Shown: positions 1-64,000 of the stretch, piece by piece
How the letters are laid out: every line of letters begins with the position of its first letter
How positions within the stretch are numbered: position 1 is the first letter of the stretch
Assembly (NCBI RefSeq): GCF_000739065.1
Contig: NZ_CP009149.1
Location: forward strand, 372,001 to 436,000
From: Methanocaldococcus bathoardescens
GTDB lineage: Archaea > AGJL01 > Methanococci > Methanococcales > Methanocaldococcaceae
Direction: 5' to 3'
Length of the DNA stretch: 64,000 bases
Translations under genes and position numbers: made by a program
Notes under the pieces: generated by a model
The model's database searches: none
Told to the model about the DNA's origin: nothing
Seen by the model: only the letters and a program-made list of their open reading frames with translations

Positions 1-635
1 CAGTTTTAATTATAGATGAATTGCAGAAGTTAAAAAATATCTACTTTAACGGAGATGGAAAAGAAGGTAAATCACTATTAAATGAACTATTTAACTTATT
101 TGTGCATTTAACTAAAGTAAGGCATCTATGCCATGTTATCTGCTTAACATCAGATACTTTATTTATTGAAGAGATTTACCGTAACTCAACCTTAAAAAAT
201 ACTTCCGAATATTATCTAATTGATTGGTTAAGAAAAGGAACTATAAGGAATATTTTAAAAGAAGAAGGTTTTAGTGAAGAAGAGATTAATTATGCTTTGA
301 ATTATCTATCTTTACCTTATGAAATCTCCCAGTTGATAAATAATAAAAAACTTGGCTTATCTGTTGAAGAAACTATAAAACAATGGATTAATGTTGAATC
401 AGATGGTTTAAAATATCTAATTGACACTTCCGATTTAAATGAAGAAGAGATTTATAAAGTCCTTTCTAAATTTAGGAATGAAATAAAAATTGACTATAAA
501 AAAGACGTTAAAAAAGAAGAGATGAAGTATATAAAATTTTTAATTGAGAATGAGATTTTGTTCTATGATGTTATAAATGGAATTATTAAGCCGACTTCGA
601 TAATTGAGTGGCATGCTATAAGAGAAATCATTTAG
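1..635 (+). CDS. Archaeal ATPase (Arch_ATPase type), 5' end outside window
   Basis: The reading frame is already open at base 3 and starts with a Walker B-like stretch (VLIIDELQKL) that precedes the first available start codon. The gene therefore begins before the window and the P-loop is not visible. The remaining 210 residues resemble the C-terminal part of the archaeal AAA ATPases (Arch_ATPase) that are multicopy in Methanocaldococcus, including a conserved-looking FSEEEINYALNYL segment and a winged-helix-like end. Role unknown; members of this family are STAND-like NTPases. The last 17 codons are present again, diverged, at 705-758 after two hairpins, so the current C-terminus may not be the original one. 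Confidence 0.7.
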   Translation, partial: VLIIDELQKLKNIYFNGDGKEGKSLLNELFNLFVHLTKVRHLCHVICLTSDTLFIEEIYRNSTLKNTSEYYLIDWLRKGTIRNILKEEGFSEEEINYALNYLSLPYEISQLINNKKLGLSVEETIKQWINVESDGLKYLIDTSDLNEEEIYKVLSKFRNEIKIDYKKDVKKEEMKYIKFLIENEILFYDVINGIIKPTSIIEWHAIREII

Positions 636-638
636 ATT

Positions 639-704
639 TACACCTCCGAGCGTTAGCGAGGAGGTGTTAGGGGATATAGCAATAGGGGGTGTCCCCCTAT
701 GCTT
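639..704 (+). mobile_element. Twin-hairpin element, locus 1
   Basis: Two strong GC-rich hairpins lie in a GC-poor genome. Hairpin B has arms ACACCTCC (640-647) and GGAGGTGT (660-667). Hairpin A has arms ATAGGGGG (682-689) and CCCCCTAT (693-700) with a TGT loop, extended by AGC/GCT around a bulged A. Related B and A hairpins occur in the same order and orientation at the tRNA-Val gene (minus strand, 42009-41936) and beside the CRISPR array (minus strand, 60376-60292). The element sits exactly between two copies of the ATPase gene tail. No protein is encoded. It is probably a small non-autonomous insertion; the mechanism is unknown. Confidence 0.7.
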
Positions 705-758
705 ATAAAGCCAACTTCGATAATTGAATGGTGTGCCATTAAAAAAGTTTTAAAATGA
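705..758 (+). pseudogene. Second, diverged copy of the upstream ATPase gene tail
   Basis: The fragment reads IKPTSIIEWCAIKKVLK and stop. The live gene ends IKPTSIIEWHAIREII and stop (585-635). Several nucleotide differences are at third codon positions (for example CCG/CCA, GAG/GAA, GCT/GCC). This suggests both tails once evolved as coding sequence in different gene copies rather than by recent duplication. The fragment follows hairpin A directly and has no start of its own. Confidence 0.7.
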
Positions 759-792
759 TATATTCTGAATACAAATTAAAAGAGGGGGAATT

Positions 793-3456
793 ATGAAACC
801 GTTCCACTTAATTGCAGTTCCACACAGAGACATCTTGAAAGGAAGACTAACAATGGACACATTTGCCGCTGATTTGTGGGAGGTCTATCAAAACAGAGGA
901 GCTGAGGACTACAGAGACCCAGAACTATTCTTCAAAAAAACCTACTTAACTTCTGGATTAAAATCTCTAATAAAAATTGCTTCAAAGAGATTGAGAGGAG
1001 AAGGAGGAGACCCAATAATACAGATACAAACACCATTTGGGGGAGGAAAAACACATTCATTAATAGCCCTCTATCACACATTCAAAAATCCAGAAATTGC
1101 TAAAAAATACATAGAAGGAATAGAACCAATAAAAGCAAAGGTTATTACAATTGTTGGAACTGCAATAACTCCAGAGAAAGAAGATGACAAAATAACAGGA
1201 ACTCTATGGGGAGAGATTGAAAGACAGCTTGAAGGAGATATAAAAACCCTAAACTCACCAATATCTCCAGGAAGAGAGAAGTTGAGAGCGTTGCTAAAAA
1301 AGCATGAACCAGTTTTAATCTTAATGGATGAGGTTTTAGCGTATGTAGTGAAGGCAAGAGGAATCAAAGTTGGAGACACAAACTTAGCATCCCAAACAAT
1401 TGCATTCCTTCAAGAGCTAACTGAGACAGTTAAATCTCTTAGCAATACCCTTCTTGTCATGACCCTACCAGCAAGTGTTCTTGAATATGCAGATGAAGAA
1501 GTTGCAGAAGAACTATTAACAAAACTTCAAAAAGTTGCTGGAAGAGTAGAGAAAATCTACACTCCAGTAGCTGGAGAAGAAATCTATGAGGTTATAAGGA
1601 GAAGATTATTTCAAAGAATAGATGAGGAAGAAGTAAAGAATATTGTAGATGAGTTTATTGACTACTATGAAAGAGAGGGCATTTTAATAAACAAATCCCA
1701 ATACAGAGAAAAGATGATAAAAAGCTATCCGTTCCATCCTGAAGTTATTGACTTATTGCATCATAGATGGGGAAGTATTCCAACATTCCAAAGAACAAGA
1801 GGAGTTTTAAGAATCCTTTCCCTTGTTATTTATAAGCTGAGAGATTCACCAATCCCATTAATAAGACCATGTGATTTTGATTTAAGTTTTGGAGAGTTGG
1901 CAGAGGAGTTAATAAAGCATATTGGAAAAGAATACGAAAGTGTCTTATCAGCCGATATAACTGCAACAGACTCAAATGCAAAGAAAGTGGATGAATCACT
2001 TGGAGATGCATATAAAGGATTAAAGCTTGGAACTAAAGTAGCAACAACAATCTTTCTCTACTCATTTTCAGGAGGGGAAATTAAAGGCATATCTCTTGGA
2101 GAGCTAAAACTAACCTGTTCAGATATCAATGTTCCTTCAAGCATTATATCTGATGTTGTTAATGCTCTTGAAGATAATCTCTACTATTTATGGAAAGAAA
2201 ATGGAAGATATCTCTTTAAAAATCAGCCAAATCTAAACAAGACAGTGATTACAAAAATGACAGAGATTGAAATGAAACAATTGGAGGAAGAGATTAAAAC
2301 CCTACTCAAAAAATACCTTGGGAAGAAACTGCTAACCTATATTTATCCAAAAAACTCAAGAGATATTCCAGATACAGAAGAATTTAAGCTTGTAATTCTT
2401 CCAACAAATGATAAGGACTTTGTAAAAGAAATAATTCAAAATTACGGAAATAATCCAAGAGTAAATAAAAACACTCTCTTCTTCCTATGCCCAATGGAAT
2501 CAGAAAGACACAACTTCGAGAGATTTTTAAGAGAAAAATTGGCATGGGAGAGTATTGCAAAAGATAAACATATTGTTTTAACTGACCAGCAGAAAAAAGA
2601 GGTTAAAGAAAAGATTGAAAAATTAAAGAAGGATGAAAAAGACAAGTTAAGATACTTCTATAGAATAATCTATCTTCCTGGAAAAGATATTAAGGAGATA
2701 GACCTTGGAATCCCAACTTATGGACTCAAAAAAACAATAACAGAGGAGATTTTTGACAGGTTAAGAGAAGAAAAAGAGATTGTAGAAAAATTAGCTCCAA
2801 TATTAATTTTAAATAAATATCTTGCAAACAAAGATTATCTCCCAATAAAACAGCTCTACAAAGCCCTTTTAACAACTCCAGGAGAACCAAGAATATCAAA
2901 AACTAACTTTATAAAATCCATTGAGGAGGGAGTAAAAAATGGCTACTTTGGCTTTGGAATTTTAAAAGATGGAGAAGTTGAATGCATTAAAATAAAAGCA
3001 ACTCCTAAGATAGAGTTTGAAGACTATGAAGTTATAATAAAAAAAGAACTATGTGAAAAGAAAGAACCTCAAGTGGAAGAGAAAAAAACTTCTTCTGAAG
3101 AAAAACAAAAACCTGAAAAAACTGATACAAAAATAACAGAAACAAAAACAGAAGATAAAAAAGAAGAAACCATTCAAGATATTAAAGAAGACAAAATTAA
3201 AAAGCCACGAGAAATCTCTGAATATATGGGACCTACTATAAATGAACTAACTCTTGAAGTAAAAATCCCAAGAGGAAAGCTTTCTGAGTTCTATAGATAT
3301 GTTATGAGAAACTTAGAAAATGTATTTGATGACATAGAGATAACAATTAAAATAAAAGCAACTAACGGAAATCTAAAAAAATCTGACTATGAACTAAAAA
3401 TAAAAGAAACTCTCAACCAAATCAATGCAGAAGTGTTAAAAGAAGATATAAAATAA
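793..3456 (+). CDS. DUF499-family AAA+ ATPase (COG1483-like)
   Basis: Large predicted ATPase of 887 aa. The P-loop is TPFGGGKTH at residues 80-88 and Walker B is VLILMDE near 174-180. A lysine/glutamate-rich linker spans roughly 755-806 and a small C-terminal domain follows. The N-terminal region and the GGGKTH P-loop are characteristic of DUF499 proteins. Family members are often found in defence islands beside DUF1156 methyltransferases and helicases (established association, from memory), but no such partner is visible here; one could lie upstream of the window. The start follows an AGAGGGGGA ribosome binding site. The gene stands alone, with a hairpin element upstream and a 30-bp repeat immediately after its stop. 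Function is not assigned beyond ATPase. Confidence 0.8.
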   Translation: MKPFHLIAVPHRDILKGRLTMDTFAADLWEVYQNRGAEDYRDPELFFKKTYLTSGLKSLIKIASKRLRGEGGDPIIQIQTPFGGGKTHSLIALYHTFKNPEIAKKYIEGIEPIKAKVITIVGTAITPEKEDDKITGTLWGEIERQLEGDIKTLNSPISPGREKLRALLKKHEPVLILMDEVLAYVVKARGIKVGDTNLASQTIAFLQELTETVKSLSNTLLVMTLPASVLEYADEEVAEELLTKLQKVAGRVEKIYTPVAGEEIYEVIRRRLFQRIDEEEVKNIVDEFIDYYEREGILINKSQYREKMIKSYPFHPEVIDLLHHRWGSIPTFQRTRGVLRILSLVIYKLRDSPIPLIRPCDFDLSFGELAEELIKHIGKEYESVLSADITATDSNAKKVDESLGDAYKGLKLGTKVATTIFLYSFSGGEIKGISLGELKLTCSDINVPSSIISDVVNALEDNLYYLWKENGRYLFKNQPNLNKTVITKMTEIEMKQLEEEIKTLLKKYLGKKLLTYIYPKNSRDIPDTEEFKLVILPTNDKDFVKEIIQNYGNNPRVNKNTLFFLCPMESERHNFERFLREKLAWESIAKDKHIVLTDQQKKEVKEKIEKLKKDEKDKLRYFYRIIYLPGKDIKEIDLGIPTYGLKKTITEEIFDRLREEKEIVEKLAPILILNKYLANKDYLPIKQLYKALLTTPGEPRISKTNFIKSIEEGVKNGYFGFGILKDGEVECIKIKATPKIEFEDYEVIIKKELCEKKEPQVEEKKTSSEEKQKPEKTDTKITETKTEDKKEETIQDIKEDKIKKPREISEYMGPTINELTLEVKIPRGKLSEFYRYVMRNLENVFDDIEITIKIKATNGNLKKSDYELKIKETLNQINAEVLKEDIK

Positions 3457-3457
3457 T

Positions 3458-3487
3458 CTAAAGCTTAAAACCTATTTTTTATACTTG
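3458..3487. repeat. Left copy of 30-bp direct repeat (carB 3'-end sequence)
   Basis: The 30 bp here are identical and in the same orientation to 23942-23971, where they cover the last codons and stop of carB2 (SIKNRF and stop on the minus strand). Here there is no carB gene. The minus-strand frame reads VKSSIKNRF before a stop appears further upstream, so only a tail fragment is present. The two copies bracket 20.5 kb. This is either the footprint of an integrated island that used the carB 3' end as attachment site, or a rearrangement junction. Confidence 0.6.
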
Positions 3488-3651
3488 ATTTAACTCTCTA
3501 TTCTTTTGTGTATTGAAAAGTTAAATTTAGCCTTTCATTTAAACTAAATATGAGAGAGCTACTGGCAAAACTAACTTTTTATACATAACGCCACAAAATT
3601 TTTATTCAAGTTTTTTAGAGTTATTGTAAAAACTTTTTTATTGGTGATGAC

Positions 3652-4416
3652 ATGGAAAAGGTTTTAGAGATGGACGATTGGAAAGCTTATAAAATTCCCC
3701 ATACAGTTGAAATTGAAAATGATGTTGAAAAAACAAAAACATTAATAATTGAGTTTGAAAATAAGAGGAGGGTTTTATCAACAAGAGAGGGATTTAAAGA
3801 GGTAAAATACGTTGGAAATCATTCAATCCCAGTCCCATTTTGGGATAAAGTTCATAACTATAAAGATTACGAAAATCAGGTTTTAAATAAAATTGGTATT
3901 AAAAAAGAGGATATAGCATTGTTATCAACGGGAGCTAGTATGGATAACTTGGCAGTTGCAAAGGAAGAATTTGATGAGTTTTATGTTGTTGCTCTAACTA
4001 CTGCTGGAGCTAAGCATAATGCGATAAGGTTGGGGGATGAAGAAGCTGATTATATTGAAAAGGATTTCAAGACATATAAAATAGTTGATGGAAAGCTAAT
4101 ACCAAAAGAAGAAGTCGGGACAGTTAATATCATCTTAATAACAAATGCAAATCTAACTGATGGAGCCATGGCAAGAGCAATAATAACAATAACTGAAGCA
4201 AAAACAAATGCCTTTCAAGAATTAAATATAAGAAGCACAAAACATCCAGAGCTTTTAGCTACTGGAACTGGAACAGATAACATGGTAGTTGTTAAAGGAT
4301 TTGGCAGGGGAGTTGATTATACTGGAGGGCATACAAAGATAGGAGAGATGATAGCAAAAGCAGTTAAAAGAAGCGTAATTGAAGCTTTAATAAAACAGGA
4401 TAAGATAAAAATATAA
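3652..4416 (+). CDS. cbiZ: Adenosylcobinamide amidohydrolase
   Basis: Archaeal corrinoid salvage enzyme, 254 aa. CbiZ cleaves the amide bond of adenosylcobinamide to give adenosylcobyric acid, so that imported incomplete corrinoids can re-enter de novo synthesis. Family-typical stretches are STGASMDNLAV (near residue 92), ALTTAGAKHNA, ITNANLTDGAM and TGTGTDNMVVV with a following GGHTKIGE. The start has a GGTGATG site just upstream. It is convergent with cobN. Its presence beside a BtuCD-like transporter is the main reason to think the cluster handles corrinoids. I first considered CofE and rejected it because these motifs fit CbiZ. Confidence 0.88.
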   Translation: MEKVLEMDDWKAYKIPHTVEIENDVEKTKTLIIEFENKRRVLSTREGFKEVKYVGNHSIPVPFWDKVHNYKDYENQVLNKIGIKKEDIALLSTGASMDNLAVAKEEFDEFYVVALTTAGAKHNAIRLGDEEADYIEKDFKTYKIVDGKLIPKEEVGTVNIILITNANLTDGAMARAIITITEAKTNAFQELNIRSTKHPELLATGTGTDNMVVVKGFGRGVDYTGGHTKIGEMIAKAVKRSVIEALIKQDKIKI

Positions 4417-4475
4417 AATTTTAATATTGTTCCCCATAATTACTCTATTATAGTTTTTTATAAATTATTAAAATT

Positions 4476-7400
4476 TTAAAGCTTCTCCTCTATCATTCCT
4501 TCGATTTCTAAATATTTCTTTCTTAATTTTTCCTTCGTTTCTTCATCTGCCTTCCACATTCCTCTCTCTATTGCCTCTAATAACCTTTCAGTTATATTTA
4601 ATAAGGCATAAGGGTTATTTTCTTTAAAGAACTTCTCCATCTCTTTATCAAAAACATACTTCTCAGCAATTTTTTGATACATCCAGTCATCTATTATGTT
4701 TGAGGTTGCATCCCATTGGAACATGTGGTCAATATACTTTGAGAAATCACTTGCCCCTTTGTATCCATGCTTCTTCATCCCTTCAATCCACTTTGGATTC
4801 ATTATCTTTGTTCTAAATATTTGCTTTCCCTCCTCCTTCAAATGTTTTGTTTTTATCTTATTTGGATTTGAGGTGTCTCCAATATAGCTTTTTGGTTGCT
4901 TACCAGAGTAGTAAGTTACAGCCGCAATCATCCCACCATGATAACTGTTGAAGTCATCTCCCTCAAAAATATCCCATTCTTGGCTATCTTCATTTTTAAC
5001 GGTTAGTTCAATTTTTGAAAGCCTTTTAATAAATTCTTCCTTTGCCTCAATACCATAAATATTTTTTCCATAAACATAACCTCCCCATTCAACATAAACC
5101 TTTGCCAAATCCTCCAATGATTCCCAATTCCTCTCAGTCAATAAATCAGCAATTCCAGCCCCATAACATCCTGGTTTGCATCCGAATATTCTATATAAAC
5201 TTGTTTCCCTTGCTATTTTCTCATCAATACCCTTCTTTATCTTTTCTTCAACCTCCTCTTTATAATGTTTTTTTACAAAATTCATTTCATCTGGTTCATC
5301 TAAGTTGGCAACCATTCTTATTGCCTCATCTATAAGCTCAACAACGTTTGGGAAAGTGTCTCTAAATAATCCACTAACTCTTAAGGTTACATCAATTCTT
5401 GGCCTTCCTAATTCTTCCAATGGAATAACCTCTATACCAACAACTCTTCCCATCTTATTCCAAACTGGTTTAACTCCCAATAAATACAAAATCTCTCCAA
5501 TATCATCCCCTTTTGTCCTCATTGTAGGAGAGCCCCATACGATAATTCCGATGTATTCCGGATATTTTCCCTCTTCTTCCAAATACTTATTAATCAAATC
5601 ATCAGCCAATCTCTTCCCCATCTCATAGGCACTTTTTGTTGGTATCTCTTGGGGGTTGCATGAATAGAAGTTTCTTCCAGTAGGAAGGCAATTTATATCC
5701 TTTGTTGGTGCCCCTGCTATTTTTGGTGGGACATATTTTCCTTCCAAGGCATTTACTGCATTTTCAATCTCTTCATTTACCCTCATTAAATTCCTATATA
5801 TTTTTGAAACGGTTTTTAAGATTTCTTTTAGTTCAGAGTTAAGTTTTATAGTTTTTAGTTCATCAATTTTGTTTTCATCAAAATTATATTCCATATACTC
5901 CTTTAGCAAATTTAATCCAATTTCATTTATCTTATCAATAATTTTGTGGTTCTTTCCTTTATTTTCATTTAATTCATCCCAATTATAACCCAAAACCTCC
6001 GCTAATTTTTCTAAATAATTAAACTGATACCTAATAATCATAAAGAGCATATTAACCAATTTCTCCCCTTTTAGAGGAATTCCCATTATATGTAATCCTT
6101 CATTTATCTGCCTATTTTTTAACTCCTCCAGATAATCGTGAATCCTATTCAATAGCTTTTCAAAGTTTTTCTCATTTATCCCATCATCTATAACTTCTCC
6201 ACCCATCAAATCCTCATCCAACTTTAATTCCTTAATTTTATTCAAAATCTCCTTCTTTAAAAATTCTTTCTTTTCTTTATTTTCTGTCTCATAGTATTCG
6301 TCAATATCCTTCTCCAACTTACTTAAATCCTCATACAAATCAGATGTTGTCATTGGGGGGATTAAATGGCTTATTATTGTTGCATAAGCCCTTCTCTTTG
6401 CCTGGGTTCCCTCTCCTGGATTATTTACAATAAATGGATAAATGTTTGGCAATTCCATACAAACATCTGGATAACAATGCCTTGATAAACCTGCTCCCTT
6501 CCCTGGAAGCCATTCTAAACTTCCATGCTTCCCTATATGCATTATTGCATCTGCTTTAAATACTTCCTTGACCCATCTGTAAAAAGCAATATAGTAGTGT
6601 GTTGGTGGCATATCTGGAGAATGATAAACTGCGGAAGGATTTTCTCCAAAGCCTCTTGGTGGTTGAACAGAGATGAAGATATTTCCATTTATTATTCCTG
6701 GAATTATCAATTCTCCATCAAAGTTCATAACATCTCCAGGAATTGCCCCCCAATTTTTGATTAACTCCTCCTTTACTTTCTCAGATAATGAGTTGAACCA
6801 TTTTTCATAATCTTCCTTCTTAACTCGCCCTACTGCCTTTTTTATAACTTCTTCTGTCAAAAATCTCTTATCATTTGTTGCATAATTTAGCATTTTTTTA
6901 ATCAGTTCAGTTCCATTTTCATAGAGTTCATCAACAACAAAGCCTCTCTTTTTTAACTCTTTCAATATATTCAAAACGCTCTCAGGACTATCCAATCCAA
7001 AAGCACTTGCTATTTTATCATTCATTGGTGGGTAATTGTGGAAAATTATCGCTATCTTTTTTTCATTGTTTGGTTTTAACTTTAAATCTGCATATTTCAA
7101 TGCCAAATCAACTATTTTTTCAGTTCTATCTTTTATCTCCTTATATTTTATAATTGGAACTTCAACATCTCCATCCTTAACCTTTTTCTTCCCACCTATT
7201 GGGAAATGTATTATTGCCCCATCAAATTCAGGCATAGCCATTCCAATGACCAAATCAATTGGATTTATCCCAGATATTGATTTTTCCCAATCTTCAATAA
7301 ATCCAGTGCTTATAATCCCCTGCAAAATTGGGACATTCAACTCTTTCAAAAATTCTGGTTCATCCTTTAAGATATCTGCCTTAACTCCCATGGATAAGGT

Positions 7401-8165
7401 AAACATAGTTGTATTTATTAAGGCATGGATGAATGGCTTACCATCTTTATAGAAAAATTTCTCAAACACCCCTAATGTTCCAATAGCTCCTAATTCATTT
7501 TTTAAATGAGATGTGAAGACGGCAACAGGTATTGCCCCCTTATCTTCAATAATTTTAATTAAGTCGTTGAGATAATCGATATTGTTTGCAATAAACCAAT
7601 TTCTATAAAATAGGATACCTATTATCGGTTTTCCATTTATTTCTTTACCAATTTCTTTTAAATAATCCAAATAATCATCCAAAGTTTCAAAGTATCTTCC
7701 CTTATAATAAATTCCCTGCCATGGCATGGGCTTTGGTTCCTCATAGGGAATGTTTTTATCCCCAAACTTATTCGCTAAATATAATAAGAGATTTTTGTAA
7801 TTTTCAATTCCTTCGTAACCTAAATATTTGATAACCTTTAGTTTAACTTCATCACTCACTGTTGTTGCTTCATCCAAATCTGGATGAACTTCGTTTAATG
7901 TAGGAAGTGGAAGGAATGGGATGTTATGTTTATCAACAAATGCCTTTAATTCATCAAAATACCTAAATGCATTTTTTCCTCCCATGAGTTTTGTAAATAC
8001 AATGTTGGCATCTTTAATAAATTCTAAAAACTCCTTAAACTCTTCCTCGCTACATTTATAATCCAATATTTTAAATTCAATCCCATACTTTTTTACTTCC
8101 TTATATGCCTCTTCAAAAACCAAATCATCACTATCAACGGTCGAAACAAACCCTATTTTTATCAT
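4476..8165 (-). CDS. cobN: CobN/BchH-type metal chelatase large subunit
   Basis: Protein of 1229 aa, typical length for CobN, which inserts cobalt into hydrogenobyrinate diamide; relatives include BchH and HmuS-like proteins. The signature core MHIGKHGSLEWLPGKGAG is near residue 540 and is followed by NNPGEGTQAKRRAYA. Late motifs include IVWGSPTMRTKGDD and RIFGCKPGCYGAG. The start follows GGTGAAA. No AAA+ partner subunits (CobS/CobT or ChlI/ChlD) are in the window, so it must borrow them or act differently. It is divergent from a ferredoxin gene. Methanocaldococcus also has a CobN elsewhere (M. jannaschii MJ0908, from memory), so this may be the only copy or a transport-linked paralogue. Confidence 0.85.
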   Translation of the reverse strand: MIKIGFVSTVDSDDLVFEEAYKEVKKYGIEFKILDYKCSEEEFKEFLEFIKDANIVFTKLMGGKNAFRYFDELKAFVDKHNIPFLPLPTLNEVHPDLDEATTVSDEVKLKVIKYLGYEGIENYKNLLLYLANKFGDKNIPYEEPKPMPWQGIYYKGRYFETLDDYLDYLKEIGKEINGKPIIGILFYRNWFIANNIDYLNDLIKIIEDKGAIPVAVFTSHLKNELGAIGTLGVFEKFFYKDGKPFIHALINTTMFTLSMGVKADILKDEPEFLKELNVPILQGIISTGFIEDWEKSISGINPIDLVIGMAMPEFDGAIIHFPIGGKKKVKDGDVEVPIIKYKEIKDRTEKIVDLALKYADLKLKPNNEKKIAIIFHNYPPMNDKIASAFGLDSPESVLNILKELKKRGFVVDELYENGTELIKKMLNYATNDKRFLTEEVIKKAVGRVKKEDYEKWFNSLSEKVKEELIKNWGAIPGDVMNFDGELIIPGIINGNIFISVQPPRGFGENPSAVYHSPDMPPTHYYIAFYRWVKEVFKADAIMHIGKHGSLEWLPGKGAGLSRHCYPDVCMELPNIYPFIVNNPGEGTQAKRRAYATIISHLIPPMTTSDLYEDLSKLEKDIDEYYETENKEKKEFLKKEILNKIKELKLDEDLMGGEVIDDGINEKNFEKLLNRIHDYLEELKNRQINEGLHIMGIPLKGEKLVNMLFMIIRYQFNYLEKLAEVLGYNWDELNENKGKNHKIIDKINEIGLNLLKEYMEYNFDENKIDELKTIKLNSELKEILKTVSKIYRNLMRVNEEIENAVNALEGKYVPPKIAGAPTKDINCLPTGRNFYSCNPQEIPTKSAYEMGKRLADDLINKYLEEEGKYPEYIGIIVWGSPTMRTKGDDIGEILYLLGVKPVWNKMGRVVGIEVIPLEELGRPRIDVTLRVSGLFRDTFPNVVELIDEAIRMVANLDEPDEMNFVKKHYKEEVEEKIKKGIDEKIARETSLYRIFGCKPGCYGAGIADLLTERNWESLEDLAKVYVEWGGYVYGKNIYGIEAKEEFIKRLSKIELTVKNEDSQEWDIFEGDDFNSYHGGMIAAVTYYSGKQPKSYIGDTSNPNKIKTKHLKEEGKQIFRTKIMNPKWIEGMKKHGYKGASDFSKYIDHMFQWDATSNIIDDWMYQKIAEKYVFDKEMEKFFKENNPYALLNITERLLEAIERGMWKADEETKEKLRKKYLEIEGMIEEKL

Positions 8166-8282
8166 ATTTTCACCATTCAGATTAAGTTAAATAATTGTTA
8201 AGTAATTTTGATAAATTATATATTAATGCATATTAAAAATTTTTTGGGATGTGGTAAAGTAATTTTAAATGAGGTGGGAATA

Positions 8283-8711
8283 TTGGAAAAGAAAAAAGAA
8301 CTCTTAAAGAAAATTATGGAATTTATGATTTTAAATTTAGAGATTAAAAAACTTTCAAAGGAATTGGGAATTAACGAGATACATGATGCTTATGAAGAAG
8401 TTACAAAACTCGTTAGAGAACCAAACAAAAGATTATATAAGATGCTTTATGATGCAGCAATGGAAATAGAGTATAAAGAATTTGGTGGAAAGAAAAGGAA
8501 AGAAATCCCATGGTTTCCAAAAATTGATTATGAAAAATGCAAAAATTGTAAGAAATGTGTTGAGTTTTGCCCTAAAGGTGTCTATGATATAGAGAATGGT
8601 AGAGTTATTGTTAAATACCCCTACAACTGCATAGTTAACTGCAACGCCTGTTCCTATATGTGCTGTGAGGACAATGCTATAATCTTCCCAGAGAATAAAA
8701 TCAGAGAATAA
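8283..8711 (+). CDS. Two-cluster ferredoxin-type protein
   Basis: Small protein with a helical N-terminal domain and a C-terminal 2[4Fe-4S] ferredoxin domain. The first cluster motif is CKNCKKCVEFCP; the second is CIVNCNACSYMCC, a variant spacing. I chose the TTG at 8283 because GAGGTGGGA lies a few bases upstream; a longer open frame reaches back to 8208 without a ribosome site. That gives 142 aa. It is divergent from cobN, so it may deliver electrons to a corrinoid reaction such as cobalt reduction, but that is inference from position only. A +1-frame extension follows the stop (8719-8847). Confidence 0.72.
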   Translation: MEKKKELLKKIMEFMILNLEIKKLSKELGINEIHDAYEEVTKLVREPNKRLYKMLYDAAMEIEYKEFGGKKRKEIPWFPKIDYEKCKNCKKCVEFCPKGVYDIENGRVIVKYPYNCIVNCNACSYMCCEDNAIIFPENKIRE

Positions 8712-8718
8712 ACAGAGA

Positions 8719-8847
8719 ATAAGATATAGACCAACAAAGGAAAAACTTTTAAAGGCAAAAGAAATTGCAAAAAAGTATTTAAGTAATGTATCAGCATCCT
8801 TAGATTTTAGAAGGCATAAAAAAGTTAAAGAAATTATAAAATTTTGA
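8719..8847 (+). pseudogene. Possible frameshifted C-terminal remnant after the ferredoxin gene
   Basis: A frame shifted from the ferredoxin gene continues for 42 codons from RYRPTKEKLLKAKE to KKVKEIIKF and a stop, with a lysine-rich helical composition like real coding sequence. Near-duplicate AGAGAATAA segments occur at the junction, which could be the slip that made the stop. It has no start codon or ribosome site. It may be the lost tail of the ferredoxin protein or of another deleted gene. Confidence 0.35.
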
Positions 8848-8866
8848 TTTTGATAATTTTTGATTT

Positions 8867-9994
8867 TTAGATGAGCTTTGATAGTTGATGTTTTAAATCC
8901 TCAATATTTCCATTGAATTTAATAACTTTTTTGGCGTTCTCTATAAGTTTTAAATTTAACCTATTCATCTCCCCAACTGGAAAGTTTGTATCTATTACAA
9001 CATCGCACATTTTTAAGTATTTTAGTGCCTTATTATAGTTTTCCTCTGAAATTGGTTGGTATGCTTTCTCTTCAACAATCTCAACTTCCATCGCTTTGGC
9101 TATTGCATAATCAATATCATTCTCATGTAAGACCCCACAATAGACCTTATATCCATTCTTAACCAAATATCTCAAAACATTTGCCCCACTACCTCCACCA
9201 CAAACAACAAAAACTTTTTTATTGGTTGTATTTTCATTTTTTAATTCAAAGTAACCAATTTCTTTGCAGAAATTTGCATTTTTTATATCGTAGAGATTAT
9301 TTACTGTCTCTTTGTCCATAACATCCTCTGGATGTCCATAGGCGATTATTTTGCCATCTTTGATTAGTGCTATTTTGTCGGCAATCCTTAAGGCAAGTTC
9401 TATATCATGGATAGTTACAACTATAGCAAGGTTGTTTTCTGTTGCCAATTTTCTCAACAACAAAGTAAGTTCTATTTTATGCCTTGCATCTAAGAAGGAT
9501 GTGGGCTCATCTAAAATTAAAACCTTTGGTTCTTGTGCTAACGCCCTTGCTATCATTATCTTCTGCCTTTCCCCATCACTCATTTCAAGGAAGTTTTTTT
9601 CGAGTAGGTGTAATGCATTAACCGCCTTTGCAGAATTTATAATAATTTCCTTATCCTTCTCTGATAGCCTTCCAAATAAATCCGTATATGGGTGCCTTCC
9701 TATTGCAATTATGTCAAATCCCGTTAAATTTCCTGGATTTACTCTCTCTGTTAAAACTACAGCCATTTTTTTAGCAAGTTGGGAGGGTTTTAGTTTATGT
9801 ATTATATTTGAATCTAAATAAACAACCCCCTTCATTGGCTCCAAATATGTTGCTATACACTTCAATAGCGTTGATTTTCCAACACCATTTGGACCTATTA
9901 TTGCCAAAATTTCTCCTTCTTTAACTTCCAAGTTCACATCATCGACAACAATCCTCTTATGATATCCAACGGCAAGGTTTTCTGCTTTTAACAT
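8867..9994 (-). CDS. BtuD/FecE-like ABC transporter ATPase with extra C-terminal domain
   Basis: ATP-binding subunit for a FecCD/BtuC-type importer, 375 aa, against about 255 for a plain family member. Walker A GPNGVGKST is at residues 34-42, the signature is MSDGERQKIMIARALA, Walker B is VLILDEPTSFLDAR and the switch histidine is in VTIHDIELA. Residues from about 255 onward form an added Rossmann-like domain starting VFVVCGGGSGANVLRYL. Archaeal cobalamin/iron ATPases sometimes carry such a domain; its role is unknown. It is the last gene of the minus-strand cohesin operon and probably serves the two permeases at 20193-22244. Confidence 0.85.
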   Translation of the reverse strand: MLKAENLAVGYHKRIVVDDVNLEVKEGEILAIIGPNGVGKSTLLKCIATYLEPMKGVVYLDSNIIHKLKPSQLAKKMAVVLTERVNPGNLTGFDIIAIGRHPYTDLFGRLSEKDKEIIINSAKAVNALHLLEKNFLEMSDGERQKIMIARALAQEPKVLILDEPTSFLDARHKIELTLLLRKLATENNLAIVVTIHDIELALRIADKIALIKDGKIIAYGHPEDVMDKETVNNLYDIKNANFCKEIGYFELKNENTTNKKVFVVCGGGSGANVLRYLVKNGYKVYCGVLHENDIDYAIAKAMEVEIVEEKAYQPISEENYNKALKYLKMCDVVIDTNFPVGEMNRLNLKLIENAKKVIKFNGNIEDLKHQLSKLI

Positions 9995-10074
9995 TTAATC
10001 ACCTTATAAAAATAATTATAATTTTGCTACAATCTCAAAAAAGGAGAAATTAGACATACACAATTACATCATTT

Positions 10075-12084
10075 TTATGGGAATAACAATCCTTTTTTAT
10101 AAATTAACAGTAGCCCCATCAAAAAACCAATCAAAGAAACCACTGTATTTGTGATATCATCCTCAATTTCAACCTTTTTTGTGATTGTGTAATTTTTTAC
10201 AACTTTATTTACTTTTATGACAACTTTTGACTGGTTAATCGTTAAATTATAATGATAATCATTGAATTTTATCTCTTTTGGCTTTACAACCTCAACATCT
10301 TCTTTAAAATTCCATATATATTTGATTAACCTCTCATAAGGCATATAATACTCAACATACCCCTTTATTTGGGTACTTTTTGAGACGTTTATTGGGATTG
10401 AAAATACTTTTGTTTCATTTGGCAATAATTCAAATGAAATATGTGTTTTGTTTGGTTTATAGCCATCATAATCTGAAAAGTAAATATATCCATAAATTTT
10501 TTCAGAGAATGGATTTTTTATGGTAATATTGCAGAGTATAGTTACATTGGTTTCATTAGAGCATATTGTTTTATTGCTAAGCGTGATATTTATTGGATTT
10601 AACTTTTCTATCTCAATTAGGCATTCATCGTATGAAGTGGCTCCAAATGTATCATTAACCTTTAATTTAACAACGTAATTTCCTTCTTTTTTATACCTAT
10701 GGGATGGATTTGCACTTGTTGAACTTGAGCCATCACCAAAATCCCAATAGTAGTAAATTTTGTCGTTCTCATTATCCTGACATAGGGAATAAAAATTAAC
10801 CTCATAGTCATCAACTATCTCAAATGCAAAATATGCCTTTGGTGCTGTGTTGTTTTCCCTTGGGATTATGTGAATGATTTTTGTATCTTTCAATGGAACA
10901 TCAACAATCCCATTTTTATCAAACAAATAAATCTGCGAGATTTTTATCTCTGTTGTTACATTTTCATTTTTTATTGGCTCTATCCAGAAAGATAAAATAC
11001 TGAAGTTTCCACTTGTAGTTCCATTTATTTTAATATCAAAATCTATTGTGCCATTCTCAACTGTCCAATTTTTCTCTATAACTGATAAACTTGTTGATAT
11101 GTCACTAATTTTCAATAGTGTTGAGTTGTAAGTTATCTTCCCCTTAATTTCTGATATATTTGAATCTATGTTTTTTGCCTCAATGTAAATGAATCCTTTA
11201 TCCCCATAGGAAATATTTTTTTCAGTTGTTGAAAAACCAACATACCTTTCTACAGTTGTTTCTTCACCGATTGTGAAGTTTGCAGGTTTTACAATTGTGT
11301 CGTTTCCATTTATCTTTACAGACGCGTTAATTATGTAGGTCCCTTCTTTGCTTGTGAAGAATGTCAATTTCATCAAATCAAAATTCTCTTTTGAAGTATT
11401 TAACTCAACAAAGAAATTTAAACTACCATTACTAAAATTCAAATCCACATTTGAGATGTTATTTTCTAAATAATAGAAATCCAAACCTATAATGCTTAAA
11501 TTTGGGTAATATATTGTTCCAGTTATGTTATATGTATTTTCTTTTGCGTTTTTTATTGAAATGAGGACATCAAAATTCTCATTTAACTTTGGATTTATGG
11601 GGGTTATCTCAACAACCGTTAAATTTAAACCAATAATATTTACTTCAACAGAGTTGTAAGTTGCATCTATGGCATTTCCATCTATATCAGACAGTTTAGG
11701 TTTTTGGGTTATTGTATATGTTCCATTATTTAATGCTTTAAATTTTAAAGTTGCTATTGTAAAGTTTCCAGAAGGTTCATTACCCGACCACATCAATGAT
11801 ATTGATACTTTCCCATCATCCACGGAAATACTCTTCAAGAATGCACTATTGGCTATATCGCTTAAAATGATGTCATCTGTAGTTATGTTTAATGCACTTG
11901 GGAAATATATAGTATCCTCAAATCCACTCAATTTTTCTGATACATTTACGCTCAATGTTAAATCAAAGTAATCATATTCATTCACACTAACATTCTCAGG
12001 CGTTAATCTAACCTCGTCTCCAAAACTTACATGGAAAAACAATAAAAACAATATTGGCATTAAAAATTTTGGTCTCATAATCAT
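10075..12084 (-). CDS. Membrane-anchored surface protein with three cohesin-like domains and a PKD domain
   Basis: Secreted protein of 669 aa with an N-terminal signal peptide (residues 1-22). Three tandem cohesin-like beta domains follow (about 22-150, 152-275, 278-405), with repeated GNFTIATLKFKA- and LSDIDGNAID-type motifs. A PKD domain contains YYWDFGDGSSS (about 415-490). After a further beta region, a C-terminal hydrophobic helix (about 645-669) would anchor it in the cytoplasmic membrane. Many N-x-S/T sites suggest glycosylation. It would present dockerin-binding modules outside the membrane. It sits between the second cohesin gene and the ABC ATPase on one transcript. The cohesin call is by motif and length; the second domain is the weakest. 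Confidence 0.75.
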   Translation of the reverse strand: MIMRPKFLMPILFLLFFHVSFGDEVRLTPENVSVNEYDYFDLTLSVNVSEKLSGFEDTIYFPSALNITTDDIILSDIANSAFLKSISVDDGKVSISLMWSGNEPSGNFTIATLKFKALNNGTYTITQKPKLSDIDGNAIDATYNSVEVNIIGLNLTVVEITPINPKLNENFDVLISIKNAKENTYNITGTIYYPNLSIIGLDFYYLENNISNVDLNFSNGSLNFFVELNTSKENFDLMKLTFFTSKEGTYIINASVKINGNDTIVKPANFTIGEETTVERYVGFSTTEKNISYGDKGFIYIEAKNIDSNISEIKGKITYNSTLLKISDISTSLSVIEKNWTVENGTIDFDIKINGTTSGNFSILSFWIEPIKNENVTTEIKISQIYLFDKNGIVDVPLKDTKIIHIIPRENNTAPKAYFAFEIVDDYEVNFYSLCQDNENDKIYYYWDFGDGSSSTSANPSHRYKKEGNYVVKLKVNDTFGATSYDECLIEIEKLNPINITLSNKTICSNETNVTILCNITIKNPFSEKIYGYIYFSDYDGYKPNKTHISFELLPNETKVFSIPINVSKSTQIKGYVEYYMPYERLIKYIWNFKEDVEVVKPKEIKFNDYHYNLTINQSKVVIKVNKVVKNYTITKKVEIEDDITNTVVSLIGFLMGLLLIYKKGLLFP

Positions 12085-12118
12085 CCCCCAACATCAACAT
12101 TAAACAATATTTTTTGTT

Positions 12119-12943
12119 TTATATTATTTTGAATCTCGACATAATGAGGCCAAAAAGAACTCCTGCCAGTATTCCAGAGAGCAAATTAAATCCTAAAAAT
12201 TTAAAACTGCTCTTTTTTTCTATAACCACATTAACTACTGGCTGATATTCTGTTATGTTAATTTCTTTAATAACAACTTCTGGTTCCTTTACATTGGGAG
12301 TTACGTAGATTCTGTTTACTATTGTTGATGACGAAGATGTTTCAATATCTCCTACGTCCTCTTTTAGCTTCATTGTTGTGTTTGTTGCATTAATGCCTTT
12401 TATTACCACTTTTGCCCCAAAGAACTTTGTATTTGGGTATTTTTTGTACGTTTTTGTGTAGTAATCAAAATACTCATTAACGCCATCATATTTGTATCCC
12501 AATGCTGAACTAACAGACCCTGACAAATTTAGTTGTGTTTCTCCCTCCTTAACTGGGATAAACATTATTTCTCCAATACAAAAGTCCTCCTCAATAGGAT
12601 TATCAAAAGAAATTTCCAACCTAAATGTTCCATCTTTAAATTCATAGGATTTTAGTTTCTCTTTTTTACAAATGTCACTCCAATTGAACCCGTATGGTTT
12701 TAAGTGGTCAGAGTAATTTATAATAATGCCAACTCCACGACACCCACCATCTTCTATTTTTAGATAATCTTCATCTTTGATATCACCAATTTTTGGGATA
12801 TTTTCTACCGTTATGTTAAATTTAATAATCTCTCCATTCGAAACAACTTCCTCGGGAATTAATTTAACATAAACATCTTCTGCATAAGAAATATCTAAAA
12901 AAATAAAAATGAGGATTAAAAGAACCAAAAAATACCTATTCAT
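12119..12943 (-). CDS. Membrane-anchored single-cohesin surface protein
   Basis: Protein of 274 aa with a signal peptide (1-21), one cohesin-like domain (about 24-180, with GDIKDEDYLKIEDGGCRG and GEIMFIPVKEGETQLNLSG), a spacer, and a C-terminal membrane helix ending SGILAGVLFGLIMSRFKII. The extra loop with GGCRGVG resembles the SGYCGGFETY loop of the first cohesin of the large scaffold at 15057. The gene overlaps the upstream cohesin gene by 8 bp, so the two are translated together. Likely role: membrane attachment point for dockerin-bearing binding proteins. Confidence 0.7.
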   Translation of the reverse strand: MNRYFLVLLILIFIFLDISYAEDVYVKLIPEEVVSNGEIIKFNITVENIPKIGDIKDEDYLKIEDGGCRGVGIIINYSDHLKPYGFNWSDICKKEKLKSYEFKDGTFRLEISFDNPIEEDFCIGEIMFIPVKEGETQLNLSGSVSSALGYKYDGVNEYFDYYTKTYKKYPNTKFFGAKVVIKGINATNTTMKLKEDVGDIETSSSSTIVNRIYVTPNVKEPEVVIKEINITEYQPVVNVVIEKKSSFKFLGFNLLSGILAGVLFGLIMSRFKII

Positions 12944-13487
12944 TATCTATCACCTTTTTTATAATGTAAGCTACTAATCCAACTAAAAGAACTGCAAATA
13001 TAACTATTATTGGATTAAATGAAAATGATTCATTTTTCTCTACTTTTTGGATGGAATCGGATGTTATTTTAAGTTTTACTGTTTTTTGAGGGATTTTAAT
13101 GGCATTTCCTTCACTATCTGAAGCCTTTGCCTTTATTGTTATTGTGGCGTTTCCACATTCTAAGGCTTTTATTTTGAATTCTCCAACTTTAAAGTCATTA
13201 TTTTTTGGATTTGTCAAAAAAACATACTGTATCGCTGCACTTCTGTTTTTATTTATTGTTAAGTTGTAATCTGCTCCAACATCATATGCAATTACATCTT
13301 CTACTCTAAGATTATCTGAGAGATATATATTGCATTCTAAACCTCCACAATTTGAAACATTATTTACATAAACTTCTACAACAAACAAATCTCCTTTTTT
13401 AACTTCATAAGGGGCATTTACTGAAATATCCATCGCCATATATGTTGGGAGCATAAGAAGAATTAATAATGCACCAAACTTCTTCAT
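12936..13487 (-). CDS. Short membrane-anchored single-cohesin protein
   Basis: First gene of the minus-strand operon; 183 aa. Signal peptide (1-18), one cohesin-like domain (about 20-143: APYEVKKGDLFVVEVYVNNV, GGLECNIYLSDNLRVEDVIA, VGEFKIKALECGNATITIKA), then a C-terminal membrane helix at about 157-177 with a short basic cytoplasmic tail. This is a minimal cohesin-plus-anchor protein. It is divergent from the first dockerin gene across 13488-13641. Confidence 0.72.
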   Translation of the reverse strand: MKKFGALLILLMLPTYMAMDISVNAPYEVKKGDLFVVEVYVNNVSNCGGLECNIYLSDNLRVEDVIAYDVGADYNLTINKNRSAAIQYVFLTNPKNNDFKVGEFKIKALECGNATITIKAKASDSEGNAIKIPQKTVKLKITSDSIQKVEKNESFSFNPIIVIFAVLLVGLVAYIIKKVIDNE

Positions 13488-13641
13488 ATTATCACCAAAT
13501 TAAAGGTTACTTTATTAATAGTAAAAATCACCGTAAAATATATATACCTATTGCCACTACCATCTTTGTTAAAGATTTTTTTAATAAAATTAACTATTTA
13601 TTTATAATAATAACTATCTAATATAAATATTAAATGGTGGT
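13488..13641. promoter_or_regulatory. Divergent promoter region of the cohesin and dockerin operons
   Basis: This 154-bp region separates the minus-strand cohesin/ATPase operon from the plus-strand dockerin/scaffold genes. TATA-like sequences are present in both halves (AAATATATATACC near 13536; TTTATTTATAATAATAA near 13600). An inverted repeat TTACT/AGTAA with an 8-bp spacer lies at 13507-13524, a possible operator. A related TTACTA motif recurs upstream of the second dockerin gene (about 18626-18640). Regulation by corrinoid or metal supply is a guess. Confidence 0.45.
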
Positions 13642-14997
13642 ATGATGCCGAAAAATATTAATATAACTGGGTATATATTACTTACCGTTTTCTTACTATT
13701 GATGCCTGTGTATGCAGAAGGTGATTACAACTATAGGTTGGGTGATGTCAACAAAGATGGCTCCATTGACATTGCGGATGTGGTTTATCTCTTCAAACAT
13801 AGAGACCTCGATATAGAAGATGGCGATTTAAACGCAGATAACAGCATAGATATTGCTGATGTCGTTTATCTCTTTGTTAATTATCAAAAAATGAGAGAAC
13901 CTATCCACTACGCCCAAAATATAAAGATAACATATTATGATGAATACGGAAACGAAGTAAATCCATACAATGGTGAAAAATACGCTTACAAAATAGTTGA
14001 AGATGCCACTGGGCAGAGATTTTTATTAAAAAATGAAAGTCAACCAATTCCTTCCTGGGCTGAAGGAAAATACGACAAAGTAATTAATATTCCATTAAAA
14101 AACGTTGTTGTAATGAGTTCTACCCACATAGCTTTAATGGAACCATTAAACGACGATGGTTCAGTGATTGGTTCAGTGAAGGGAATAATGTGGGGAGGAA
14201 AATATACTTGGTACTTTGATGATATCAAGAAAGGCCTCAGTGATGGTTCAATAATCGATGTTGGTTCATCATACAGTCCAAACTATGAGTTAATTACCAA
14301 CATCTCACCACAAGTCGTATTCGTCTACCCAGGATACAGTGGAGATGCAATAATTGAGAAATGCAAGGAATTGAACTTGACATATTTTGCTGATGCGGAA
14401 TACTTAGAAGATTCCTACCTTGCAAGATGTGAATGGGTAAAAATGTTTGCAGCATTTTACAACAAGGAGGACATTGCAAGTAAATACTTCACAAGAATAG
14501 AAAAGAGAGCATTGAATGTCAAAAGATTAACAAGAAACTGTGATAGGCCATTGGTGGCATGGGGTAAAAACTACCCGACATGGGGAGGAACGTGGGTTCC
14601 AAGAGCACAGTCATACGTTGCTAAAGGAATAGTAGATGACTGCAAAGGAGATTACATATTCAAAGACATTCCAGGAACTGGCAGCGAGTGTATAAGTTAT
14701 GAGACCTTTGCAGAAAGGGCAAAGGATGCAGATGTTTGGGTAGTTCCATCAAGCACAGCATGGTTATCAAACTTCAAAGAAGACCATCCAGGATATGAGA
14801 ACTTTAAAGCAGTGCAAAATGGTAGATTGTTCTGTTTAAGTGATGATTACTGGCAACTTGGATTAATGAATACTGATGAGGTATTGATGGATTTAGCAAC
14901 AATATTACATCCAGATGTATTCAAAGGAAGAACTACACACTACTTCTTAAAATATAATCCAAATGACAATACAGCAATGCCATACACAGCAGAATAA
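13642..14997 (+). CDS. Dockerin-bearing periplasmic-type substrate-binding protein (BtuF/FecB-like)
   Basis: Secreted protein of 451 aa with a signal peptide (1-25). A type I dockerin-like domain follows at about 34-81, made of two F-hand calcium loops, GDVNKDGSIDIADVVYLF and GDLNADNSIDIADVVYLF. The rest is a class III substrate-binding fold with two lobes, as in BtuF, FepB and TroA. The dockerin replaces the lipid or membrane anchor usual for archaeal binding proteins, so the protein is presumably held through cohesins of neighbouring proteins. ATG at 13645 is an alternative start given the GGTGGT site. The ligand is inferred to be a corrinoid or iron chelate. Confidence 0.85.
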   Translation: MMPKNINITGYILLTVFLLLMPVYAEGDYNYRLGDVNKDGSIDIADVVYLFKHRDLDIEDGDLNADNSIDIADVVYLFVNYQKMREPIHYAQNIKITYYDEYGNEVNPYNGEKYAYKIVEDATGQRFLLKNESQPIPSWAEGKYDKVINIPLKNVVVMSSTHIALMEPLNDDGSVIGSVKGIMWGGKYTWYFDDIKKGLSDGSIIDVGSSYSPNYELITNISPQVVFVYPGYSGDAIIEKCKELNLTYFADAEYLEDSYLARCEWVKMFAAFYNKEDIASKYFTRIEKRALNVKRLTRNCDRPLVAWGKNYPTWGGTWVPRAQSYVAKGIVDDCKGDYIFKDIPGTGSECISYETFAERAKDADVWVVPSSTAWLSNFKEDHPGYENFKAVQNGRLFCLSDDYWQLGLMNTDEVLMDLATILHPDVFKGRTTHYFLKYNPNDNTAMPYTAE

Positions 14998-15056
14998 TAG
15001 ATTATCAAAATTTTTCAATTTCTTTTCTTAAAAAAAATTTTTTAAGGTGACGGTAA

Positions 15057-18000
15057 ATGAAATGGAAAACGGCAATATTATCGATTTTGATGATATCGCT
15101 TATAGGGGTTTATGGTGAAAATGTAACAGTAGAGTTAGTTCCATCTGATTTAATCGTAAATTTAGGGCAGAGTTTTGATTTAACTTTAGAGGTAAAAAAT
15201 GTTCCAAATGAAACAATATCTGATGGCTATGAGACCTATTCGGGATACTGTGGTGGATTTGAAACATACATATATTTCAATTCAAATGCACTAAATTTAA
15301 CTAATATTAATTTCAGCGATATAGCAACTGGAGCAAGTATAGCTTATTCCGTAAGTAATGGAAGGATATGGATTAGTATGTATTGGAGCAATAGCTATCC
15401 ATATGGAAACTTCACAATAGCTACTTTGAGATTTAAGACATTAAACCAGTCAGATAACACAACAATCACCTTAAGTGGAACAAAAGTATCAAACTCTGAT
15501 GGAACATACAAATGGGAAGTAAGCAATAACAACTTAATTGTAAAAAACTCAAATGTAAAAATAATTGCAGAACCTATTGCTGATTTATTAACTCCTAAAA
15601 TTATAAATGCAGAACTTGGAGATAATGTAACAATTTCAGTAGTTGTTGCCCCAAAAGAAAATAAAACTGTAAAAGTAATCGAAGGTACATTATCATTTGA
15701 TAAAAATGTCTTAACTCCAATTAACGTATCATCAAGTGTAGGAAATGTTTTTTTCAATAGTTCAAGCAACTTCTTCAAAATAGACGACTTAAACCAATCA
15801 ACAAACTTCACAATTAATATAACTTACAATGTGATAAACGTTGGAAATACCACAGTAAAATTGGACAATGTCTATATGGAAGATATTAACGGAAGTTACG
15901 TTAAGGACATTTCATCAAATGCAACCACAATAGTAATCCCAGGACCTGATTTAGTAGCAGAGATAGTTCCAGTGTCACTCAAAGCATATACAAATAACAC
16001 AATATTAATATTGGTAAAGAATGTTGGGGAAAGAAATGCAACAGGTAACTTCTCAGTTAAGTTGTTGGTAGATACAAATGAGATAGGAACTTCTACAATT
16101 AATGGATTGAATCTTGGAGAAACTAAGGAGATAAACTTCACATTCATGCCTACAGAAGAGAGGAATTACACATTTTGTGTTTTAGTTGATTATAACAATG
16201 ATATAAAAGAAATTGATGAAAACAACAACAAATATGTTGATGAATTATATGCTACAGAAAAGCCAATAAGTGTAAATATAATACCATCAACAAACTTAAC
16301 AAAAACTGAAGAAACCTTTGAAGTGAACATCACATTAAACAACATAACATCTGACAGACCTGCAAAGGCAATAGAAGGGGTTTTAACATACAACGCTAAC
16401 GTATTAGAATGTGTAAACTTCACATTCTTGATAAATGCATCTGAAGAAAATGGAACATTATTAAAAGATGTAACATATGAAAATGGTAAAGTAACATTCA
16501 AATTAATGGATGGAATTATTAATAATTCAGTTGTTATTGCAACTGCTAAATTCAAGGCATTAGATGTTGGAAACTCAGATATTGAATTGTCAGATTTAGT
16601 TGTGTCTGATATAAATGGATACAAATTCAACAAAGTATCAACAAACAAAGTAAATGTTGTTGTACAAGGGCCAAACATCAAAATAACTAACATTAGCGTA
16701 CCAAACCCATCAATATACAGAATTCCAACTACAATAAACATTACAATAACAAATAATGGACACCAAGATGCAAAATCATTTGATGTTGTATTGTATGCTG
16801 ATGCAGATGAAATTGGAAAAGTAACTGTTGATGGGTTAAATATTAGCCAAAGTAAGACAATAACATTCAATTGGATACCAGATGACATAAAGACATTTAC
16901 AATAGTTGCAGTAGTTGACCCATCCAACGCAGTTAAAGAGGAAAATGAAAGTGATAACAAACTTGTTAAGAAAATAGATGTTATTGAAATCCCAGTTTGG
17001 GTTAATGTATATAACACAACACCAATTGTCAATGGAACATTTAACGCCACAATAGAAGTTAGTGGTATAAATGAGAGATTATGTAGTGGATATGATGGAA
17101 AATTGATATTCAAAAACTTAGAAATTGAAAACATAGAACTTATTGGAATAAACAACTACACAATAAATAACAGTGAGTTAATATTCAGCGGATACAACTT
17201 CACAAAGTCCGGAAGTTTCAAAATAGCAAACATAACATTTAGAATAATTGATGAGAACAAGAGTTACTCAGCAATATTAAAGTGTGTAGTGTTATCAGAC
17301 AAAGATGGATACAAGTTTGAAAAGGTATTCATCAACAACACAATATTGGATGAGAGCTTACAAAAAGTCTTTGAATGTATGTGCATTGAAGCAGATGTGC
17401 TTGATAAAGTGGACATTGATAATGTGAAATTAGAATCTGCTGGAGACATTAACATAACAATATTGCCTATTAAAATTGGAGATGCAGTGGATGAAATAAC
17501 AATTCCAAAAGTTAGTAGAAATATATCAATAAACATTACAGACGATGTCTTATTAACAATAAACCTAATATCCAATGAGGCAGAAACCTTAAAAGAAATC
17601 ACAAAAGTTGTTGATGATGAAAAAGAGTTGAATGAAACGTTGGACAAAATAATAGAAGATATTAAGCCAGTATTGTGCGTTGGATTTAACATAACAAACA
17701 AAACCAAAGAAGAACCAAAGAAACTTGGCAATAAACTAATCTCAACAATAAAATTCAAGGCAGAGAACATCTCCAACAAAGGATTCGCAATCATTAGAAT
17801 TCCAGTTGGTGAATTAAAAGTTGAGAACATTGTTGTAAATAATGGAACAGACAACATAACCCTAAAAGAAAATGATGTAAATAGCAAAGTAGGATGGTAC
17901 AAATATGTTGGCAATGGAATTATAGAGATTACATTAATCAAAGACCCATTGGTAATGGTAACATTGGCAAAAGAATTGCCAGCAACTACATCATCAACAA

Positions 18001-18491
18001 CTACAACAACCTACTATAGCGGCGGCGGAAGCTCACACCACACAATAATGTCAGAAACCTACTCAGATGTTGCACAAGACATCAAATCAGAGAAAATAAA
18101 AGAAATTGTCCATAAAGCTAAAATAATAATAGGTTCAGAAATAGACAACAACTTATCAGCAAAATGCCTTAAAAACACTACAGAGTTAATAAATCAACCA
18201 TTAACAATAACAGAAGATTGCATCTTAGTTGGAGGTCCAGTAGCTAATCCATTAGTTAAGAAGTATATGTGGACATTCCCAGTTAAGATAACTAACGATT
18301 ATCCAGGTAAGAATAGGGGAGTTATTCAGAAACAAATCATCAATGGACATTTAGTAATCCTCTTAGCAGGTTCAGATAGATGGGGAACAAAGGCGGCAGT
18401 AGAATACTTCAAGCAATTAGATGATATTCCAGATGAACCAATATTTGTAGAGTGGAGAGATGGGAAAGCAGTGAAGATTGAAAAACCTTAA
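15057..18491 (+). CDS. Large cohesin scaffold with CARDB and S-layer-like domains
   Basis: Secreted scaffold of 1144 aa. Order seen: signal peptide (1-20); cohesin-like 1 (about 22-165, GNFTIATLRFKTL); cohesin-like 2 (about 170-300); CARDB (about 300-400, GPDLVAEIVPVS to DENNN); cohesin-like 3 (about 400-530, ATAKFKALDVGNSDIELSD); CARDB (about 540-640); cohesin-like 4 (about 645-760). A helical/beta region follows, then a threonine-rich linker with TTTTTYYSGGGSSHH (about 980-1000), and a C-terminal domain with ILVGGPVANPLVKKY and AGSDRWGTKAAVEYF like those at the ends of archaeal S-layer proteins. No C-terminal membrane helix is seen, so it probably associates with the S-layer. It lies between the two dockerin genes. 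Confidence 0.8.
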   Translation: MKWKTAILSILMISLIGVYGENVTVELVPSDLIVNLGQSFDLTLEVKNVPNETISDGYETYSGYCGGFETYIYFNSNALNLTNINFSDIATGASIAYSVSNGRIWISMYWSNSYPYGNFTIATLRFKTLNQSDNTTITLSGTKVSNSDGTYKWEVSNNNLIVKNSNVKIIAEPIADLLTPKIINAELGDNVTISVVVAPKENKTVKVIEGTLSFDKNVLTPINVSSSVGNVFFNSSSNFFKIDDLNQSTNFTINITYNVINVGNTTVKLDNVYMEDINGSYVKDISSNATTIVIPGPDLVAEIVPVSLKAYTNNTILILVKNVGERNATGNFSVKLLVDTNEIGTSTINGLNLGETKEINFTFMPTEERNYTFCVLVDYNNDIKEIDENNNKYVDELYATEKPISVNIIPSTNLTKTEETFEVNITLNNITSDRPAKAIEGVLTYNANVLECVNFTFLINASEENGTLLKDVTYENGKVTFKLMDGIINNSVVIATAKFKALDVGNSDIELSDLVVSDINGYKFNKVSTNKVNVVVQGPNIKITNISVPNPSIYRIPTTINITITNNGHQDAKSFDVVLYADADEIGKVTVDGLNISQSKTITFNWIPDDIKTFTIVAVVDPSNAVKEENESDNKLVKKIDVIEIPVWVNVYNTTPIVNGTFNATIEVSGINERLCSGYDGKLIFKNLEIENIELIGINNYTINNSELIFSGYNFTKSGSFKIANITFRIIDENKSYSAILKCVVLSDKDGYKFEKVFINNTILDESLQKVFECMCIEADVLDKVDIDNVKLESAGDINITILPIKIGDAVDEITIPKVSRNISINITDDVLLTINLISNEAETLKEITKVVDDEKELNETLDKIIEDIKPVLCVGFNITNKTKEEPKKLGNKLISTIKFKAENISNKGFAIIRIPVGELKVENIVVNNGTDNITLKENDVNSKVGWYKYVGNGIIEITLIKDPLVMVTLAKELPATTSSTTTTTYYSGGGSSHHTIMSETYSDVAQDIKSEKIKEIVHKAKIIIGSEIDNNLSAKCLKNTTELINQPLTITEDCILVGGPVANPLVKKYMWTFPVKITNDYPGKNRGVIQKQIINGHLVILLAGSDRWGTKAAVEYFKQLDDIPDEPIFVEWRDGKAVKIEKP

Positions 18492-18695
18492 TTAATAATC
18501 TAATATCAAAATTTTTACATTTTATTTTTTTGTCTTTGTAATCACAAAAATTTAAATTTTATTACTACTTTTGATAATATTAAAAAAATTAAATCATAAA
18601 TTATATATACTCATTTTAATAAATTATTACTATAATGTTACTAATATAACAAAATTATTAAAAAGGCAAAAAATCTCAATATCGGGGTGGGTAGC

Positions 18696-20018
18696 ATGGT
18701 TAAAAAAATACTCTCAGCTATGTTGATGATTTTATTAACGCCAATAGCATTTGGAGAAAATATTGGAGATGTGAATGGAGATGGGTCAATAGACATTGCG
18801 GATGTGGTTTATCTCTTTAAGCATAGAGATGTTGGATTGGATAAGGGGGATTTAAACTGTGACAATTCAGTTGACATTGCAGATGTTGTATATTTGTTCA
18901 ATAACTATCAAAAATGGAGAGAACCTGTAGTATTTGCTAAGAACTTTGAAATAGAATACTATGATGCAAATGGAAATCCGGTAAGTTACGATGACAATTG
19001 GGCATACAAGATTGTAACAACAAAATACGGAAATGAAGTTTATAACAAATACTGCATTGTAAGAGAGGGTGAAAATCCACCAAGCAATTTGCCTTCTGAT
19101 GTAAAAGTCATTTACGCTCCTGTAAAAAAAGTTGGTACATTAAGTGCATTCCAAGTAGCAATGCTTGAAGCATTAGACAATGATAGTGTAAGGGCATCCA
19201 TAAGGGGAGTATCAAAATACACATACACCAAAATAAAGGATTATGGTGTATTTTCCAACTTAAAACCTTATGTTGATAATGGAAACATTGTCCCAATTGG
19301 TAAATGGGGTGCTATAGACAAAGAGGTTTTATTAAACATAAGTCCAGATATTGTGTTCCTCACATGGACACATGGTTATTTAGCTACGGATATAGCCACA
19401 GTAAGTGATTTGGGTATGAATTATCTTGTAACTGTTGAGTCAAATGAACCTGACTTCCTTGCAAAGGCAGAATGGGCAAAAGTATATGCCGCATTTTATA
19501 ACTTAGATAGTAAAGGAAATGATTTCTTACAGAAAGTTTGGAAAAAGAAAAATGAACTTATAAGGAAAACAAGAAACGCTGCCTACAGACCAAAAGTAGC
19601 TATGCTTTACTGGTCACCATATTCTGGTCCTTGGGTATATTGTGCCCAAAACTACTATGCAAAATGGATTTTGGATGTTAAAGGAGATTACTGCTTCCTT
19701 GATATTCCAGGGACATCTTATGTGAATCTTGACAAAGAAACAACCTTAGAACACATCAATGGATGTGAAGTATTCATCTACATGAACTGGAACTCGTTAA
19801 ATGAGCCAATGGACACACTTGATGAATTAAAAGAGGCAAGACCTGACTTAGCACCAGTTTTAGACAATGCAAAGAGAGTATATACAACAAAATTCAGTTA
19901 CTCATATGATGGAAATGTAAATATGGACTTGTTAATGGAAGATTTCGCAAGAATGATACATCCAGAATGCTTTGATGATGGGGATAGTAACTTACACTAC
20001 TTCAAGAAATTGAAATAA
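18696..20018 (+). CDS. Second dockerin-bearing substrate-binding protein
   Basis: Paralogue of the protein at 13642: signal peptide (1-20), dockerin (from residue 24, GDVNGDGSIDIADVVYLF and GDLNCDNSVDIADVVYLF), then a substrate-binding fold. Matching stretches in both include DIPGT, ARMIHPE/TILHPD and a WAKVYAAFYN/WVKMFAAFYN pair. The start is the ATG at 18696 behind GGGGTGGG; a GTG nine bases upstream overlaps that site. The 204-bp upstream gap is AT-rich with TTACTA motifs and a TATA-like box, so it may have its own promoter. It is followed by the permease genes. Two binding proteins with one transporter suggests two related ligands or conditions. Confidence 0.85.
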   Translation: MVKKILSAMLMILLTPIAFGENIGDVNGDGSIDIADVVYLFKHRDVGLDKGDLNCDNSVDIADVVYLFNNYQKWREPVVFAKNFEIEYYDANGNPVSYDDNWAYKIVTTKYGNEVYNKYCIVREGENPPSNLPSDVKVIYAPVKKVGTLSAFQVAMLEALDNDSVRASIRGVSKYTYTKIKDYGVFSNLKPYVDNGNIVPIGKWGAIDKEVLLNISPDIVFLTWTHGYLATDIATVSDLGMNYLVTVESNEPDFLAKAEWAKVYAAFYNLDSKGNDFLQKVWKKKNELIRKTRNAAYRPKVAMLYWSPYSGPWVYCAQNYYAKWILDVKGDYCFLDIPGTSYVNLDKETTLEHINGCEVFIYMNWNSLNEPMDTLDELKEARPDLAPVLDNAKRVYTTKFSYSYDGNVNMDLLMEDFARMIHPECFDDGDSNLHYFKKLK

Positions 20019-20192
20019 CTTAATTCTCTATACTTAATTTTCTATTTTCTTTAATATTTTCTCATTTTTAATATTACACTATTTTACCGAGAATTTAAAT
20101 TTATAAATTTAGAATATCTTTATATTTTTTCAAAATGATTATAATAGAACAGAACATCATAAATTTAAGTAATGCAAATAGGGTGATGCATT

Positions 20193-21236
20193 TTGAAAAT
20201 TAGAGCAGGTTTACTTCTATTGTTTCTTCTATCTGTATTATTTTCTTTATCAATATTGAGTATAACAAATGGAACTATTAAAATAGAGCCAAAAAAATTT
20301 TATAACTACCTGTCAGAGGGAACTACTGGAAATCCTACGTATGATAAGATAATTGAAAAGTGCAGAATGCCAAGGACAGTTGGAGCAATATTTGCAGGAA
20401 TGGGATTGGCTGTTGCAGGTTTGTTAATGCAAAGTTTGTTTAGAAATCCTCTTGCAGACCCTTATCTAATAGGAGTGTCAAGTGGTGCATCCCTTGGAGT
20501 GGCACTTTATGTTTTTACATCTTTGCTCTTGAAGTTTGGTATTCCTCATTCCATATGGGGATTCATCATATCCGCCTATTTGGGCTCATTGTTGTCCATG
20601 TTTGTTGTCTTATCCCTCGCAAAGAAGGTTAAACAGATTACCACACTTTTAATTGTTGGTCTTATGATAGGCTATATCTCATCTGGATTAATTACAATCG
20701 TTATTGCATTTAGTGATTTTGTTGGTGTTGACAATAGTGTTTTAACAAGTTTTATGATGTGGGGATATGGTTCTTTGAGTTCATTAACAATGGAACGGTC
20801 ATTAATAATGAGTGTTTTGGTAGTTATATGCTGCTCTATAACATACCTTTTATCAAAATTCCTTGATGCTTACTTACTTGGAGAAAATTATGCAAAAAGT
20901 ATTGGAGTTGATATTAAAAAATTAAGAATTTTGATTATTTTAATATCCTGTATGATTACAGCAACTATTGTAGCATTTGCTGGACCGATAGGATTTATTG
21001 GATTGGTATGCCCAATAATTGCAAGATTATTGTGTGGAACGTCAAAACATATCTATGTGATCCCAAATGCTATGCTAATTGGAGCAATTTTCTTAATAAT
21101 AGCAGATATTCTTGTGAGACCGGGCATTATAATCCCAACAACAAACTCAGAATTAACTTTAATATGTCCCTTGGCAATAATAGGGGCTCCAATTGCCATA
21201 ATAATATACATAAAAAGAAAAGAGATGGGGATATAA
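20193..21236 (+). CDS. FecCD/BtuC-type ABC permease 1
   Basis: Integral membrane protein of 347 aa with about ten predicted helices. Family motifs: [39 protein letters not shown], and [20 protein letters not shown], where the ATPase contacts lie. The TTG start fits the GGGTGATG site at 20181-20188. The next permease begins directly after its stop codon. It would form a heterodimeric channel with the second permease and use the ATPase at 8867. Confidence 0.9.
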
Positions 21237-22244
21237 ATGAGAAAGATTCTTGTTATTTTGCTGTTGGTAGTATTAACTTCTTCACTTTTTATCTATGGAA
21301 TTTTTAAAGGAGGAAATGCAAAATCGATAAGTATGGAGGATGTCAAAAATTGTTTGTTGTATGGAAGTACTGGAGATAAATTTAAAGATATGTTGATATG
21401 GAAGATTAGGATTCCACCACTAATAACTGCCCTAATTGTTGGAGCGGTTTTGTCTGTTTCAGGGTTAAAACTCCAAACATTATTCAGAAACCTTTTAGCA
21501 TCTCCCTACACAACAGGAATATCAAGTGGAGTCGTTCTTGGGGTAGCGATTACTATATTCCTTGGATTTTCGTTTTCAAGTTTTTTGAGGATATCTAATT
21601 ATGTTGTGGGTGGTTGGATAGGGGCTGCTTTAGCATTGATTGTTTTGTTATATCTTGCTTCAAAAATAAGGGACGTTAGTGGTGTATTAGTTTGCACATT
21701 ATTATTTGCATATTTCTATTATGGGATTGAGAGTTATCTCATAAATCTTGCAGACAATGTCCAAATCCAGGAATTTTGGATGTATCTGCAAGGCAGTTTT
21801 TCAGGCACAGGATGGGGAGACATAAAATTAATGGCAGTTTGTTCAATAATTTTTCTGATTTCATCCTATTTGCTCTCAAAACACTTAAATGCCTTATTGT
21901 TCGGTGAAAATTATGCAAAAAGTTTCGGTTTAAATATAAAACAGGTTAGGATATTAATTTTATTACTTTCAGGTTTTATTATTGGAGCAATAATACCATT
22001 TGTGGGTTTGATTCCATTCGTTGGTATTGCCTCCCCCTATATTGCAAGGATTTTAATGAAAACATCAGACCATAGATGGACGATTCCTGCATCAATGCTA
22101 ATTGGAATGCTTATTTCACTACTGTGTTATTTAGTATCAATAAAACTATTTGCTCCAAGAGTGGTTCCTGTAAAATCGATTTTAGATTTGTTAGGTGGAG
22201 CATTAGTGGTTTATTTAATATACAAGTCAGAAAAAATAACTTAA
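21237..22244 (+). CDS. FecCD/BtuC-type ABC permease 2
   Basis: Second permease, 335 aa, starting with ATG immediately after the stop of the first. Motifs parallel the first: KIRIPPLITALIVGAVLSVSG, QTLFRNLLASPYTTGISSGV, and PFVGLIPFVGIASPYIARIL, with a shared LLFGENYAKSFGLNIKQVRIL segment. FecCD permeases usually work as a homodimer or as a pair encoded together, as here. The radical SAM gene starts 15 bp after the stop, so it is probably on the same transcript. Confidence 0.88.
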   Translation: MRKILVILLLVVLTSSLFIYGIFKGGNAKSISMEDVKNCLLYGSTGDKFKDMLIWKIRIPPLITALIVGAVLSVSGLKLQTLFRNLLASPYTTGISSGVVLGVAITIFLGFSFSSFLRISNYVVGGWIGAALALIVLLYLASKIRDVSGVLVCTLLFAYFYYGIESYLINLADNVQIQEFWMYLQGSFSGTGWGDIKLMAVCSIIFLISSYLLSKHLNALLFGENYAKSFGLNIKQVRILILLLSGFIIGAIIPFVGLIPFVGIASPYIARILMKTSDHRWTIPASMLIGMLISLLCYLVSIKLFAPRVVPVKSILDLLGGALVVYLIYKSEKIT

Positions 22245-22259
22245 AAATCGGAGAAATGA

Positions 22260-23132
22260 TTGAGTGAAAATATGAAATACCTAATCCTAAAAATAACAAA
22301 TAGATGCAATTTAAATTGCCTTTATTGTTATGCATTTAATAAAAACAATAAAGATATGGATTTTGAAACTGCAAAGAATGCAATTAATTATATTTTGAAA
22401 ACAGATGATAAATTAAAAATTCAATTTACTGGTGGAGAGCCACTTTTAAATTTTGATTTGATTGAAAGAATAATAGACTATTGCAATGAAAATTATGCCT
22501 ATAAAAATATTTCCTATGCAATACAAACAAATGGAACTCTACTAAATGAAAAAATTGTCAAAAAGATTGCTGAATTAGATATAAAAATTGGCACTAGCAT
22601 AGATGGTTTGAAGGTAAATGATACATTAAGGCCCTACAAAAACAAAAAACCTTCAACAATAGACACGTTAAGGAGCATCTATCTTTTAAAAGAGCACAAT
22701 ATCCCTTTTGGTGTGACAGTAGTTGTAACAAACAAAAATCTACCCCACATCAAAGAATTTGTTGAATATTTAATTGCCTTAGGAATTAAAAGCATAAGTT
22801 TTGATTTATTAAAGCCAAAGAGAAAAGAACACTTAAAATTAATGCCAAATGAGGATGAATTTAATAGAATTTTGGATGAGTTGAGGGATTATCCAATATA
22901 TATTAAGAATATACGAAGGGAAGAAAAACTAAATAAAAAATACTGCTTTTTAAATAGTGGAGATTTACTTTTTGTCAATGAGTTTGGAAATATTTATCCC
23001 TGCCCAACATTGGAAGGATATTTTTATATGGGCAATATAAATAAAATTGATAAAGAAAACCTAAAATTATTTAAAGTTGATTGTAATTATTGTTTTGCAA
23101 GGAAATTTTTGATTGAAAATGTTGGGAGATAA
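22260..23132 (+). CDS. Radical SAM protein in the uptake operon
   Basis: Protein of 290 aa with the radical SAM cluster motif CNLNCLYC (Cys16, 20, 23) and FTGGEPLLN for SAM binding. The C-terminal part has further cysteines (YCFLNSGD, YPCP, DCNYCFARK) that could bind an auxiliary cluster, as in SPASM/Twitch proteins. I chose the TTG at 22260 because GGAG sits 7 bp upstream; ATG at 22272 is possible. It follows the second permease closely and just precedes the TIM-barrel gene. The substrate is unknown; by position it may act on an imported cofactor or on a surface protein. Confidence 0.8.
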   Translation: MSENMKYLILKITNRCNLNCLYCYAFNKNNKDMDFETAKNAINYILKTDDKLKIQFTGGEPLLNFDLIERIIDYCNENYAYKNISYAIQTNGTLLNEKIVKKIAELDIKIGTSIDGLKVNDTLRPYKNKKPSTIDTLRSIYLLKEHNIPFGVTVVVTNKNLPHIKEFVEYLIALGIKSISFDLLKPKRKEHLKLMPNEDEFNRILDELRDYPIYIKNIRREEKLNKKYCFLNSGDLLFVNEFGNIYPCPTLEGYFYMGNINKIDKENLKLFKVDCNYCFARKFLIENVGR

Positions 23133-23133
23133 A

Positions 23134-23886
23134 ATGATGGGCATCTCAACAAGCATATTTGCAAACTCAGATACAAAGTTGGAAGATGCTTTATCAATTT
23201 TAGAGGATAAAACAAGATATGCTGAACTTATTTGTGATGGATACCTAAATGTTATGGAAAACACTGAGGTTCCACTTTCTTTTGATTTGAGATATACATT
23301 GCACTGCCCACTTTCAGATATAAATTTGTCATCCTTTAGGGAAAAGGTTAGAAAAACAAGCGTAGAGGTTGTTGAGGATATTTTAAAGGTTGCTGATGAA
23401 GTGGATGCTTCCTTAATAGTTCTTCATCCCGGTTATTGCATCTTTGAGGAAGATTATCCAAAGGCATTAAATGCCTTAAAAAAGTCCATAGTTGAGTTAA
23501 ACGAACTTCAAAATGAATATTCCATAAAAATAACAATAGAGAATATGCCGTCCTATAGTATGTTTATGTTTAGGGAGCCAATTGATGAAATTATTGAAAT
23601 TTTGGGAGATGTTGGAATAACCTTTGATATTGGACATTCTTTTTTAAATAACAACATTGATGCATTTTTAAATGATAAAATCGTTGATAAAATTTCCCAC
23701 ATCCACATCCATGACAACAATGGGGAGTTTGATGAGCATCTATGCATAGGGAAGGGAAAGATTAAGTTTGAGAAATATAAAAGGAAGTTAAAAGGAATAA
23801 ATTGCATAAAAATGATTGAGATGCAGTATAAAAGCATTGATGACTTGGATTTGTGTATTGAAAGGGTTAAAAAATTGTTTGTATAA
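23134..23886 (+). CDS. Xylose isomerase-like TIM-barrel protein
   Basis: Protein of about 250 aa in the sugar phosphate isomerase/AP endonuclease 2 superfamily. Putative metal ligands are seen in LIVLHPGYCIF, TIENMPSYSM, TFDIGHSFLN, HIHIHDNNGEFDEHLCIGKG and KMIEMQ. The ATG at 23134 (or 23137) follows GGGAG and lies directly after the radical SAM stop; an upstream TTG frame would overlap it. Pairing with the radical SAM gene suggests joint work on one substrate. The exact reaction cannot be told from sequence. Confidence 0.75.
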   Translation: MMGISTSIFANSDTKLEDALSILEDKTRYAELICDGYLNVMENTEVPLSFDLRYTLHCPLSDINLSSFREKVRKTSVEVVEDILKVADEVDASLIVLHPGYCIFEEDYPKALNALKKSIVELNELQNEYSIKITIENMPSYSMFMFREPIDEIIEILGDVGITFDIGHSFLNNNIDAFLNDKIVDKISHIHIHDNNGEFDEHLCIGKGKIKFEKYKRKLKGINCIKMIEMQYKSIDDLDLCIERVKKLFV

Positions 23887-23952
23887 GAAAACTATAGTTA
23901 TGAGGAGATTCCAGAAGAGGACTATAAGCTAATTATTGAAGCTAAAGCTTAA
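23887..23952 (+). pseudogene. C-terminal fragment of a lost gene, convergent with carB2
   Basis: Directly after the TIM-barrel stop and in the same frame, 21 codons remain open: ENYSYEEIPEEDYKLIIEAKA and stop. The composition is protein-like. The stop overlaps the carB2 stop on the other strand. The stretch starts with AAAACTATAGTT, which resembles one end of the MITE found at 45604 and 62574. It is probably the remnant of a gene that was convergent with carB before the rearrangement marked by the 30-bp repeat. I do not recognise the parent protein. Confidence 0.4.
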
Positions 23953-23971
23953 AACCTATTTTTTATACTTG
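23942..23971. repeat. Right copy of 30-bp direct repeat, at the carB2 3' end
   Basis: Identical to 3458-3487 and in the same orientation. It contains the last codons and stop of carB2. See the left copy for interpretation. Confidence 0.65.
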
Positions 23972-25805
23972 CATCAAGCTCATCTAAGGAATAGACATTT
24001 AACTCTCCAGTTTTCACTGCCTCTATTGCTTTAACTGCCGCTTTAGCTCCTGGGATTGTAGTTATATATGGAATTCCTAAATCTACTGCTGCTCTTCTTA
24101 TATAATACCCATCTGACTTTGCCTTTTTCCCTGAAGATGTGTTTATTATTAAATGTATCTTCCCTTCTCTCATTAACTTTAGGATGTTATCATTTGTACT
24201 TTCAGAGATTTTTTTAACAAGTATTGCTGGAATTCCATTTTCTCTCAACACTTTGGCAGTCCCTTCTGTTGCATATATTGTAAATCCAAGCTCATGTAAT
24301 TTTTTAGCAACCTCTACAACTTGCTTTTTATCTCTATCCCTAACACTTATAAACACATTCCCAACAATTGGCAGTTCCATATTTGCAGAGAGCTGAGCTT
24401 TATAATATGCCCTACCAAAGTCCTTATCTATTCCAATAGCCTCTCCAGTAGATTTCATTTCAGGTCCTAAAACAGGGTCTACCCCAGGCAGTTTTTGGAA
24501 TGGGAACACTGCTTCTTTAATTGATACATACTTTGGTTTAGCAATCCAAACTTTTTCAGCTACTTCATCAACATCATAATCTTTAATTAACTCCTCCAAC
24601 TTTTTACCAAGCATAATCTTTGTAGCTAACTTAGCTAATGGAATTCCTACCGATTTACTGACATAAGGCACAGTCCTTGAAGCTCTTGGGTTAGCCTCTA
24701 AAACATAAACAACCCCATCCTTAACTGCATACTGCACATTTAAAAGCCCTACAATATTTAAAGCCCTTGCTAATTTTGCAGTGTAATCAATTACAGTATC
24801 AATTATCTCCTTAGGCAGTGTTTGAGGAGGAATTACTGTTGCTGAATCTCCACTATGCACACCTGCCTCTTCAATATGTTCCATTATAGCTCCAATTAAA
24901 ACACTCTCTCCATCACAAACAGCATCGACATCCAACTCAACAGCATCCTCTAAGAATTTATCAATTAATACAGGATGTTCTTCTGAAACTCTAACAGCCT
25001 CTTCCATATATTCAATTAACTCATCCTCGCTATAGACAATCTGCATTGCCCTTCCTCCCAAAACATAGGAAGGTCTTACTAAAACTGGATAACCAATTCT
25101 TTTAGCTATCTCTAAAGCCTCTTCTTTTGTAAATGCAGTTCCTCCCTCTGCTTGTGGGATATTTAACTTCTTTAAAAGTTTTGAAAACTCTTCCCTATCT
25201 TCAGCAACGTTTATATTTTCTGGGGTAGTTCCTAAGATATTAACTCCTGCCTTTTTTAACTTCATAGCTAAGTTTATTGCTGTCTGCCCACCAAATTGAA
25301 CTATAACTCCCAGAAGCTCTCCTCTCTCCTTTTCTCTTTCAGCTATATTTAAAACATCCTCAAATGTTATCGGCTCAAAGTATAATTTATCTGAAGTATC
25401 ATAATCAGTTGAAACTGTCTCTGGGTTGTTGTTTATGATTATTGCCTCAATTCCCATTTCTTTTAAAGCTAAGACAGCATGAACACTTGAGTAGTCAAAC
25501 TCTATACCTTGCCCAATCCTTATTGGCCCTGAACCAATAATAATGACTTTCTTTCTATCTGAGGGGTTACTTTCATCCTGCTCCTTATAAACAAATGTTT
25601 CATAGGCTGAGTAATAATAAGGAGTTTTTGCCTCAAACTCAGCAGCACATGTATCTACCATTTTATATAATGGGATTATGTTTAACTTCTTTCTCAATTC
25701 TCTAACTTCCATCTCATCCATTCCTAATAAATTAGCTATCTGTTTATCAGAGAATCCCATCTTTTTTGCTTTTAATAATATTTCCTTCAATTTTTCCATA
25801 TCCAT
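23949..25805 (-). CDS. carB: Carbamoyl-phosphate synthase large subunit, C-terminal part
   Basis: Second half of the split carB, 618 aa. CarB forms carbamoyl phosphate from glutamine-derived ammonia, bicarbonate and two ATP, for arginine and pyrimidine synthesis. The oligomerisation domain opens the protein (ANLLGMDEMEVRELRKKL). The carbamoyl-phosphate-synthesising ATP-grasp domain follows (GSGPIRIGQGIEFDYSSVHA, VLEANPRASRTVPYVSK), and an MGS-like allosteric domain ends it (TEGTAKVLRENGIPAILVKK, INTSSGKKAKSDGYYIRRAA). The same split is known in M. jannaschii. Its 3' end is the right copy of the 30-bp repeat. The start lies 9 bp after the HepT stop. Confidence 0.95.
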   Translation of the reverse strand: MDMEKLKEILLKAKKMGFSDKQIANLLGMDEMEVRELRKKLNIIPLYKMVDTCAAEFEAKTPYYYSAYETFVYKEQDESNPSDRKKVIIIGSGPIRIGQGIEFDYSSVHAVLALKEMGIEAIIINNNPETVSTDYDTSDKLYFEPITFEDVLNIAEREKERGELLGVIVQFGGQTAINLAMKLKKAGVNILGTTPENINVAEDREEFSKLLKKLNIPQAEGGTAFTKEEALEIAKRIGYPVLVRPSYVLGGRAMQIVYSEDELIEYMEEAVRVSEEHPVLIDKFLEDAVELDVDAVCDGESVLIGAIMEHIEEAGVHSGDSATVIPPQTLPKEIIDTVIDYTAKLARALNIVGLLNVQYAVKDGVVYVLEANPRASRTVPYVSKSVGIPLAKLATKIMLGKKLEELIKDYDVDEVAEKVWIAKPKYVSIKEAVFPFQKLPGVDPVLGPEMKSTGEAIGIDKDFGRAYYKAQLSANMELPIVGNVFISVRDRDKKQVVEVAKKLHELGFTIYATEGTAKVLRENGIPAILVKKISESTNDNILKLMREGKIHLIINTSSGKKAKSDGYYIRRAAVDLGIPYITTIPGAKAAVKAIEAVKTGELNVYSLDELDASIKNRF

Positions 25806-25814
25806 ATAATCACC

Positions 25815-26168
25815 TTATTTCTCATTTTCAATATCTTTTAAAACTCTCTCAACTTCTTTCTTTATTTTATGGATATCTTCTTTTACTATCTTCCAAAGAA
25901 GGATGTAGTCAATCCCAAAATATTTATGAATTAAAATATTCCTCAACCCTACCATCTCTTTCCATGGAACATTTGGGTATTTTTCCCTAAAATCATTGTT
26001 TATGTATCTTGAAGCCTCTCCAATAATTTCTAAAGCTCTAATAACAGCATATCGTACCATTTTATTATTTATAAACTCATTATAGTCAATATCTTTGGTA
26101 AATTCAATAACATCATTAGCACTTTCTAAGATGTCATATAGGAATGCTTTAACATCCCTCTTAGACAT
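25815..26168 (-). CDS. HepT-like HEPN toxin (DUF86)
   Basis: HEPN-domain protein of 117 aa. The RNase motif with the modifiable tyrosine, Rx4HxY, is seen as RNILIHKY in VGLRNILIHKYFGIDY. In HepT/MntA pairs the toxin is a metal-independent RNase that the MNT partner inactivates by adding AMP to that tyrosine (established for related pairs). It overlaps the MNT gene by 8 bp and sits inside the split carB operon. Toxin activity here is inferred from family and arrangement. Confidence 0.88.
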   Translation of the reverse strand: MSKRDVKAFLYDILESANDVIEFTKDIDYNEFINNKMVRYAVIRALEIIGEASRYINNDFREKYPNVPWKEMVGLRNILIHKYFGIDYILLWKIVKEDIHKIKKEVERVLKDIENEK

Positions 26169-26463
26169 AAATTAAATCCTCCTCAATAGATTTTTTTACA
26201 TAAGGATTGTGGATTGATTTTTTTGTAATTAAATCAACTTTTAAGCCCAAAATCTTTTCTAAATATTCAATTAATTCCAAATACTCTGAAAATGAAGGAT
26301 AGTTGTTTTCATCAAATTCAACCATAATGTCTATATCACTTTCTTCTGTCTGCTCCCCTCTTGCATAACTACCAAATAGGGCAATAGATTTAACCTTATA
26401 TTTCTCTTTAAGGATTTTTTTATGCTTTCTTAGGATTTCTTTTATTTCAGAGAGAGTTTTCAT
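26161..26463 (-). CDS. MntA-like nucleotidyltransferase antitoxin
   Basis: Minimal nucleotidyltransferase of 100 aa with the motif GSYARGEQTEESDIDIMVEF (GSx10DxD) near residues 31-50, giving the metal-binding aspartates. It is expected to AMPylate the HEPN partner encoded just downstream. Both are co-oriented with carB1 and carB2, so the toxin-antitoxin pair is transcribed within a pyrimidine/arginine pathway operon. Confidence 0.88.
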   Translation of the reverse strand: MKTLSEIKEILRKHKKILKEKYKVKSIALFGSYARGEQTEESDIDIMVEFDENNYPSFSEYLELIEYLEKILGLKVDLITKKSIHNPYVKKSIEEDLIYV

Positions 26464-26474
26464 AGTTTCACACT

Positions 26475-26636
26475 TTATTCTTCTTTAGCCCTCTTTAATG
26501 CTAAGAGCCCATTAATTATACATACAATCCCAACTAAAGTTACCAATATTCTTCCAGTTATTAAAGCAAATAATGTCAATGCTACAAGTATGAGATTCAT
26601 TAGGATTATTACTCTTATTTTAGTTTCTTTTTTCAT
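26475..26636 (-). CDS. Small two-helix membrane protein, 53 aa
   Basis: A 53-aa frame between carB1 and mntA. It begins MKKETKIRV, has two hydrophobic segments (about residues 9-26 and 30-46) and ends LLALKRAKEE. Charge distribution and the lack of an alternative use of this gap suggest it is real. It starts 10 bp after carB1 and has only a weak GGGAA upstream. Function unknown. Confidence 0.5.
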   Translation of the reverse strand: MKKETKIRVIILMNLILVALTLFALITGRILVTLVGIVCIINGLLALKRAKEE

Positions 26637-26646
26637 AAATTTCCCA

Positions 26647-28095
26647 TTAAGCATTCAATTTCTTAATTTCTTCTTTCAAATTCTCAAGCTCTTTCTTCAT
26701 ATCTACAATATTTTTAATCTTCTTAATGAAGAACTCATCAATATTTGTTAATTCACATATTTTCTCAACACTCCATCCTTTTTCTAACGCCTTAGCTATA
26801 ACAAAGATTCTTTCATCTGTTGGATTTTTCAATATCTCTTCTATCTCTTCATCACTGTAATCCTTATCTTTCCCATCTCCAATTAAACCAAACCTACCAA
26901 TGTCCAAACTTCTAATCGCCTTTTGTAAAGCTTCTTCAAAACTTCTACCAATTGCCATAACCTCTCCAGTAGATTTCATACTTGTTCCTAATCTCTTATC
27001 AACTGTCTTGAACTTATCAAATGGCCATCTTGGGATTTTTACAACAACATAGTCCAAAGTTGGCTCAAAGCTTGCTGGCGTCTCTTTTGTAACATCATTT
27101 AATATCTCATCCAATGTTTTTCCTATTGCTATCTTAGCCGCTATCCTTGCTATTGGATAACCTGTAGCTTTACTTGCTAAAGCAGAACTTCTTGAAACTC
27201 TTGGATTTACCTCTATAACTCTATACTCAGTCATTTCTTTATTTACAGCAAATTGAATATTACATCCTCCTTCAATTCCTAAATGTCTTATAATCTTTAT
27301 AGCCGCATTTCTTAGCTTTTGATAAAACTCATCTGGTAGAGTTTGTATTGGTGAGACAACAATACTCTCTCCAGTGTGTATTCCCATTGGGTCTATGTTT
27401 TCCATACCACAGACAATTATACATGTATCTTTTCTATCCCTCATAACCTCAAGCTCAAACTCCTTCCATCCTAAGACGCTCTCATCAATCAAAACTTGGT
27501 GGATTATAGAGTATTTTAAACCCTTTGAAGCAATATCTATTAACTCCTCTTTGTTGTGGGCAATTCCCCCTCCAGTTCCTCCTAAGGTAAATGCTGGTCT
27601 TACAATAACTGGATATCCAATCTCTTCAGCAAACTCAATAGCTTCATCAACAGAATTAACTGCCTTACACTTTGTAACTGGCTCATTAATTTCAGCCATT
27701 GCCTTAGCAAAAAGCTCTCTATCCTCTGCAATTTCAATTGTCTTTATATTTGAACCAAGAAGCTTTATTCCATATTTATCTAAAATCCCTCTTCTATGTA
27801 ACTCTAAAGCTAAGTTAAGCCCTGTTTGCCCACCCATTGTAGGTAAAATAGCATCTGGTCTTTCTTTTTCAATAATCTTTTCAACTATCTTTGGATGCAA
27901 CGGCTCTAAATAAACCTTATCTGCCATGTCTGTATCTGTTTGGATAGTTGCGGGGTTTGAATTCACTAAAATAGTATAAATTCCCTCTTCCTTCAAAGCT
28001 TTACACGCCTGAGAACCTGAAAAATCGAACTCTGCCGCTTGCCCAATAACTATCGGCCCAGAACCAAAAACCATTACTTTCTCAATAGACTCCAT
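26647..28095 (-). CDS. carB: Carbamoyl-phosphate synthase large subunit, N-terminal part
   Basis: First half of the split carB, about 482 aa, with the carboxyphosphate-forming ATP-grasp domain: [46 protein letters not shown] and [15 protein letters not shown]. It ends with the start of the oligomerisation region. The ATG at 28095 is chosen because GTGGTGG lies 6 bp upstream; an in-frame extension to 28110 covers that site. Divergent from gltX. Together with carB2 it rebuilds the usual large subunit of about 1070 aa. Confidence 0.95.
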
Positions 28096-28268
28096 CAATA
28101 TCCACCACAATAATATTTTACAATATTTATATATTTAACTATTATTGCTCAGATTACTTTAATATTGAGGATGAGCTTTTTAAAATTGCATAATTATAAT
28201 ATGTTGCTTACATTTAAGTATCCTTTCCATAATAATCAGTTAAGGTTTTTAAAGTTAATGGTGATAAT

Positions 28269-29930
28269 ATGGAAGAGAAGATTTTGGCTATTGCATTAAG
28301 AAATGCCATCAAATATAATGGAAAAGCTAATCCAAAGGCAGTTTTAGGAATATTTTTGTCAGAAAATCCAGAATATAGGGGTAAAGCAAAGGAAGTAATG
28401 CAAGTTGTAGAAAAAGTTGTCAAAGAAATTGAAAATCTTTCAATAGAAGAAATGAAGAAAAAGTTAGAGGAATTGGGAGAAGATATTGGAAAAAAGGAAA
28501 AGAAAGAGAAAGGTTTAGAGTTACCAAACGTTAAAGATAAAGTAGTTATGAGATTTGCCCCTAATCCTTCAGGGCCTTTACACATAGGACATGCAAGGGC
28601 TGCAGTTTTAAACGATTACTTTGTTAAAAAATATGGTGGAAAATTAATTCTAAGATTAGAGGATACTGACCCAAAGAGAGTTCTGCCAGAAGCTTATGAC
28701 ATGATTAAAGAAGATTTAGAATGGTTGGGAGTTAAAGTTGATGAAACAATTATACAATCAGATAGGATGGAGATTTACTATGAATATGGTAGAAAATTAA
28801 TTGAGATGGGAAAAGCCTATGTTTGTGACTGTAATCCAGAAGAGTTTAGAGAGCTAAGAAATAAAGGAATTCCATGTAAGTGTAGAGACAAAGCTATTGA
28901 GGATAACTTAGAGCTTTGGGAAAAGATGTTAAGTGGAGAGCTTGAAAATGTGGCTGTTAGATTAAAAACAGACATAAAGCACAAAAACCCATCAATTAGG
29001 GACTTTCCAATATTTAGAATTGAAAAAACTCCACATCCAAGAACTGGAGATAAATACTGCGTATATCCTTTAATGAACTTCTCAGTGCCAGTTGATGATT
29101 ATTTATTAGGAATGACCCACGTTTTGAGAGGAAAAGACCACATTGTAAATACTGAGAAGCAGGCATATATTTACAAATATTTTGGCTGGGAAATGCCAGA
29201 ATTCATTCACTATGGAATTTTGAAGATAGAGGATATTGTTTTAAGCACTTCATCCATGTATAAAGGAATTAAAGAGGGGCTTTATAGTGGATGGGACGAT
29301 GTTAGGTTAGGTACTTTGAGAGCTTTAAGAAGAAGAGGGATTAAACCAGAGGCGATATATGAAATAATGAAGAGAATTGGGATTAAACAGGCAGATGTTA
29401 AGTTTTCATGGGAAAATTTATATGCCATAAATAAAGAACTTATTGACAAAGATGCAAGAAGATTTTTCTTTGTTTGGAATCCAAAAAAGCTTGTTATTGA
29501 AGGAGCTGATAAAAAAGTTTTAAAGCTTAGAATGCATCCAGATAGACCAGAGTTTGGTGAAAGAGAGTTGATATTTGATGGAGAGGTTTATGTTGTTGGA
29601 GATGAGTTGGAAGAAAATAAGATGTATAGATTGATGGAGTTATTTAACATAGTTGTTGAGAAGGTTGGTGATATTGCATTAGCTAAATACCACTCAGATG
29701 ACTTTAAAATAGCAAGAAAAAATAAAGCTAAGATTATACATTGGGTTCCTGTAAAAGATAGTGTAAAGGTTAAAGTTTTAATGCCTAATGGAGAGATAAA
29801 GGAAGGCTTTGCTGAAAAGGACTTTAAAATGGTAGAGGTTGATAATATTATTCAGTTTGAGAGATTTGGATTTGTAAGAATAGATAAAAAAGAGGACAAT
29901 GAATTTATATGTTGCTATGCACATAGGTAA
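28269..29930 (+). CDS. gltX: Glutamyl-tRNA synthetase, archaeal type
   Basis: Class I synthetase charging glutamate to tRNA-Glu, 553 aa, with the archaeal/eukaryotic-type C-terminal beta-barrel anticodon-binding region. The HIGH motif is in [15 protein letters not shown]; the KMSKS-equivalent is in [10 protein letters not shown]. Zinc-like cysteines lie in [10 protein letters not shown] and GIPCKCRD. The start follows GGTGAT. The last 22 codons are repeated, diverged, at 30006-30074 behind two hairpins, so the present C-terminus may have come with that element. Confidence 0.96.
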
Positions 29931-29935
29931 GAGAC

Positions 29936-29998
29936 ATTAATTGCCTCTGAAAGAGGCAACTTAATGCATCGTCTTTGATGAAACTTTATTAAAGTTTC
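29936..29998 (+). mobile_element. Twin-hairpin insert downstream of gltX
   Basis: Hairpin 1 (29936-29965) has arms TTGCCTCT/AGAGGCAA around a GAA loop, extended by ATTAA/TTAAT. Hairpin 2 (29980-29998) has arms GAAACTTT/AAAGTTTC around ATT. The two lie exactly between the gltX stop and a second gltX tail, the same layout as at 639-704, but with different stem sequences. Structure rather than sequence is shared with the other loci. Confidence 0.6.
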
Positions 29999-30005
29999 TT
30001 TGGGA

Positions 30006-30074
30006 GAGTTTGGATTTGTAAGAATAGACAAAAAGGATAATAACGAAATGATTTGCTGTTATGCACATAGATAA
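30006..30074 (+). pseudogene. Second, diverged copy of the gltX gene tail
   Basis: Reads [22 protein letters not shown] and stop; 18 of 22 residues match the gltX C-terminus. By my count about 12 of 66 bases differ, many of them synonymous, as between orthologues of two species. It has no start. The rest of the gap to 30189 is AT-rich with nothing I can assign. Confidence 0.75.
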
Positions 30075-30189
30075 AAACAAATCTTTTATTTTTTATCGTT
30101 CTAATCATTTAATACTAAATACCGCCCATAAAACAATATACAATGAAATAATCACTAAAAAATACTCAATAACTTTTTTTATTCTATAA

Positions 30190-30603
30190 CTATTTTTTAA
30201 GTTTAAAATTTCTTATAAATTTTGTTAGATTATTGTTTTTCTTTTTCCTGATTTTATTGTTTCTTTTATTTTCTGATTTAAACCTCTTAGCAACATAGAT
30301 TTTATACTCCTTTCTGCCAATATCCCAATATATATGTACTCCAATACCCATGTGGGTATATCTTTTATTTAAAATTGTGGCTCTTTGATTTGGATTATTA
30401 AGCCAATCATTAACAATTCTCCTGGCAACATCTCTATGTCTTTGATTTTTAGTTGCATAGTGGATTGTTCCCCTTTCGTTCATTGCTAATCTTATTGCTT
30501 CGTTTATTAAAATTTTATCTGATTTAAGCTTTTTTAATCCTCTTTTCTTTCTTTCCTGGTTTATATACCTAAATATCCATCCTGCCACCCGCTTAGGATT
30601 CAT
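30190..30603 (-). CDS. CAP/SCP-like domain protein
   Basis: 137 aa. The pattern INQERKKRGLKKLKSDKILINEA, a histidine in GTIHYA, and NDWLNNPNQRATILNKRYTHMGIGVHIY resembles the CAP (cysteine-rich secretory/PR-1) fold of bacterial and archaeal SCP proteins, here with no cysteines and no signal peptide. The C-terminus is a lysine/asparagine-rich basic tail. The start follows GGGAGAG. Function unknown; cytoplasmic location would be unusual for the family. Confidence 0.6.
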   Translation of the reverse strand: MNPKRVAGWIFRYINQERKKRGLKKLKSDKILINEAIRLAMNERGTIHYATKNQRHRDVARRIVNDWLNNPNQRATILNKRYTHMGIGVHIYWDIGRKEYKIYVAKRFKSENKRNNKIRKKKNNNLTKFIRNFKLKK

Positions 30604-30749
30604 TCTCTCCCGTTATTAGTTTTTATTATTCATTTATCTGTCCAATATCTTAAAATTTTTCCATTTAATTTTATAAAAATTTATTTAGATTTATAAATAT
30701 AAAACTTAATAAAAATAGCAAAGTGGTATTATACGACATTACCAAATTA

Positions 30750-31490
30750 TTATTTTTTAGATTTTAATTTTCTCATCTCTTTAATTTTTTTAGCTAATAA
30801 CTCATCATTACCTTCATCTTCAACTTTTTTAATCCTTTTTATCTTATCTTCTTCTTCCCATTTTTTTCCAGTGTATCTCTTGGCTATAACATAAACCTCA
30901 GCACTTTCTTTTCTTGAAGCTTGAGGCTTTGTAATATAAACCTTCTCAAAGTATTTTTTAACTAAATTTACATAGTCATCTATCATATCTCCATAAAATA
31001 CTTTAGCTACAAAATTTCCCCTCTCTTTTAGCATTTCAGTAGCTATTTGTAAGGCAGTTGTTACCAAATCAATTGAACGAGCGTGGTCTATATCCCAAAA
31101 CCCACTTATATTTGGGGATGCATCACTTATAACCACATCCACCTTTTTTTCTTCGTTTGGAATTAGCTCTCTAATTTTATTTAAGTTCTCTTCCAAAGTA
31201 AAATCTCCTTTTATTGCAACTACATTATCATATTCAAATGGCTTAACTGGCTGTAAATCGATACCAATAACAAAACCTTTATCCCCTACAATCTCTCTTG
31301 CTACTTGCATCCATCCGCCCGGAGCACAACCTAAATCTAAAACTATCTTTCCTGGCTTAATAACATTAAATTTTTCATTTAATTGCATGAGTTTGAAAGA
31401 TGCCCTTGAACGATATTTAAGTTTTTTAGCTAATTTATAGTAAAAATCTCTCTTTCTCTGCAAAATCCATCTTTTATCTTTTCTACCCAT
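30750..31490 (-). CDS. rlmE: 23S rRNA (uridine-2'-O-)-methyltransferase
   Basis: RrmJ/FtsJ-type enzyme, 246 aa, with the SAM-binding motif [15 protein letters not shown] and the K-D-K-E catalytic set visible around [29 protein letters not shown] and [11 protein letters not shown]. It methylates the 2'-OH of a uridine in the 23S rRNA A-loop. A lysine-rich C-terminal extension beyond the roughly 205-residue core is seen. The start follows GTGGTGAAA. Confidence 0.93.
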
Positions 31491-31576
31491 AGTTTCACCA
31501 CAAATTTTAAAAATGTTAAACGTAATTTTTAAAGAAATAATAGCAATAAAATAAACCTTAGAAAAAGCTGATTCTT

Positions 31577-32833
31577 ATGAGTTTGGGTAAGGATAGCATT
31601 TACATACTAATGTCAAATATATACTCAAAAGGGATGGCATATCTATTTTATTTTATAACTGCATTTTTGTTAGGGACAGAGGCATTTGGGATTTTAAAAG
31701 GTTTAATGCCAATAGCAGACACTTTAACTATATTTTTCTCTTCTGGCATTCCTCCAGCTATAGCAAAATTTTTAGCTGAAGAAAAAGAAGTAAATATTAA
31801 CAAATACATTCCAATATTATATTTAATGATTTTACTTTCAATTGTTGGATTTATCTTAACTCCCTATATAAAATACATATTGGGGGGACATTATTTAACT
31901 TTAGATACCTCTTTATATTTTGCAATAGGTTTTTGTATAATATCTTCTACATTAATTGCTTTTTCAAGGGGCATACTGCAAGGATTGTTAAAGATGAAAT
32001 ATCTCTCTTCTACATGGATTGTTGAATATACAGTAAAGGTTATCTTAGTTTTTGTTTTAACCCTATATTTTGGAATTTTTGGCTCTTTATTATCAATATC
32101 CCTATCTTATCTAATAGCAGGGATTTTTGGTATTTATTTAATTTATAAAGCACTGAAAAAGAAATTGGATTTTAAAAAATTAGTAGATATGAAAAATATA
32201 ACAAGAAATATATTTTCAGATTTCAATTTAAAGGTTTTAAAGTACTCAATCCCTATAGCATTAACATCATCATCTTACAGATTGTTTGGCGATATTGATA
32301 GTGTTGTAATAATGTCCATTATGGGAGGATTTTGGAGTGGGATTTATGGTTACACTTCTTTAATATCAAGAGGAATATTTATGTTTGCTTCAGCTGTTAG
32401 CATCCCTTTACTTCCAAGAATATCTAAGACAAAGGATTTAAACTTATTAAAAGAAGGAATCATCCAAAATACTATCTTTTCATCAATTTTTGTTTTAGGT
32501 TGTTTATTTTTCCCTGAAATTCCATTGATGGCATTTTTTAAAATAGCTAATCCAGAAGGAATTTTATGCCTAAGAATTTTAGCTATTTCATCATTATTTA
32601 TGAGCTACTATACTTTAATATCTTCTGCACTTCAAGGTTTAGGGTATGCAAAAATTTCTTTCTACATAATTCTATTTGGGTTAGTATTAAATATTGTTTT
32701 AAATTTAATTTTGGTAAATGCTTATGGAATAGTTGGAGGAAGTTTAGCTACATTAATAACATCAATAGCTGTCTTCTTAATTGGTGTTTTTGCTATTTTA
32801 AGAATAAAAAAGCATAATTATTTAATTAGCTGA
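31577..32833 (+). CDS. Polysaccharide/lipid flippase, MATE/MurJ-like
   Basis: Integral membrane protein of 418 aa with about 12 predicted helices, of the MOP superfamily (RfbX/Wzx-type oligosaccharide flippases). Features include SSGIPPAIAKFLAEE near the first helices, RGILQGLLKMKYLS, and the C-terminal polysaccharide-biosynthesis-type region. It probably moves a lipid-linked glycan, for example for surface glycoprotein glycosylation, which would suit the glycosite-rich surface proteins in this window. Convergent, with a 16-bp overlap, with the MBL hydrolase. Confidence 0.82.
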   Translation: MSLGKDSIYILMSNIYSKGMAYLFYFITAFLLGTEAFGILKGLMPIADTLTIFFSSGIPPAIAKFLAEEKEVNINKYIPILYLMILLSIVGFILTPYIKYILGGHYLTLDTSLYFAIGFCIISSTLIAFSRGILQGLLKMKYLSSTWIVEYTVKVILVFVLTLYFGIFGSLLSISLSYLIAGIFGIYLIYKALKKKLDFKKLVDMKNITRNIFSDFNLKVLKYSIPIALTSSSYRLFGDIDSVVIMSIMGGFWSGIYGYTSLISRGIFMFASAVSIPLLPRISKTKDLNLLKEGIIQNTIFSSIFVLGCLFFPEIPLMAFFKIANPEGILCLRILAISSLFMSYYTLISSALQGLGYAKISFYIILFGLVLNIVLNLILVNAYGIVGGSLATLITSIAVFLIGVFAILRIKKHNYLIS

Positions 32834-33618
32834 TACTTATAGTTCCCATTTAAAAGCTCAACTTTTAATCCCAATTTTGCTGGAATAACTTCTATACCAG
32901 TATTTTGGGAAATATATTCTGCTTCTATTTGAGGATTTGTCATCTTAACTCCCATGTGGTTCATTATCAACAATTCTGGCTTTTTACTCATTGAGTTTAT
33001 TAAATCAATAGCATCATTTGAACATAAATGCCCTTTAATTCTCTCATTTTTCTTTCTAACAATATTTGCTATTAAAATCCTAACCCCGTCAAAGTCCTCA
33101 ATTAATTCTGGTATTAGTTCAGTGTCTGATGTATAGCCAATATCCCCATAAATTGTTTTCAACCTAAAACCAATACCAAACGGGTCTCCATGTTTTGTAT
33201 GTGTTGCCTTTATTGTTGTATCATACAGCTCTACTTCATCCCCAGGATACAAAACCTGAACTTTTTCAAGCTTTGACTGATGATATTTAGATATAACATA
33301 CTCATACTCTCCAAAGCCTTCAACAACTGAGAGATTTCCTAAAAAAATCCCTCTTTTTTTAGTCATTCCCTGAGTTATAGCTTCAACAATAACTTCCCCA
33401 TCAGTGTAGTGGTCTGGATGGCAGTGAGATATAAAGAGAGCATTAGTTCGCCAAGGGGATATTTTTAGCTCGTTTAATCTTACTATCGCTCCCGGTCCAG
33501 GGTCTACATGCATTCTAAGCTCGTTAGTGTGTATTCTAAACCCTCCTGTTGCCTTTTTTTGTGTTATTGTAGCCCATCTTCCACCACCACATCCCAAAAA
33601 AATAATTTCCACCCTCAA
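32818..33618 (-). CDS. Metallo-beta-lactamase-fold hydrolase
   Basis: 266 aa; metal-binding motif ISHCHPDHYTDGEV plus later ligands in ATHTKHGDPFGI, IGYTSDTE and MNHMGVKM. The family includes RNase Z-like and PhnP-like enzymes; the substrate is not clear. The TTG start at 33618 follows GTGG. Confidence 0.85.
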   Translation of the reverse strand: MRVEIIFLGCGGGRWATITQKKATGGFRIHTNELRMHVDPGPGAIVRLNELKISPWRTNALFISHCHPDHYTDGEVIVEAITQGMTKKRGIFLGNLSVVEGFGEYEYVISKYHQSKLEKVQVLYPGDEVELYDTTIKATHTKHGDPFGIGFRLKTIYGDIGYTSDTELIPELIEDFDGVRILIANIVRKKNERIKGHLCSNDAIDLINSMSKKPELLIMNHMGVKMTNPQIEAEYISQNTGIEVIPAKLGLKVELLNGNYKYQLIK

Positions 33619-33695
33619 AATACCACATCTCCTTCCTGTGTTTTAAAACAGTTAAGTTATTATATCCAGCTAATTATTAATCTTTTACTTTACTT

Positions 33696-34199
33696 CTACT
33701 TTACCTCTTTACATTCTACTTTGTATGTTCCATTTACAGATAGTTTTATATATGGATAGGTTATAACCATTGCCGCAAATTCCTTTGGTGGAATAACTTT
33801 ATAATAAACAATAATTCCATTAACAGTTTCTGTTATATTTATTATCTCTATTTTATATCCAGCAGTTGGCATCTCACCCAAATTTATAACTATTACAGTT
33901 TTGTTATCTTTATAATAGTAATAGTATCCACTATTTTTCTCTCCAAAAGCTCCATAAGCTATTATTTCATAATTTAATGTTTTTGGAAGATTGGTTTTAT
34001 TATTTGTATTATTGTTAGTGTTTTGAACGCTTTGGTTTTTAGAAGTATTTAAGTTGGTATATAAGTTATTTTTTATATTAGAATATTCTGTTTTATTTTT
34101 TTCAGAGATATTTTTTTCAAAAGAGACACAGCCACATAAAGTTATAATAAAACAAAGAATAGCAGTAAATAGAAATAATATAATTATATCCTTTTTCAT
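33696..34199 (-). CDS. PrcB-like putative lipoprotein
   Basis: 167 aa with an N-terminal hydrophobic segment and a cysteine in LCGCVSF, then an Asn/Thr-rich linker of about 45 residues. The C-terminal domain has GEMPTAGYKIEI and YPYIKLSV, resembling the PrcB C-terminal domain of protease-associated proteins. It would be exported and tethered to the membrane. It overlaps the uppS stop by 4 bp and is the last gene of the marker-uppS operon. Confidence 0.6.
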   Translation of the reverse strand: MKKDIIILFLFTAILCFIITLCGCVSFEKNISEKNKTEYSNIKNNLYTNLNTSKNQSVQNTNNNTNNKTNLPKTLNYEIIAYGAFGEKNSGYYYYYKDNKTVIVINLGEMPTAGYKIEIINITETVNGIIVYYKVIPPKEFAAMVITYPYIKLSVNGTYKVECKEVK

Positions 34200-35029
34200 T
34201 TTCCAAACCTCCTATGTCTCCTCTGGTATTCTCTAATAGCCCTCAAAAAATCCACTTTCCTAAATAATGGCCAATATATATCACAAAAATACAGCTCTGA
34301 ATAAGAACTCTGCCAAATTAAAAAATTACTAATCCTCTCTTCCCCTGAAGTCCTAATAATTAAATCAGGGTTTGGAAATGGCAAATCTGCTGTGTATAAA
34401 TGCTTATCTATCAGCTCTTTATCAATATCTTCTGGCTCTACCTCCCCTCTCTTAACCTTTTCAGCTATCTTTTTTACAGCATCTATTATCTCTTGCTGTC
34501 CTCCATAGGCAATAGCTACATTAACAAAAAATTTATTGTAGTTTTTTGTTTTATCTTCAGCGTATTTTATAGCTTTTTGGACATTTTTTGGTAATAAATT
34601 TATTCTTCCAATAGCTCTAACTCTAACTTCATATTCGTGAATTTCTTCGTCATCTGCAATCTCATAAAACTTTTTTTCAAAAAGTTCCATAAGTTTATCA
34701 ACTTCTTCTTTTGGTCGTTTAAAATTTTCTGTTGAAAATGCATATAAAGTAACAACCTTTATTCCTAAATCTCTCGCCCATCTTAAAACATCTCTAACCT
34801 TTTCAGCCCCCAAGTAATGCCCATAATATCTATCTCTTCCGTAAATTTCAGCTGCTCTTCTATTTCCGTCCATAATTATAGCTATATGTTTTGGTAGATT
34901 ATTTTTGTCAATAGATTCTTCTAAAATTTTCTCGTAAATTTTTAAAACTCCAGAATTATCTAAAAATCTATAAAAATCAATTATTGCTCTTTTTCCAATA
35001 CTCTTTAATTTGTTTTTTATATTATCCAA
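34196..35029 (-). CDS. uppS: Long-chain isoprenyl diphosphate synthase (UPP/dolichyl type)
   Basis: cis-Prenyltransferase making the polyprenyl carrier for glycan assembly. Motifs are HIAIIMDGNRRAAEIYGRDRYYGH (catalytic Asp), FSTENFKRPKEEV, and the C-terminal RTSGEERISNFLIWQSSYSE. The start is probably TTG at 35029, about 6 bp behind AGGTGGG; GTG at 35038 overlaps that site. It overlaps the end of mtxX, so translation is likely coupled. A glycan role links it loosely with the flippase upstream. Confidence 0.93.
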   Translation of the reverse strand: MDNIKNKLKSIGKRAIIDFYRFLDNSGVLKIYEKILEESIDKNNLPKHIAIIMDGNRRAAEIYGRDRYYGHYLGAEKVRDVLRWARDLGIKVVTLYAFSTENFKRPKEEVDKLMELFEKKFYEIADDEEIHEYEVRVRAIGRINLLPKNVQKAIKYAEDKTKNYNKFFVNVAIAYGGQQEIIDAVKKIAEKVKRGEVEPEDIDKELIDKHLYTADLPFPNPDLIIRTSGEERISNFLIWQSSYSELYFCDIYWPLFRKVDFLRAIREYQRRHRRFGK

Positions 35030-35756
35030 AATCCCCACCTGCTAAAAATTTAACAGCATTGTAATATCTCTCCCAATTAGCGTTTCTACTTGTATCTATA
35101 AAATTGATGTCTTTGTCTGATAAAATCACAGCTCCATAACCTGGAATTTTACAAACTAAACCCAAACATCTAAAAATTATATTTCCTGTAATTCCATCTA
35201 TAGCTATAATAATATTGTATCTATCTTTTAAATATTCCTCTATTAATATACCATTATGTATGATATCCATACTTCCTTTAAAATGCTCTACTATCTTCTC
35301 AGCTTCATATATTGTTTCATCCACTACTTTATTTCTTCCCAAATCTCCCAATCTTCCTCCAGATAAAATAGCAACTTTTGGTTCAATATTATGATTTTTT
35401 AAAAACTTAGAAGCAAATTCTATAATCTTTATTTTATCCTTTATTCTCTCATTTTTGCCTTCTGATATATCATCAATCCCTACTGGGGATAGTAAAAAAA
35501 TTTCATTGGTAAATGGATTCTTTAAAACGGATGCTCTATAAAATTTCCCTATTCTTTCTCTTAAATAAGGAATTACTTTTGAAGATGACAAAGAGCCTCT
35601 AACAGCCCCCTCTATTTCTCCATTTATTAATTTATCTACTAAAAGTTTTGGATTGTCAATTAATTCAACTTCTATTCCTTCTTCTTTTAATTTTTCATAA
35701 GCTTTCAAAACTTCTTTTTTATTTTCTCCTATACCTATCGCATACATGGTTATCAC
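35022..35756 (-). CDS. mtxX: Methanogenesis marker protein 4 (MtxX family)
   Basis: 244 aa, related to phosphate acetyl/butyryltransferases but of unproven activity. Family-like stretches include GAVRGSLSSSKVIPYLRE, ILSGGRLGDLGRNK and GNIIFRCLGLVCKIPGYGA. It is confined to methanogens as a marker gene. It overlaps the marker 12 gene by 4 bp and uppS by several bases, indicating one transcript. Confidence 0.85.
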   Translation of the reverse strand: MITMYAIGIGENKKEVLKAYEKLKEEGIEVELIDNPKLLVDKLINGEIEGAVRGSLSSSKVIPYLRERIGKFYRASVLKNPFTNEIFLLSPVGIDDISEGKNERIKDKIKIIEFASKFLKNHNIEPKVAILSGGRLGDLGRNKVVDETIYEAEKIVEHFKGSMDIIHNGILIEEYLKDRYNIIIAIDGITGNIIFRCLGLVCKIPGYGAVILSDKDINFIDTSRNANWERYYNAVKFLAGGDFG

Positions 35757-36739
35757 TTAAACTCAACCTCTATACCTAAAATATTTCTTTTTCCTTTTAA
35801 GATATCTTCAGCTATTAGAGCTCCTCCAATTGCCCCACTTTCTCCATATAAAGCAAATATCTTTGCATCAACAAACTCTTTAATTCTTTTTGGGATGTCT
35901 ATTGGATTTCTTAAAGTTCCTATAGAGCCAGCTAAAACAACTTTTCTTTTATTTTTATCTAATAAAGGAATTAGGCTGTTAATTTCCATAGAAACACTTA
36001 AAATTAAGCTATCAACTGCCAATCTACAATTTTCATCATTAAAATAGTTATTAATTATCTCCTCCTTAGTGTTCTCAACACCTTTATAGAGCTTGGCTAT
36101 TTTAACAGCTCCAGCTTTAGAAAATGCTTCATTTGCTGTAATTTTCCCAGTATCTATATCTCTAATCATCTCTAAATCTATTGGGCCGTGTAACATTCCA
36201 ATAGCCCCAATACACGCATCAAATCCTCCAGAAATCCTTCCATCTTTTATTAATAAAGTTACAGTATTTGAAGAGATATCTGATAATACAAAGTCATTAA
36301 ATCCAAATAGTTTGTGGGCATAATAGGCAATTGATACCTTTTCAGGGGATGCAATGTGAGAATATAAGGCTCTAAATCTCTCATCTAAACACTCAATTCC
36401 TCTATGCAATCCTGGAATAACAATAGCTGGCAATCCAGATTCTTTAATCTCATCATAAACCTTTGTTCCTCCTCCAACTTTCTCTCCAGCCCCTTCAATA
36501 CTTAAAACCCCTCTATTTTTAACTTTCTCTATTGGTAAAATTTTATTTATTCCATCACCCATGGAATAGGTTAAAGCTATCAAATCAATATTTTCTAATG
36601 AAATATGTTTTTTCAACTCTTCTAAGTAAGATTTTTCTTTAAGCTCAGTTCTTTTTAGTTTAAATATTGTCTTTTTATCATCATCTTTTATGCATGTGGT
36701 TATTCCCGATGTTCCATGGTCTATTCCAACGGTTATCAT
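35753..36739 (-). CDS. Methanogenesis marker protein 12 (ASKHA-fold)
   Basis: 328 aa with an N-terminal phosphate-binding motif VGIDHGTSGITTCI and later VLAGSIGTLRNP and GESGAIGGALIAE, typical of ASKHA kinases (acetate/butyrate kinase-like). Conserved in methanogens; the reaction is not known. Pairing with MtxX, a phosphotransacylase-like protein, resembles a kinase/phosphotransacylase pair (inference). First gene of the operon, start behind GGGAGGGA. Confidence 0.85.
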   Translation of the reverse strand: MITVGIDHGTSGITTCIKDDDKKTIFKLKRTELKEKSYLEELKKHISLENIDLIALTYSMGDGINKILPIEKVKNRGVLSIEGAGEKVGGGTKVYDEIKESGLPAIVIPGLHRGIECLDERFRALYSHIASPEKVSIAYYAHKLFGFNDFVLSDISSNTVTLLIKDGRISGGFDACIGAIGMLHGPIDLEMIRDIDTGKITANEAFSKAGAVKIAKLYKGVENTKEEIINNYFNDENCRLAVDSLILSVSMEINSLIPLLDKNKRKVVLAGSIGTLRNPIDIPKRIKEFVDAKIFALYGESGAIGGALIAEDILKGKRNILGIEVEFK

Positions 36740-36820
36740 ATCTTCCCTCCTTTTGTTTATTAATCTTAATTAACATAAATTTTATATAATCAGGGAATTT
36801 AATTACGTTAAGGGGATAAT

Positions 36821-37571
36821 ATGGAGAAGTTTGATGCTGTAATGTCAGTGTTTTTGGTAATGATATTCTTGTTCATATTTTTACCCATCATCTATATGCT
36901 ATCAAATCCAGGTGATTTAAGCTTATTATTAGATAAAGAAGTTATAGATGCATTTAAAACAACACTATTAGCTGGGGCTGTTGCTACTCTAATAGCTCTA
37001 ATTTTTGGAATCCCTACTGGCTATATTTTGGCAAGGTATGATTTTAAATTTAAAAGTTTTCTTGAAGCAGTGTTAGATTTACCAATGGCTATTCCCCATA
37101 GTGTTATTGGTATAATAATACTTTCCTTCATTTATGGCATTGATATTATAAAATTTATTGGTAGATATATAGTTGATAACTTTTGGGGCATTGTTGTTGT
37201 GTATCTCTTTGTGGGAATTCCATTTATGATTAATAGTATAAGAGATGGATTTTTGAGTGTTGATGAAGAGATTGAGTATGTATCAAGAACCTTAGGAGCT
37301 TCAAAAATAAGGACGTTTTTTGAAATATCCCTACCATTAATAAAAAATAATATCATCTCAGGGGTTATTTTAAGCTTTGCAAGAGGAATTAGCGAAGTTG
37401 GGGCAATATTGATAATTGCCTACTATCCAAAAACTGTTCCAGTTTTGATATTAGAAAGATTTATGAGCTTTGGATTGGATGCATCAAAACCAATATCTGT
37501 TGGGATGATTTTGGTTAGCATAGCATTGTTTGCAGTATTAAGAACTTTTGGAAATATAAAAAGGGGAAACA

Positions 37572-37579
<8 letters not shown>
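36821..37579 (+). CDS. ABC transporter permease, tungstate/molybdate type
   Basis: 252 aa with five to six membrane helices and the ATPase contact motif EYVSRTLGASKIRTFFEISLP (EAA loop). It resembles ModB/WtpB/TupB permeases. The start follows AGGGGAT. It overlaps the ATPase gene by 8 bp. No substrate-binding protein gene lies next to the pair. Confidence 0.85.
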
Positions 37580-39334
<1,755 letters not shown>

Positions 39335-39346
39335 TTTTTAATTTTT

Positions 39347-40528
39347 TTATCCCAAAAATCCAATAAACTTTCCTAAACAATAAAATACACCAATAGATGC
39401 TCCTATATTTGAGAGAGTAGCAACCAACAAAACTCTAAATAAATTGTTGTTTAAAAGCTCTTTAATTGATTCAGCATTTATTATTCCCACCAAATCTTTA
39501 TCTGTTATTTCTCTATATTTTAACTCTACAAGCCCAGCTATTGTTCCTACAGCCGCTAATGGTAATGGGACAAGAGTGGTTATAGGAGCTGAAAGAAAGG
39601 CAATTAATGCAGTTATTAACTTACCTCTTGCCAATATAACTCCAAGAGCTGATAATCCTCCAGTAAATACTATCCACTGAAAAGTAATCATCTTCAACAA
39701 TTCAGGATTACTTAAAGCATAATATACAATATACAAAAAAATGGCAATTATAGCCAATGAAATACCATAAGTTAAAAGCTTTGTTAGAGATTTTTTTCTC
39801 TTTTTTACTTTTATTAGTTCCATTAAATCAATATCTTTTCCATTTTCAAGCTGTTTTAAATATCTCACAATTCCCTCAACGTGTCCAGCTCCAACTACTG
39901 CCACTAAAGAATTTTTACCTTTACTTAACTCAAACAATCTTTTAGCCATGAATCTATCTCTTTCATCCACCAAAACTTCATATATTGTCGGAGATATTTC
40001 TTTTAACAATTTAGTAAATTTTTCAGGATTTTCAACCATCTCTTTTAATAAATCATCATCTATCTCTAAATCTTCTTCATTAGAATTTAATAACTCCCAA
40101 AAAATCTTTATTTTTTCTTTAAATGTCATCCTGTCCATCAATCTTGATAAAGTAATATCTATATCTCTATCAATTAGATATATTGGCAATCCATATCTAC
40201 TTGCTATTTCTATAGCTTTTTTCATTTCACTACCTGGTTTTATTCCAAAACTTTCCCCTATCTTCTTTTGAGAATTAGCTAAAATTAAATATATGAAAAA
40301 TTTTATAAAATTCCCTTCCTTTAATACTTTTTTTAAATCCACTTTTTTCTCTTCATTTGAAATCAGTGAGAAAAATCTTCTATCATCAAGCTCTACAGCA
40401 ACTCCTTCTGGAGAGACAGATGATATAATGTTTTCTACTTCTTCAATGCTATCCTTTGAAACATGGGCAGTTCCAATTAAATATATATCACATTCATTAA
40501 TCCCATTAAATATCTTCACATGCTTCAA
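39347..40528 (-). CDS. TraB family membrane protein
   Basis: About 393 aa. The N-terminal TraB domain has IYLIGTAHVSKDSIEEV and VVGAGHVEGIVRYL, conserved in the TraB/PrgY/GumN family. Three to four membrane helices fill the last 150 residues. Family function is uncertain; a metal-dependent protease-like fold has been proposed. The TTG at 40528 is preferred, 5 bp behind GGTGG; a GTG at 40537 overlaps that site. Confidence 0.87.
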   Translation of the reverse strand: MKHVKIFNGINECDIYLIGTAHVSKDSIEEVENIISSVSPEGVAVELDDRRFFSLISNEEKKVDLKKVLKEGNFIKFFIYLILANSQKKIGESFGIKPGSEMKKAIEIASRYGLPIYLIDRDIDITLSRLMDRMTFKEKIKIFWELLNSNEEDLEIDDDLLKEMVENPEKFTKLLKEISPTIYEVLVDERDRFMAKRLFELSKGKNSLVAVVGAGHVEGIVRYLKQLENGKDIDLMELIKVKKRKKSLTKLLTYGISLAIIAIFLYIVYYALSNPELLKMITFQWIVFTGGLSALGVILARGKLITALIAFLSAPITTLVPLPLAAVGTIAGLVELKYREITDKDLVGIINAESIKELLNNNLFRVLLVATLSNIGASIGVFYCLGKFIGFLG

Positions 40529-40616
40529 AACAACCACCAGCTTATAAGAAATTTTAATTTTTGTTTAATATTAAATTATGCCCTTAAATATTTAACACTA
40601 ACTATTTGTTATTAAT

Positions 40617-41807
40617 CTATCTCTTTCTTTTTTTAGTTTTTACTCCTAAGAAAGCCCTCTTTATTATAATTGTTGCGTAACTTCCCTTCTCCAATTCATA
40701 GCTTAAGGTTATTTTATACTTCCCTTTATTTAACTCATCTTCTTCAAACTCTCCAATTTTTAGGTTTTTAGGGACTGAGAGAATTTTCCTTTCATTGTAT
40801 ATGAATCTTCCTAAACCCCCTATATTGTTTAAATCTTCCATAGTAATACCTTCTCTCTTTAAGATTTCCTCAATAATTTTCTTCTCATCTCCACCATATT
40901 CAATGTCTGGAGCTATTGTTGGAAATTTCTTATCTTTTAATGTATCAAAAACTTCTATATCCATTTTTTTGTAAAACATAAAAGTTCCACATTCATATTC
41001 GTAATAAACCCTATCTTCTTCTGGTATATATTTATTTAATAACTCTTTTATACATTCATTCCATAGATAACTTTGATAAGCGGCAACAAAAATTTTTTTC
41101 AGTCTATCATCAACATAGCTTAAAGCTTTTTTGTAATCATTACTTTTTTTAAGCTCTTTAACCATATTTACATATAACCTTGCCTTTATGTTATTTTCTT
41201 TAATGTATTTCCAAACTTTATCCCAATCCCCCCAATTTTTAGCTATAAATCTCTTTAAATCCTTTATTATTTTCTTTTCAGATTTTTTATATTTTGTTAG
41301 CAATATTTTTACAGCTTCTTCATAATTGCCTTTTATCACTTCTTTGGCAATAAATTTTTTATCAAAAACACTTCCAAACCTCTGACTGTCAAAATAATTT
41401 GGGGCTCCAAATTCTAAGTATTTTAAATTTTCTTTTATTTTAGGGATATCATCTTTTTTTAAACCTCTAACTGTTATTGTGAATCTATTTCCTTCTAAAT
41501 CCCCCAATAATAGAAATTTTGATTCTCCAACTAACTCTAATTTTAAATTTGGTTCATCTAAGCTCAACTTCCCATATTTTTTTGGTATAGATATATATTG
41601 GGTAGTTAAAGCATGCCTATCTTTTAATCCACAATAACCAATATCTCTCAATGGAATTTTAAATTTTTTTGAGATATAGGAAAATGCCTTCAAACATTCT
41701 ATATTTCTCTTTGTTAATTTATATAAATAGCATCTATCTCCAGATATCTTATTAAAATCGACAATTTCTTCAACTATAAAATCCTCTGGCTTCATTCTAA
41801 GTTTCAT
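40617..41807 (-). CDS. truD: tRNA pseudouridine(13) synthase
   Basis: 396 aa, the archaeal length of TruD. The catalytic aspartate is in IGYCGLKDRHALTTQ (about residues 57-71), with NYFDSQRFG and AYQSYLWNECI as further family motifs. Modifies U13 in tRNA. It lies downstream of the tRNA-Val gene with about 200 bp between them that contain the duplicated tRNA tail and an AT-rich hairpin (TTTGATT/AATCAAA near 41845-41870). Confidence 0.94.
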   Translation of the reverse strand: MKLRMKPEDFIVEEIVDFNKISGDRCYLYKLTKRNIECLKAFSYISKKFKIPLRDIGYCGLKDRHALTTQYISIPKKYGKLSLDEPNLKLELVGESKFLLLGDLEGNRFTITVRGLKKDDIPKIKENLKYLEFGAPNYFDSQRFGSVFDKKFIAKEVIKGNYEEAVKILLTKYKKSEKKIIKDLKRFIAKNWGDWDKVWKYIKENNIKARLYVNMVKELKKSNDYKKALSYVDDRLKKIFVAAYQSYLWNECIKELLNKYIPEEDRVYYEYECGTFMFYKKMDIEVFDTLKDKKFPTIAPDIEYGGDEKKIIEEILKREGITMEDLNNIGGLGRFIYNERKILSVPKNLKIGEFEEDELNKGKYKITLSYELEKGSYATIIIKRAFLGVKTKKRKR

Positions 41808-41912
41808 AAAAACACCTCGACAAATTATTATGGTTATATTGAACTTTGATTAAAAAAGAAAAATCAAAACTCAACAATTTAAAATACTAAAAAATAAATC
41901 GTTAATAATAAA

Positions 41913-41935
41913 TGGTGGGCTCGACGAGATTCAAA
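41913..41935 (-). pseudogene. Decayed second copy of the tRNA-Val 3' end
   Basis: The 23 bp match the CCA, acceptor and T-arm end of the tRNA-Val gene (42010-42032) at 20 of 23 positions; all three changes are G to A on the plus strand. It is followed, towards the tRNA, by hairpins related to those at 639-704. Confidence 0.75.
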
Positions 41936-42009
41936 GCATAGGACTTCGCCCTATTGCTATACCGGGGATGCACTACCTCGCTAATGCTCAGCAGCACCTC
42001 TTTAAGGAT
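41936..42009 (-). mobile_element. Twin-hairpin element, locus 2 (at tRNA-Val)
   Basis: Read on the minus strand after the tRNA: a degenerate hairpin B (GAGCATTAGCGAGG is close to GAGCGTTAGCGAGG at locus 1), then hairpin A (AGC, A, ATAGG ... CCTAT, GCT), then the tRNA-tail copy. Order, orientation and the bulged A match locus 1. Hairpin A spans about 41938-41954. Confidence 0.7.
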
Positions 42010-42085
42010 TGGTGGGCTCGGCGGGATTCGAACCCGCGACCACCGCCTTGTGAGGGCGGCGTCATAGCCACTAGACCACGAGCCC
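42010..42085 (-). tRNA. tRNA-Val (anticodon CAC), CCA encoded
   Basis: Full cloverleaf on the minus strand: acceptor GGGCTCG/CGAGCCC, D arm GTC/GAC, anticodon stem CCGCC/GGCGG with loop CTCACAA (anticodon CAC), T arm GCGGG TTCGAAT CCCGC, discriminator A, then CCA in the DNA (42010-42012). A TATA-like TTTTATAAT about 35-45 bp upstream (near 42120-42130 on the minus strand) is a plausible promoter. Its 3' end is duplicated at 41913-41935. Confidence 0.96.
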
Positions 42086-42225
42086 AACCCATAAAATTTT
42101 AACAATAATGGTAATAGCAATTATAAAATAGCGGTCCTTTCAATTTTTCTTTGAGATTTCACTTAAAAGAGTGCCACATCGCTATCGGACTTAACCGAAT
42201 AAGCTCAAATAAAAGAGTAATTTAA

Positions 42226-42313
42226 TGGCGCGGGGGCCGGGACTTGAACCCGGGCTGGGCGTTGCCCAACGGGATTAGCAGTCCCGCGCCGTACCAGGCT
42301 GGGCCACCCCCGC
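42226..42313 (-). tRNA. tRNA-Ser (anticodon GCT), CCA encoded
   Basis: Class II cloverleaf on the minus strand: acceptor GCGGGGG/CCCCCGC, anticodon stem CGGGA/TCCCG with loop CTGCTAA (anticodon GCT), long variable arm with TTGGGC/GCCCAG, T arm CCGGG TTCAAGT CCCGG, discriminator G, then CCA (42226-42228). A TATA-like CTATATATATCC lies about 30 bp upstream, near 42340-42352. The 140 bp between the two tRNAs hold no further gene I can identify. Confidence 0.96.
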
Positions 42314-42500
42314 ACTAAAAGCAAACACTAATTGGGCATAAGGGATATATATAGTTTTCGTTTCAATATACGAGGTTGTCAAGTTAGCAACATCACCGGT
42401 TATAAAACTACACTATATCCATAAAAATTTATTTTTTGAAATAAAATATTCATTAATTTAAAGATAAAAATATATTGTATAAAAATCTTATTATAAATTT

Positions 42501-43496
42501 TTACCCTTCAACATATTTTTTTAACTTTTCAAGTTGTTCTTTAGTACCAAAGGCATATATTATGTCCCCAATATTAATTATTGTATCAGGAGGTGGGCTT
42601 GTAATCATTTTATCTCCTTTTTTAATTGCTAAAATTGTTGCTCCAGTTTTCTCTCTAATGCTTGAATCTTTTAAAAGTTTATTGTCAAGTTCTTTATTTT
42701 TTACAATATACCTCCTAACTTCCATATCCTCCTCTGTAGCTACTAAAGAATGGATGAATTCAACAACATCTGGGTTTATGGCTATCCTGGCAATTTCCAT
42801 TCCTCCAACTATATATGGGCATACTGCCCTATCAGCTCCTGCCTTTATTAATTTGTCTAATGTGGATGGTTTTTCTGCTTTTGCAACTATATAAATATTC
42901 GGATTTAGCTTCTTTGCTGAAAGAGTAATAAAGACGTTTTCAGCATCTGAGGTAACAACTGAAATTAATCCTTTAGCTTTTTCAATCTTTGCCTTTTTTA
43001 AAATATCGTCTGATGTTGCATCTCCAACAATACATATAAGATTTGGGTCTTTTTCAAGAGCTTCTTCCAATATTTTTTCATTTGAATCAATTATAACAAA
43101 TGGAATTCCGCATTTTTTTAATTCTTCGACTATAACTTTTCCTAATCTTCCATAACCACATATTATATAATGGTCATTTAGTTTCTTGATTTTATCCATC
43201 ATTTTTCTCAACCTAAAGTATTTTCTAAAATGCCCCTCAATAAAAAACCCTGCTACATTTCCCATAGTGTACGCAACCGCCCCTACTCCAGCAAATATAT
43301 AGATAATGATTGAGAGCTTTCCAATAAATGTCTTTGGTGTATAATCCCCATAACCAACTGTTGAGATTGTAACAACTGCCGCATAAAAGGCAGTGAAAAA
43401 ATCCCAGCCTTCAACTGTCATCAATATTACTGCTTCAATTAATATGAGTAAGATAATTACAATTACGCCGAGCTCTATTTTTTCATAAGTCTCCAT
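42501..43496 (-). CDS. Potassium channel with RCK (TrkA-N/TrkA-C) domain
   Basis: 331 aa, MthK-like. Two membrane helices flank the selectivity filter TVGYGDYTP (about residues 46-54). A cytoplasmic RCK NAD-binding-like domain begins YIICGYGRLGKVIVEEL, and a TrkA-C domain ends the protein. Gated by ligands such as calcium in relatives. It begins directly after the MVP gene, whose last codons (AAAGGAGAT) supply its ribosome site, so the two are translationally coupled. Confidence 0.92.
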   Translation of the reverse strand: METYEKIELGVIVIILLILIEAVILMTVEGWDFFTAFYAAVVTISTVGYGDYTPKTFIGKLSIIIYIFAGVGAVAYTMGNVAGFFIEGHFRKYFRLRKMMDKIKKLNDHYIICGYGRLGKVIVEELKKCGIPFVIIDSNEKILEEALEKDPNLICIVGDATSDDILKKAKIEKAKGLISVVTSDAENVFITLSAKKLNPNIYIVAKAEKPSTLDKLIKAGADRAVCPYIVGGMEIARIAINPDVVEFIHSLVATEEDMEVRRYIVKNKELDNKLLKDSSIREKTGATILAIKKGDKMITSPPPDTIINIGDIIYAFGTKEQLEKLKKYVEG

Positions 43497-44126
43497 TTAA
43501 TCTCCCTTTAAAACCTTTTGTAATGAAGCAATTAAGCCAGAAATAAAGAATAAGACAGAAAATATTATTATCAACTTTCCAGCATCTGTTTTTGGTGTTA
43601 TATCTCCATAACCAACTGTTGTTATAGATATTGTTGTGAAATAAAAAGCATCAAAAAAATTGTTTATTGCTGGATTCACACCTGCTTCAGCAACCCATAT
43701 TAAACATGAAGAAATAAAGCAAATTATCAGCAGTGTTAGAAAGTTTATTAATGCTGGATTTTCCTCTAATCTTCTTAATTTAATTATTCTAAGTAGAACT
43801 AAAATTCTTAGAATATTTATTGCCCTTAGCCCTAAAAATGCCTTTGAATAAAATATCTCTAAAGAATACAGCAAGAAGGCAATAACAACTATGGCATCAA
43901 CAATATTATAAACGTCTTTAAAAAACTTTGCCTTATCTTTAGCATAATAAAAGTTGTATATAAATTCAAAAGTAAAAAACATTATAGAGATATAATCTAA
44001 CCTTATTAACAAATCTTGATACGGGGGATTGTATGTTGATAATATAAAGGAAATAACTATCTCAAATGTAAAAATTAAACTCAAAATTTCTATAATCTTC
44101 CTCAATTTTTTATCTTTTAAATTCAT
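43497..44126 (-). CDS. Voltage-gated potassium channel, MVP type
   Basis: 209 aa with six membrane helices. The S4 voltage sensor is the arginine-rich [20 protein letters not shown] and the filter is [11 protein letters not shown]. It matches the pattern of the M. jannaschii MVP channel, which is known to open on hyperpolarisation. First gene of a two-channel operon. Confidence 0.92.
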
Positions 44127-44164
44127 TTATATCACAATTAGTATTTTTTATAGTAGGTGGAATT

Positions 44165-45628
44165 ATGGAAATTGGCATTTTAGATATAAAAGGTTCTCTA
44201 CCATTATTTGAAGATTTTGGCAATCTGCCAACAAAAATTATAGATGAAAGGAACTACAAAGAAATTAAAGATTTAGATGCTTTAATAATACCTGGGGGTA
44301 GTTTGGTTGAAAGCAAATCATTAAATGAAGAGATAAAAAAAGAAATAATTAACTTTGATGGATATATTATTGGAATATGTAGTGGTTTTCAAATCTTATC
44401 AAAAAAAATAGACATTGGAAGAAAAAGTAGTGTTCCAATAGTTAGAGAATGCTTATCTTTGTTAGATGTTGAATTTTACCCATTAGTTTGCACTGATAGA
44501 GTTGAATTTGAATTAAAAAAATCAATATTTGGTGAAGGAAAAGGAAAGGGGTTTCACTGCCACACCTATGGAGATATTAAGATAGTTGATAAAGAGACAA
44601 AAATTCTTACGATTTCAAAAGTAAAAAAACTAAATTATAAATTAGGTAAAGAGCAAGAAATTATTTCTGGGGTTTTTAAAGGCAAAGTGTTTGGAACAAT
44701 GGTTCATAACTTCTTAGACAATGAATTTGTTAGAGACAATTTTTTAAAACATTTGGGAGTTGCAGAAGATGAGAAAGAGAAAATTTTTGAAAAAAATAAG
44801 ATAATAAAAGATGAGTTAAAGAAAAGAGCTTTAAAATATAGATTAAATCCAGAAAGTATTGAAAAAGACAATGCCAAGAAAGATAAAAATAAAAAAAGAG
44901 GAATTATTTTATTGGCAACATCTTCAAATAGTGGAAAAACATTTTTAACTACAGCAATATCAGCAAAATTAAAGGGGAGGGTTTTTGTTGCTAAGATTGG
45001 AGGGGATGTTAGGGATATAGTGCCAGCTCTTTATTTATTAAGAGAAAAGATGACGAAATACAATAGTATAAAGATTGGAGAGAGAGGATGGGTTGATGTT
45101 AAGGAATTTTTAGATTATATAAAAAAATCGGATTACGATTATGTAATAGTTGAGGGAGTTATGGGAGCTTTTACAGCTGCATTAAAAAATATCTCATCCT
45201 ATCAAATAGCCAAAAAGCTTAGATTTCCTGTATATATAGTAAGTTTTTGTAATATAAGTGGGATAGAAGGAGCATTTGTAGATGCAATAGCATATTATAG
45301 CTTACTCAAAGATATTGGAATTAAAGTTGAAGGAATTATTTTAAATAAAGTTTATGATTGGAATGCATTTAATAAATTAAAAAGTTTAGCTGAAAAATAT
45401 AATATAAAGCTTTATGGTGTTGGAAAAGTATCTAATGAGAGTAGAGGATTAATTCCAGAGGTAGAGATTGATTATGAAAGCTTCTGCATAAATGCCTTTA
45501 ATGTTGATTTAAAAATAGAAATCCCAGAGATTGAAATAAATAACCTTATAAATGATGAAGATGATAACTTTTTAAATAGGTTAGATAATTGGATAAAGAA
45601 AATTATGGTTTTTTGCAAAAGTTATTAA
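44165..45628 (+). CDS. CobB/CobQ-like amidotransferase with swapped domain order
   Basis: 487 aa. The N-terminal half is a class I glutamine amidotransferase-like domain with the nucleophile Cys72 in GICSGFQIL and His181 in MVHNFLDN. The C-terminal half is a dethiobiotin synthetase-like ATPase domain with the P-loop [10 protein letters not shown] (about 250-260). Known CobB, CobQ and CfbB have the opposite order. Amidation of a tetrapyrrole or related acid is inferred. The last seven codons (MVFCKSY) and the stop lie inside a MITE (45604-45714), so the native C-terminus was replaced. The start follows GGTGG. Confidence 0.78.
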
Positions 45629-45714
45629 AATTAATATAGAAGATTTGAATGCCTTCTTAAAGGAAGGCGTTCATAAATGCCTTATACATTTAAAATGTTT
45701 TGCAAAAAACTATA
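45604..45714. mobile_element. MITE copy 1 (111 bp, 16-bp terminal inverted repeats)
   Basis: Ends are TATGGTTTTTTGCAAA and the inverse of TATAGTTTTTTGCAAA (one mismatch). The interior has a hairpin GAATGCCTTC/GAAGGCGTTC and then CCTTAT, matching copy 2 at 62574-62685. The inner stem sequence differs between copies while pairing is kept. It lies across the end of the CobQ-like gene and just before the ribosome site of the next gene. Confidence 0.85.
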
Positions 45715-45733
45715 TTTGAAGTGGGGGATAATA

Positions 45734-46582
45734 ATGGACATGTTTAGTGGTTTTATTGGCTCATTAATTTGGTGGCTTCTATTCTTTTATTTAGTTATGG
45801 CACCTCAAATACAATATAAACAATTACAGCTTGCAAGATTAAGAATTCTTAAAGAGCTTTCAAATAAAAGAAATTCAACAGTAATAACAATGATACACAG
45901 GCAAGAGAGTATTGGCTTATTTGGAATCCCAGTTTATAAATTTATAACCATTGAAGATAGTGAAGAGATTTTGAGGGCTATAAGAGCAGCTCCAAAAGAT
46001 AAACCAATAGATTTAATTATACACACTCCAGGAGGTTTAGTTTTAGCAGCTACTCAAATTGCAAAGGCATTAAAAGCTCATCCAGCAGAGACAAGGGTTA
46101 TAATTCCACATTATGCAATGAGTGGGGGAACTTTAATAGCTTTAGCGGCAGATAAAATAATTATGGATGAAAATGCAGTTTTAGGTCCTGTAGACCCACA
46201 ACTTGGGCAGTATCCTGCTCCAAGTATAGTTAAAGCTGTAGAGCAGAAAGGAGTTGATAAAGCAGACGACCAAACGTTGATATTGGCTGATATTGCCAAA
46301 AAAGCAATAAATCAAGTCCAAAATTTTGTATATAATTTATTGAAAGATAAATATGGAGAAGAGAAAGCTAAAGAATTATCTAAAACTCTTACAGAAGGTA
46401 GATGGACTCACGATTATCCAATAACTGTTGAAGAAGCTAAAAAACTTGGTTTGGATATAGATACAAACGTTCCTGAAGAAGTTTATACATTAATGGAATT
46501 GTATAAGCAACCAGTAAGGCAGAGAGGGACTGTTGAGTTCATGCCATATCCAACAACACAGGATAGTGGAAATAAAAAATAA
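45734..46582 (+). CDS. ClpP-class membrane serine protease homologue (SDH family)
   Basis: About 282 aa: an N-terminal membrane helix (LIWWLLFFYLVMAP), then a ClpP/crotonase-fold domain with DLIIHTPGGLVLAA and the serine in HYAMSGGTLIALAADKI, then LGPVDPQLGQYPA. Resembles the serine dehydrogenase proteinase/SppA-like family. The ATG at 45734 behind GGGGGAT is chosen; the longer frame from 45677 begins inside the MITE. Proteolytic role inferred from family. Confidence 0.87.
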   Translation: MDMFSGFIGSLIWWLLFFYLVMAPQIQYKQLQLARLRILKELSNKRNSTVITMIHRQESIGLFGIPVYKFITIEDSEEILRAIRAAPKDKPIDLIIHTPGGLVLAATQIAKALKAHPAETRVIIPHYAMSGGTLIALAADKIIMDENAVLGPVDPQLGQYPAPSIVKAVEQKGVDKADDQTLILADIAKKAINQVQNFVYNLLKDKYGEEKAKELSKTLTEGRWTHDYPITVEEAKKLGLDIDTNVPEEVYTLMELYKQPVRQRGTVEFMPYPTTQDSGNKK

Positions 46583-46605
46583 AATAAATGAAAGATAAAA
46601 ATAAA

Positions 46606-47616
46606 TTATCTTTTTGTAGCTTGATAGATATGTATTAAATCACTTAAAATAGCTGAAGCTGTCTCTATAGGTCCAGCTCCTCTTCCAACAACCACAACCT
46701 CTTTTGCCAAATCAGTTTCAAACATTGCAACATTTAAAGTTCCTTTAACATTCAATGGGCTGTCTATTGGGACAAGCATCGGCTCAACAATTAAGTATCC
46801 ATCTTTAATCTGTCCAATTAATTTTATTGTGTATCCCCTCTTATTAGCTAAAAATAGAGCTTCTGGTGTTATTCTTTTTATTCCTTTAACTTTCACATCT
46901 TTTATTGTTTTGTTCATACCCATAATTGAATTAGCTAAAATAACAATCTTTGCTGCAGTGTCTAAACCTTCAATATCTTGAGTTGGGTCTGTTTCAGCTA
47001 TTCCTAATTCCTTAGCTTCTTTTAATGCAGTTTCAAAATCTAAACCTTCTTTTTCCATTTTTGTTAGTATATAGTTGGTTGTTCCATTTAAAATTCCTCT
47101 TATTGATAAAATTTCATTTCCTGCTAATGTTTCCTTAGCCAAGTTTATTATTGGCATAGCTCCTCCAACTGAAGCCTCATGCCTAAAAATAACATTATAT
47201 TTTTTTGCTTCTTCAATCAACTCTCTATAACATAAAGCTAAAGGTCCTTTATTAGCTGTTACAACATGTTTTTTATTTTTAAAACTTTCTAAGATATGGG
47301 TTTTAGCTGGCTCTCCTGTTTCTAAGTTTGATGGTGTTACTTCAACAACAACATCAGCATCAACATTTCTTATAACATCTATTGAGCTAATTTCTTTACC
47401 TTTTTCTGGATAATTTTTAATTTTTCCTGTCTTCTCTTTAACTTCTATTGCTTTTAGTAAATCTAAACCATCTTCATCTATTGCCGCCCCAGAACTATCT
47501 GTTATAGCAACAACTCTAAACTCTTCAAAGTTTTTCTTTAAATATTCTCTCTTTTCATACAGAACCTTAGCAACTCCCTTCCCTATAGCTCCAAATCCAA
47601 CAATAATTATATCCAT
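46606..47616 (-). CDS. hom: Homoserine dehydrogenase
   Basis: 336 aa, NAD(P)-dependent reduction of aspartate semialdehyde to homoserine, for threonine and methionine. N-terminal Rossmann motif [15 protein letters not shown], the [10 protein letters not shown] segment, [10 protein letters not shown] and [12 protein letters not shown] around the substrate site, and [16 protein letters not shown]. No ACT domain of its own, but a separate ACT protein is encoded just upstream on the same strand. Confidence 0.95.
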
Positions 47617-47647
47617 CCTCTCACCAAAATTTTAATAATTGCTGTTT

Positions 47648-48130
47648 TTAAAATATGGATTTTATAAATAACAGACCTTTTTCTTTTTCTAACTCTTCAA
47701 ATAGATAAAAAAGCTCCTCTATCTTATCTTCATCAATAATAATTCTCATCATTGCTGATGATTCTTTATCTGGATGTGGCATAATCAAATCTAAATCTTC
47801 AACAAGACCTATCTCGTTTATTCTGTCTATTGTATCCCTTATGTTTGTATCAACAACGTGCCCTATAACAACAACATCCAAATAAACCTTTTTATCCTTT
47901 CCATCAATTTTTTTAATTATAGCCCCCTCTTTTTCTAAATCTTCTAAGATATTTTTTAATTTTTCCTTATCATCAACATCAATAACAATCCTTACGGGGA
48001 CTTTTCCTCCTCTTTTTTCCTCTCTTGAATGTATAACACTTATTACATTAGCTCCATGCTTTGAGATTGGTGTTAAAACTCTCAATAATTCCCCAGGTTT
48101 GTCTTTTAACTCAATATCTATAGTTATCAT
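47648..48130 (-). CDS. ACT-domain regulatory protein
   Basis: About 160 aa with two ACT-like halves ([20 protein letters not shown] at the start; [16 protein letters not shown] later). Probably binds an amino acid and regulates, or is a subunit for, the homoserine dehydrogenase encoded 31 bp downstream. The ATG at 48130 follows GGTGGTAGAG; a longer frame to 48142 overlaps carS. Confidence 0.85.
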
Positions 48131-48132
48131 CT

Positions 48133-48666
48133 CTACCACCAAACATCTTTAATACCTAATTTATAAGCTATTATATTTCCAAGTAAATGAATAAACACTG
48201 TAAATAGGCAGATTATAATTATCATTTCATGAGGTATTGGGGCAACAATATAACCAAATGCTAAAGCTCCAATTACAAAATCAAGTTGGTCTAATAATGG
48301 AGCTGGCTTACCTCTCTCAATATTTAATCTCCTTTTTATAAAACTACCTACTGCATCACCAACAACAGCCCCAGTAGATAAAAAGAAAGCCAATATAACA
48401 TGGTCTAAAACAGTGCCATAAAAGTCTAAGCTATTAAAAATATTAAAATCTACTAAAATTCCCTGTATTAATCCAACCAATGTTCCACAAAGAATTCCAA
48501 AAACACTACCTTTATATGTTACACCATTACCTATCAATCTCCTTCCGTCAATAAAATTTTTTCCTAAATCTACTGGGGTTCCTCCACCAAATATACACGC
48601 TGATGCGTTTGCCACATAAGCTGGCAGTATATACCAAAGTGATGCAAACAATAACTTATAAAACAT
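48133..48666 (-). CDS. carS: CDP-archaeol synthase
   Basis: 177 aa with about five membrane helices. Transfers CTP to digeranylgeranylglyceryl phosphate in archaeal lipid synthesis. Family motifs: [33 protein letters not shown] and [20 protein letters not shown]. The start follows AGGGGAGAT. It leads a small operon with the ACT and hom genes. Confidence 0.93.
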
Positions 48667-48742
48667 TTATCTCCCCTTACATTAATTTAATATTTAATCT
48701 TGATAAATTTTCATCCATATATAAAATACTATCTGTGAGACC

Positions 48743-49576
48743 ATGGAATGTTCAATCTGCGTTCATACATCAAAAACAAAAAAGATAGTTAATCATGAAG
48801 GAAAACCTACATGTGTAGATTGCTTAACAATGCTAAAGTATCCACCAAATTTTGAGAAAATGAGAGAAGAAGTTGAAGAAATATTATATAATTTAAAAAG
48901 AGAAGGTGGAAAATATCATTGTGTTTTAGCACTTTCTGGTGGAAAAGATAGTGTTTTAGCATTAAAACTATTAAAAGAGAAATTTAAACTAAATCCATTA
49001 TGTGTTATGGTTGATAATAAGTATATGGCTAAAGAAGCCATAGAAAACGCTTTAAATGTAACTAAACATTACAACGTTGATTTAATGATTTTAAATAGGG
49101 ATTATACAGAATTATTTGAAGATGCGATAAAAAGAGGAGAAAGTCCTTGTAGAAGATGCTCAAAATTAACATTGAGAGAAGTTTGGAGAGTTGCTAAATT
49201 GTTAGGGTTGAAGTATGTAATTACAGGGCATGAATTGCCTTTCGGGCATTCAGCAATAAGGGATATGAAGGAAGGAATAAAAATGATAAGGTTATTAGCC
49301 CCCTATAAATTTAAAGAGGAAGAAAAATACAAAATGTTGGAAGATTTACCTTGGAAAAAACCAGATTTGGGAGGGTATACAACAAATTGTTTAGTGCTTG
49401 GTGTAGCGTTAGAGAGATTTTATGATAAGTATGGTTTTAGCTTTGAAATTGATAGAATAGCCACGCTTGTTAGATTGGGTTTATTATCAAAAGAGAAAGC
49501 AAAAGAAGCTTTAAAAAAGCCAAAAGTTCCTGATGAAGTTTATAAGGAGTTGAGAGAAAGGGGATTAAAGATATAA
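48743..49576 (+). CDS. PP-loop ATPase with N-terminal zinc ribbon (tRNA thiolation-like)
   Basis: 277 aa. N-terminal CxxC pairs (CSICVHTSK, CVDC), then the PP-loop VLALSGGKDSVLALKLL, and later CRRCSKLTL and a TGHELPFGHSA segment. Related to the TtcA/Ncs6 sulfur-transfer group and other adenylating PP-loop enzymes. The exact substrate is not clear. Divergent from carS. Confidence 0.82.
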   Translation: MECSICVHTSKTKKIVNHEGKPTCVDCLTMLKYPPNFEKMREEVEEILYNLKREGGKYHCVLALSGGKDSVLALKLLKEKFKLNPLCVMVDNKYMAKEAIENALNVTKHYNVDLMILNRDYTELFEDAIKRGESPCRRCSKLTLREVWRVAKLLGLKYVITGHELPFGHSAIRDMKEGIKMIRLLAPYKFKEEEKYKMLEDLPWKKPDLGGYTTNCLVLGVALERFYDKYGFSFEIDRIATLVRLGLLSKEKAKEALKKPKVPDEVYKELRERGLKI

Positions 49577-49593
49577 GCAAATGAGGGATAAAA

Positions 49594-50649
49594 ATGCACA
49601 TAATAGCAATAAATGAAAATGGATTTTTAGACAAAATTAAAGGAAGAAACCCACTATTTACTTGTGTAATTTCATCAATAGAGACAACAACCTACATACC
49701 AATATCTGGAGTTCATAGAGATGTTATTAAATATACACCAGCCGCAGATGTTGAGCTTGTTTTTTATGGAAAGTCATTAACTTTAAAAACCCCTCCAATA
49801 GATGCCACTGGCTCACCAACACCTGCAACCATTACAAGGGCATGTGTTGAGCTAAAAAATATAAAAAACTTACATATAGATGCTGGAGCTTTTGTTAAAC
49901 CAAAGATTCCTTTTATAGAAATGGATGAAGAGCCAACTGGAAAAATAGAAGAAGGTAGAGCTATGAACAACTCAAAAGAATTATTTAAAAAAGGTTATCT
50001 TTTAGGAAAAAACTTAGATGCTGAGATGTTAGTTGTTGGAGAAAGCGTCCCAGGAGGAACAACAACTGCCTTAGGAGTTTTGCTTGGCTTAGGTTATGAT
50101 GCTGAAGGAAAAGTTAGCTCTGGCTCTATAAACAACCCACATGAATTAAAAATAAAGGTTGTTAGAGAAGGATTAAAGAAAGCAAATATAAATGAAAACT
50201 CTTCTGTCTTTGATGTGTTAAATGCTGTTGGAGATAAGATGATGCCTGTTGTTGCAGGTTTAGCTATAAGTTTCGCTGAAAAAAATAAACCTGTCATATT
50301 AGCTGGAGGAACTCAAATGAGTGCAGTCCTTGCAGTTATAAAAGAGATTAATAAAGAGGTTTTAAAAAATAACTTAATAGCCATAGGAACTACTGAATTT
50401 GTTTTAAATGATAAAAAAGGAGATTTGAGGGGTATAGTTGAGCAAATAGGAGATGTCCCAGTATTGGCATCTAAGTTTTATTTTGAAGAGGCAAAAATTG
50501 AAGGGTTAAAGAATTACTGCAAAGGTTCAGTAAAGGAAGGCGTAGGAGCTGGAGGAATAGCAGTATATAGCATAGCTAATGATTTAGAGCCTACAAAAAT
50601 AAGAGAATTTATAGAAAATAGATTTAATGAATGGTATTTAAAACAATAA
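49594..50649 (+). CDS. cobT: CobT-like nicotinate-nucleotide phosphoribosyltransferase
   Basis: 351 aa, archaeal branch of nicotinate-nucleotide:dimethylbenzimidazole phosphoribosyltransferase. Motifs: GESVPGGTTTALGVLLGLG, SSGSINNPHELK, GGTQMSAVLAVI and GSVKEGVGAGGIAVYS. It would activate the lower-ligand base for corrinoid completion, so it is a functional relative of the cbiZ/transporter cluster though 27 kb away. The archaeal members differ from bacterial CobT in length and are less well studied. The start follows GAGGGAT. Confidence 0.85.
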   Translation: MHIIAINENGFLDKIKGRNPLFTCVISSIETTTYIPISGVHRDVIKYTPAADVELVFYGKSLTLKTPPIDATGSPTPATITRACVELKNIKNLHIDAGAFVKPKIPFIEMDEEPTGKIEEGRAMNNSKELFKKGYLLGKNLDAEMLVVGESVPGGTTTALGVLLGLGYDAEGKVSSGSINNPHELKIKVVREGLKKANINENSSVFDVLNAVGDKMMPVVAGLAISFAEKNKPVILAGGTQMSAVLAVIKEINKEVLKNNLIAIGTTEFVLNDKKGDLRGIVEQIGDVPVLASKFYFEEAKIEGLKNYCKGSVKEGVGAGGIAVYSIANDLEPTKIREFIENRFNEWYLKQ

Positions 50650-50679
50650 AATTAAAAACAAAATTAAATAAGTGAAACT

Positions 50680-51390
50680 ATGAGGATTGAGTTAGAACTG
50701 CAGACAGATAATTTTACAGTAATCCCTTACAACCACCAGTATTATTTAGCATCAGCTATATACAATAAAATTCATTCTGCAAGTCCAGAATATGCTGAAA
50801 GATTACATAACTATCAAAAATTTAAGTTTTTTACTTTCTCTTTGTTGCAAATTAGAAAGAGAGTTATTAGAAAGGAAGGAATTGAAACTATAGATGGAAA
50901 AGCTTATCTTTATCTTTCTTCTCCAAAAACTGAATTTATAGAGAATTTTGTTGCTGGGTTATTAGAAGATGGTAAATTGAGGGTTGGGAATGTAGAATTC
51001 TTTGTAAGAAAAGCTAAGGTTTTGCCAATCCCAAAAAAATTCAATATCTTAAAAACAATCTCTCCAATACACTTAAAGACAATGATTGAGACAGAAGATG
51101 GATTAAAAACTTATGATTTACTTCCAAACAATTCAAAATTTTATGAAAACTTAAAAAATAACCTAAAAAAGAAATATGAGGCATTTTATAATGAAAAATG
51201 TGATATGAACTTTGAATTTGAAATTTTAAAATATAAGCCTAAGAGGATGAGAATAAAGGATATTTATTGTAGGTGTTCTGAAATGGTGTTTAAGGTTTGG
51301 GGGGATTATGAGCTAATAAAATTTGGTTATGAGTGTGGGTTTGGGGAAAAGAATAGTATGGGTTTTGGAATGGTTATGAATATTGATTAA
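50680..51390 (+). CDS. cas6: CRISPR endoribonuclease Cas6
   Basis: 236 aa RAMP protein that cuts pre-crRNA in the repeat. Two ferredoxin-like folds, ending with the glycine-rich loop GYECGFGEKNSMGFGMV. Histidines in the N-terminal third (YNHQYY, KIHSAS, RLHNYQ) include the likely general acid/base. First gene of the cas locus, convergent with csa3. The start follows AGTGA. Confidence 0.93.
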   Translation: MRIELELQTDNFTVIPYNHQYYLASAIYNKIHSASPEYAERLHNYQKFKFFTFSLLQIRKRVIRKEGIETIDGKAYLYLSSPKTEFIENFVAGLLEDGKLRVGNVEFFVRKAKVLPIPKKFNILKTISPIHLKTMIETEDGLKTYDLLPNNSKFYENLKNNLKKKYEAFYNEKCDMNFEFEILKYKPKRMRIKDIYCRCSEMVFKVWGDYELIKFGYECGFGEKNSMGFGMVMNID

Positions 51391-51410
51391 CCCATAAATA
51401 ACTTCAAAAC

Positions 51411-52013
51411 TTAATTTAATTTTACTATTCTTTTTCTTCCAATTTTTTCTGTTTTTATTAAATTTTTCTTTTCTAAAGAATTGACATATTTAATTATTGC
51501 TGGTAAAGAGACATTAAATTCTTCTGCCAATTCAGAAATTGTTTTCTCTCGTTCATTTAGTGATGCTAAAATTTTCCTTTCAAAATTTGTTAATTTAAAC
51601 GGATGAGCTATTTTTGGCAGTTCAATAATTCTCTTTTTATGCACATAAACAATCTTAAAAACCTTATCAAATTCGTATAAAGAAGCATATAGTAAAGCAA
51701 GTGAGGTAATTTTCCTTCCGCCAGTGATATTTACAATTACTTCATCTTCTTTTTTTATAATATCTCTCAAAATTTCAACATTTTTTTCAAATTCAATTCC
51801 ACTAATCCTAACTTTTTCGCATTCAATTCCTAACATACTACACAATTCTTCTGCTTTTTTTAATGATTCATCAACTTTTTTTAGGTCATCTTCTTTAATA
51901 TAATCTTCATTATCCTTTGAATATACAAGAATTGCTTTTTTCGCTCCATATTCTGCTATTGGTTTGTAAATGTGTTCTATATGGAATCCTATGTTTATTA
52001 TATGTGTTTTCAT
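51411..52013 (-). CDS. csa3: Csa3-type CARF-HTH regulator
   Basis: 200 aa. An N-terminal CARF (CRISPR-associated Rossmann) domain has VNITGGRKITSLALLYASL, which marks the nucleotide-ligand site. The C-terminal winged helix-turn-helix has REKTISELAEEFNVSLPAIIKYVNSLEKKN. Relatives sense cyclic oligoadenylate and control cas genes or arrays; ligand binding here is inferred. It is divergent from cas10d and probably binds the region between them. Confidence 0.88.
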   Translation of the reverse strand: MKTHIINIGFHIEHIYKPIAEYGAKKAILVYSKDNEDYIKEDDLKKVDESLKKAEELCSMLGIECEKVRISGIEFEKNVEILRDIIKKEDEVIVNITGGRKITSLALLYASLYEFDKVFKIVYVHKKRIIELPKIAHPFKLTNFERKILASLNEREKTISELAEEFNVSLPAIIKYVNSLEKKNLIKTEKIGRKRIVKLN

Positions 52014-52162
52014 GAGTATCCCAAAATAGCTTTTCTAATAATTTTGTTAAATTAATTATTATATGGTCTGATATAAAAACTTAACCAAAAAAGTTAATAG
52101 TTAAATTTATATATCTCAAACTTTATATTTTAAAGCATTGAGGATACAAAAATGGTGGCATT
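52014..52162. promoter_or_regulatory. csa3/cas10d divergent promoter with candidate operator
   Basis: A TATA-like AAATTTATATATC at about 52103-52115 serves cas10d, and a CCATATAATAA on the minus strand near 52060-52070 could serve csa3. Between them is an imperfect inverted repeat, AACTTAAC (52078-52085) against GTTAATAGTT (52093-52102), abutting the cas10d TATA box. This is the natural place for Csa3 to act. Confidence 0.45.
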
Positions 52163-54745
52163 ATGGAAATAAGAGTGAAACCAAAAAAGATATTTAAAAC
52201 TAAACTATTTCAAAGTGAAACAAAAATGTATTTTAGTAAAGTATTTATTAAATTATTCAAAAAATATCGCTTAAAACCAGCAAAAGGGGGCAAAACATTC
52301 GAAGAAAAGGTTAAGAGTGGGGAAATTGGAGGGGTAGATTTACCGGACATGAGTTATCCAATGCATGTTTTAAATGGTATAATTCCATCTTTAAAAGTTT
52401 TAGAGAACAAATGGCTAAATAAAGGTTTAATAAATGAAGATAACGAAGATGACGACATAAAAATGCTTTTAAAGTGCCTGTTGATTGCATTTACATTCCA
52501 TGACATAAATAAATTGCACAATGAAATTGATTTGAAAACATCTGTTGAAAAATATTTTGAAGAGGATTTAAAGGATTTAGAAATTGAACTAAATGAGGAA
52601 GAAAAAGAAATTGTAAAGTATCTTGTATTGGCAACAGAAGAGAGAACAAGATTTGTTATTCCAGATGACAAATTACCAACAAGAAGAGGGCTTAACAGAT
52701 TAATAAAAGATGATTTAATTGAAATTATTCATTTAGCTGATAGTATTTCCATTCCGATTGGGGACTATAACGATTTGTTGAAAATTTGGAAGAAATTGAG
52801 AAATTATGTTGATGTAAATGTATTTTACTTTGATGAAATTCCTTACGAGGTTTTAGCAAGGTTTATTGTTGAGAGATTAAGGGAAGATGTGGATTGTTAC
52901 GTTATTTCTCCAAGAGGATTTATTTACGAAGGGAATTTGGAAATAAATGAAGATTATTTGATAAAATCACTTGAAGAGTTCTTATACAGAAACATTGAAA
53001 AAATGGTTGAGGTTAATAGAGACAAAGCACAGTTAGATATATTTAGATTTATTGATATTAATGAAGAAAACATTTCGAAGTTAATTGAAAAAATTATCAA
53101 CAATTTTGGATTTGAATATTTTTACAGAGGAATTAGTTCAGATGAGGAAATAAGGGATGCTTTAACTAAAGAGTTTGAGAGTTTTGATGATGAAGAAAAG
53201 AAAAAATTTGCAATATTAACCTTTCTATACAAACTTACAGGAAATGAAAGTAGAAAAAAGGAAATTAATAAACTAAAATCAAAGTTTAACGATAAATACT
53301 TCAAAACAAACGATGAAACATTTGGTTTAGACAGAAAAATAGTCGAAAAAATAAACAGTAGCAAAGATAACGCATTAAAAAAGTATTTACATCTTTACAT
53401 TGCTACAAAAAAAGGATTTGATGAAAAAGAAATACTGGCTGATTTAATAACATTGTTAAATGAGAATTATAGCGGTTCTGAGAGGGCCAATTTGAAAGAA
53501 ATTATTAACGAATTACTTGGATATGCCTACTTAAACGGAAAAAAGATTAAAGATATAAAATTTGGGGATATTGGTTCAAAAAAGAACATGTGTTCGTTGT
53601 GTGGAAGGGAAACAAAAACAGTTGCAATAGCAAACCTATGCTTTGGATTTAAACCAAGAGGATTTACAAATAGAACCGTTGTATCTTTAAGTAATACTCA
53701 AAAGAATATCTGCTCAGTATGTTTAACTGAAATAACATTTAGAAAACTAATTTTTGGTAAAAAAGAAAATGTTCAGACGGTATATATTGATGCTTATGAC
53801 TACTTTGTCCCGTTAATGGAAGAAAATTTAACAAAATACATTGAAAGTGTTGGGGAGAATTTAGGAAATTTAATGAACGATGCTAAATCGTTTATAAGTG
53901 CAATTTATGGGTTTAATGTGAAAAAAGAGGAACAATTATTCCCATTCCTAATGGGTTTTGTAGATATATCCAAACAAATTGAGTTTATACGATTCTATAA
54001 GAAAATTTTGGATTTTGTCTATGAAACAGGGTTTAAGATTTATCTAACATATCCATTTAATCCAGATAAGGCAAAAAAAGAGACAATAATATTTGACTAT
54101 GTCCCAAAATCGTTCAAAAAATTAGGATGGGATAAAGTTAGGATAGATGAAATTGAAAAAATTAGAAACGAGTTTGAATTACTTTGGAAATTAGGATATA
54201 CCTTGAAAGGAGGTTCAAAATCAGACAATGTTATAGTTTCATTATTCAATGATTATGCTGACAACCCTATGGCATTTTACTTCTATTTGTTTAAATTAGA
54301 TTATCCGCACTCATTTGCTGAAAAATACAACTTAAATCTTATAAATCAAAGAATTGGGGTGGAAAAAATGAACATTATTGAAAAATTGGCGGATATTGCT
54401 TCAGATATAGATAATAATGTTGGGAAAAGTGCTTCTTCAAAGACATCAATAATTAGAGAATCCTTAGAAGTGCTAAAAACTGGAGTAAAGAGGGGATATG
54501 GTGATGAAGAAATAAAATCTATGATGGCAGGAATGCTTTATAGGAAATATCCTTATCCAAGCAAGAAAGAAAAAATTGAGGAGTTTTGTGAAGTGGTGTA
54601 TGATGAATTGTTTAAAGGATTATGGGGAGGGAGAATTCCATCAAAAAAGGAGCTTAGATATTGGATATACGCATTTGCATTCCACTATGATGCAAAATCA
54701 AGAGAAAAAAGAACTGCTAAAATTAATCAAGAAGAAACTCAATAA
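52163..54745 (+). CDS. cas10d: Type I-D large subunit Cas10d with HD nuclease domain
   Basis: 860 aa, Csc3/Cas10d. The N-terminal HD domain has FHDINKLHNEI (His113, Asp114), supplying the DNA-cutting activity missing from Cas3'. The middle holds a zinc-finger-like CSLCGRE ... CSVC pair (about residues 475-515), and the C-terminal part is helical. An in-frame ATG at 54368 has its own strong ribosome site, giving a separate Cas11d-like product. The start follows GGTGGCATT. Operon: cas10d, csc2, csc1, cas3', cas4, cas1. Confidence 0.92.
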   Translation: MEIRVKPKKIFKTKLFQSETKMYFSKVFIKLFKKYRLKPAKGGKTFEEKVKSGEIGGVDLPDMSYPMHVLNGIIPSLKVLENKWLNKGLINEDNEDDDIKMLLKCLLIAFTFHDINKLHNEIDLKTSVEKYFEEDLKDLEIELNEEEKEIVKYLVLATEERTRFVIPDDKLPTRRGLNRLIKDDLIEIIHLADSISIPIGDYNDLLKIWKKLRNYVDVNVFYFDEIPYEVLARFIVERLREDVDCYVISPRGFIYEGNLEINEDYLIKSLEEFLYRNIEKMVEVNRDKAQLDIFRFIDINEENISKLIEKIINNFGFEYFYRGISSDEEIRDALTKEFESFDDEEKKKFAILTFLYKLTGNESRKKEINKLKSKFNDKYFKTNDETFGLDRKIVEKINSSKDNALKKYLHLYIATKKGFDEKEILADLITLLNENYSGSERANLKEIINELLGYAYLNGKKIKDIKFGDIGSKKNMCSLCGRETKTVAIANLCFGFKPRGFTNRTVVSLSNTQKNICSVCLTEITFRKLIFGKKENVQTVYIDAYDYFVPLMEENLTKYIESVGENLGNLMNDAKSFISAIYGFNVKKEEQLFPFLMGFVDISKQIEFIRFYKKILDFVYETGFKIYLTYPFNPDKAKKETIIFDYVPKSFKKLGWDKVRIDEIEKIRNEFELLWKLGYTLKGGSKSDNVIVSLFNDYADNPMAFYFYLFKLDYPHSFAEKYNLNLINQRIGVEKMNIIEKLADIASDIDNNVGKSASSKTSIIRESLEVLKTGVKRGYGDEEIKSMMAGMLYRKYPYPSKKEKIEEFCEVVYDELFKGLWGGRIPSKKELRYWIYAFAFHYDAKSREKRTAKINQEETQ
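54356..54745 (+). CDS. cas11d: Probable internally translated small subunit Cas11d
   Basis: Inside cas10d, GGGGTGG (54356-54362) precedes an in-frame ATG at 54368 by 5 bp, as good a ribosome site as any in the window. The product would be the last 125 residues, starting MNIIEKLADIASD, and mainly helical. Internal translation of Cas11d from cas10d is established for bacterial type I-D systems (McBride and colleagues, from memory). Here it is an inference from the site, length and location. The coding part runs 54368-54745. Confidence 0.7.
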   Translation, partial: GVEKMNIIEKLADIASDIDNNVGKSASSKTSIIRESLEVLKTGVKRGYGDEEIKSMMAGMLYRKYPYPSKKEKIEEFCEVVYDELFKGLWGGRIPSKKELRYWIYAFAFHYDAKSREKRTAKINQEETQ

Positions 54746-54760
54746 AATGAGGTGATGACA

Positions 54761-55801
54761 ATGGCAAAGCAAAGGAATTTAAATGAATACAAAAAATATG
54801 TTGAGTATGATGAGAATGTTGTTAATGAATTTAGGGAAAAACTCTATTCAATAATCCCAAAAGAATATTTCCAAGAGAAATATACAAAAAGAACTCCAAA
54901 TGTGATAAAAGTAGCAACAATAAGAACTACAACTGGTTATTTAATTAATCGTTCAACAGAGCCAGATGAAGTTATAAGCACAACAATTGGTAATAAAGAT
55001 GTGGTTGCCATTCCTTCAAGAAAATTAAAATCAAGGGAAAAATTGACAGGGTTGATTTTGTGTAGGAAATTTAAAGTAATTCATCCAGAGGTTGAATACA
55101 ACTTTATAAAAAAATCAGAACATTTAGCAAATCCAAACTCCATAGTGTTTGGAGATAGCGTAACACAATCAAATGATGCTATTGGATTGCCTTCAAGAGT
55201 TATTTATGAATGGGCGTATTCAATTAGAGATAAAGATGAGATAACAGAAGAGCTAACTCACAATGCCTTAAGTGAAGAGGGAACAATGTGGGACAAAAGT
55301 GAAGGTTCTCAAAGACAAAGTTTGTATGGGATTCAATATATCAAACCAGGAGTTTATTTCCCACAGTTTATAACGTTCTATGACATAACACCAGAAGGGT
55401 TTATCCATGCTCTAATATCTCATTTAAAAACAACAAGATATGGAGCACAATCAAACGTTATGGATGCAAATATGAAAAACGAGATTATAGCAATAGCGTT
55501 AGATACCTTTGAACCACCAGTGTCATCCTATCTAATTTCAAAAGAGTTCAATGGAGAAGTAGATTTTGAAAACATAAAAGAGTTCGTTAAAGAAAAATTA
55601 AGGGAAAATTCATCCACATTAATTGAAAATGAGAAGTTAGAGGAACTCTTAAAGTTAATTGATGAATATCTAAAAGATGAAGAAAAATTAAAGCAACTTT
55701 ATTTGAAGCATTTAAACGATTGCATAAATTACTTAGTCGAGTGTAAAATTATCAAAAAAGAAGATGTTATTAAAAAATTATTAGAAGAAATGGGTGTCTA
55801 A
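54761..55801 (+). CDS. csc2: Type I-D backbone subunit Csc2 (Cas7)
   Basis: About 346 aa RAMP protein that forms the crRNA-binding backbone of the interference complex. Family stretches are NPNSIVFGDSVTQSNDAIGL, EGTMWDKSEGSQRQSLYG and FYDITPEGFIHAL. The ATG at 54761 is behind GAGGTGATG; upstream GTG/ATG codons overlap that site. The csc1 start follows 2 bp after the stop. Confidence 0.92.
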   Translation: MAKQRNLNEYKKYVEYDENVVNEFREKLYSIIPKEYFQEKYTKRTPNVIKVATIRTTTGYLINRSTEPDEVISTTIGNKDVVAIPSRKLKSREKLTGLILCRKFKVIHPEVEYNFIKKSEHLANPNSIVFGDSVTQSNDAIGLPSRVIYEWAYSIRDKDEITEELTHNALSEEGTMWDKSEGSQRQSLYGIQYIKPGVYFPQFITFYDITPEGFIHALISHLKTTRYGAQSNVMDANMKNEIIAIALDTFEPPVSSYLISKEFNGEVDFENIKEFVKEKLRENSSTLIENEKLEELLKLIDEYLKDEEKLKQLYLKHLNDCINYLVECKIIKKEDVIKKLLEEMGV

Positions 55802-55802
55802 T

Positions 55803-56435
55803 ATGCTCAGGCATTATAAAATAACTCTTCTCTCTCCTTTATTTTGTTATAACAAAACAGAGGGAGGGGTTGCATCAACAGAGCCATTTATTGGGGATAT
55901 TGCGTTGGACTATGCATTAAATTTTGTATTGGCAAAGAAAAGGGAATATACTTACCAAATAAAAAATAAACCTAATTATGAAGAGATTAAAGAGTTTGGG
56001 TTTGTATGGACTATTGGGAAACCGATATATTACGAAAAAACTCCAATATTTGCGAGAAAAACATCAGAAATTTCTGATTACATGGTTAGAAGAGATATAA
56101 TTGAACAAATGGGAAAAGGATTGTTTAAAAATTATTTCCACATTCAGGGAATAAAGGAAGGTTCGGTTTTTGAGGCATCTTTATTGACATTTGAAGACAT
56201 CAAGCTTCCAAAAACATTTACTTTGAGGATAGGAGTTGGTAGGGAGTGCCTCTTATTATTTGAAGAAAAAGAGGAAAAACCAGAGGAAATCTGGCTAAAT
56301 CTCTACACAATTAAAAAGATATTTGGAAAGGATGTAAAATTAAAGGAATCTCAGATGTTAAGATTTGTTTTATCTCACTACATTATTGGAACTGGATTCA
56401 AAGTTGAAGATTTAGAAAAGATATTCTCTAACTAA
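55803..56435 (+). CDS. csc1: Type I-D subunit Csc1 (Cas5)
   Basis: About 210 aa; Cas5-like RAMP protein that caps the crRNA 5' handle. Opens HYKITLLSPLFCYNKTEGG, with FIGDIALDYALNFVLAKK and LRIGVGRECLLL. The ATG at 55803 lies 2 bp after the csc2 stop, behind GGGTGT. A GTG frame from 55794 would overlap csc2. Confidence 0.9.
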   Translation: MLRHYKITLLSPLFCYNKTEGGVASTEPFIGDIALDYALNFVLAKKREYTYQIKNKPNYEEIKEFGFVWTIGKPIYYEKTPIFARKTSEISDYMVRRDIIEQMGKGLFKNYFHIQGIKEGSVFEASLLTFEDIKLPKTFTLRIGVGRECLLLFEEKEEKPEEIWLNLYTIKKIFGKDVKLKESQMLRFVLSHYIIGTGFKVEDLEKIFSN

Positions 56436-56455
56436 TTCTTTTTTGAGGGATTTTT

Positions 56456-58979
<2,524 letters not shown>

Positions 58980-58985
58980 GTGTAG

Positions 58986-60217
<1,232 letters not shown>

Positions 60218-60543
60218 AATACCATCTAAAAAATTGTTAAATTACTATTTTTTAAGGAACTATTTAAAAATATCCGAAATGCTCTAATTCTATAGGGGGC
60301 TTCGCCCTATTGTTATGAACCTTTTAGAAAAAGCTTCACCAAAATCTAACACCTCCTCGCTTACGCTCGGAGGTGTAACTTGGAATTGCTGGGGCATCCC
60401 AATAGGGGCGTAGCCCCTATGGTTGCGGATACCCAGAATAGATTAAGGTAGGGCTTTCAGCCCTACATAATCTCTTTTAATCCATAGAGGGGGCTTTGCC
60501 CCCTCTATTGGTATACTCCCCCATATTTTTACATGTGTATTAT
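60218..60543. repeat. Hairpin cluster between cas2 and the CRISPR array
   Basis: No gene is seen. Five GC-rich hairpins lie within about 220 bp: A-type 60292-60310 (ATAGGG/CCCTAT), B-type 60349-60376 (ACACCTCC/GGAGGTGT), A-type 60402-60420 (ATAGGGGC/GCCCCTAT), then 60448-60466 (GTAGGGCT/AGCCCTAC) and 60484-60508 (ATAGAGGGGGC/GCCCCCTCTAT). The first two, read on the minus strand, repeat the B-then-A order of the elements at 639 and 42009. They sit at the trailer end of the array and could act as transcription stops as well as insertions. Confidence 0.7.
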
Positions 60544-61077
60544 GTTCCCATACCGAAACGGTCTGATTTTAACAAGTGGTATTAAGACACGGTGATTTAG
60601 ACGCTCACATTGATATAACTTTGTTTCCATACCGAAACGGTCTGATTTTAACGATGAGGTTTTGGATGAAAGCTCCACAGAGGAAAGATTTGATGAGGAT
60701 GAGGAAGAAGACGTTTCCATACCGAAACGGTCTGATTTTAACGATGAAATAAACATTATAAACGCAGTTTCAGTTGATGCAAGTTTCCATACCGAAACGG
60801 TCTGATTTTAACAGAATTATACGTCCCTTCTGAATTTACAACATTTGTTTCCATACCGAAACGGTCTGATTTTAACGGTAAGCGTGGATTTTCTCAAGTA
60901 ATTCTGGTGTCATCTTGTTTCCATACCGAAACGGTCTGATTTTAACATGGATAATACCACAATTAAAACAAATACATCAACATGTTTCCATACCGAAACG
61001 GTCTGATTTTAACCTGTTTTGCCATTTAAACTATTATCATTAATATTGTTTCCATACCGAAACGGTCTGATTTTAAC
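60544..61077 (-). CRISPR. CRISPR array, 8 repeats and 7 spacers
   Basis: Repeats are 30 bp at 60544, 60623, 60713, 60783, 60847, 60917, 60984 and 61048 (starts). All are identical except the first, which has T to C at its fourth base. On the minus strand the repeat starts GTTAAAATCAGACCG and ends TATGGAAAC, like the M. jannaschii repeat, so transcription runs leftward with the degenerate repeat at the trailer end. Spacers, left to right, are 49, 60, 40, 34, 40, 37 and 34 bp. The two oldest, trailer-end spacers are unusually long. I saw no spacer match within the window. Confidence 0.98.
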
Positions 61078-61534
61078 AGGGCAATATTTTGCTCATTTCG
61101 TATGTTATCTCTTCTAATATTTAAGCTTTTTCATACCATAATTTTCGAAGGGTTAATAATCCCTTTTATTTATAAACCCTCGAAGTTTTTAATTAGGTTT
61201 TATTTTCTAATTTTCTATCTTAAAAAGTTTTAAAATTTTTTAATCTTTAATATTTATTGGGAAAATTTTGATTTAAAAATAATTATTTAAAATCTTTTAA
61301 AAATCTCTATAATTTAATTAATTTAAATACTTAAAATCTTTAAAATAAACTAACCTTAGAAATTTGATAAAAATTCTTAAAATTAAAAAATAAGTTTTTA
61401 AAAAGCTTTAAATTGAAAATAAAAGAATTTCCACGAGATAAATGTCATTTGAATATTTAAATTTAATATTTCAAAATAACATTAAAAATAACTATAATTT
61501 TAAATAAAAAGCTCAAAAATTAAAAGTAAAATAT
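61078..61534 (-). promoter_or_regulatory. CRISPR leader
   Basis: AT-rich, gene-free 457 bp on the upstream side of the array as transcribed. A TATA-like TTTATAAAT on the minus strand near 61168-61176 would place the transcript start about 70 bp before the first repeat. Next to it are paired segments (AAGGG/CCCTT and an imperfect TTCGAAGGGTT/AACCCTCGAAG). M. jannaschii arrays carry a leader-like long repeat of about 400 bp at this place (from memory); this may be its counterpart. Confidence 0.7.
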
Positions 61535-62215
61535 TTAAATTAGCCCTAAAGCATCTTCAATCATTAAAAGCTCTGGCCCAGTAGTATCTCCACCAACTAT
61601 AGCTCCCTTAGAGTTTGCTATAATACAAGCTCCAACAGAAGTGGTTCCTTTATTTGCTGTTCCTTTTCCAATATATTCCACTTTAAACAAGCTTTTTAAA
61701 AACTCAAATTCTTCATCTTCAACTAATGGATGAGTTAAACAACCCTTATTTGTTACAACAGCATTGCTTCCAACGGTTGGAAGCTCAGCAATGGTGCCAA
61801 CCTCAACCTCAACATTTAAGGCATCTTCAATATCTTTTTTGAAATCCTTTAACTCTATAGAAATTAAAGCTCCTTTATCGTTTGTTAATATTAAATTACC
61901 TAAAGCCGTGTTTTTTGATTTTATAATCTCAATATTCAAATCTAAATCGTTCTCTTTTAAGAAATTTTTTATTTTGTTCAATTCTTCATCATCAACGATT
62001 TTTGGTAATAATAAGCCATATTTATTTGCCGCTGATAAAGAACCAATTAAAGAACTACCCCCAATATTAATCTGGAGGCATTTAGTTTCTAAAACTTCAG
62101 AAACTTCATTAACATCATTTTTATCAAGAAAAATTGGTAATAAAGTGATGTCCTCAGTTGTCAATGCTAATACACCAATTGTAGGAATTCCTGAAAAGTA
62201 TTTTCTTATAATCAT
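61535..62215 (-). CDS. eif6: Translation initiation factor aIF6
   Basis: About 226 aa with the fivefold pseudo-symmetric IF6 repeats (NKYGLLLPKIVDDEEL, NDKGALISIEL, NKGCLTHPLVEDEEF, NSKGAIVGGDTTGPEL). Binds the large ribosomal subunit and blocks joining. The ATG at 62215 follows GTGATG; a longer frame begins at 62224. Co-transcribed with the eL31 gene 27 bp upstream. Confidence 0.95.
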   Translation of the reverse strand: MIIRKYFSGIPTIGVLALTTEDITLLPIFLDKNDVNEVSEVLETKCLQINIGGSSLIGSLSAANKYGLLLPKIVDDEELNKIKNFLKENDLDLNIEIIKSKNTALGNLILTNDKGALISIELKDFKKDIEDALNVEVEVGTIAELPTVGSNAVVTNKGCLTHPLVEDEEFEFLKSLFKVEYIGKGTANKGTTSVGACIIANSKGAIVGGDTTGPELLMIEDALGLI

Positions 62216-62242
62216 AGTCATCACATATAAGCTTTAAATTAT

Positions 62243-62491
62243 TTACTCTGCGAGTGTAGCTATAACAACATTTCCTTCTTTTACTGCCTTAACTCTAACT
62301 CTTGCAGGTGGTTTTTGAATTCCTCTTTCCCAAATCTTTTCATTTAATTCATTGTCTATCTTAACAATATCTGCCTTCATATGTCTCTTTAAAAACTGTT
62401 TTATTTTCTTTATAGCTCTTGGAGCCCTCTTATTTCTAACTGATTTATTTATTACATCTCTTAATGGGATTGTATATATTCTCTCTTCCAT
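62243..62491 (-). CDS. rpl31e: Large ribosomal subunit protein eL31
   Basis: About 82 aa starting [17 protein letters not shown], followed by [17 protein letters not shown] and [16 protein letters not shown]. The ATG at 62491 lies 6 bp behind GGAGGTG; the adjacent ATG at 62494 or a TTG at 62506 is less well placed. A TATA-like CTTTAAATATC near 62553-62563 (minus strand) lies only about 11 bp from the MITE at 62574. Confidence 0.95.
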
Positions 62492-62573
62492 CATCAACAC
62501 CTCCAAAATAGTTAGACAATAAATATTCCTACCTTAGAGATATTGAAATAGATATTTAAAGATTACGGTTATT

Positions 62574-62685
62574 TATAGTTTTTTGCAAAGGTTATTAAAA
62601 TTAAAAAAGGAAAATTGAACGCTCCCAAATTTGGGAGCATTCATATATACCTTATTTATTCCAAAATGTTTTGCAAAAAACTATA
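62574..62685. mobile_element. MITE copy 2 (112 bp, perfect 16-bp terminal inverted repeats)
   Basis: Both ends carry TATAGTTTTTTGCAAA in inverse orientation (62574-62589 and 62670-62685). The inner hairpin is GAACGCTCCC/GGGAGCATTC. Same family as 45604-45714, with matching GTTATTAAAATTA and CCTTAT segments. No transposase is encoded nearby. It lies just upstream of the eL31/aIF6 promoter. Confidence 0.88.
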
Positions 62686-62728
62686 GTTCTATATTATTTC
62701 TTTTTTCTATATTTTATTTTAACTGCTT

Positions 62729-62908
62729 TTAATCTTTAATGGATTTTATATACTCATCTCTTTTAGTTTTTAACTCATTTATCTCATTATTTATGTGCTC
62801 TACCTCTTCATCATCTTTATATGATTCTAAAAGCCACTCTAACCTCGTTATTTTTCGTTCAATATCTCTAATGTGTTTAACTATTATTTTTCTTTCATTC
62901 TCTTTCAT
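62729..62908 (-). CDS. Small charged coiled-coil protein, 59 aa
   Basis: A 59-aa frame, MKENERKIIV to KTKRDEYIKSIKD, rich in Glu, Lys and Arg with a heptad-like pattern of Ile/Leu, so it is probably one long helical hairpin or coiled coil. AGGT lies 7 bp before the ATG. It falls between mfnA and eL31 on the same strand. Function unknown. Confidence 0.55.
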   Translation of the reverse strand: MKENERKIIVKHIRDIERKITRLEWLLESYKDDEEVEHINNEINELKTKRDEYIKSIKD

Positions 62909-63011
62909 TTTATGACCTACAAACTAAAATTTAAGATTTTTTAAAGTTTAAGAATTACTACTTTATGTCAAATACAATATAAAGCTTTTTATTACATTTT
63001 TTGCATTTCAA

Positions 63012-64000
63012 TCAATCTTTTTTAATAATTTTTAATGTTTCAATAAGATTGTCAATATGTTCTTTTTTAATGTGTGGCATAACAACAATCCTCAAAGCTT
63101 TAACACAATTACAAACTGAGACATAAATACCTCTATCTCTAAGTTTTTTGCAAATTTCTTTATAATCTTCATCCTCAATTGCAACAATATTTAATATTGG
63201 CTCAATAACAGGCTTAAAATTATTTTCTTTTAATTTTTTATAAAGATAAAGAGTATTTTCCATGCACTCACTAACTATCTTTCTCTGCCCTTCTCTACCT
63301 AAATATCTTAGAACAGCATAAGTGCAAGCCCCTCCAAATCCTACTCTTGTTCCTAAAATTGTTGCTTGCCTTGTTTCTGTTAGATAAGGGGCATTGACAT
63401 CCAAATATTTTTTATAACTCATATCTTTAAACAAAATCCCTCCACTTGGTATTGGACAGTGTCCCATTTTATGAGGGTCTATAGTTATGGAATCAACTCC
63501 CAAAGAGAAATCAAACTTATAATTTACTCCTTTTTTCTTGTATTTATCCTCTAAAAATGGGATTACAAAGCCACCAAATGCCGCATCTACATGAATATAA
63601 ATATCATTTTCCTTAGCTATTTTGCTTAGCTCTTCTATATTATCTATAGTTCCAAGCTCTGTTGTTCCTGCTATTCCAATAATTCCATCTATTTCATAAT
63701 CTTCTACAGCATCCCTAACGAATTTTTCATCTATTGTATAATCTTTCTTAATTGGGGCATATATATAATCTAAATCCATCATATCTCTTCCTTTTTCAAA
63801 TGAAAAATGGGCAGTTACTGGAATAATAATTTTTGGACGCTCATTTTTTGATAATCCTTTTCTTTTTTTCTCTCTCCAAATGTTTTTTATACACCTCAAT
63901 GCCATTAAGTTGGCTTCAGTTCCTCCACTAACTATATGCCCATAGGCATTTTTATTGTTTAACAAAGAGCCTAATAATGCTATGGCTTTTTCTTCCAACA
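63012..64000 (-). CDS. mfnA: L-tyrosine/L-aspartate decarboxylase MfnA, 5' end outside window
   Basis: PLP-dependent group II decarboxylase. The visible 328 residues hold the C-terminal and central parts; the archaeal enzyme is about 396 aa, so roughly 65 residues are missing beyond the right edge. The PLP lysine is in [17 protein letters not shown], cofactor-binding residues in [14 protein letters not shown], and an early motif is [19 protein letters not shown]. It makes tyramine for the methanofuran cofactor; some archaeal members make beta-alanine from aspartate for coenzyme A. Confidence 0.93.

Follow-up and report, generated by a model that had tools for sequence, protein, structure and literature searches.

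Results and Discussion

Duplicated 3′ End of gltX

The window (i.e., the whole 64,000 nucleotide stretch of Methanocaldococcus bathoardescens DNA that was analyzed) encodes an intact glutamyl-tRNA synthetase (gltX), the 3′ end of which is repeated downstream of two hairpins (Table 1). The direct repeat spans 66 nt (29865–29930 versus 30009–30074; 82% identity, spacing of 144) and was the strongest pair outside of the CRISPR array in a whole-window scan at offsets of 60–260, which confirms a sequence-only reading of this DNA in which the end of gltX was described as doubled around twin hairpins. That reading had counted 18 identical residues among the last 22 codons; the 18 residues do agree, as does the stop (TAA in both tails), but the protein letters number only 21 and it was the stop that made the 22. 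The copies differ at 12 nucleotides, of which 8 are silent and 4 are replacing. The second tail starts 78 nt past the stop codon and not 75 bp downstream, as had been stated.

The 78 nt spacer (29931–30008) contains no gene and folds as DNA into two hairpins at −16.5 kcal/mol (z = −5.7), with none of 200 shuffled sequences folding equally well. Both hairpins had been called perfect, which holds for hairpin 2 but not for hairpin 1, where one base is bulged. Similarity to the uninterrupted locus of another Methanocaldococcus genome (G006) indicates that tail copy 2 is followed by native downstream sequence. Among 14 Methanocaldococcus genomes, a second match to the gltX tail was detected only in that of the window (G000), and among gltX orthologs an L1 module is located just past the stop codon in G007, with an L1 remnant in G011. 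Between tail copy 2 and ftsJ, G000 also encodes a 137 amino acid CAP-domain (PF00188) protein (30190–30603, minus strand) that is missing from the orthologous G006 locus.

Table 1. Genes, duplicated ends, and hairpin modules identified in the window.
Feature	Position	Strand	Basis
gltX, glutamyl-tRNA synthetase; intact host gene that includes tail copy 1	28269..29930	+	ORF; Pfam PF00749, PF03950, PF20974
Tail copy 1; functional gltX C-terminus	29865..29930	+	Direct repeat D1
Left hairpin module L1 (GAGACATTAAT...TTAATGCATCG); hairpin 29935-29966	29931..29972	+	Fold; dispersed family
Right hairpin module R1 (TTTGATGAAACTTT-ATT-AAAGTTTC); hairpin 29980-29998	29974..29998	+	Pattern match G000:401974-401998; fold
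Tail copy 2; displaced gltX end, abuts end of R1	29999..30074	+	Homology clear from 30009, weaker from 29999
ATPase-like tail; copy 1 583-619, L2+R2 hairpins 620-702, copy 2 703-739	583..739	+	
tRNA-Val; 3′ end 42003-42032, L1+R2 hairpins 41936-42002, displaced T-arm/3′ end 41906-41935	41906..42032	-	

A Dispersed Family of Hairpin Modules

The sequence-only reading had likened the gltX layout to that of an ATPase gene and a tRNA-Val gene, and both of these cases are real. The stems had been taken to be unrelated, yet tRNA-Val shares its left module with gltX and its right module with the ATPase-like tail. The three cases, gltX (L1+R1), the ATPase-like tail (L2+R2), and tRNA-Val (L1+R2), are therefore combinations of shared parts and belong to one modular family. 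Matches to Rfam models in the window were limited to tRNA and CRISPR repeats, with no other known RNA family detected. Elsewhere in the window, a composite of R1-like, L2, and R2-type hairpins (60330–60530) adjoins one end of the CRISPR array (60544–61077), and two direct copies 81 nt apart (13741–13874) resemble dockerin-type repeats.

At a loose limit (E of 10), BLAST searches with the 78 nt gltX spacer matched each genome 7 to 43 times, and the spacer is one copy of a dispersed, modular palindrome family. Its modules are interchangeable and are here named L1 (TAAGAG-R-C...GCATC), L2 (TTTACACCTCC...GGAGGTGTTAG), R1 (TTTGATGAAACTTT...AAAGTTTC), and R2 (GGTATACCAATAGGG...CCCTATGG), designations that were coined in this analysis; the combinations L1+R1, L2+R1, L1+R2, L2+R2, and R1 alone were observed. 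Exact patterns for R1 and R2 yielded 117 and 113 matches, respectively, each in 12 of the 14 Methanocaldococcus genomes, and no match was obtained with either pattern reversed as a control. Of 104 distinct R1 copies, 99 have fully complementary arms, and three different arm pairs occur, which indicates that the hairpin is kept.

Doubled Ends Across Genomes

Doubled ends were sought in 80 stretches of DNA, nearly all around R1, that together contain 86 R1 copies. Doubled ends were scored as local matches between the 350 nt upstream and the 90 nt downstream of R1, with mismatched pairs as the control. At a score of at least 20, a doubled end was identified at 37 of the 86 R1 copies versus 10 of 508 mismatched pairs, leaving 49 copies without one; at a score of at least 25, the numbers were 23 of 86 versus 3 of 508. 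The doubled stretch is usually the 3′ end of a protein-coding gene or of a tRNA, and sometimes a gene start on the other strand. In most doubled ends, copy 1 stops before the left hairpin and copy 2 immediately adjoins the right one, starting 0–4 nt past R1 in most anchored cases. When all collected loci were considered, an anchored repeat of 13–84 nt (mostly 18–58 nt) was present in 62 of 258 hairpin copies, although orthologous loci enter some of these totals more than once.

Several copy pairs, which represent recent loci, are nearly identical, including those at loci L036 (44 of 44 positions), L187 (40 of 42), and L119 (51 of 52), as well as tRNA pairs with 1 difference in 29–33 nt. The displaced tRNA end reads GTTT, versus GTTC in the T-loop of the tRNA, at all 10 T-loop junctions listed (e.g., L062, L072, L078, L112, L123, and L035), a count that includes the same tRNA in different species several times. 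A target preference at the start of copy 2 is weak: among 23 distinct protein-coding targets, A is favored at positions 6 (16 targets; P = 0.002) and 7 (17 targets; P = 0.0004).

Empty and Repeatedly Interrupted Sites

Orthologs of 12 case genes were sought in eight genomes, and uninterrupted orthologous sites were found for most of them. For example, the site in the L125 gene of G013 is empty in G003, G006, G011, G001, and G005, and relatives of G003 have an uninterrupted site for the L067 gene. The L074 gene is interrupted twice, by R1 in G003 and by L1+R2 in G000, and the start points differ. At the empty site of the L047 gene, the gene end abuts the start of the next gene, a junction that copy 2 preserves in G003; in such dense gene order, duplication of the gene end is useful.

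The end of argF is occupied by hairpins in both G003 and G013. In G007, the argF region is spread over two contigs (C15 and C48). On one of them, a hairpin remnant, hsdM, and hsdS lie after argF (L206, 2055–8038), and the other encodes hsdR and a small metallopeptidase and has another copy of the argF tail (L207, 892–4400). If contigs C15 and C48 are adjacent, then a restriction-modification set was probably inserted between doubled argF ends.

Divergence Between Copies

The copies of the gltX tail had been said to differ as sequences from separate species do, and this is borne out by a larger set of pairs. Across 14 copy pairs, 78 of 110 differences are at third codon positions and 76 are silent, with 34 replacing. 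The share of replacing differences (31%) is lower than the 67% expected if copy 2 were free to change and copy 1 accumulated only silent changes (P = 1.6e-14, an optimistic value since some genes were counted in two species). In ten pairs, the ratio of silent to replacing differences (64 to 27) was similar to that obtained when copy 1 was compared to other species (325 to 109 in 52 comparisons; P = 0.36), with alignments below 72% ungapped identity dropped. This coding-type divergence, at a ratio like that between species, indicates that the older pairs represent two coding alleles. A drifting relic of simple duplication as the source of copy 2 is ruled out for the older pairs by the silent and replacing counts.

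Neither copy is consistently the foreign one. Among 18 copy pairs, copy 2 is nearer to another species in 8 and copy 1 is nearer in 8, so that copy 2 is neither always native nor always foreign. At one site, the two alleles occur in opposite order in G003 and G006, and in one gene common to G005 and G006 the copies look homogenized within each genome. The copies at L187, L104, and L105b are each other’s nearest relatives; these pairs, together with the near-identical copies at L036 and L187, indicate that the duplication itself need not be foreign.

A link of the gltX tail to another species had also been envisaged. By identity, each copy is nearer to another genome (86% between copy 1 and G003 and 84% between copy 2 and G011, compared to 82% between the copies), but this does not establish a donor. 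In a tree of gltX 3′ ends, suggested previously as a check, forcing the copies together was worse by 7.2 log units, but with 66 columns the joint tree was not rejected (p-AU = 0.089). A named donor for the gltX tail was sought and not found in this 66-column tree, which has no supported branch around the copies.

Distribution Beyond Methanocaldococcus

The sequence-only reading had taken the layout to indicate a general mechanism, which is consistent with recurrence of the arrangement both in Methanocaldococcus genomes and outside of the genus. R1 is present in 17 of 36 Methanococcales genomes and, among the matches listed, in Thermococcus, several DPANN groups, Methanobrevibacter, ‘Methanovirga’, and some bacteria. 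In archaea outside of the Methanococcales, an anchored doubled end with a score of at least 18 was identified at 5 of 52 R1 copies among the matches listed, versus 0 of 508 controls.

At three loci in Micrarchaeota, R1 lies within predicted introns of tRNA-Ala (L231, 2880–2984), tRNA-Thr (L272, 4165–4279), and a tRNA called Ala (L220, 142–283). These introns are 31, 39, and 47 nt in length, respectively, and the R1 hairpin seems to double as a tRNA intron at these loci. In Thermococcus, R1 occurs on the other strand directly after tRNA 3′ ends (L215, L221, L229, L234, and L262). Tandem units comprising a gene or tRNA end and an R1-like hairpin were observed in Micrarchaeota (L210 and L214) and Methanovirga (L276).

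Candidate Enzymes

Genomes were screened with Pfam models for enzymes that might move the hairpins. Reverse transcriptase (PF00078) was detected in none of the 14 Methanocaldococcus genomes, although three control genomes were positive, and Y1 transposase (PF01797) was detected in two of the 14, which do not include G000. TnpB was rejected as a driver, since it was undetected in the R1-bearing genomes G002, G011, G018, and G019. Cas1 was identified in 16 of 17 Methanococcales genomes with R1 versus 7 of 19 without (36 genomes; Fisher P = 4e-4, uncorrected for phylogeny), and this co-occurrence is only a lead.

Origin of the Doubled Ends

We propose with moderate confidence that the hairpins are non-autonomous palindromic elements that insert with a target duplication of roughly 20–60 nt, and that the doubled ends later mediate exchange between species. 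A protein-less palindromic element made up of interchangeable hairpin modules would enter the end of a gene, and the target stretch, mostly ∼20–60 nt in length, would end up on both sides of the hairpins. Copy 1 would maintain the intact gene, and copy 2, positioned at the right hairpin, would retain what follows, be it native spacer or the translation start of the neighboring gene. At older loci such as gltX, filled sites may since have recombined with DNA of other lineages across the gene end, and co-conversion of the tail together with the element would have given one copy a different allele. Such recombination is proposed as the reason that the two copies at older loci are different alleles; repeated gene conversion between the copies, as in the homogenized gene of G005 and G006, could in part also be behind the coding-type divergence. 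That the hairpins themselves move, the sequence in which these events took place, and an origin of the allele pairs by recombination are inferred.

The proposal is supported by the dispersed family of shuffled modules, the recurrent doubled ends, the uninterrupted orthologous sites, the near-identical recent pairs, the coding-type divergence of older pairs, the alleles in opposite order in G003 and G006, and interruption of the same gene end (L074) at different start points in two species. Arguing against it, no responsible transposase was identified in the screen for reverse transcriptase, Y1, TnpB, and Cas1, copy 2 is not systematically native, many R1 copies are without a doubled end, and the target preference is weak.

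An alternative that we regard as unlikely is homing with co-conversion, whereby a nuclease cuts an empty gene end at what becomes the start of copy 2, repair imports the tail of another species together with the hairpins, and the resident tail remains as copy 2. The usual start of copy 2 at the edge of R1 would be explained by such a cut, as would the L074 gene of G003, the body of which is native as far as the point where copy 1 begins, with copy 2 sharing 90% identity with G006 and G000 and copy 1 sharing 81–83% with all seven others. However, homing predicts that copy 1 is always foreign and copy 2 is always native, which conflicts with the even split among copy pairs. Moreover, copy 1 of L074 is without a close match in any sampled species, the presumed cut site is still present before copy 1 in the filled site, and no nuclease was identified.

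Ectopic insertion by Cas1 (the CRISPR integrase) or a relative, whereby hairpin DNA is joined in the manner of a spacer and doubling of the gene end corresponds to that of a CRISPR repeat, is less probable still. The target is doubled around the insert in the manner of repeat-spacer-repeat, many duplications are near 23–33 nt in length, and the start of copy 2 in protein-coding targets resembles the first 9 bases of the CRISPR repeat in the window (z = 4.0, the best of 81 offsets), yet it ranks second for these targets when 12 repeat bases are used. The frequent presence of Cas1 in genomes with R1, and the lack of detection of reverse transcriptase and Y1 transposase in G000, also favor this route, but the association is uncorrected for phylogeny and G018 has R1 and not Cas1. 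Furthermore, the duplication length is variable rather than fixed, and conserved hairpin families are unlike spacers. We consider it equally doubtful that a class of archaeal hairpin elements makes use of the CRISPR integrase, or of an unknown integrase with similar geometry, and that their doubled ends form a recombination platform passing the tails of essential genes, sometimes with restriction-modification cargo, between species.

Similarly improbable is that the gene tails serve an integrase-borne island as attachment sites, with hairpins being the remains after cargo was lost. The 3′ ends of tRNA genes are typical attachment sites, and the G007 type I restriction-modification set would lie between two argF tail copies if the two contigs are neighbors, at a site that holds hairpins in G003 and G013. 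Nonetheless, this is a single case that spans a gap between contigs and has no R1 beside copy 2, and dozens of different gene tails would each require their own element. No integrase was identified between the repeats, either in the 78 nt gltX spacer or in the seen, incomplete part of the G007 argF insert. Finally, target-primed retroposition of the SINE type, although it would fit the precise end at R1, the variable left side, and the variable length of the target duplication, is very improbable and in Methanocaldococcus largely refuted by the reverse transcriptase screen, such that an unrecognized reverse transcriptase would be needed.

The mechanism is most simply explained by insertion that creates a long target duplication, with recombination occurring later. 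If true, it would imply an integration route tied to no known enzyme, elements that can occupy the ends of essential genes and tRNAs harmlessly, and a route for the exchange of gene ends between species. The movement of small palindromic repeats, a long-standing question, would then be directly testable in a cultivable genus.

Comparison With Known Elements

REP/REPIN, PATE, and MITE elements of prokaryotes are non-coding palindromes that occur in many copies in intergenic regions. The elements described here differ in that 12 of the 14 genomes lack the partner Y1 transposase expected of REP/RAYT or IS200/IS605-type systems, and in that they are flanked by long direct repeats rather than by none or short ones. 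REPs have been counted in two Methanocaldococcus genomes with RepRanger (PMC12306157). With respect to MITEs, the direct repeats (13–84 nt) are neither short nor fixed, as would be a target duplication of 2–14 bp, and the hairpin modules that end the elements differ between left and right and shuffle, whereas terminal inverted repeats of MITEs would be shared with an autonomous transposon.

In mitochondria of Allomyces, the tail of atp6 has reportedly been transferred between species by an endonuclease insert that brings a foreign gene end and displaces the resident end downstream. This case is like those described here in its layout, and unlike them in that it involves an endonuclease gene and a single locus and is mitochondrial.

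Closer in anatomy are the GC clusters of yeast mitochondria (GC42 family), which are short, gene-less palindromic repeats that are sporadic at orthologous sites and move by a mechanism given as unknown; their hairpin units merge and shuffle, and they are exchanged between species by homologous recombination that leaves co-conversion footprints (PMC4478555). The hairpins described here are likewise modular, shuffled, sporadically present at orthologous sites, and probably associated with interspecies exchange. They differ in that GC clusters are mitochondrial and flanked by repeats of 2–3 nt (AG or ACT) rather than by 20–60 nt of gene end, and systematic doubling of gene tails is not among the features described in the available part of that source (PMC4478555). 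The double-hairpin and repetitive hairpin elements of Allomyces and sponge mitochondria are also adjacent, dispersed hairpins that are thought to be mobile, but the available part of the account reports the Allomyces elements without flanking duplications, for which reason an RNA route was suggested (PMC2800124), in contrast to the doubled ends described here.

Searches of one open-access library returned no description of archaeal hairpins flanked by doubled gene ends, which is not proof of absence. None of the comparisons places the elements among MITEs, REPs, or retroposons: their anatomy resembles that of the mitochondrial elements, from which the long doubled gene ends set them apart, and such ends, with hairpins but no genes between them, depart from the hallmarks of the mobile element classes considered. 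The occurrence of these hairpins between doubled gene ends at dozens of sites in related genomes suggests a poorly known class of very small mobile DNA by which gene ends pass from one species to another.

Follow-up and report, generated by a model that had tools for sequence, protein, structure and literature searches.

A twin-hairpin repeat of Methanocaldococcus that lies between duplicated ends of tRNA and protein genes

Why should the 3′ end of a tRNA gene be present twice, with a pair of hairpins between the two copies? In the heat-loving methanogen Methanocaldococcus bathoardescens the last 23 nucleotides of tRNA-Val, TTCGAATCCCGCCGAGCCCACCA (42032–42010), recur at 41935–41913 with 20/23 identity. 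Positions are those of the window, the whole stretch of 64,000 nt that was analysed; G000 denotes the organism's own genome (1,607,556 bp), and other G numbers the genomes with which it was compared. The displaced tail lies 97 bp past the gene, and the 66 nt that separate the two copies comprise hairpin B, a linker of 11–12 nt and hairpin A, the last containing a single unpaired A within AGC-A-ATAGG (Table 1). No other 23-mer on either strand of the 64 kb window matches the tRNA-Val tail at 16 or more positions. A sequence-only reading had pointed to this recurrence, which is confirmed and is unique within the window, and to hairpins B and A arranged and bulged in the same way beside an ATPase-like gene, which is equally borne out.

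The duplicated unit at tRNA-Val starts in the T-loop and ends a few bases beyond the gene, giving a length of about 27–31 bp. There is just one tRNA-Val 3′ end in G001 and in G002, whereas G006 carries a larger composite and a decayed copy of the tail, and G008 a different hairpin and a decayed copy. The loops of the hairpins, in the element at 41935–42000 and elsewhere in the family, often have the sequence GCGAAGC, presumably an unusually stable DNA mini-hairpin; this may be relevant to a single-stranded DNA intermediate.

Table 1. Features of the two twin-hairpin loci and of a composite element, in window coordinates.
Feature	Position	Strand	Basis
ATPase-like gene, left (functional) tail, stop codon 633–635	584–635	+	flank alignment
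Twin-hairpin element at ATPase-like gene	637–703	+	CM R1, 70.6 bits
Displaced copy of ATPase-like gene tail	704–752	+	flank alignment
Right (displaced) tRNA-Val 3′-end copy	41906–41934	-	flank alignment
Twin-hairpin element at tRNA-Val, B then A	41935–42000	-	CM R1, 74.3 bits
Hairpin A at tRNA-Val, bulged A at 41955	41935–41958	-	covariation, CM R1
Hairpin B at tRNA-Val	41970–41997	-	covariation, CM R1
Left (functional) target copy, T-loop to CCA and a few bases	42002–42032	-	flank alignment (L031)
tRNA-Val (CAC), functional target gene	42010–42085	-	ARAGORN; Rfam RF00005, 71 bits
Composite multi-hairpin family member, modules A-C-B-A	60289–60423, up to about 60548	+	CM R1

The hairpin family

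The family unit is a non-coding sequence of about 65 bp with two hairpins. Both hairpins covary, with 22 cells of two-sided changes compared with 7.6 in shuffles (0/500; nine-copy model). The fold of the single element sequence is unexceptional (z −0.2), and the claim of structure is thus based upon covariation and copy number, not upon the single-sequence fold. An Rfam scan of the window brought only two tRNAs and the CRISPR repeats to gathering score, the hairpins matching no family.

How widespread is the element? The covariance model R1 (CM R1) finds 96 matches in the organism's own genome and hundreds across Methanocaldococcus. It is abundant in most of the 13 other genomes of the genus (81 in G008, of 1,664,970 bp, 66 in G006 and 59 in G007), near absent in G002 and G003, and absent in G011. 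Beyond the genus it occurs in the sister-family genera g3 (54 matches in G024 and nine in G016) and g5 (four in G028), and there are none in the remaining relatives searched, which are other Methanococcales. A search of genome_contigs confined the exact 22-nt hairpin A to records of Methanocaldococcus/Methanocaldococcaceae, and viral contigs contained none.

Variants of the unit are found. The composite at 60289 directly adjoins a CRISPR array (60544–61077), and two near-identical composites (L008 and L009, at G000:145.6 and 146.5 kb) lie 867 bp apart. L048 (G000:18631; CGAGCGAAGCGAGG) and its ortholog in G001, L248 (CTCGCTTCGCTCGG), have the interior of hairpin B in opposite orientations, as though the palindrome were turned over in situ.

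We consider that the twin hairpin is probably a small mobile element, presently or formerly active in Methanocaldococcus, that inserts with a long target-site duplication of variable length. The evidence lies largely in the host DNA that flanks it.

Target-site duplication and the choice of target

Copies of the element were oriented B to A, and the left flank of each was aligned to its right flank. The null was provided by left and right flanks taken from different loci (5,700 pairs), and is conservative because some orthologous pairs remain within it; CRISPR-array loci were excluded, as their shared flanks inflate the null. Host DNA is directly repeated on the two sides of the element, above the 99% value of the null, at 52 of the 76 non-CRISPR loci, where 0.8 would be expected. 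The hairpins are therefore found mainly with a flanking copy, against 1% in the null, and the refuting condition set by the sequence-only reading, that most of them would lack such copies, does not hold. No duplication is detectable at the other 24 of the 76 non-CRISPR loci, and this counts against our reading of the element.

The two junctions of the element differ, that at hairpin A being tight and that at hairpin B loose. The right copy lies within 12 nt of hairpin A in 51 of the 52 positive loci, compared with 19% of the null, and begins 0–3 nt past hairpin A in 52 of 54 loci that were profiled. Ahead of hairpin B there is unmatched filler of 0–20 or more nucleotides in the 54 loci. The length of the duplication is about 20–72 bp, and typically 35–50; over the 54 loci the matched stretch measures 21–72 bp. 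The preferred target at the inner junction is roughly W-W-T|T-N-G-R-A-A-A (54 loci), where positions −2 and −1 hardly ever have C, T is found at 0/+1, G at +2 (51%) and A from +4 to +6 (53–66%).

A tight 3′ junction, a loose 5′ junction with filler, a long variable duplication and an A-rich target just inside the junction are all features that would be generated by retrotransposition, in which a structured RNA whose 3′ terminus is hairpin A would be copied into the site by target-primed reverse transcription. Against this, the RVT_1 reverse transcriptase was found in none of the 14 Methanocaldococcus genomes. An enzyme lying beyond that model, or since lost, is possible, and we regard retrotransposition as improbable. 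The Y1 transposase (PF01797) is present in two of the 14 genomes, neither being the organism's own. The phyletic profiles of RVT_1 and Y1 do not track the distribution of the element, and no mobilising gene was found.

Three further classes fit poorly. IS200/IS605 or REP elements (Y1 HUH) insert with no target duplication, in conflict with the long duplications, and PF01797 is confined to two of the 14 genomes. The MITE of a DDE transposon should create a short duplication of fixed length, and casposon or CRISPR-type (Cas1) integration also one of fixed length, whereas the matched lengths here vary over 21–72 bp. The long variable duplication thus fits none of the transposition pathways tested.

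Into what does the element insert? The targets are the 3′ ends of both protein and tRNA genes, the starts of genes and the end repeats of CRISPR arrays. Where a gene 3′ end is the target, the distance from stop codon to hairpin is 0–47 bp (34 loci, median 7), and these distances are far more clustered than uniform placement (KS, p = 2e-8). Long duplications made at random, with selection alone acting upon them, would not be expected to cluster in this way immediately beyond the stop codon. At about a dozen loci it is a gene start that is hit, the RBS and start codon being inside the duplication. The tRNA targets are Val (in the window and in G006), Ala (G000:1531301), Leu (G008:97739) and Ile (G008:873611), and in tRNA-Val and tRNA-Leu the inner junction falls within the T-loop, GGT|TCRAAT. 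Protein genes nearly always lie on the side of hairpin B; just two genes were seen on that of hairpin A, both of them tRNAs. The element is present in both orientations relative to genes.

Could the hairpins simply be functional RNA, a signal for 3′-end processing or termination, with the tails incidental? Their covariation and their position right after stop codons would be consistent with this. But they precede gene starts as well and can face either way with respect to the gene, the duplicated tails are the rule, and no Rfam family reaches gathering score. We regard this as a very improbable account of the hairpins, for which a secondary role in RNA is possible.

The range of targets also bears on the integrase-type remnant, in which a plasmid or provirus would have integrated at gene 3′ ends, leaving the two tails as attL and attR. 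The presence of tRNA 3′ ends among the targets and the direct repeats formed by the tails are in keeping with such a history. Yet about 65 bp of hairpins alone lie between the tails, with no integrase ORF or cargo and no common att core, and the same hairpins stand at dozens of unrelated genes. CRISPR repeats are struck as well, and the gene starts together with the empty sites described below largely refute the idea, which we find hardly credible. The sequence-only reading had proposed that one element type uses both tRNA and protein gene ends, the tRNA ends serving as attachment sites. The first part of this proposal holds. The second fails in its integrase sense, given that the loci share no att core, that the repeats enclose no integrase and that a different sequence has been duplicated at each locus; the term is also too narrow, because gene starts and CRISPR end repeats are duplicated too.

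The same genes have been struck in several species, some at one and the same junction, where the hairpin subtypes differ, and some at different nucleotides, the latter being independent events. The end of a ferredoxin-like gene (..CIKCGTCFFNCIRVKEAL) is occupied in no fewer than seven genomes (L092, L102, L195, L208, L292, L304 and L311) by elements of different hairpin subtypes, and in some genomes the gene has acquired a new C-terminus from the first bases of the element. At L284 (G001, the ortholog of G000:1237629) a different insert, rich in G+C and in hairpins and distinct from the B-A element, follows right after the stop codon. Many copies (L083–L110, in G009, G010 and G013) lie within the end repeats of CRISPR arrays with part of the repeat duplicated, and were probably inherited together with the arrays; at L096 a spacer-repeat-element-repeat unit is duplicated in tandem.

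Was the second copy created at the time of insertion? When the G000:1208376 locus is used as query, its two halves (1–347 and 420–801) overlap by 43 bp on the uninterrupted sequence G001:1477275–1477317, and they overlap likewise on uninterrupted sequence in G006. A gene start gives a further case: at G000:802457, where G001 has an empty site, about 33 bp have been duplicated and 20 nt of filler is present. Since the empty sites of the sister species hold one copy, the second was made at insertion, and is thus a target-site duplication. Recent insertions have identical copies; these span 50 bp, including 13–15 non-coding bases, at G012:1561106 and about 71 bp in a G004 case. When the sister genome is taken as reference, the two copies are seen to have derived states in common, such as GTT and GGT at G000:1208376 and GAG at G001:383184, and the finding of shared derived states at several loci indicates that the duplication arose in place. 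The identical copies in G004, G012 and G007 could mean either that the repeats interact, with occasional homogenisation, or that the insertions are young.

A different origin for the two tails would be a hybrid-gene invasion, whereby a foreign tail travels with the element and replaces that of the resident gene, the displaced copy then being the resident one. The tails do differ mostly at synonymous sites, as they do in Glomus atp6 and cox2 (PMC3630166). At one locus, G001:400850, it is the functional copy that has diverged, whereas the displaced one matches the sister species exactly, and by sequence comparison this locus seems to fit import better than duplication in place. However, at several loci derived states are common to both copies when compared with the sister species, fresh insertions have tails that are identical down to their non-coding bases, and the element encodes nothing. 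On balance we consider invasion of this kind unlikely.

The displaced copy and the fate of the insertion

If a duplication leaves a spare gene end on the far side of the element, that end might be expected to decay. We compared the two copies at the 34 gene-3′-end loci, where the differences at codon positions 1, 2 and 3 number 25, 17 and 101, respectively. Synonymous differences account for 103 of these 143; the fully neutral expectation is 28%, and we estimate that 41–46% would be synonymous if just one copy were free. Taking gene 3′ ends, gene starts and a second set together, a total that includes a few loci that are the same gene in different species, 133 of 195 differences are at position 3 (p = 3e-10 against 46%) and 132 of 195 (68%) are synonymous. 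The second set alone is weaker, with 13 of 22 at the third position and synonymous and non-synonymous differences at 11:11. By eye, the gene tails flanking the composite at G000:145.6 kb differ at nine sites, all of them synonymous, so that the peptide IQRYIDEKCKLLGL is kept.

Reference to sister species allows changes to be assigned to the displaced copy, and of these 15 are synonymous and seven non-synonymous. A by-eye count of further changes gave 11 and seven, so that 26 of the pooled 40 are synonymous (p about 1e-6). The distribution of differences over codon positions leads us to reject a simple history in which the gene end was duplicated and the spare then decayed neutrally. To judge from their sequences, displaced copies appear to evolve as if they were still coding.

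How might this come about? The long duplication could be produced by a staggered opening of the target. Alternatively a polymerase might copy the element, jump template and resume 20–70 nt back. In either case the insertion would leave the gene with a working end, and a spare copy on the far side. Insertions inside gene ends would then survive because the duplication spans the boundary, so that the gene end stays complete.

The conservation of the spare copy might find its explanation in the loss of the element. M. jannaschii has 10–15 copies of its chromosome during growth (PMC4502288). In a polyploid cell, frequent deletion between the repeats that flank the palindrome might remove the element, and if the spare copy were ruined, cells would keep yielding broken genes after excision. 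The displaced copy might thus keep its protein sequence because excision exposes it to selection. We favour excision in that it suits either orientation and both ends of genes, unlike an explanation at the level of RNA. A reversible gene-end element, which is routinely excised and whose two end copies are used in turn under selection at the protein level, is nevertheless a tentative proposal, and we place it well short of an even chance.

Relation to known elements and significance

Suyama, Lathe and Bork in 2005 reportedly described the MJRE as short palindromic repeats, dispersed and mostly between genes. To our knowledge that work reports no long target duplications, no preference for gene boundaries and no conserved displaced copies. 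The twin hairpin is also palindromic, dispersed and present in multiple copies in Methanocaldococcus, and by comparison of the descriptions the twin hairpins are probably the MJRE elements of M. jannaschii. The palindromic repeats MJRE1–3 of that species are cited (Suyama, Lathe, Bork 2005, FEBS Lett) in a study that notes that MJRE are sometimes fused to coding sequence (PMC2229807).

Small mobile elements elsewhere share some of these properties. YPAL/RU-2 and other MITE-like repeats of bacteria are likewise non-coding, hairpin-forming and mobile, and YPAL adjoins genes with variable duplications of 3–26 bp (PMC2229807). By comparison the duplications here reach about 72 bp and restore gene ends, and no partner with terminal inverted repeats and transposase is known. 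The double-hairpin elements and GC clusters of fungal mitochondria (Paquin 2000; PMC4478555) are also tiny, gene-less, mobile twin-hairpin DNA, with constrained hairpins that merge and shuffle into composites, but the GC clusters make duplications of 2–3 bp (AG, ACT) in contrast to the long ones of the archaeal element (PMC4478555). The layout of gene, tail, element and displaced tail, with mostly synonymous differences, is that of the mobile endonuclease ORFs of Allomyces and Glomus. These bring an endonuclease gene and a foreign tail, whereas the twin hairpin is gene-less and at several loci duplicated its target in situ (PMC3630166). The long duplication, the clustering at gene boundaries, the position of the gene body on the hairpin-B side and the coding-like displaced copies are apparently new.

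Our analysis indicates that duplicated gene tails beside tRNAs in these archaea should not be taken as integrated viruses or plasmids. Tiny gene-less elements can populate a compact genome by way of gene boundaries without killing genes, and their filled and empty sites can be compared across 14 genomes. The conserved displaced gene ends raise the question of whether such insertions are reversible in living cells. If they are, this would be a mobile element without genes that is tolerated since each insertion brings its own spare part.
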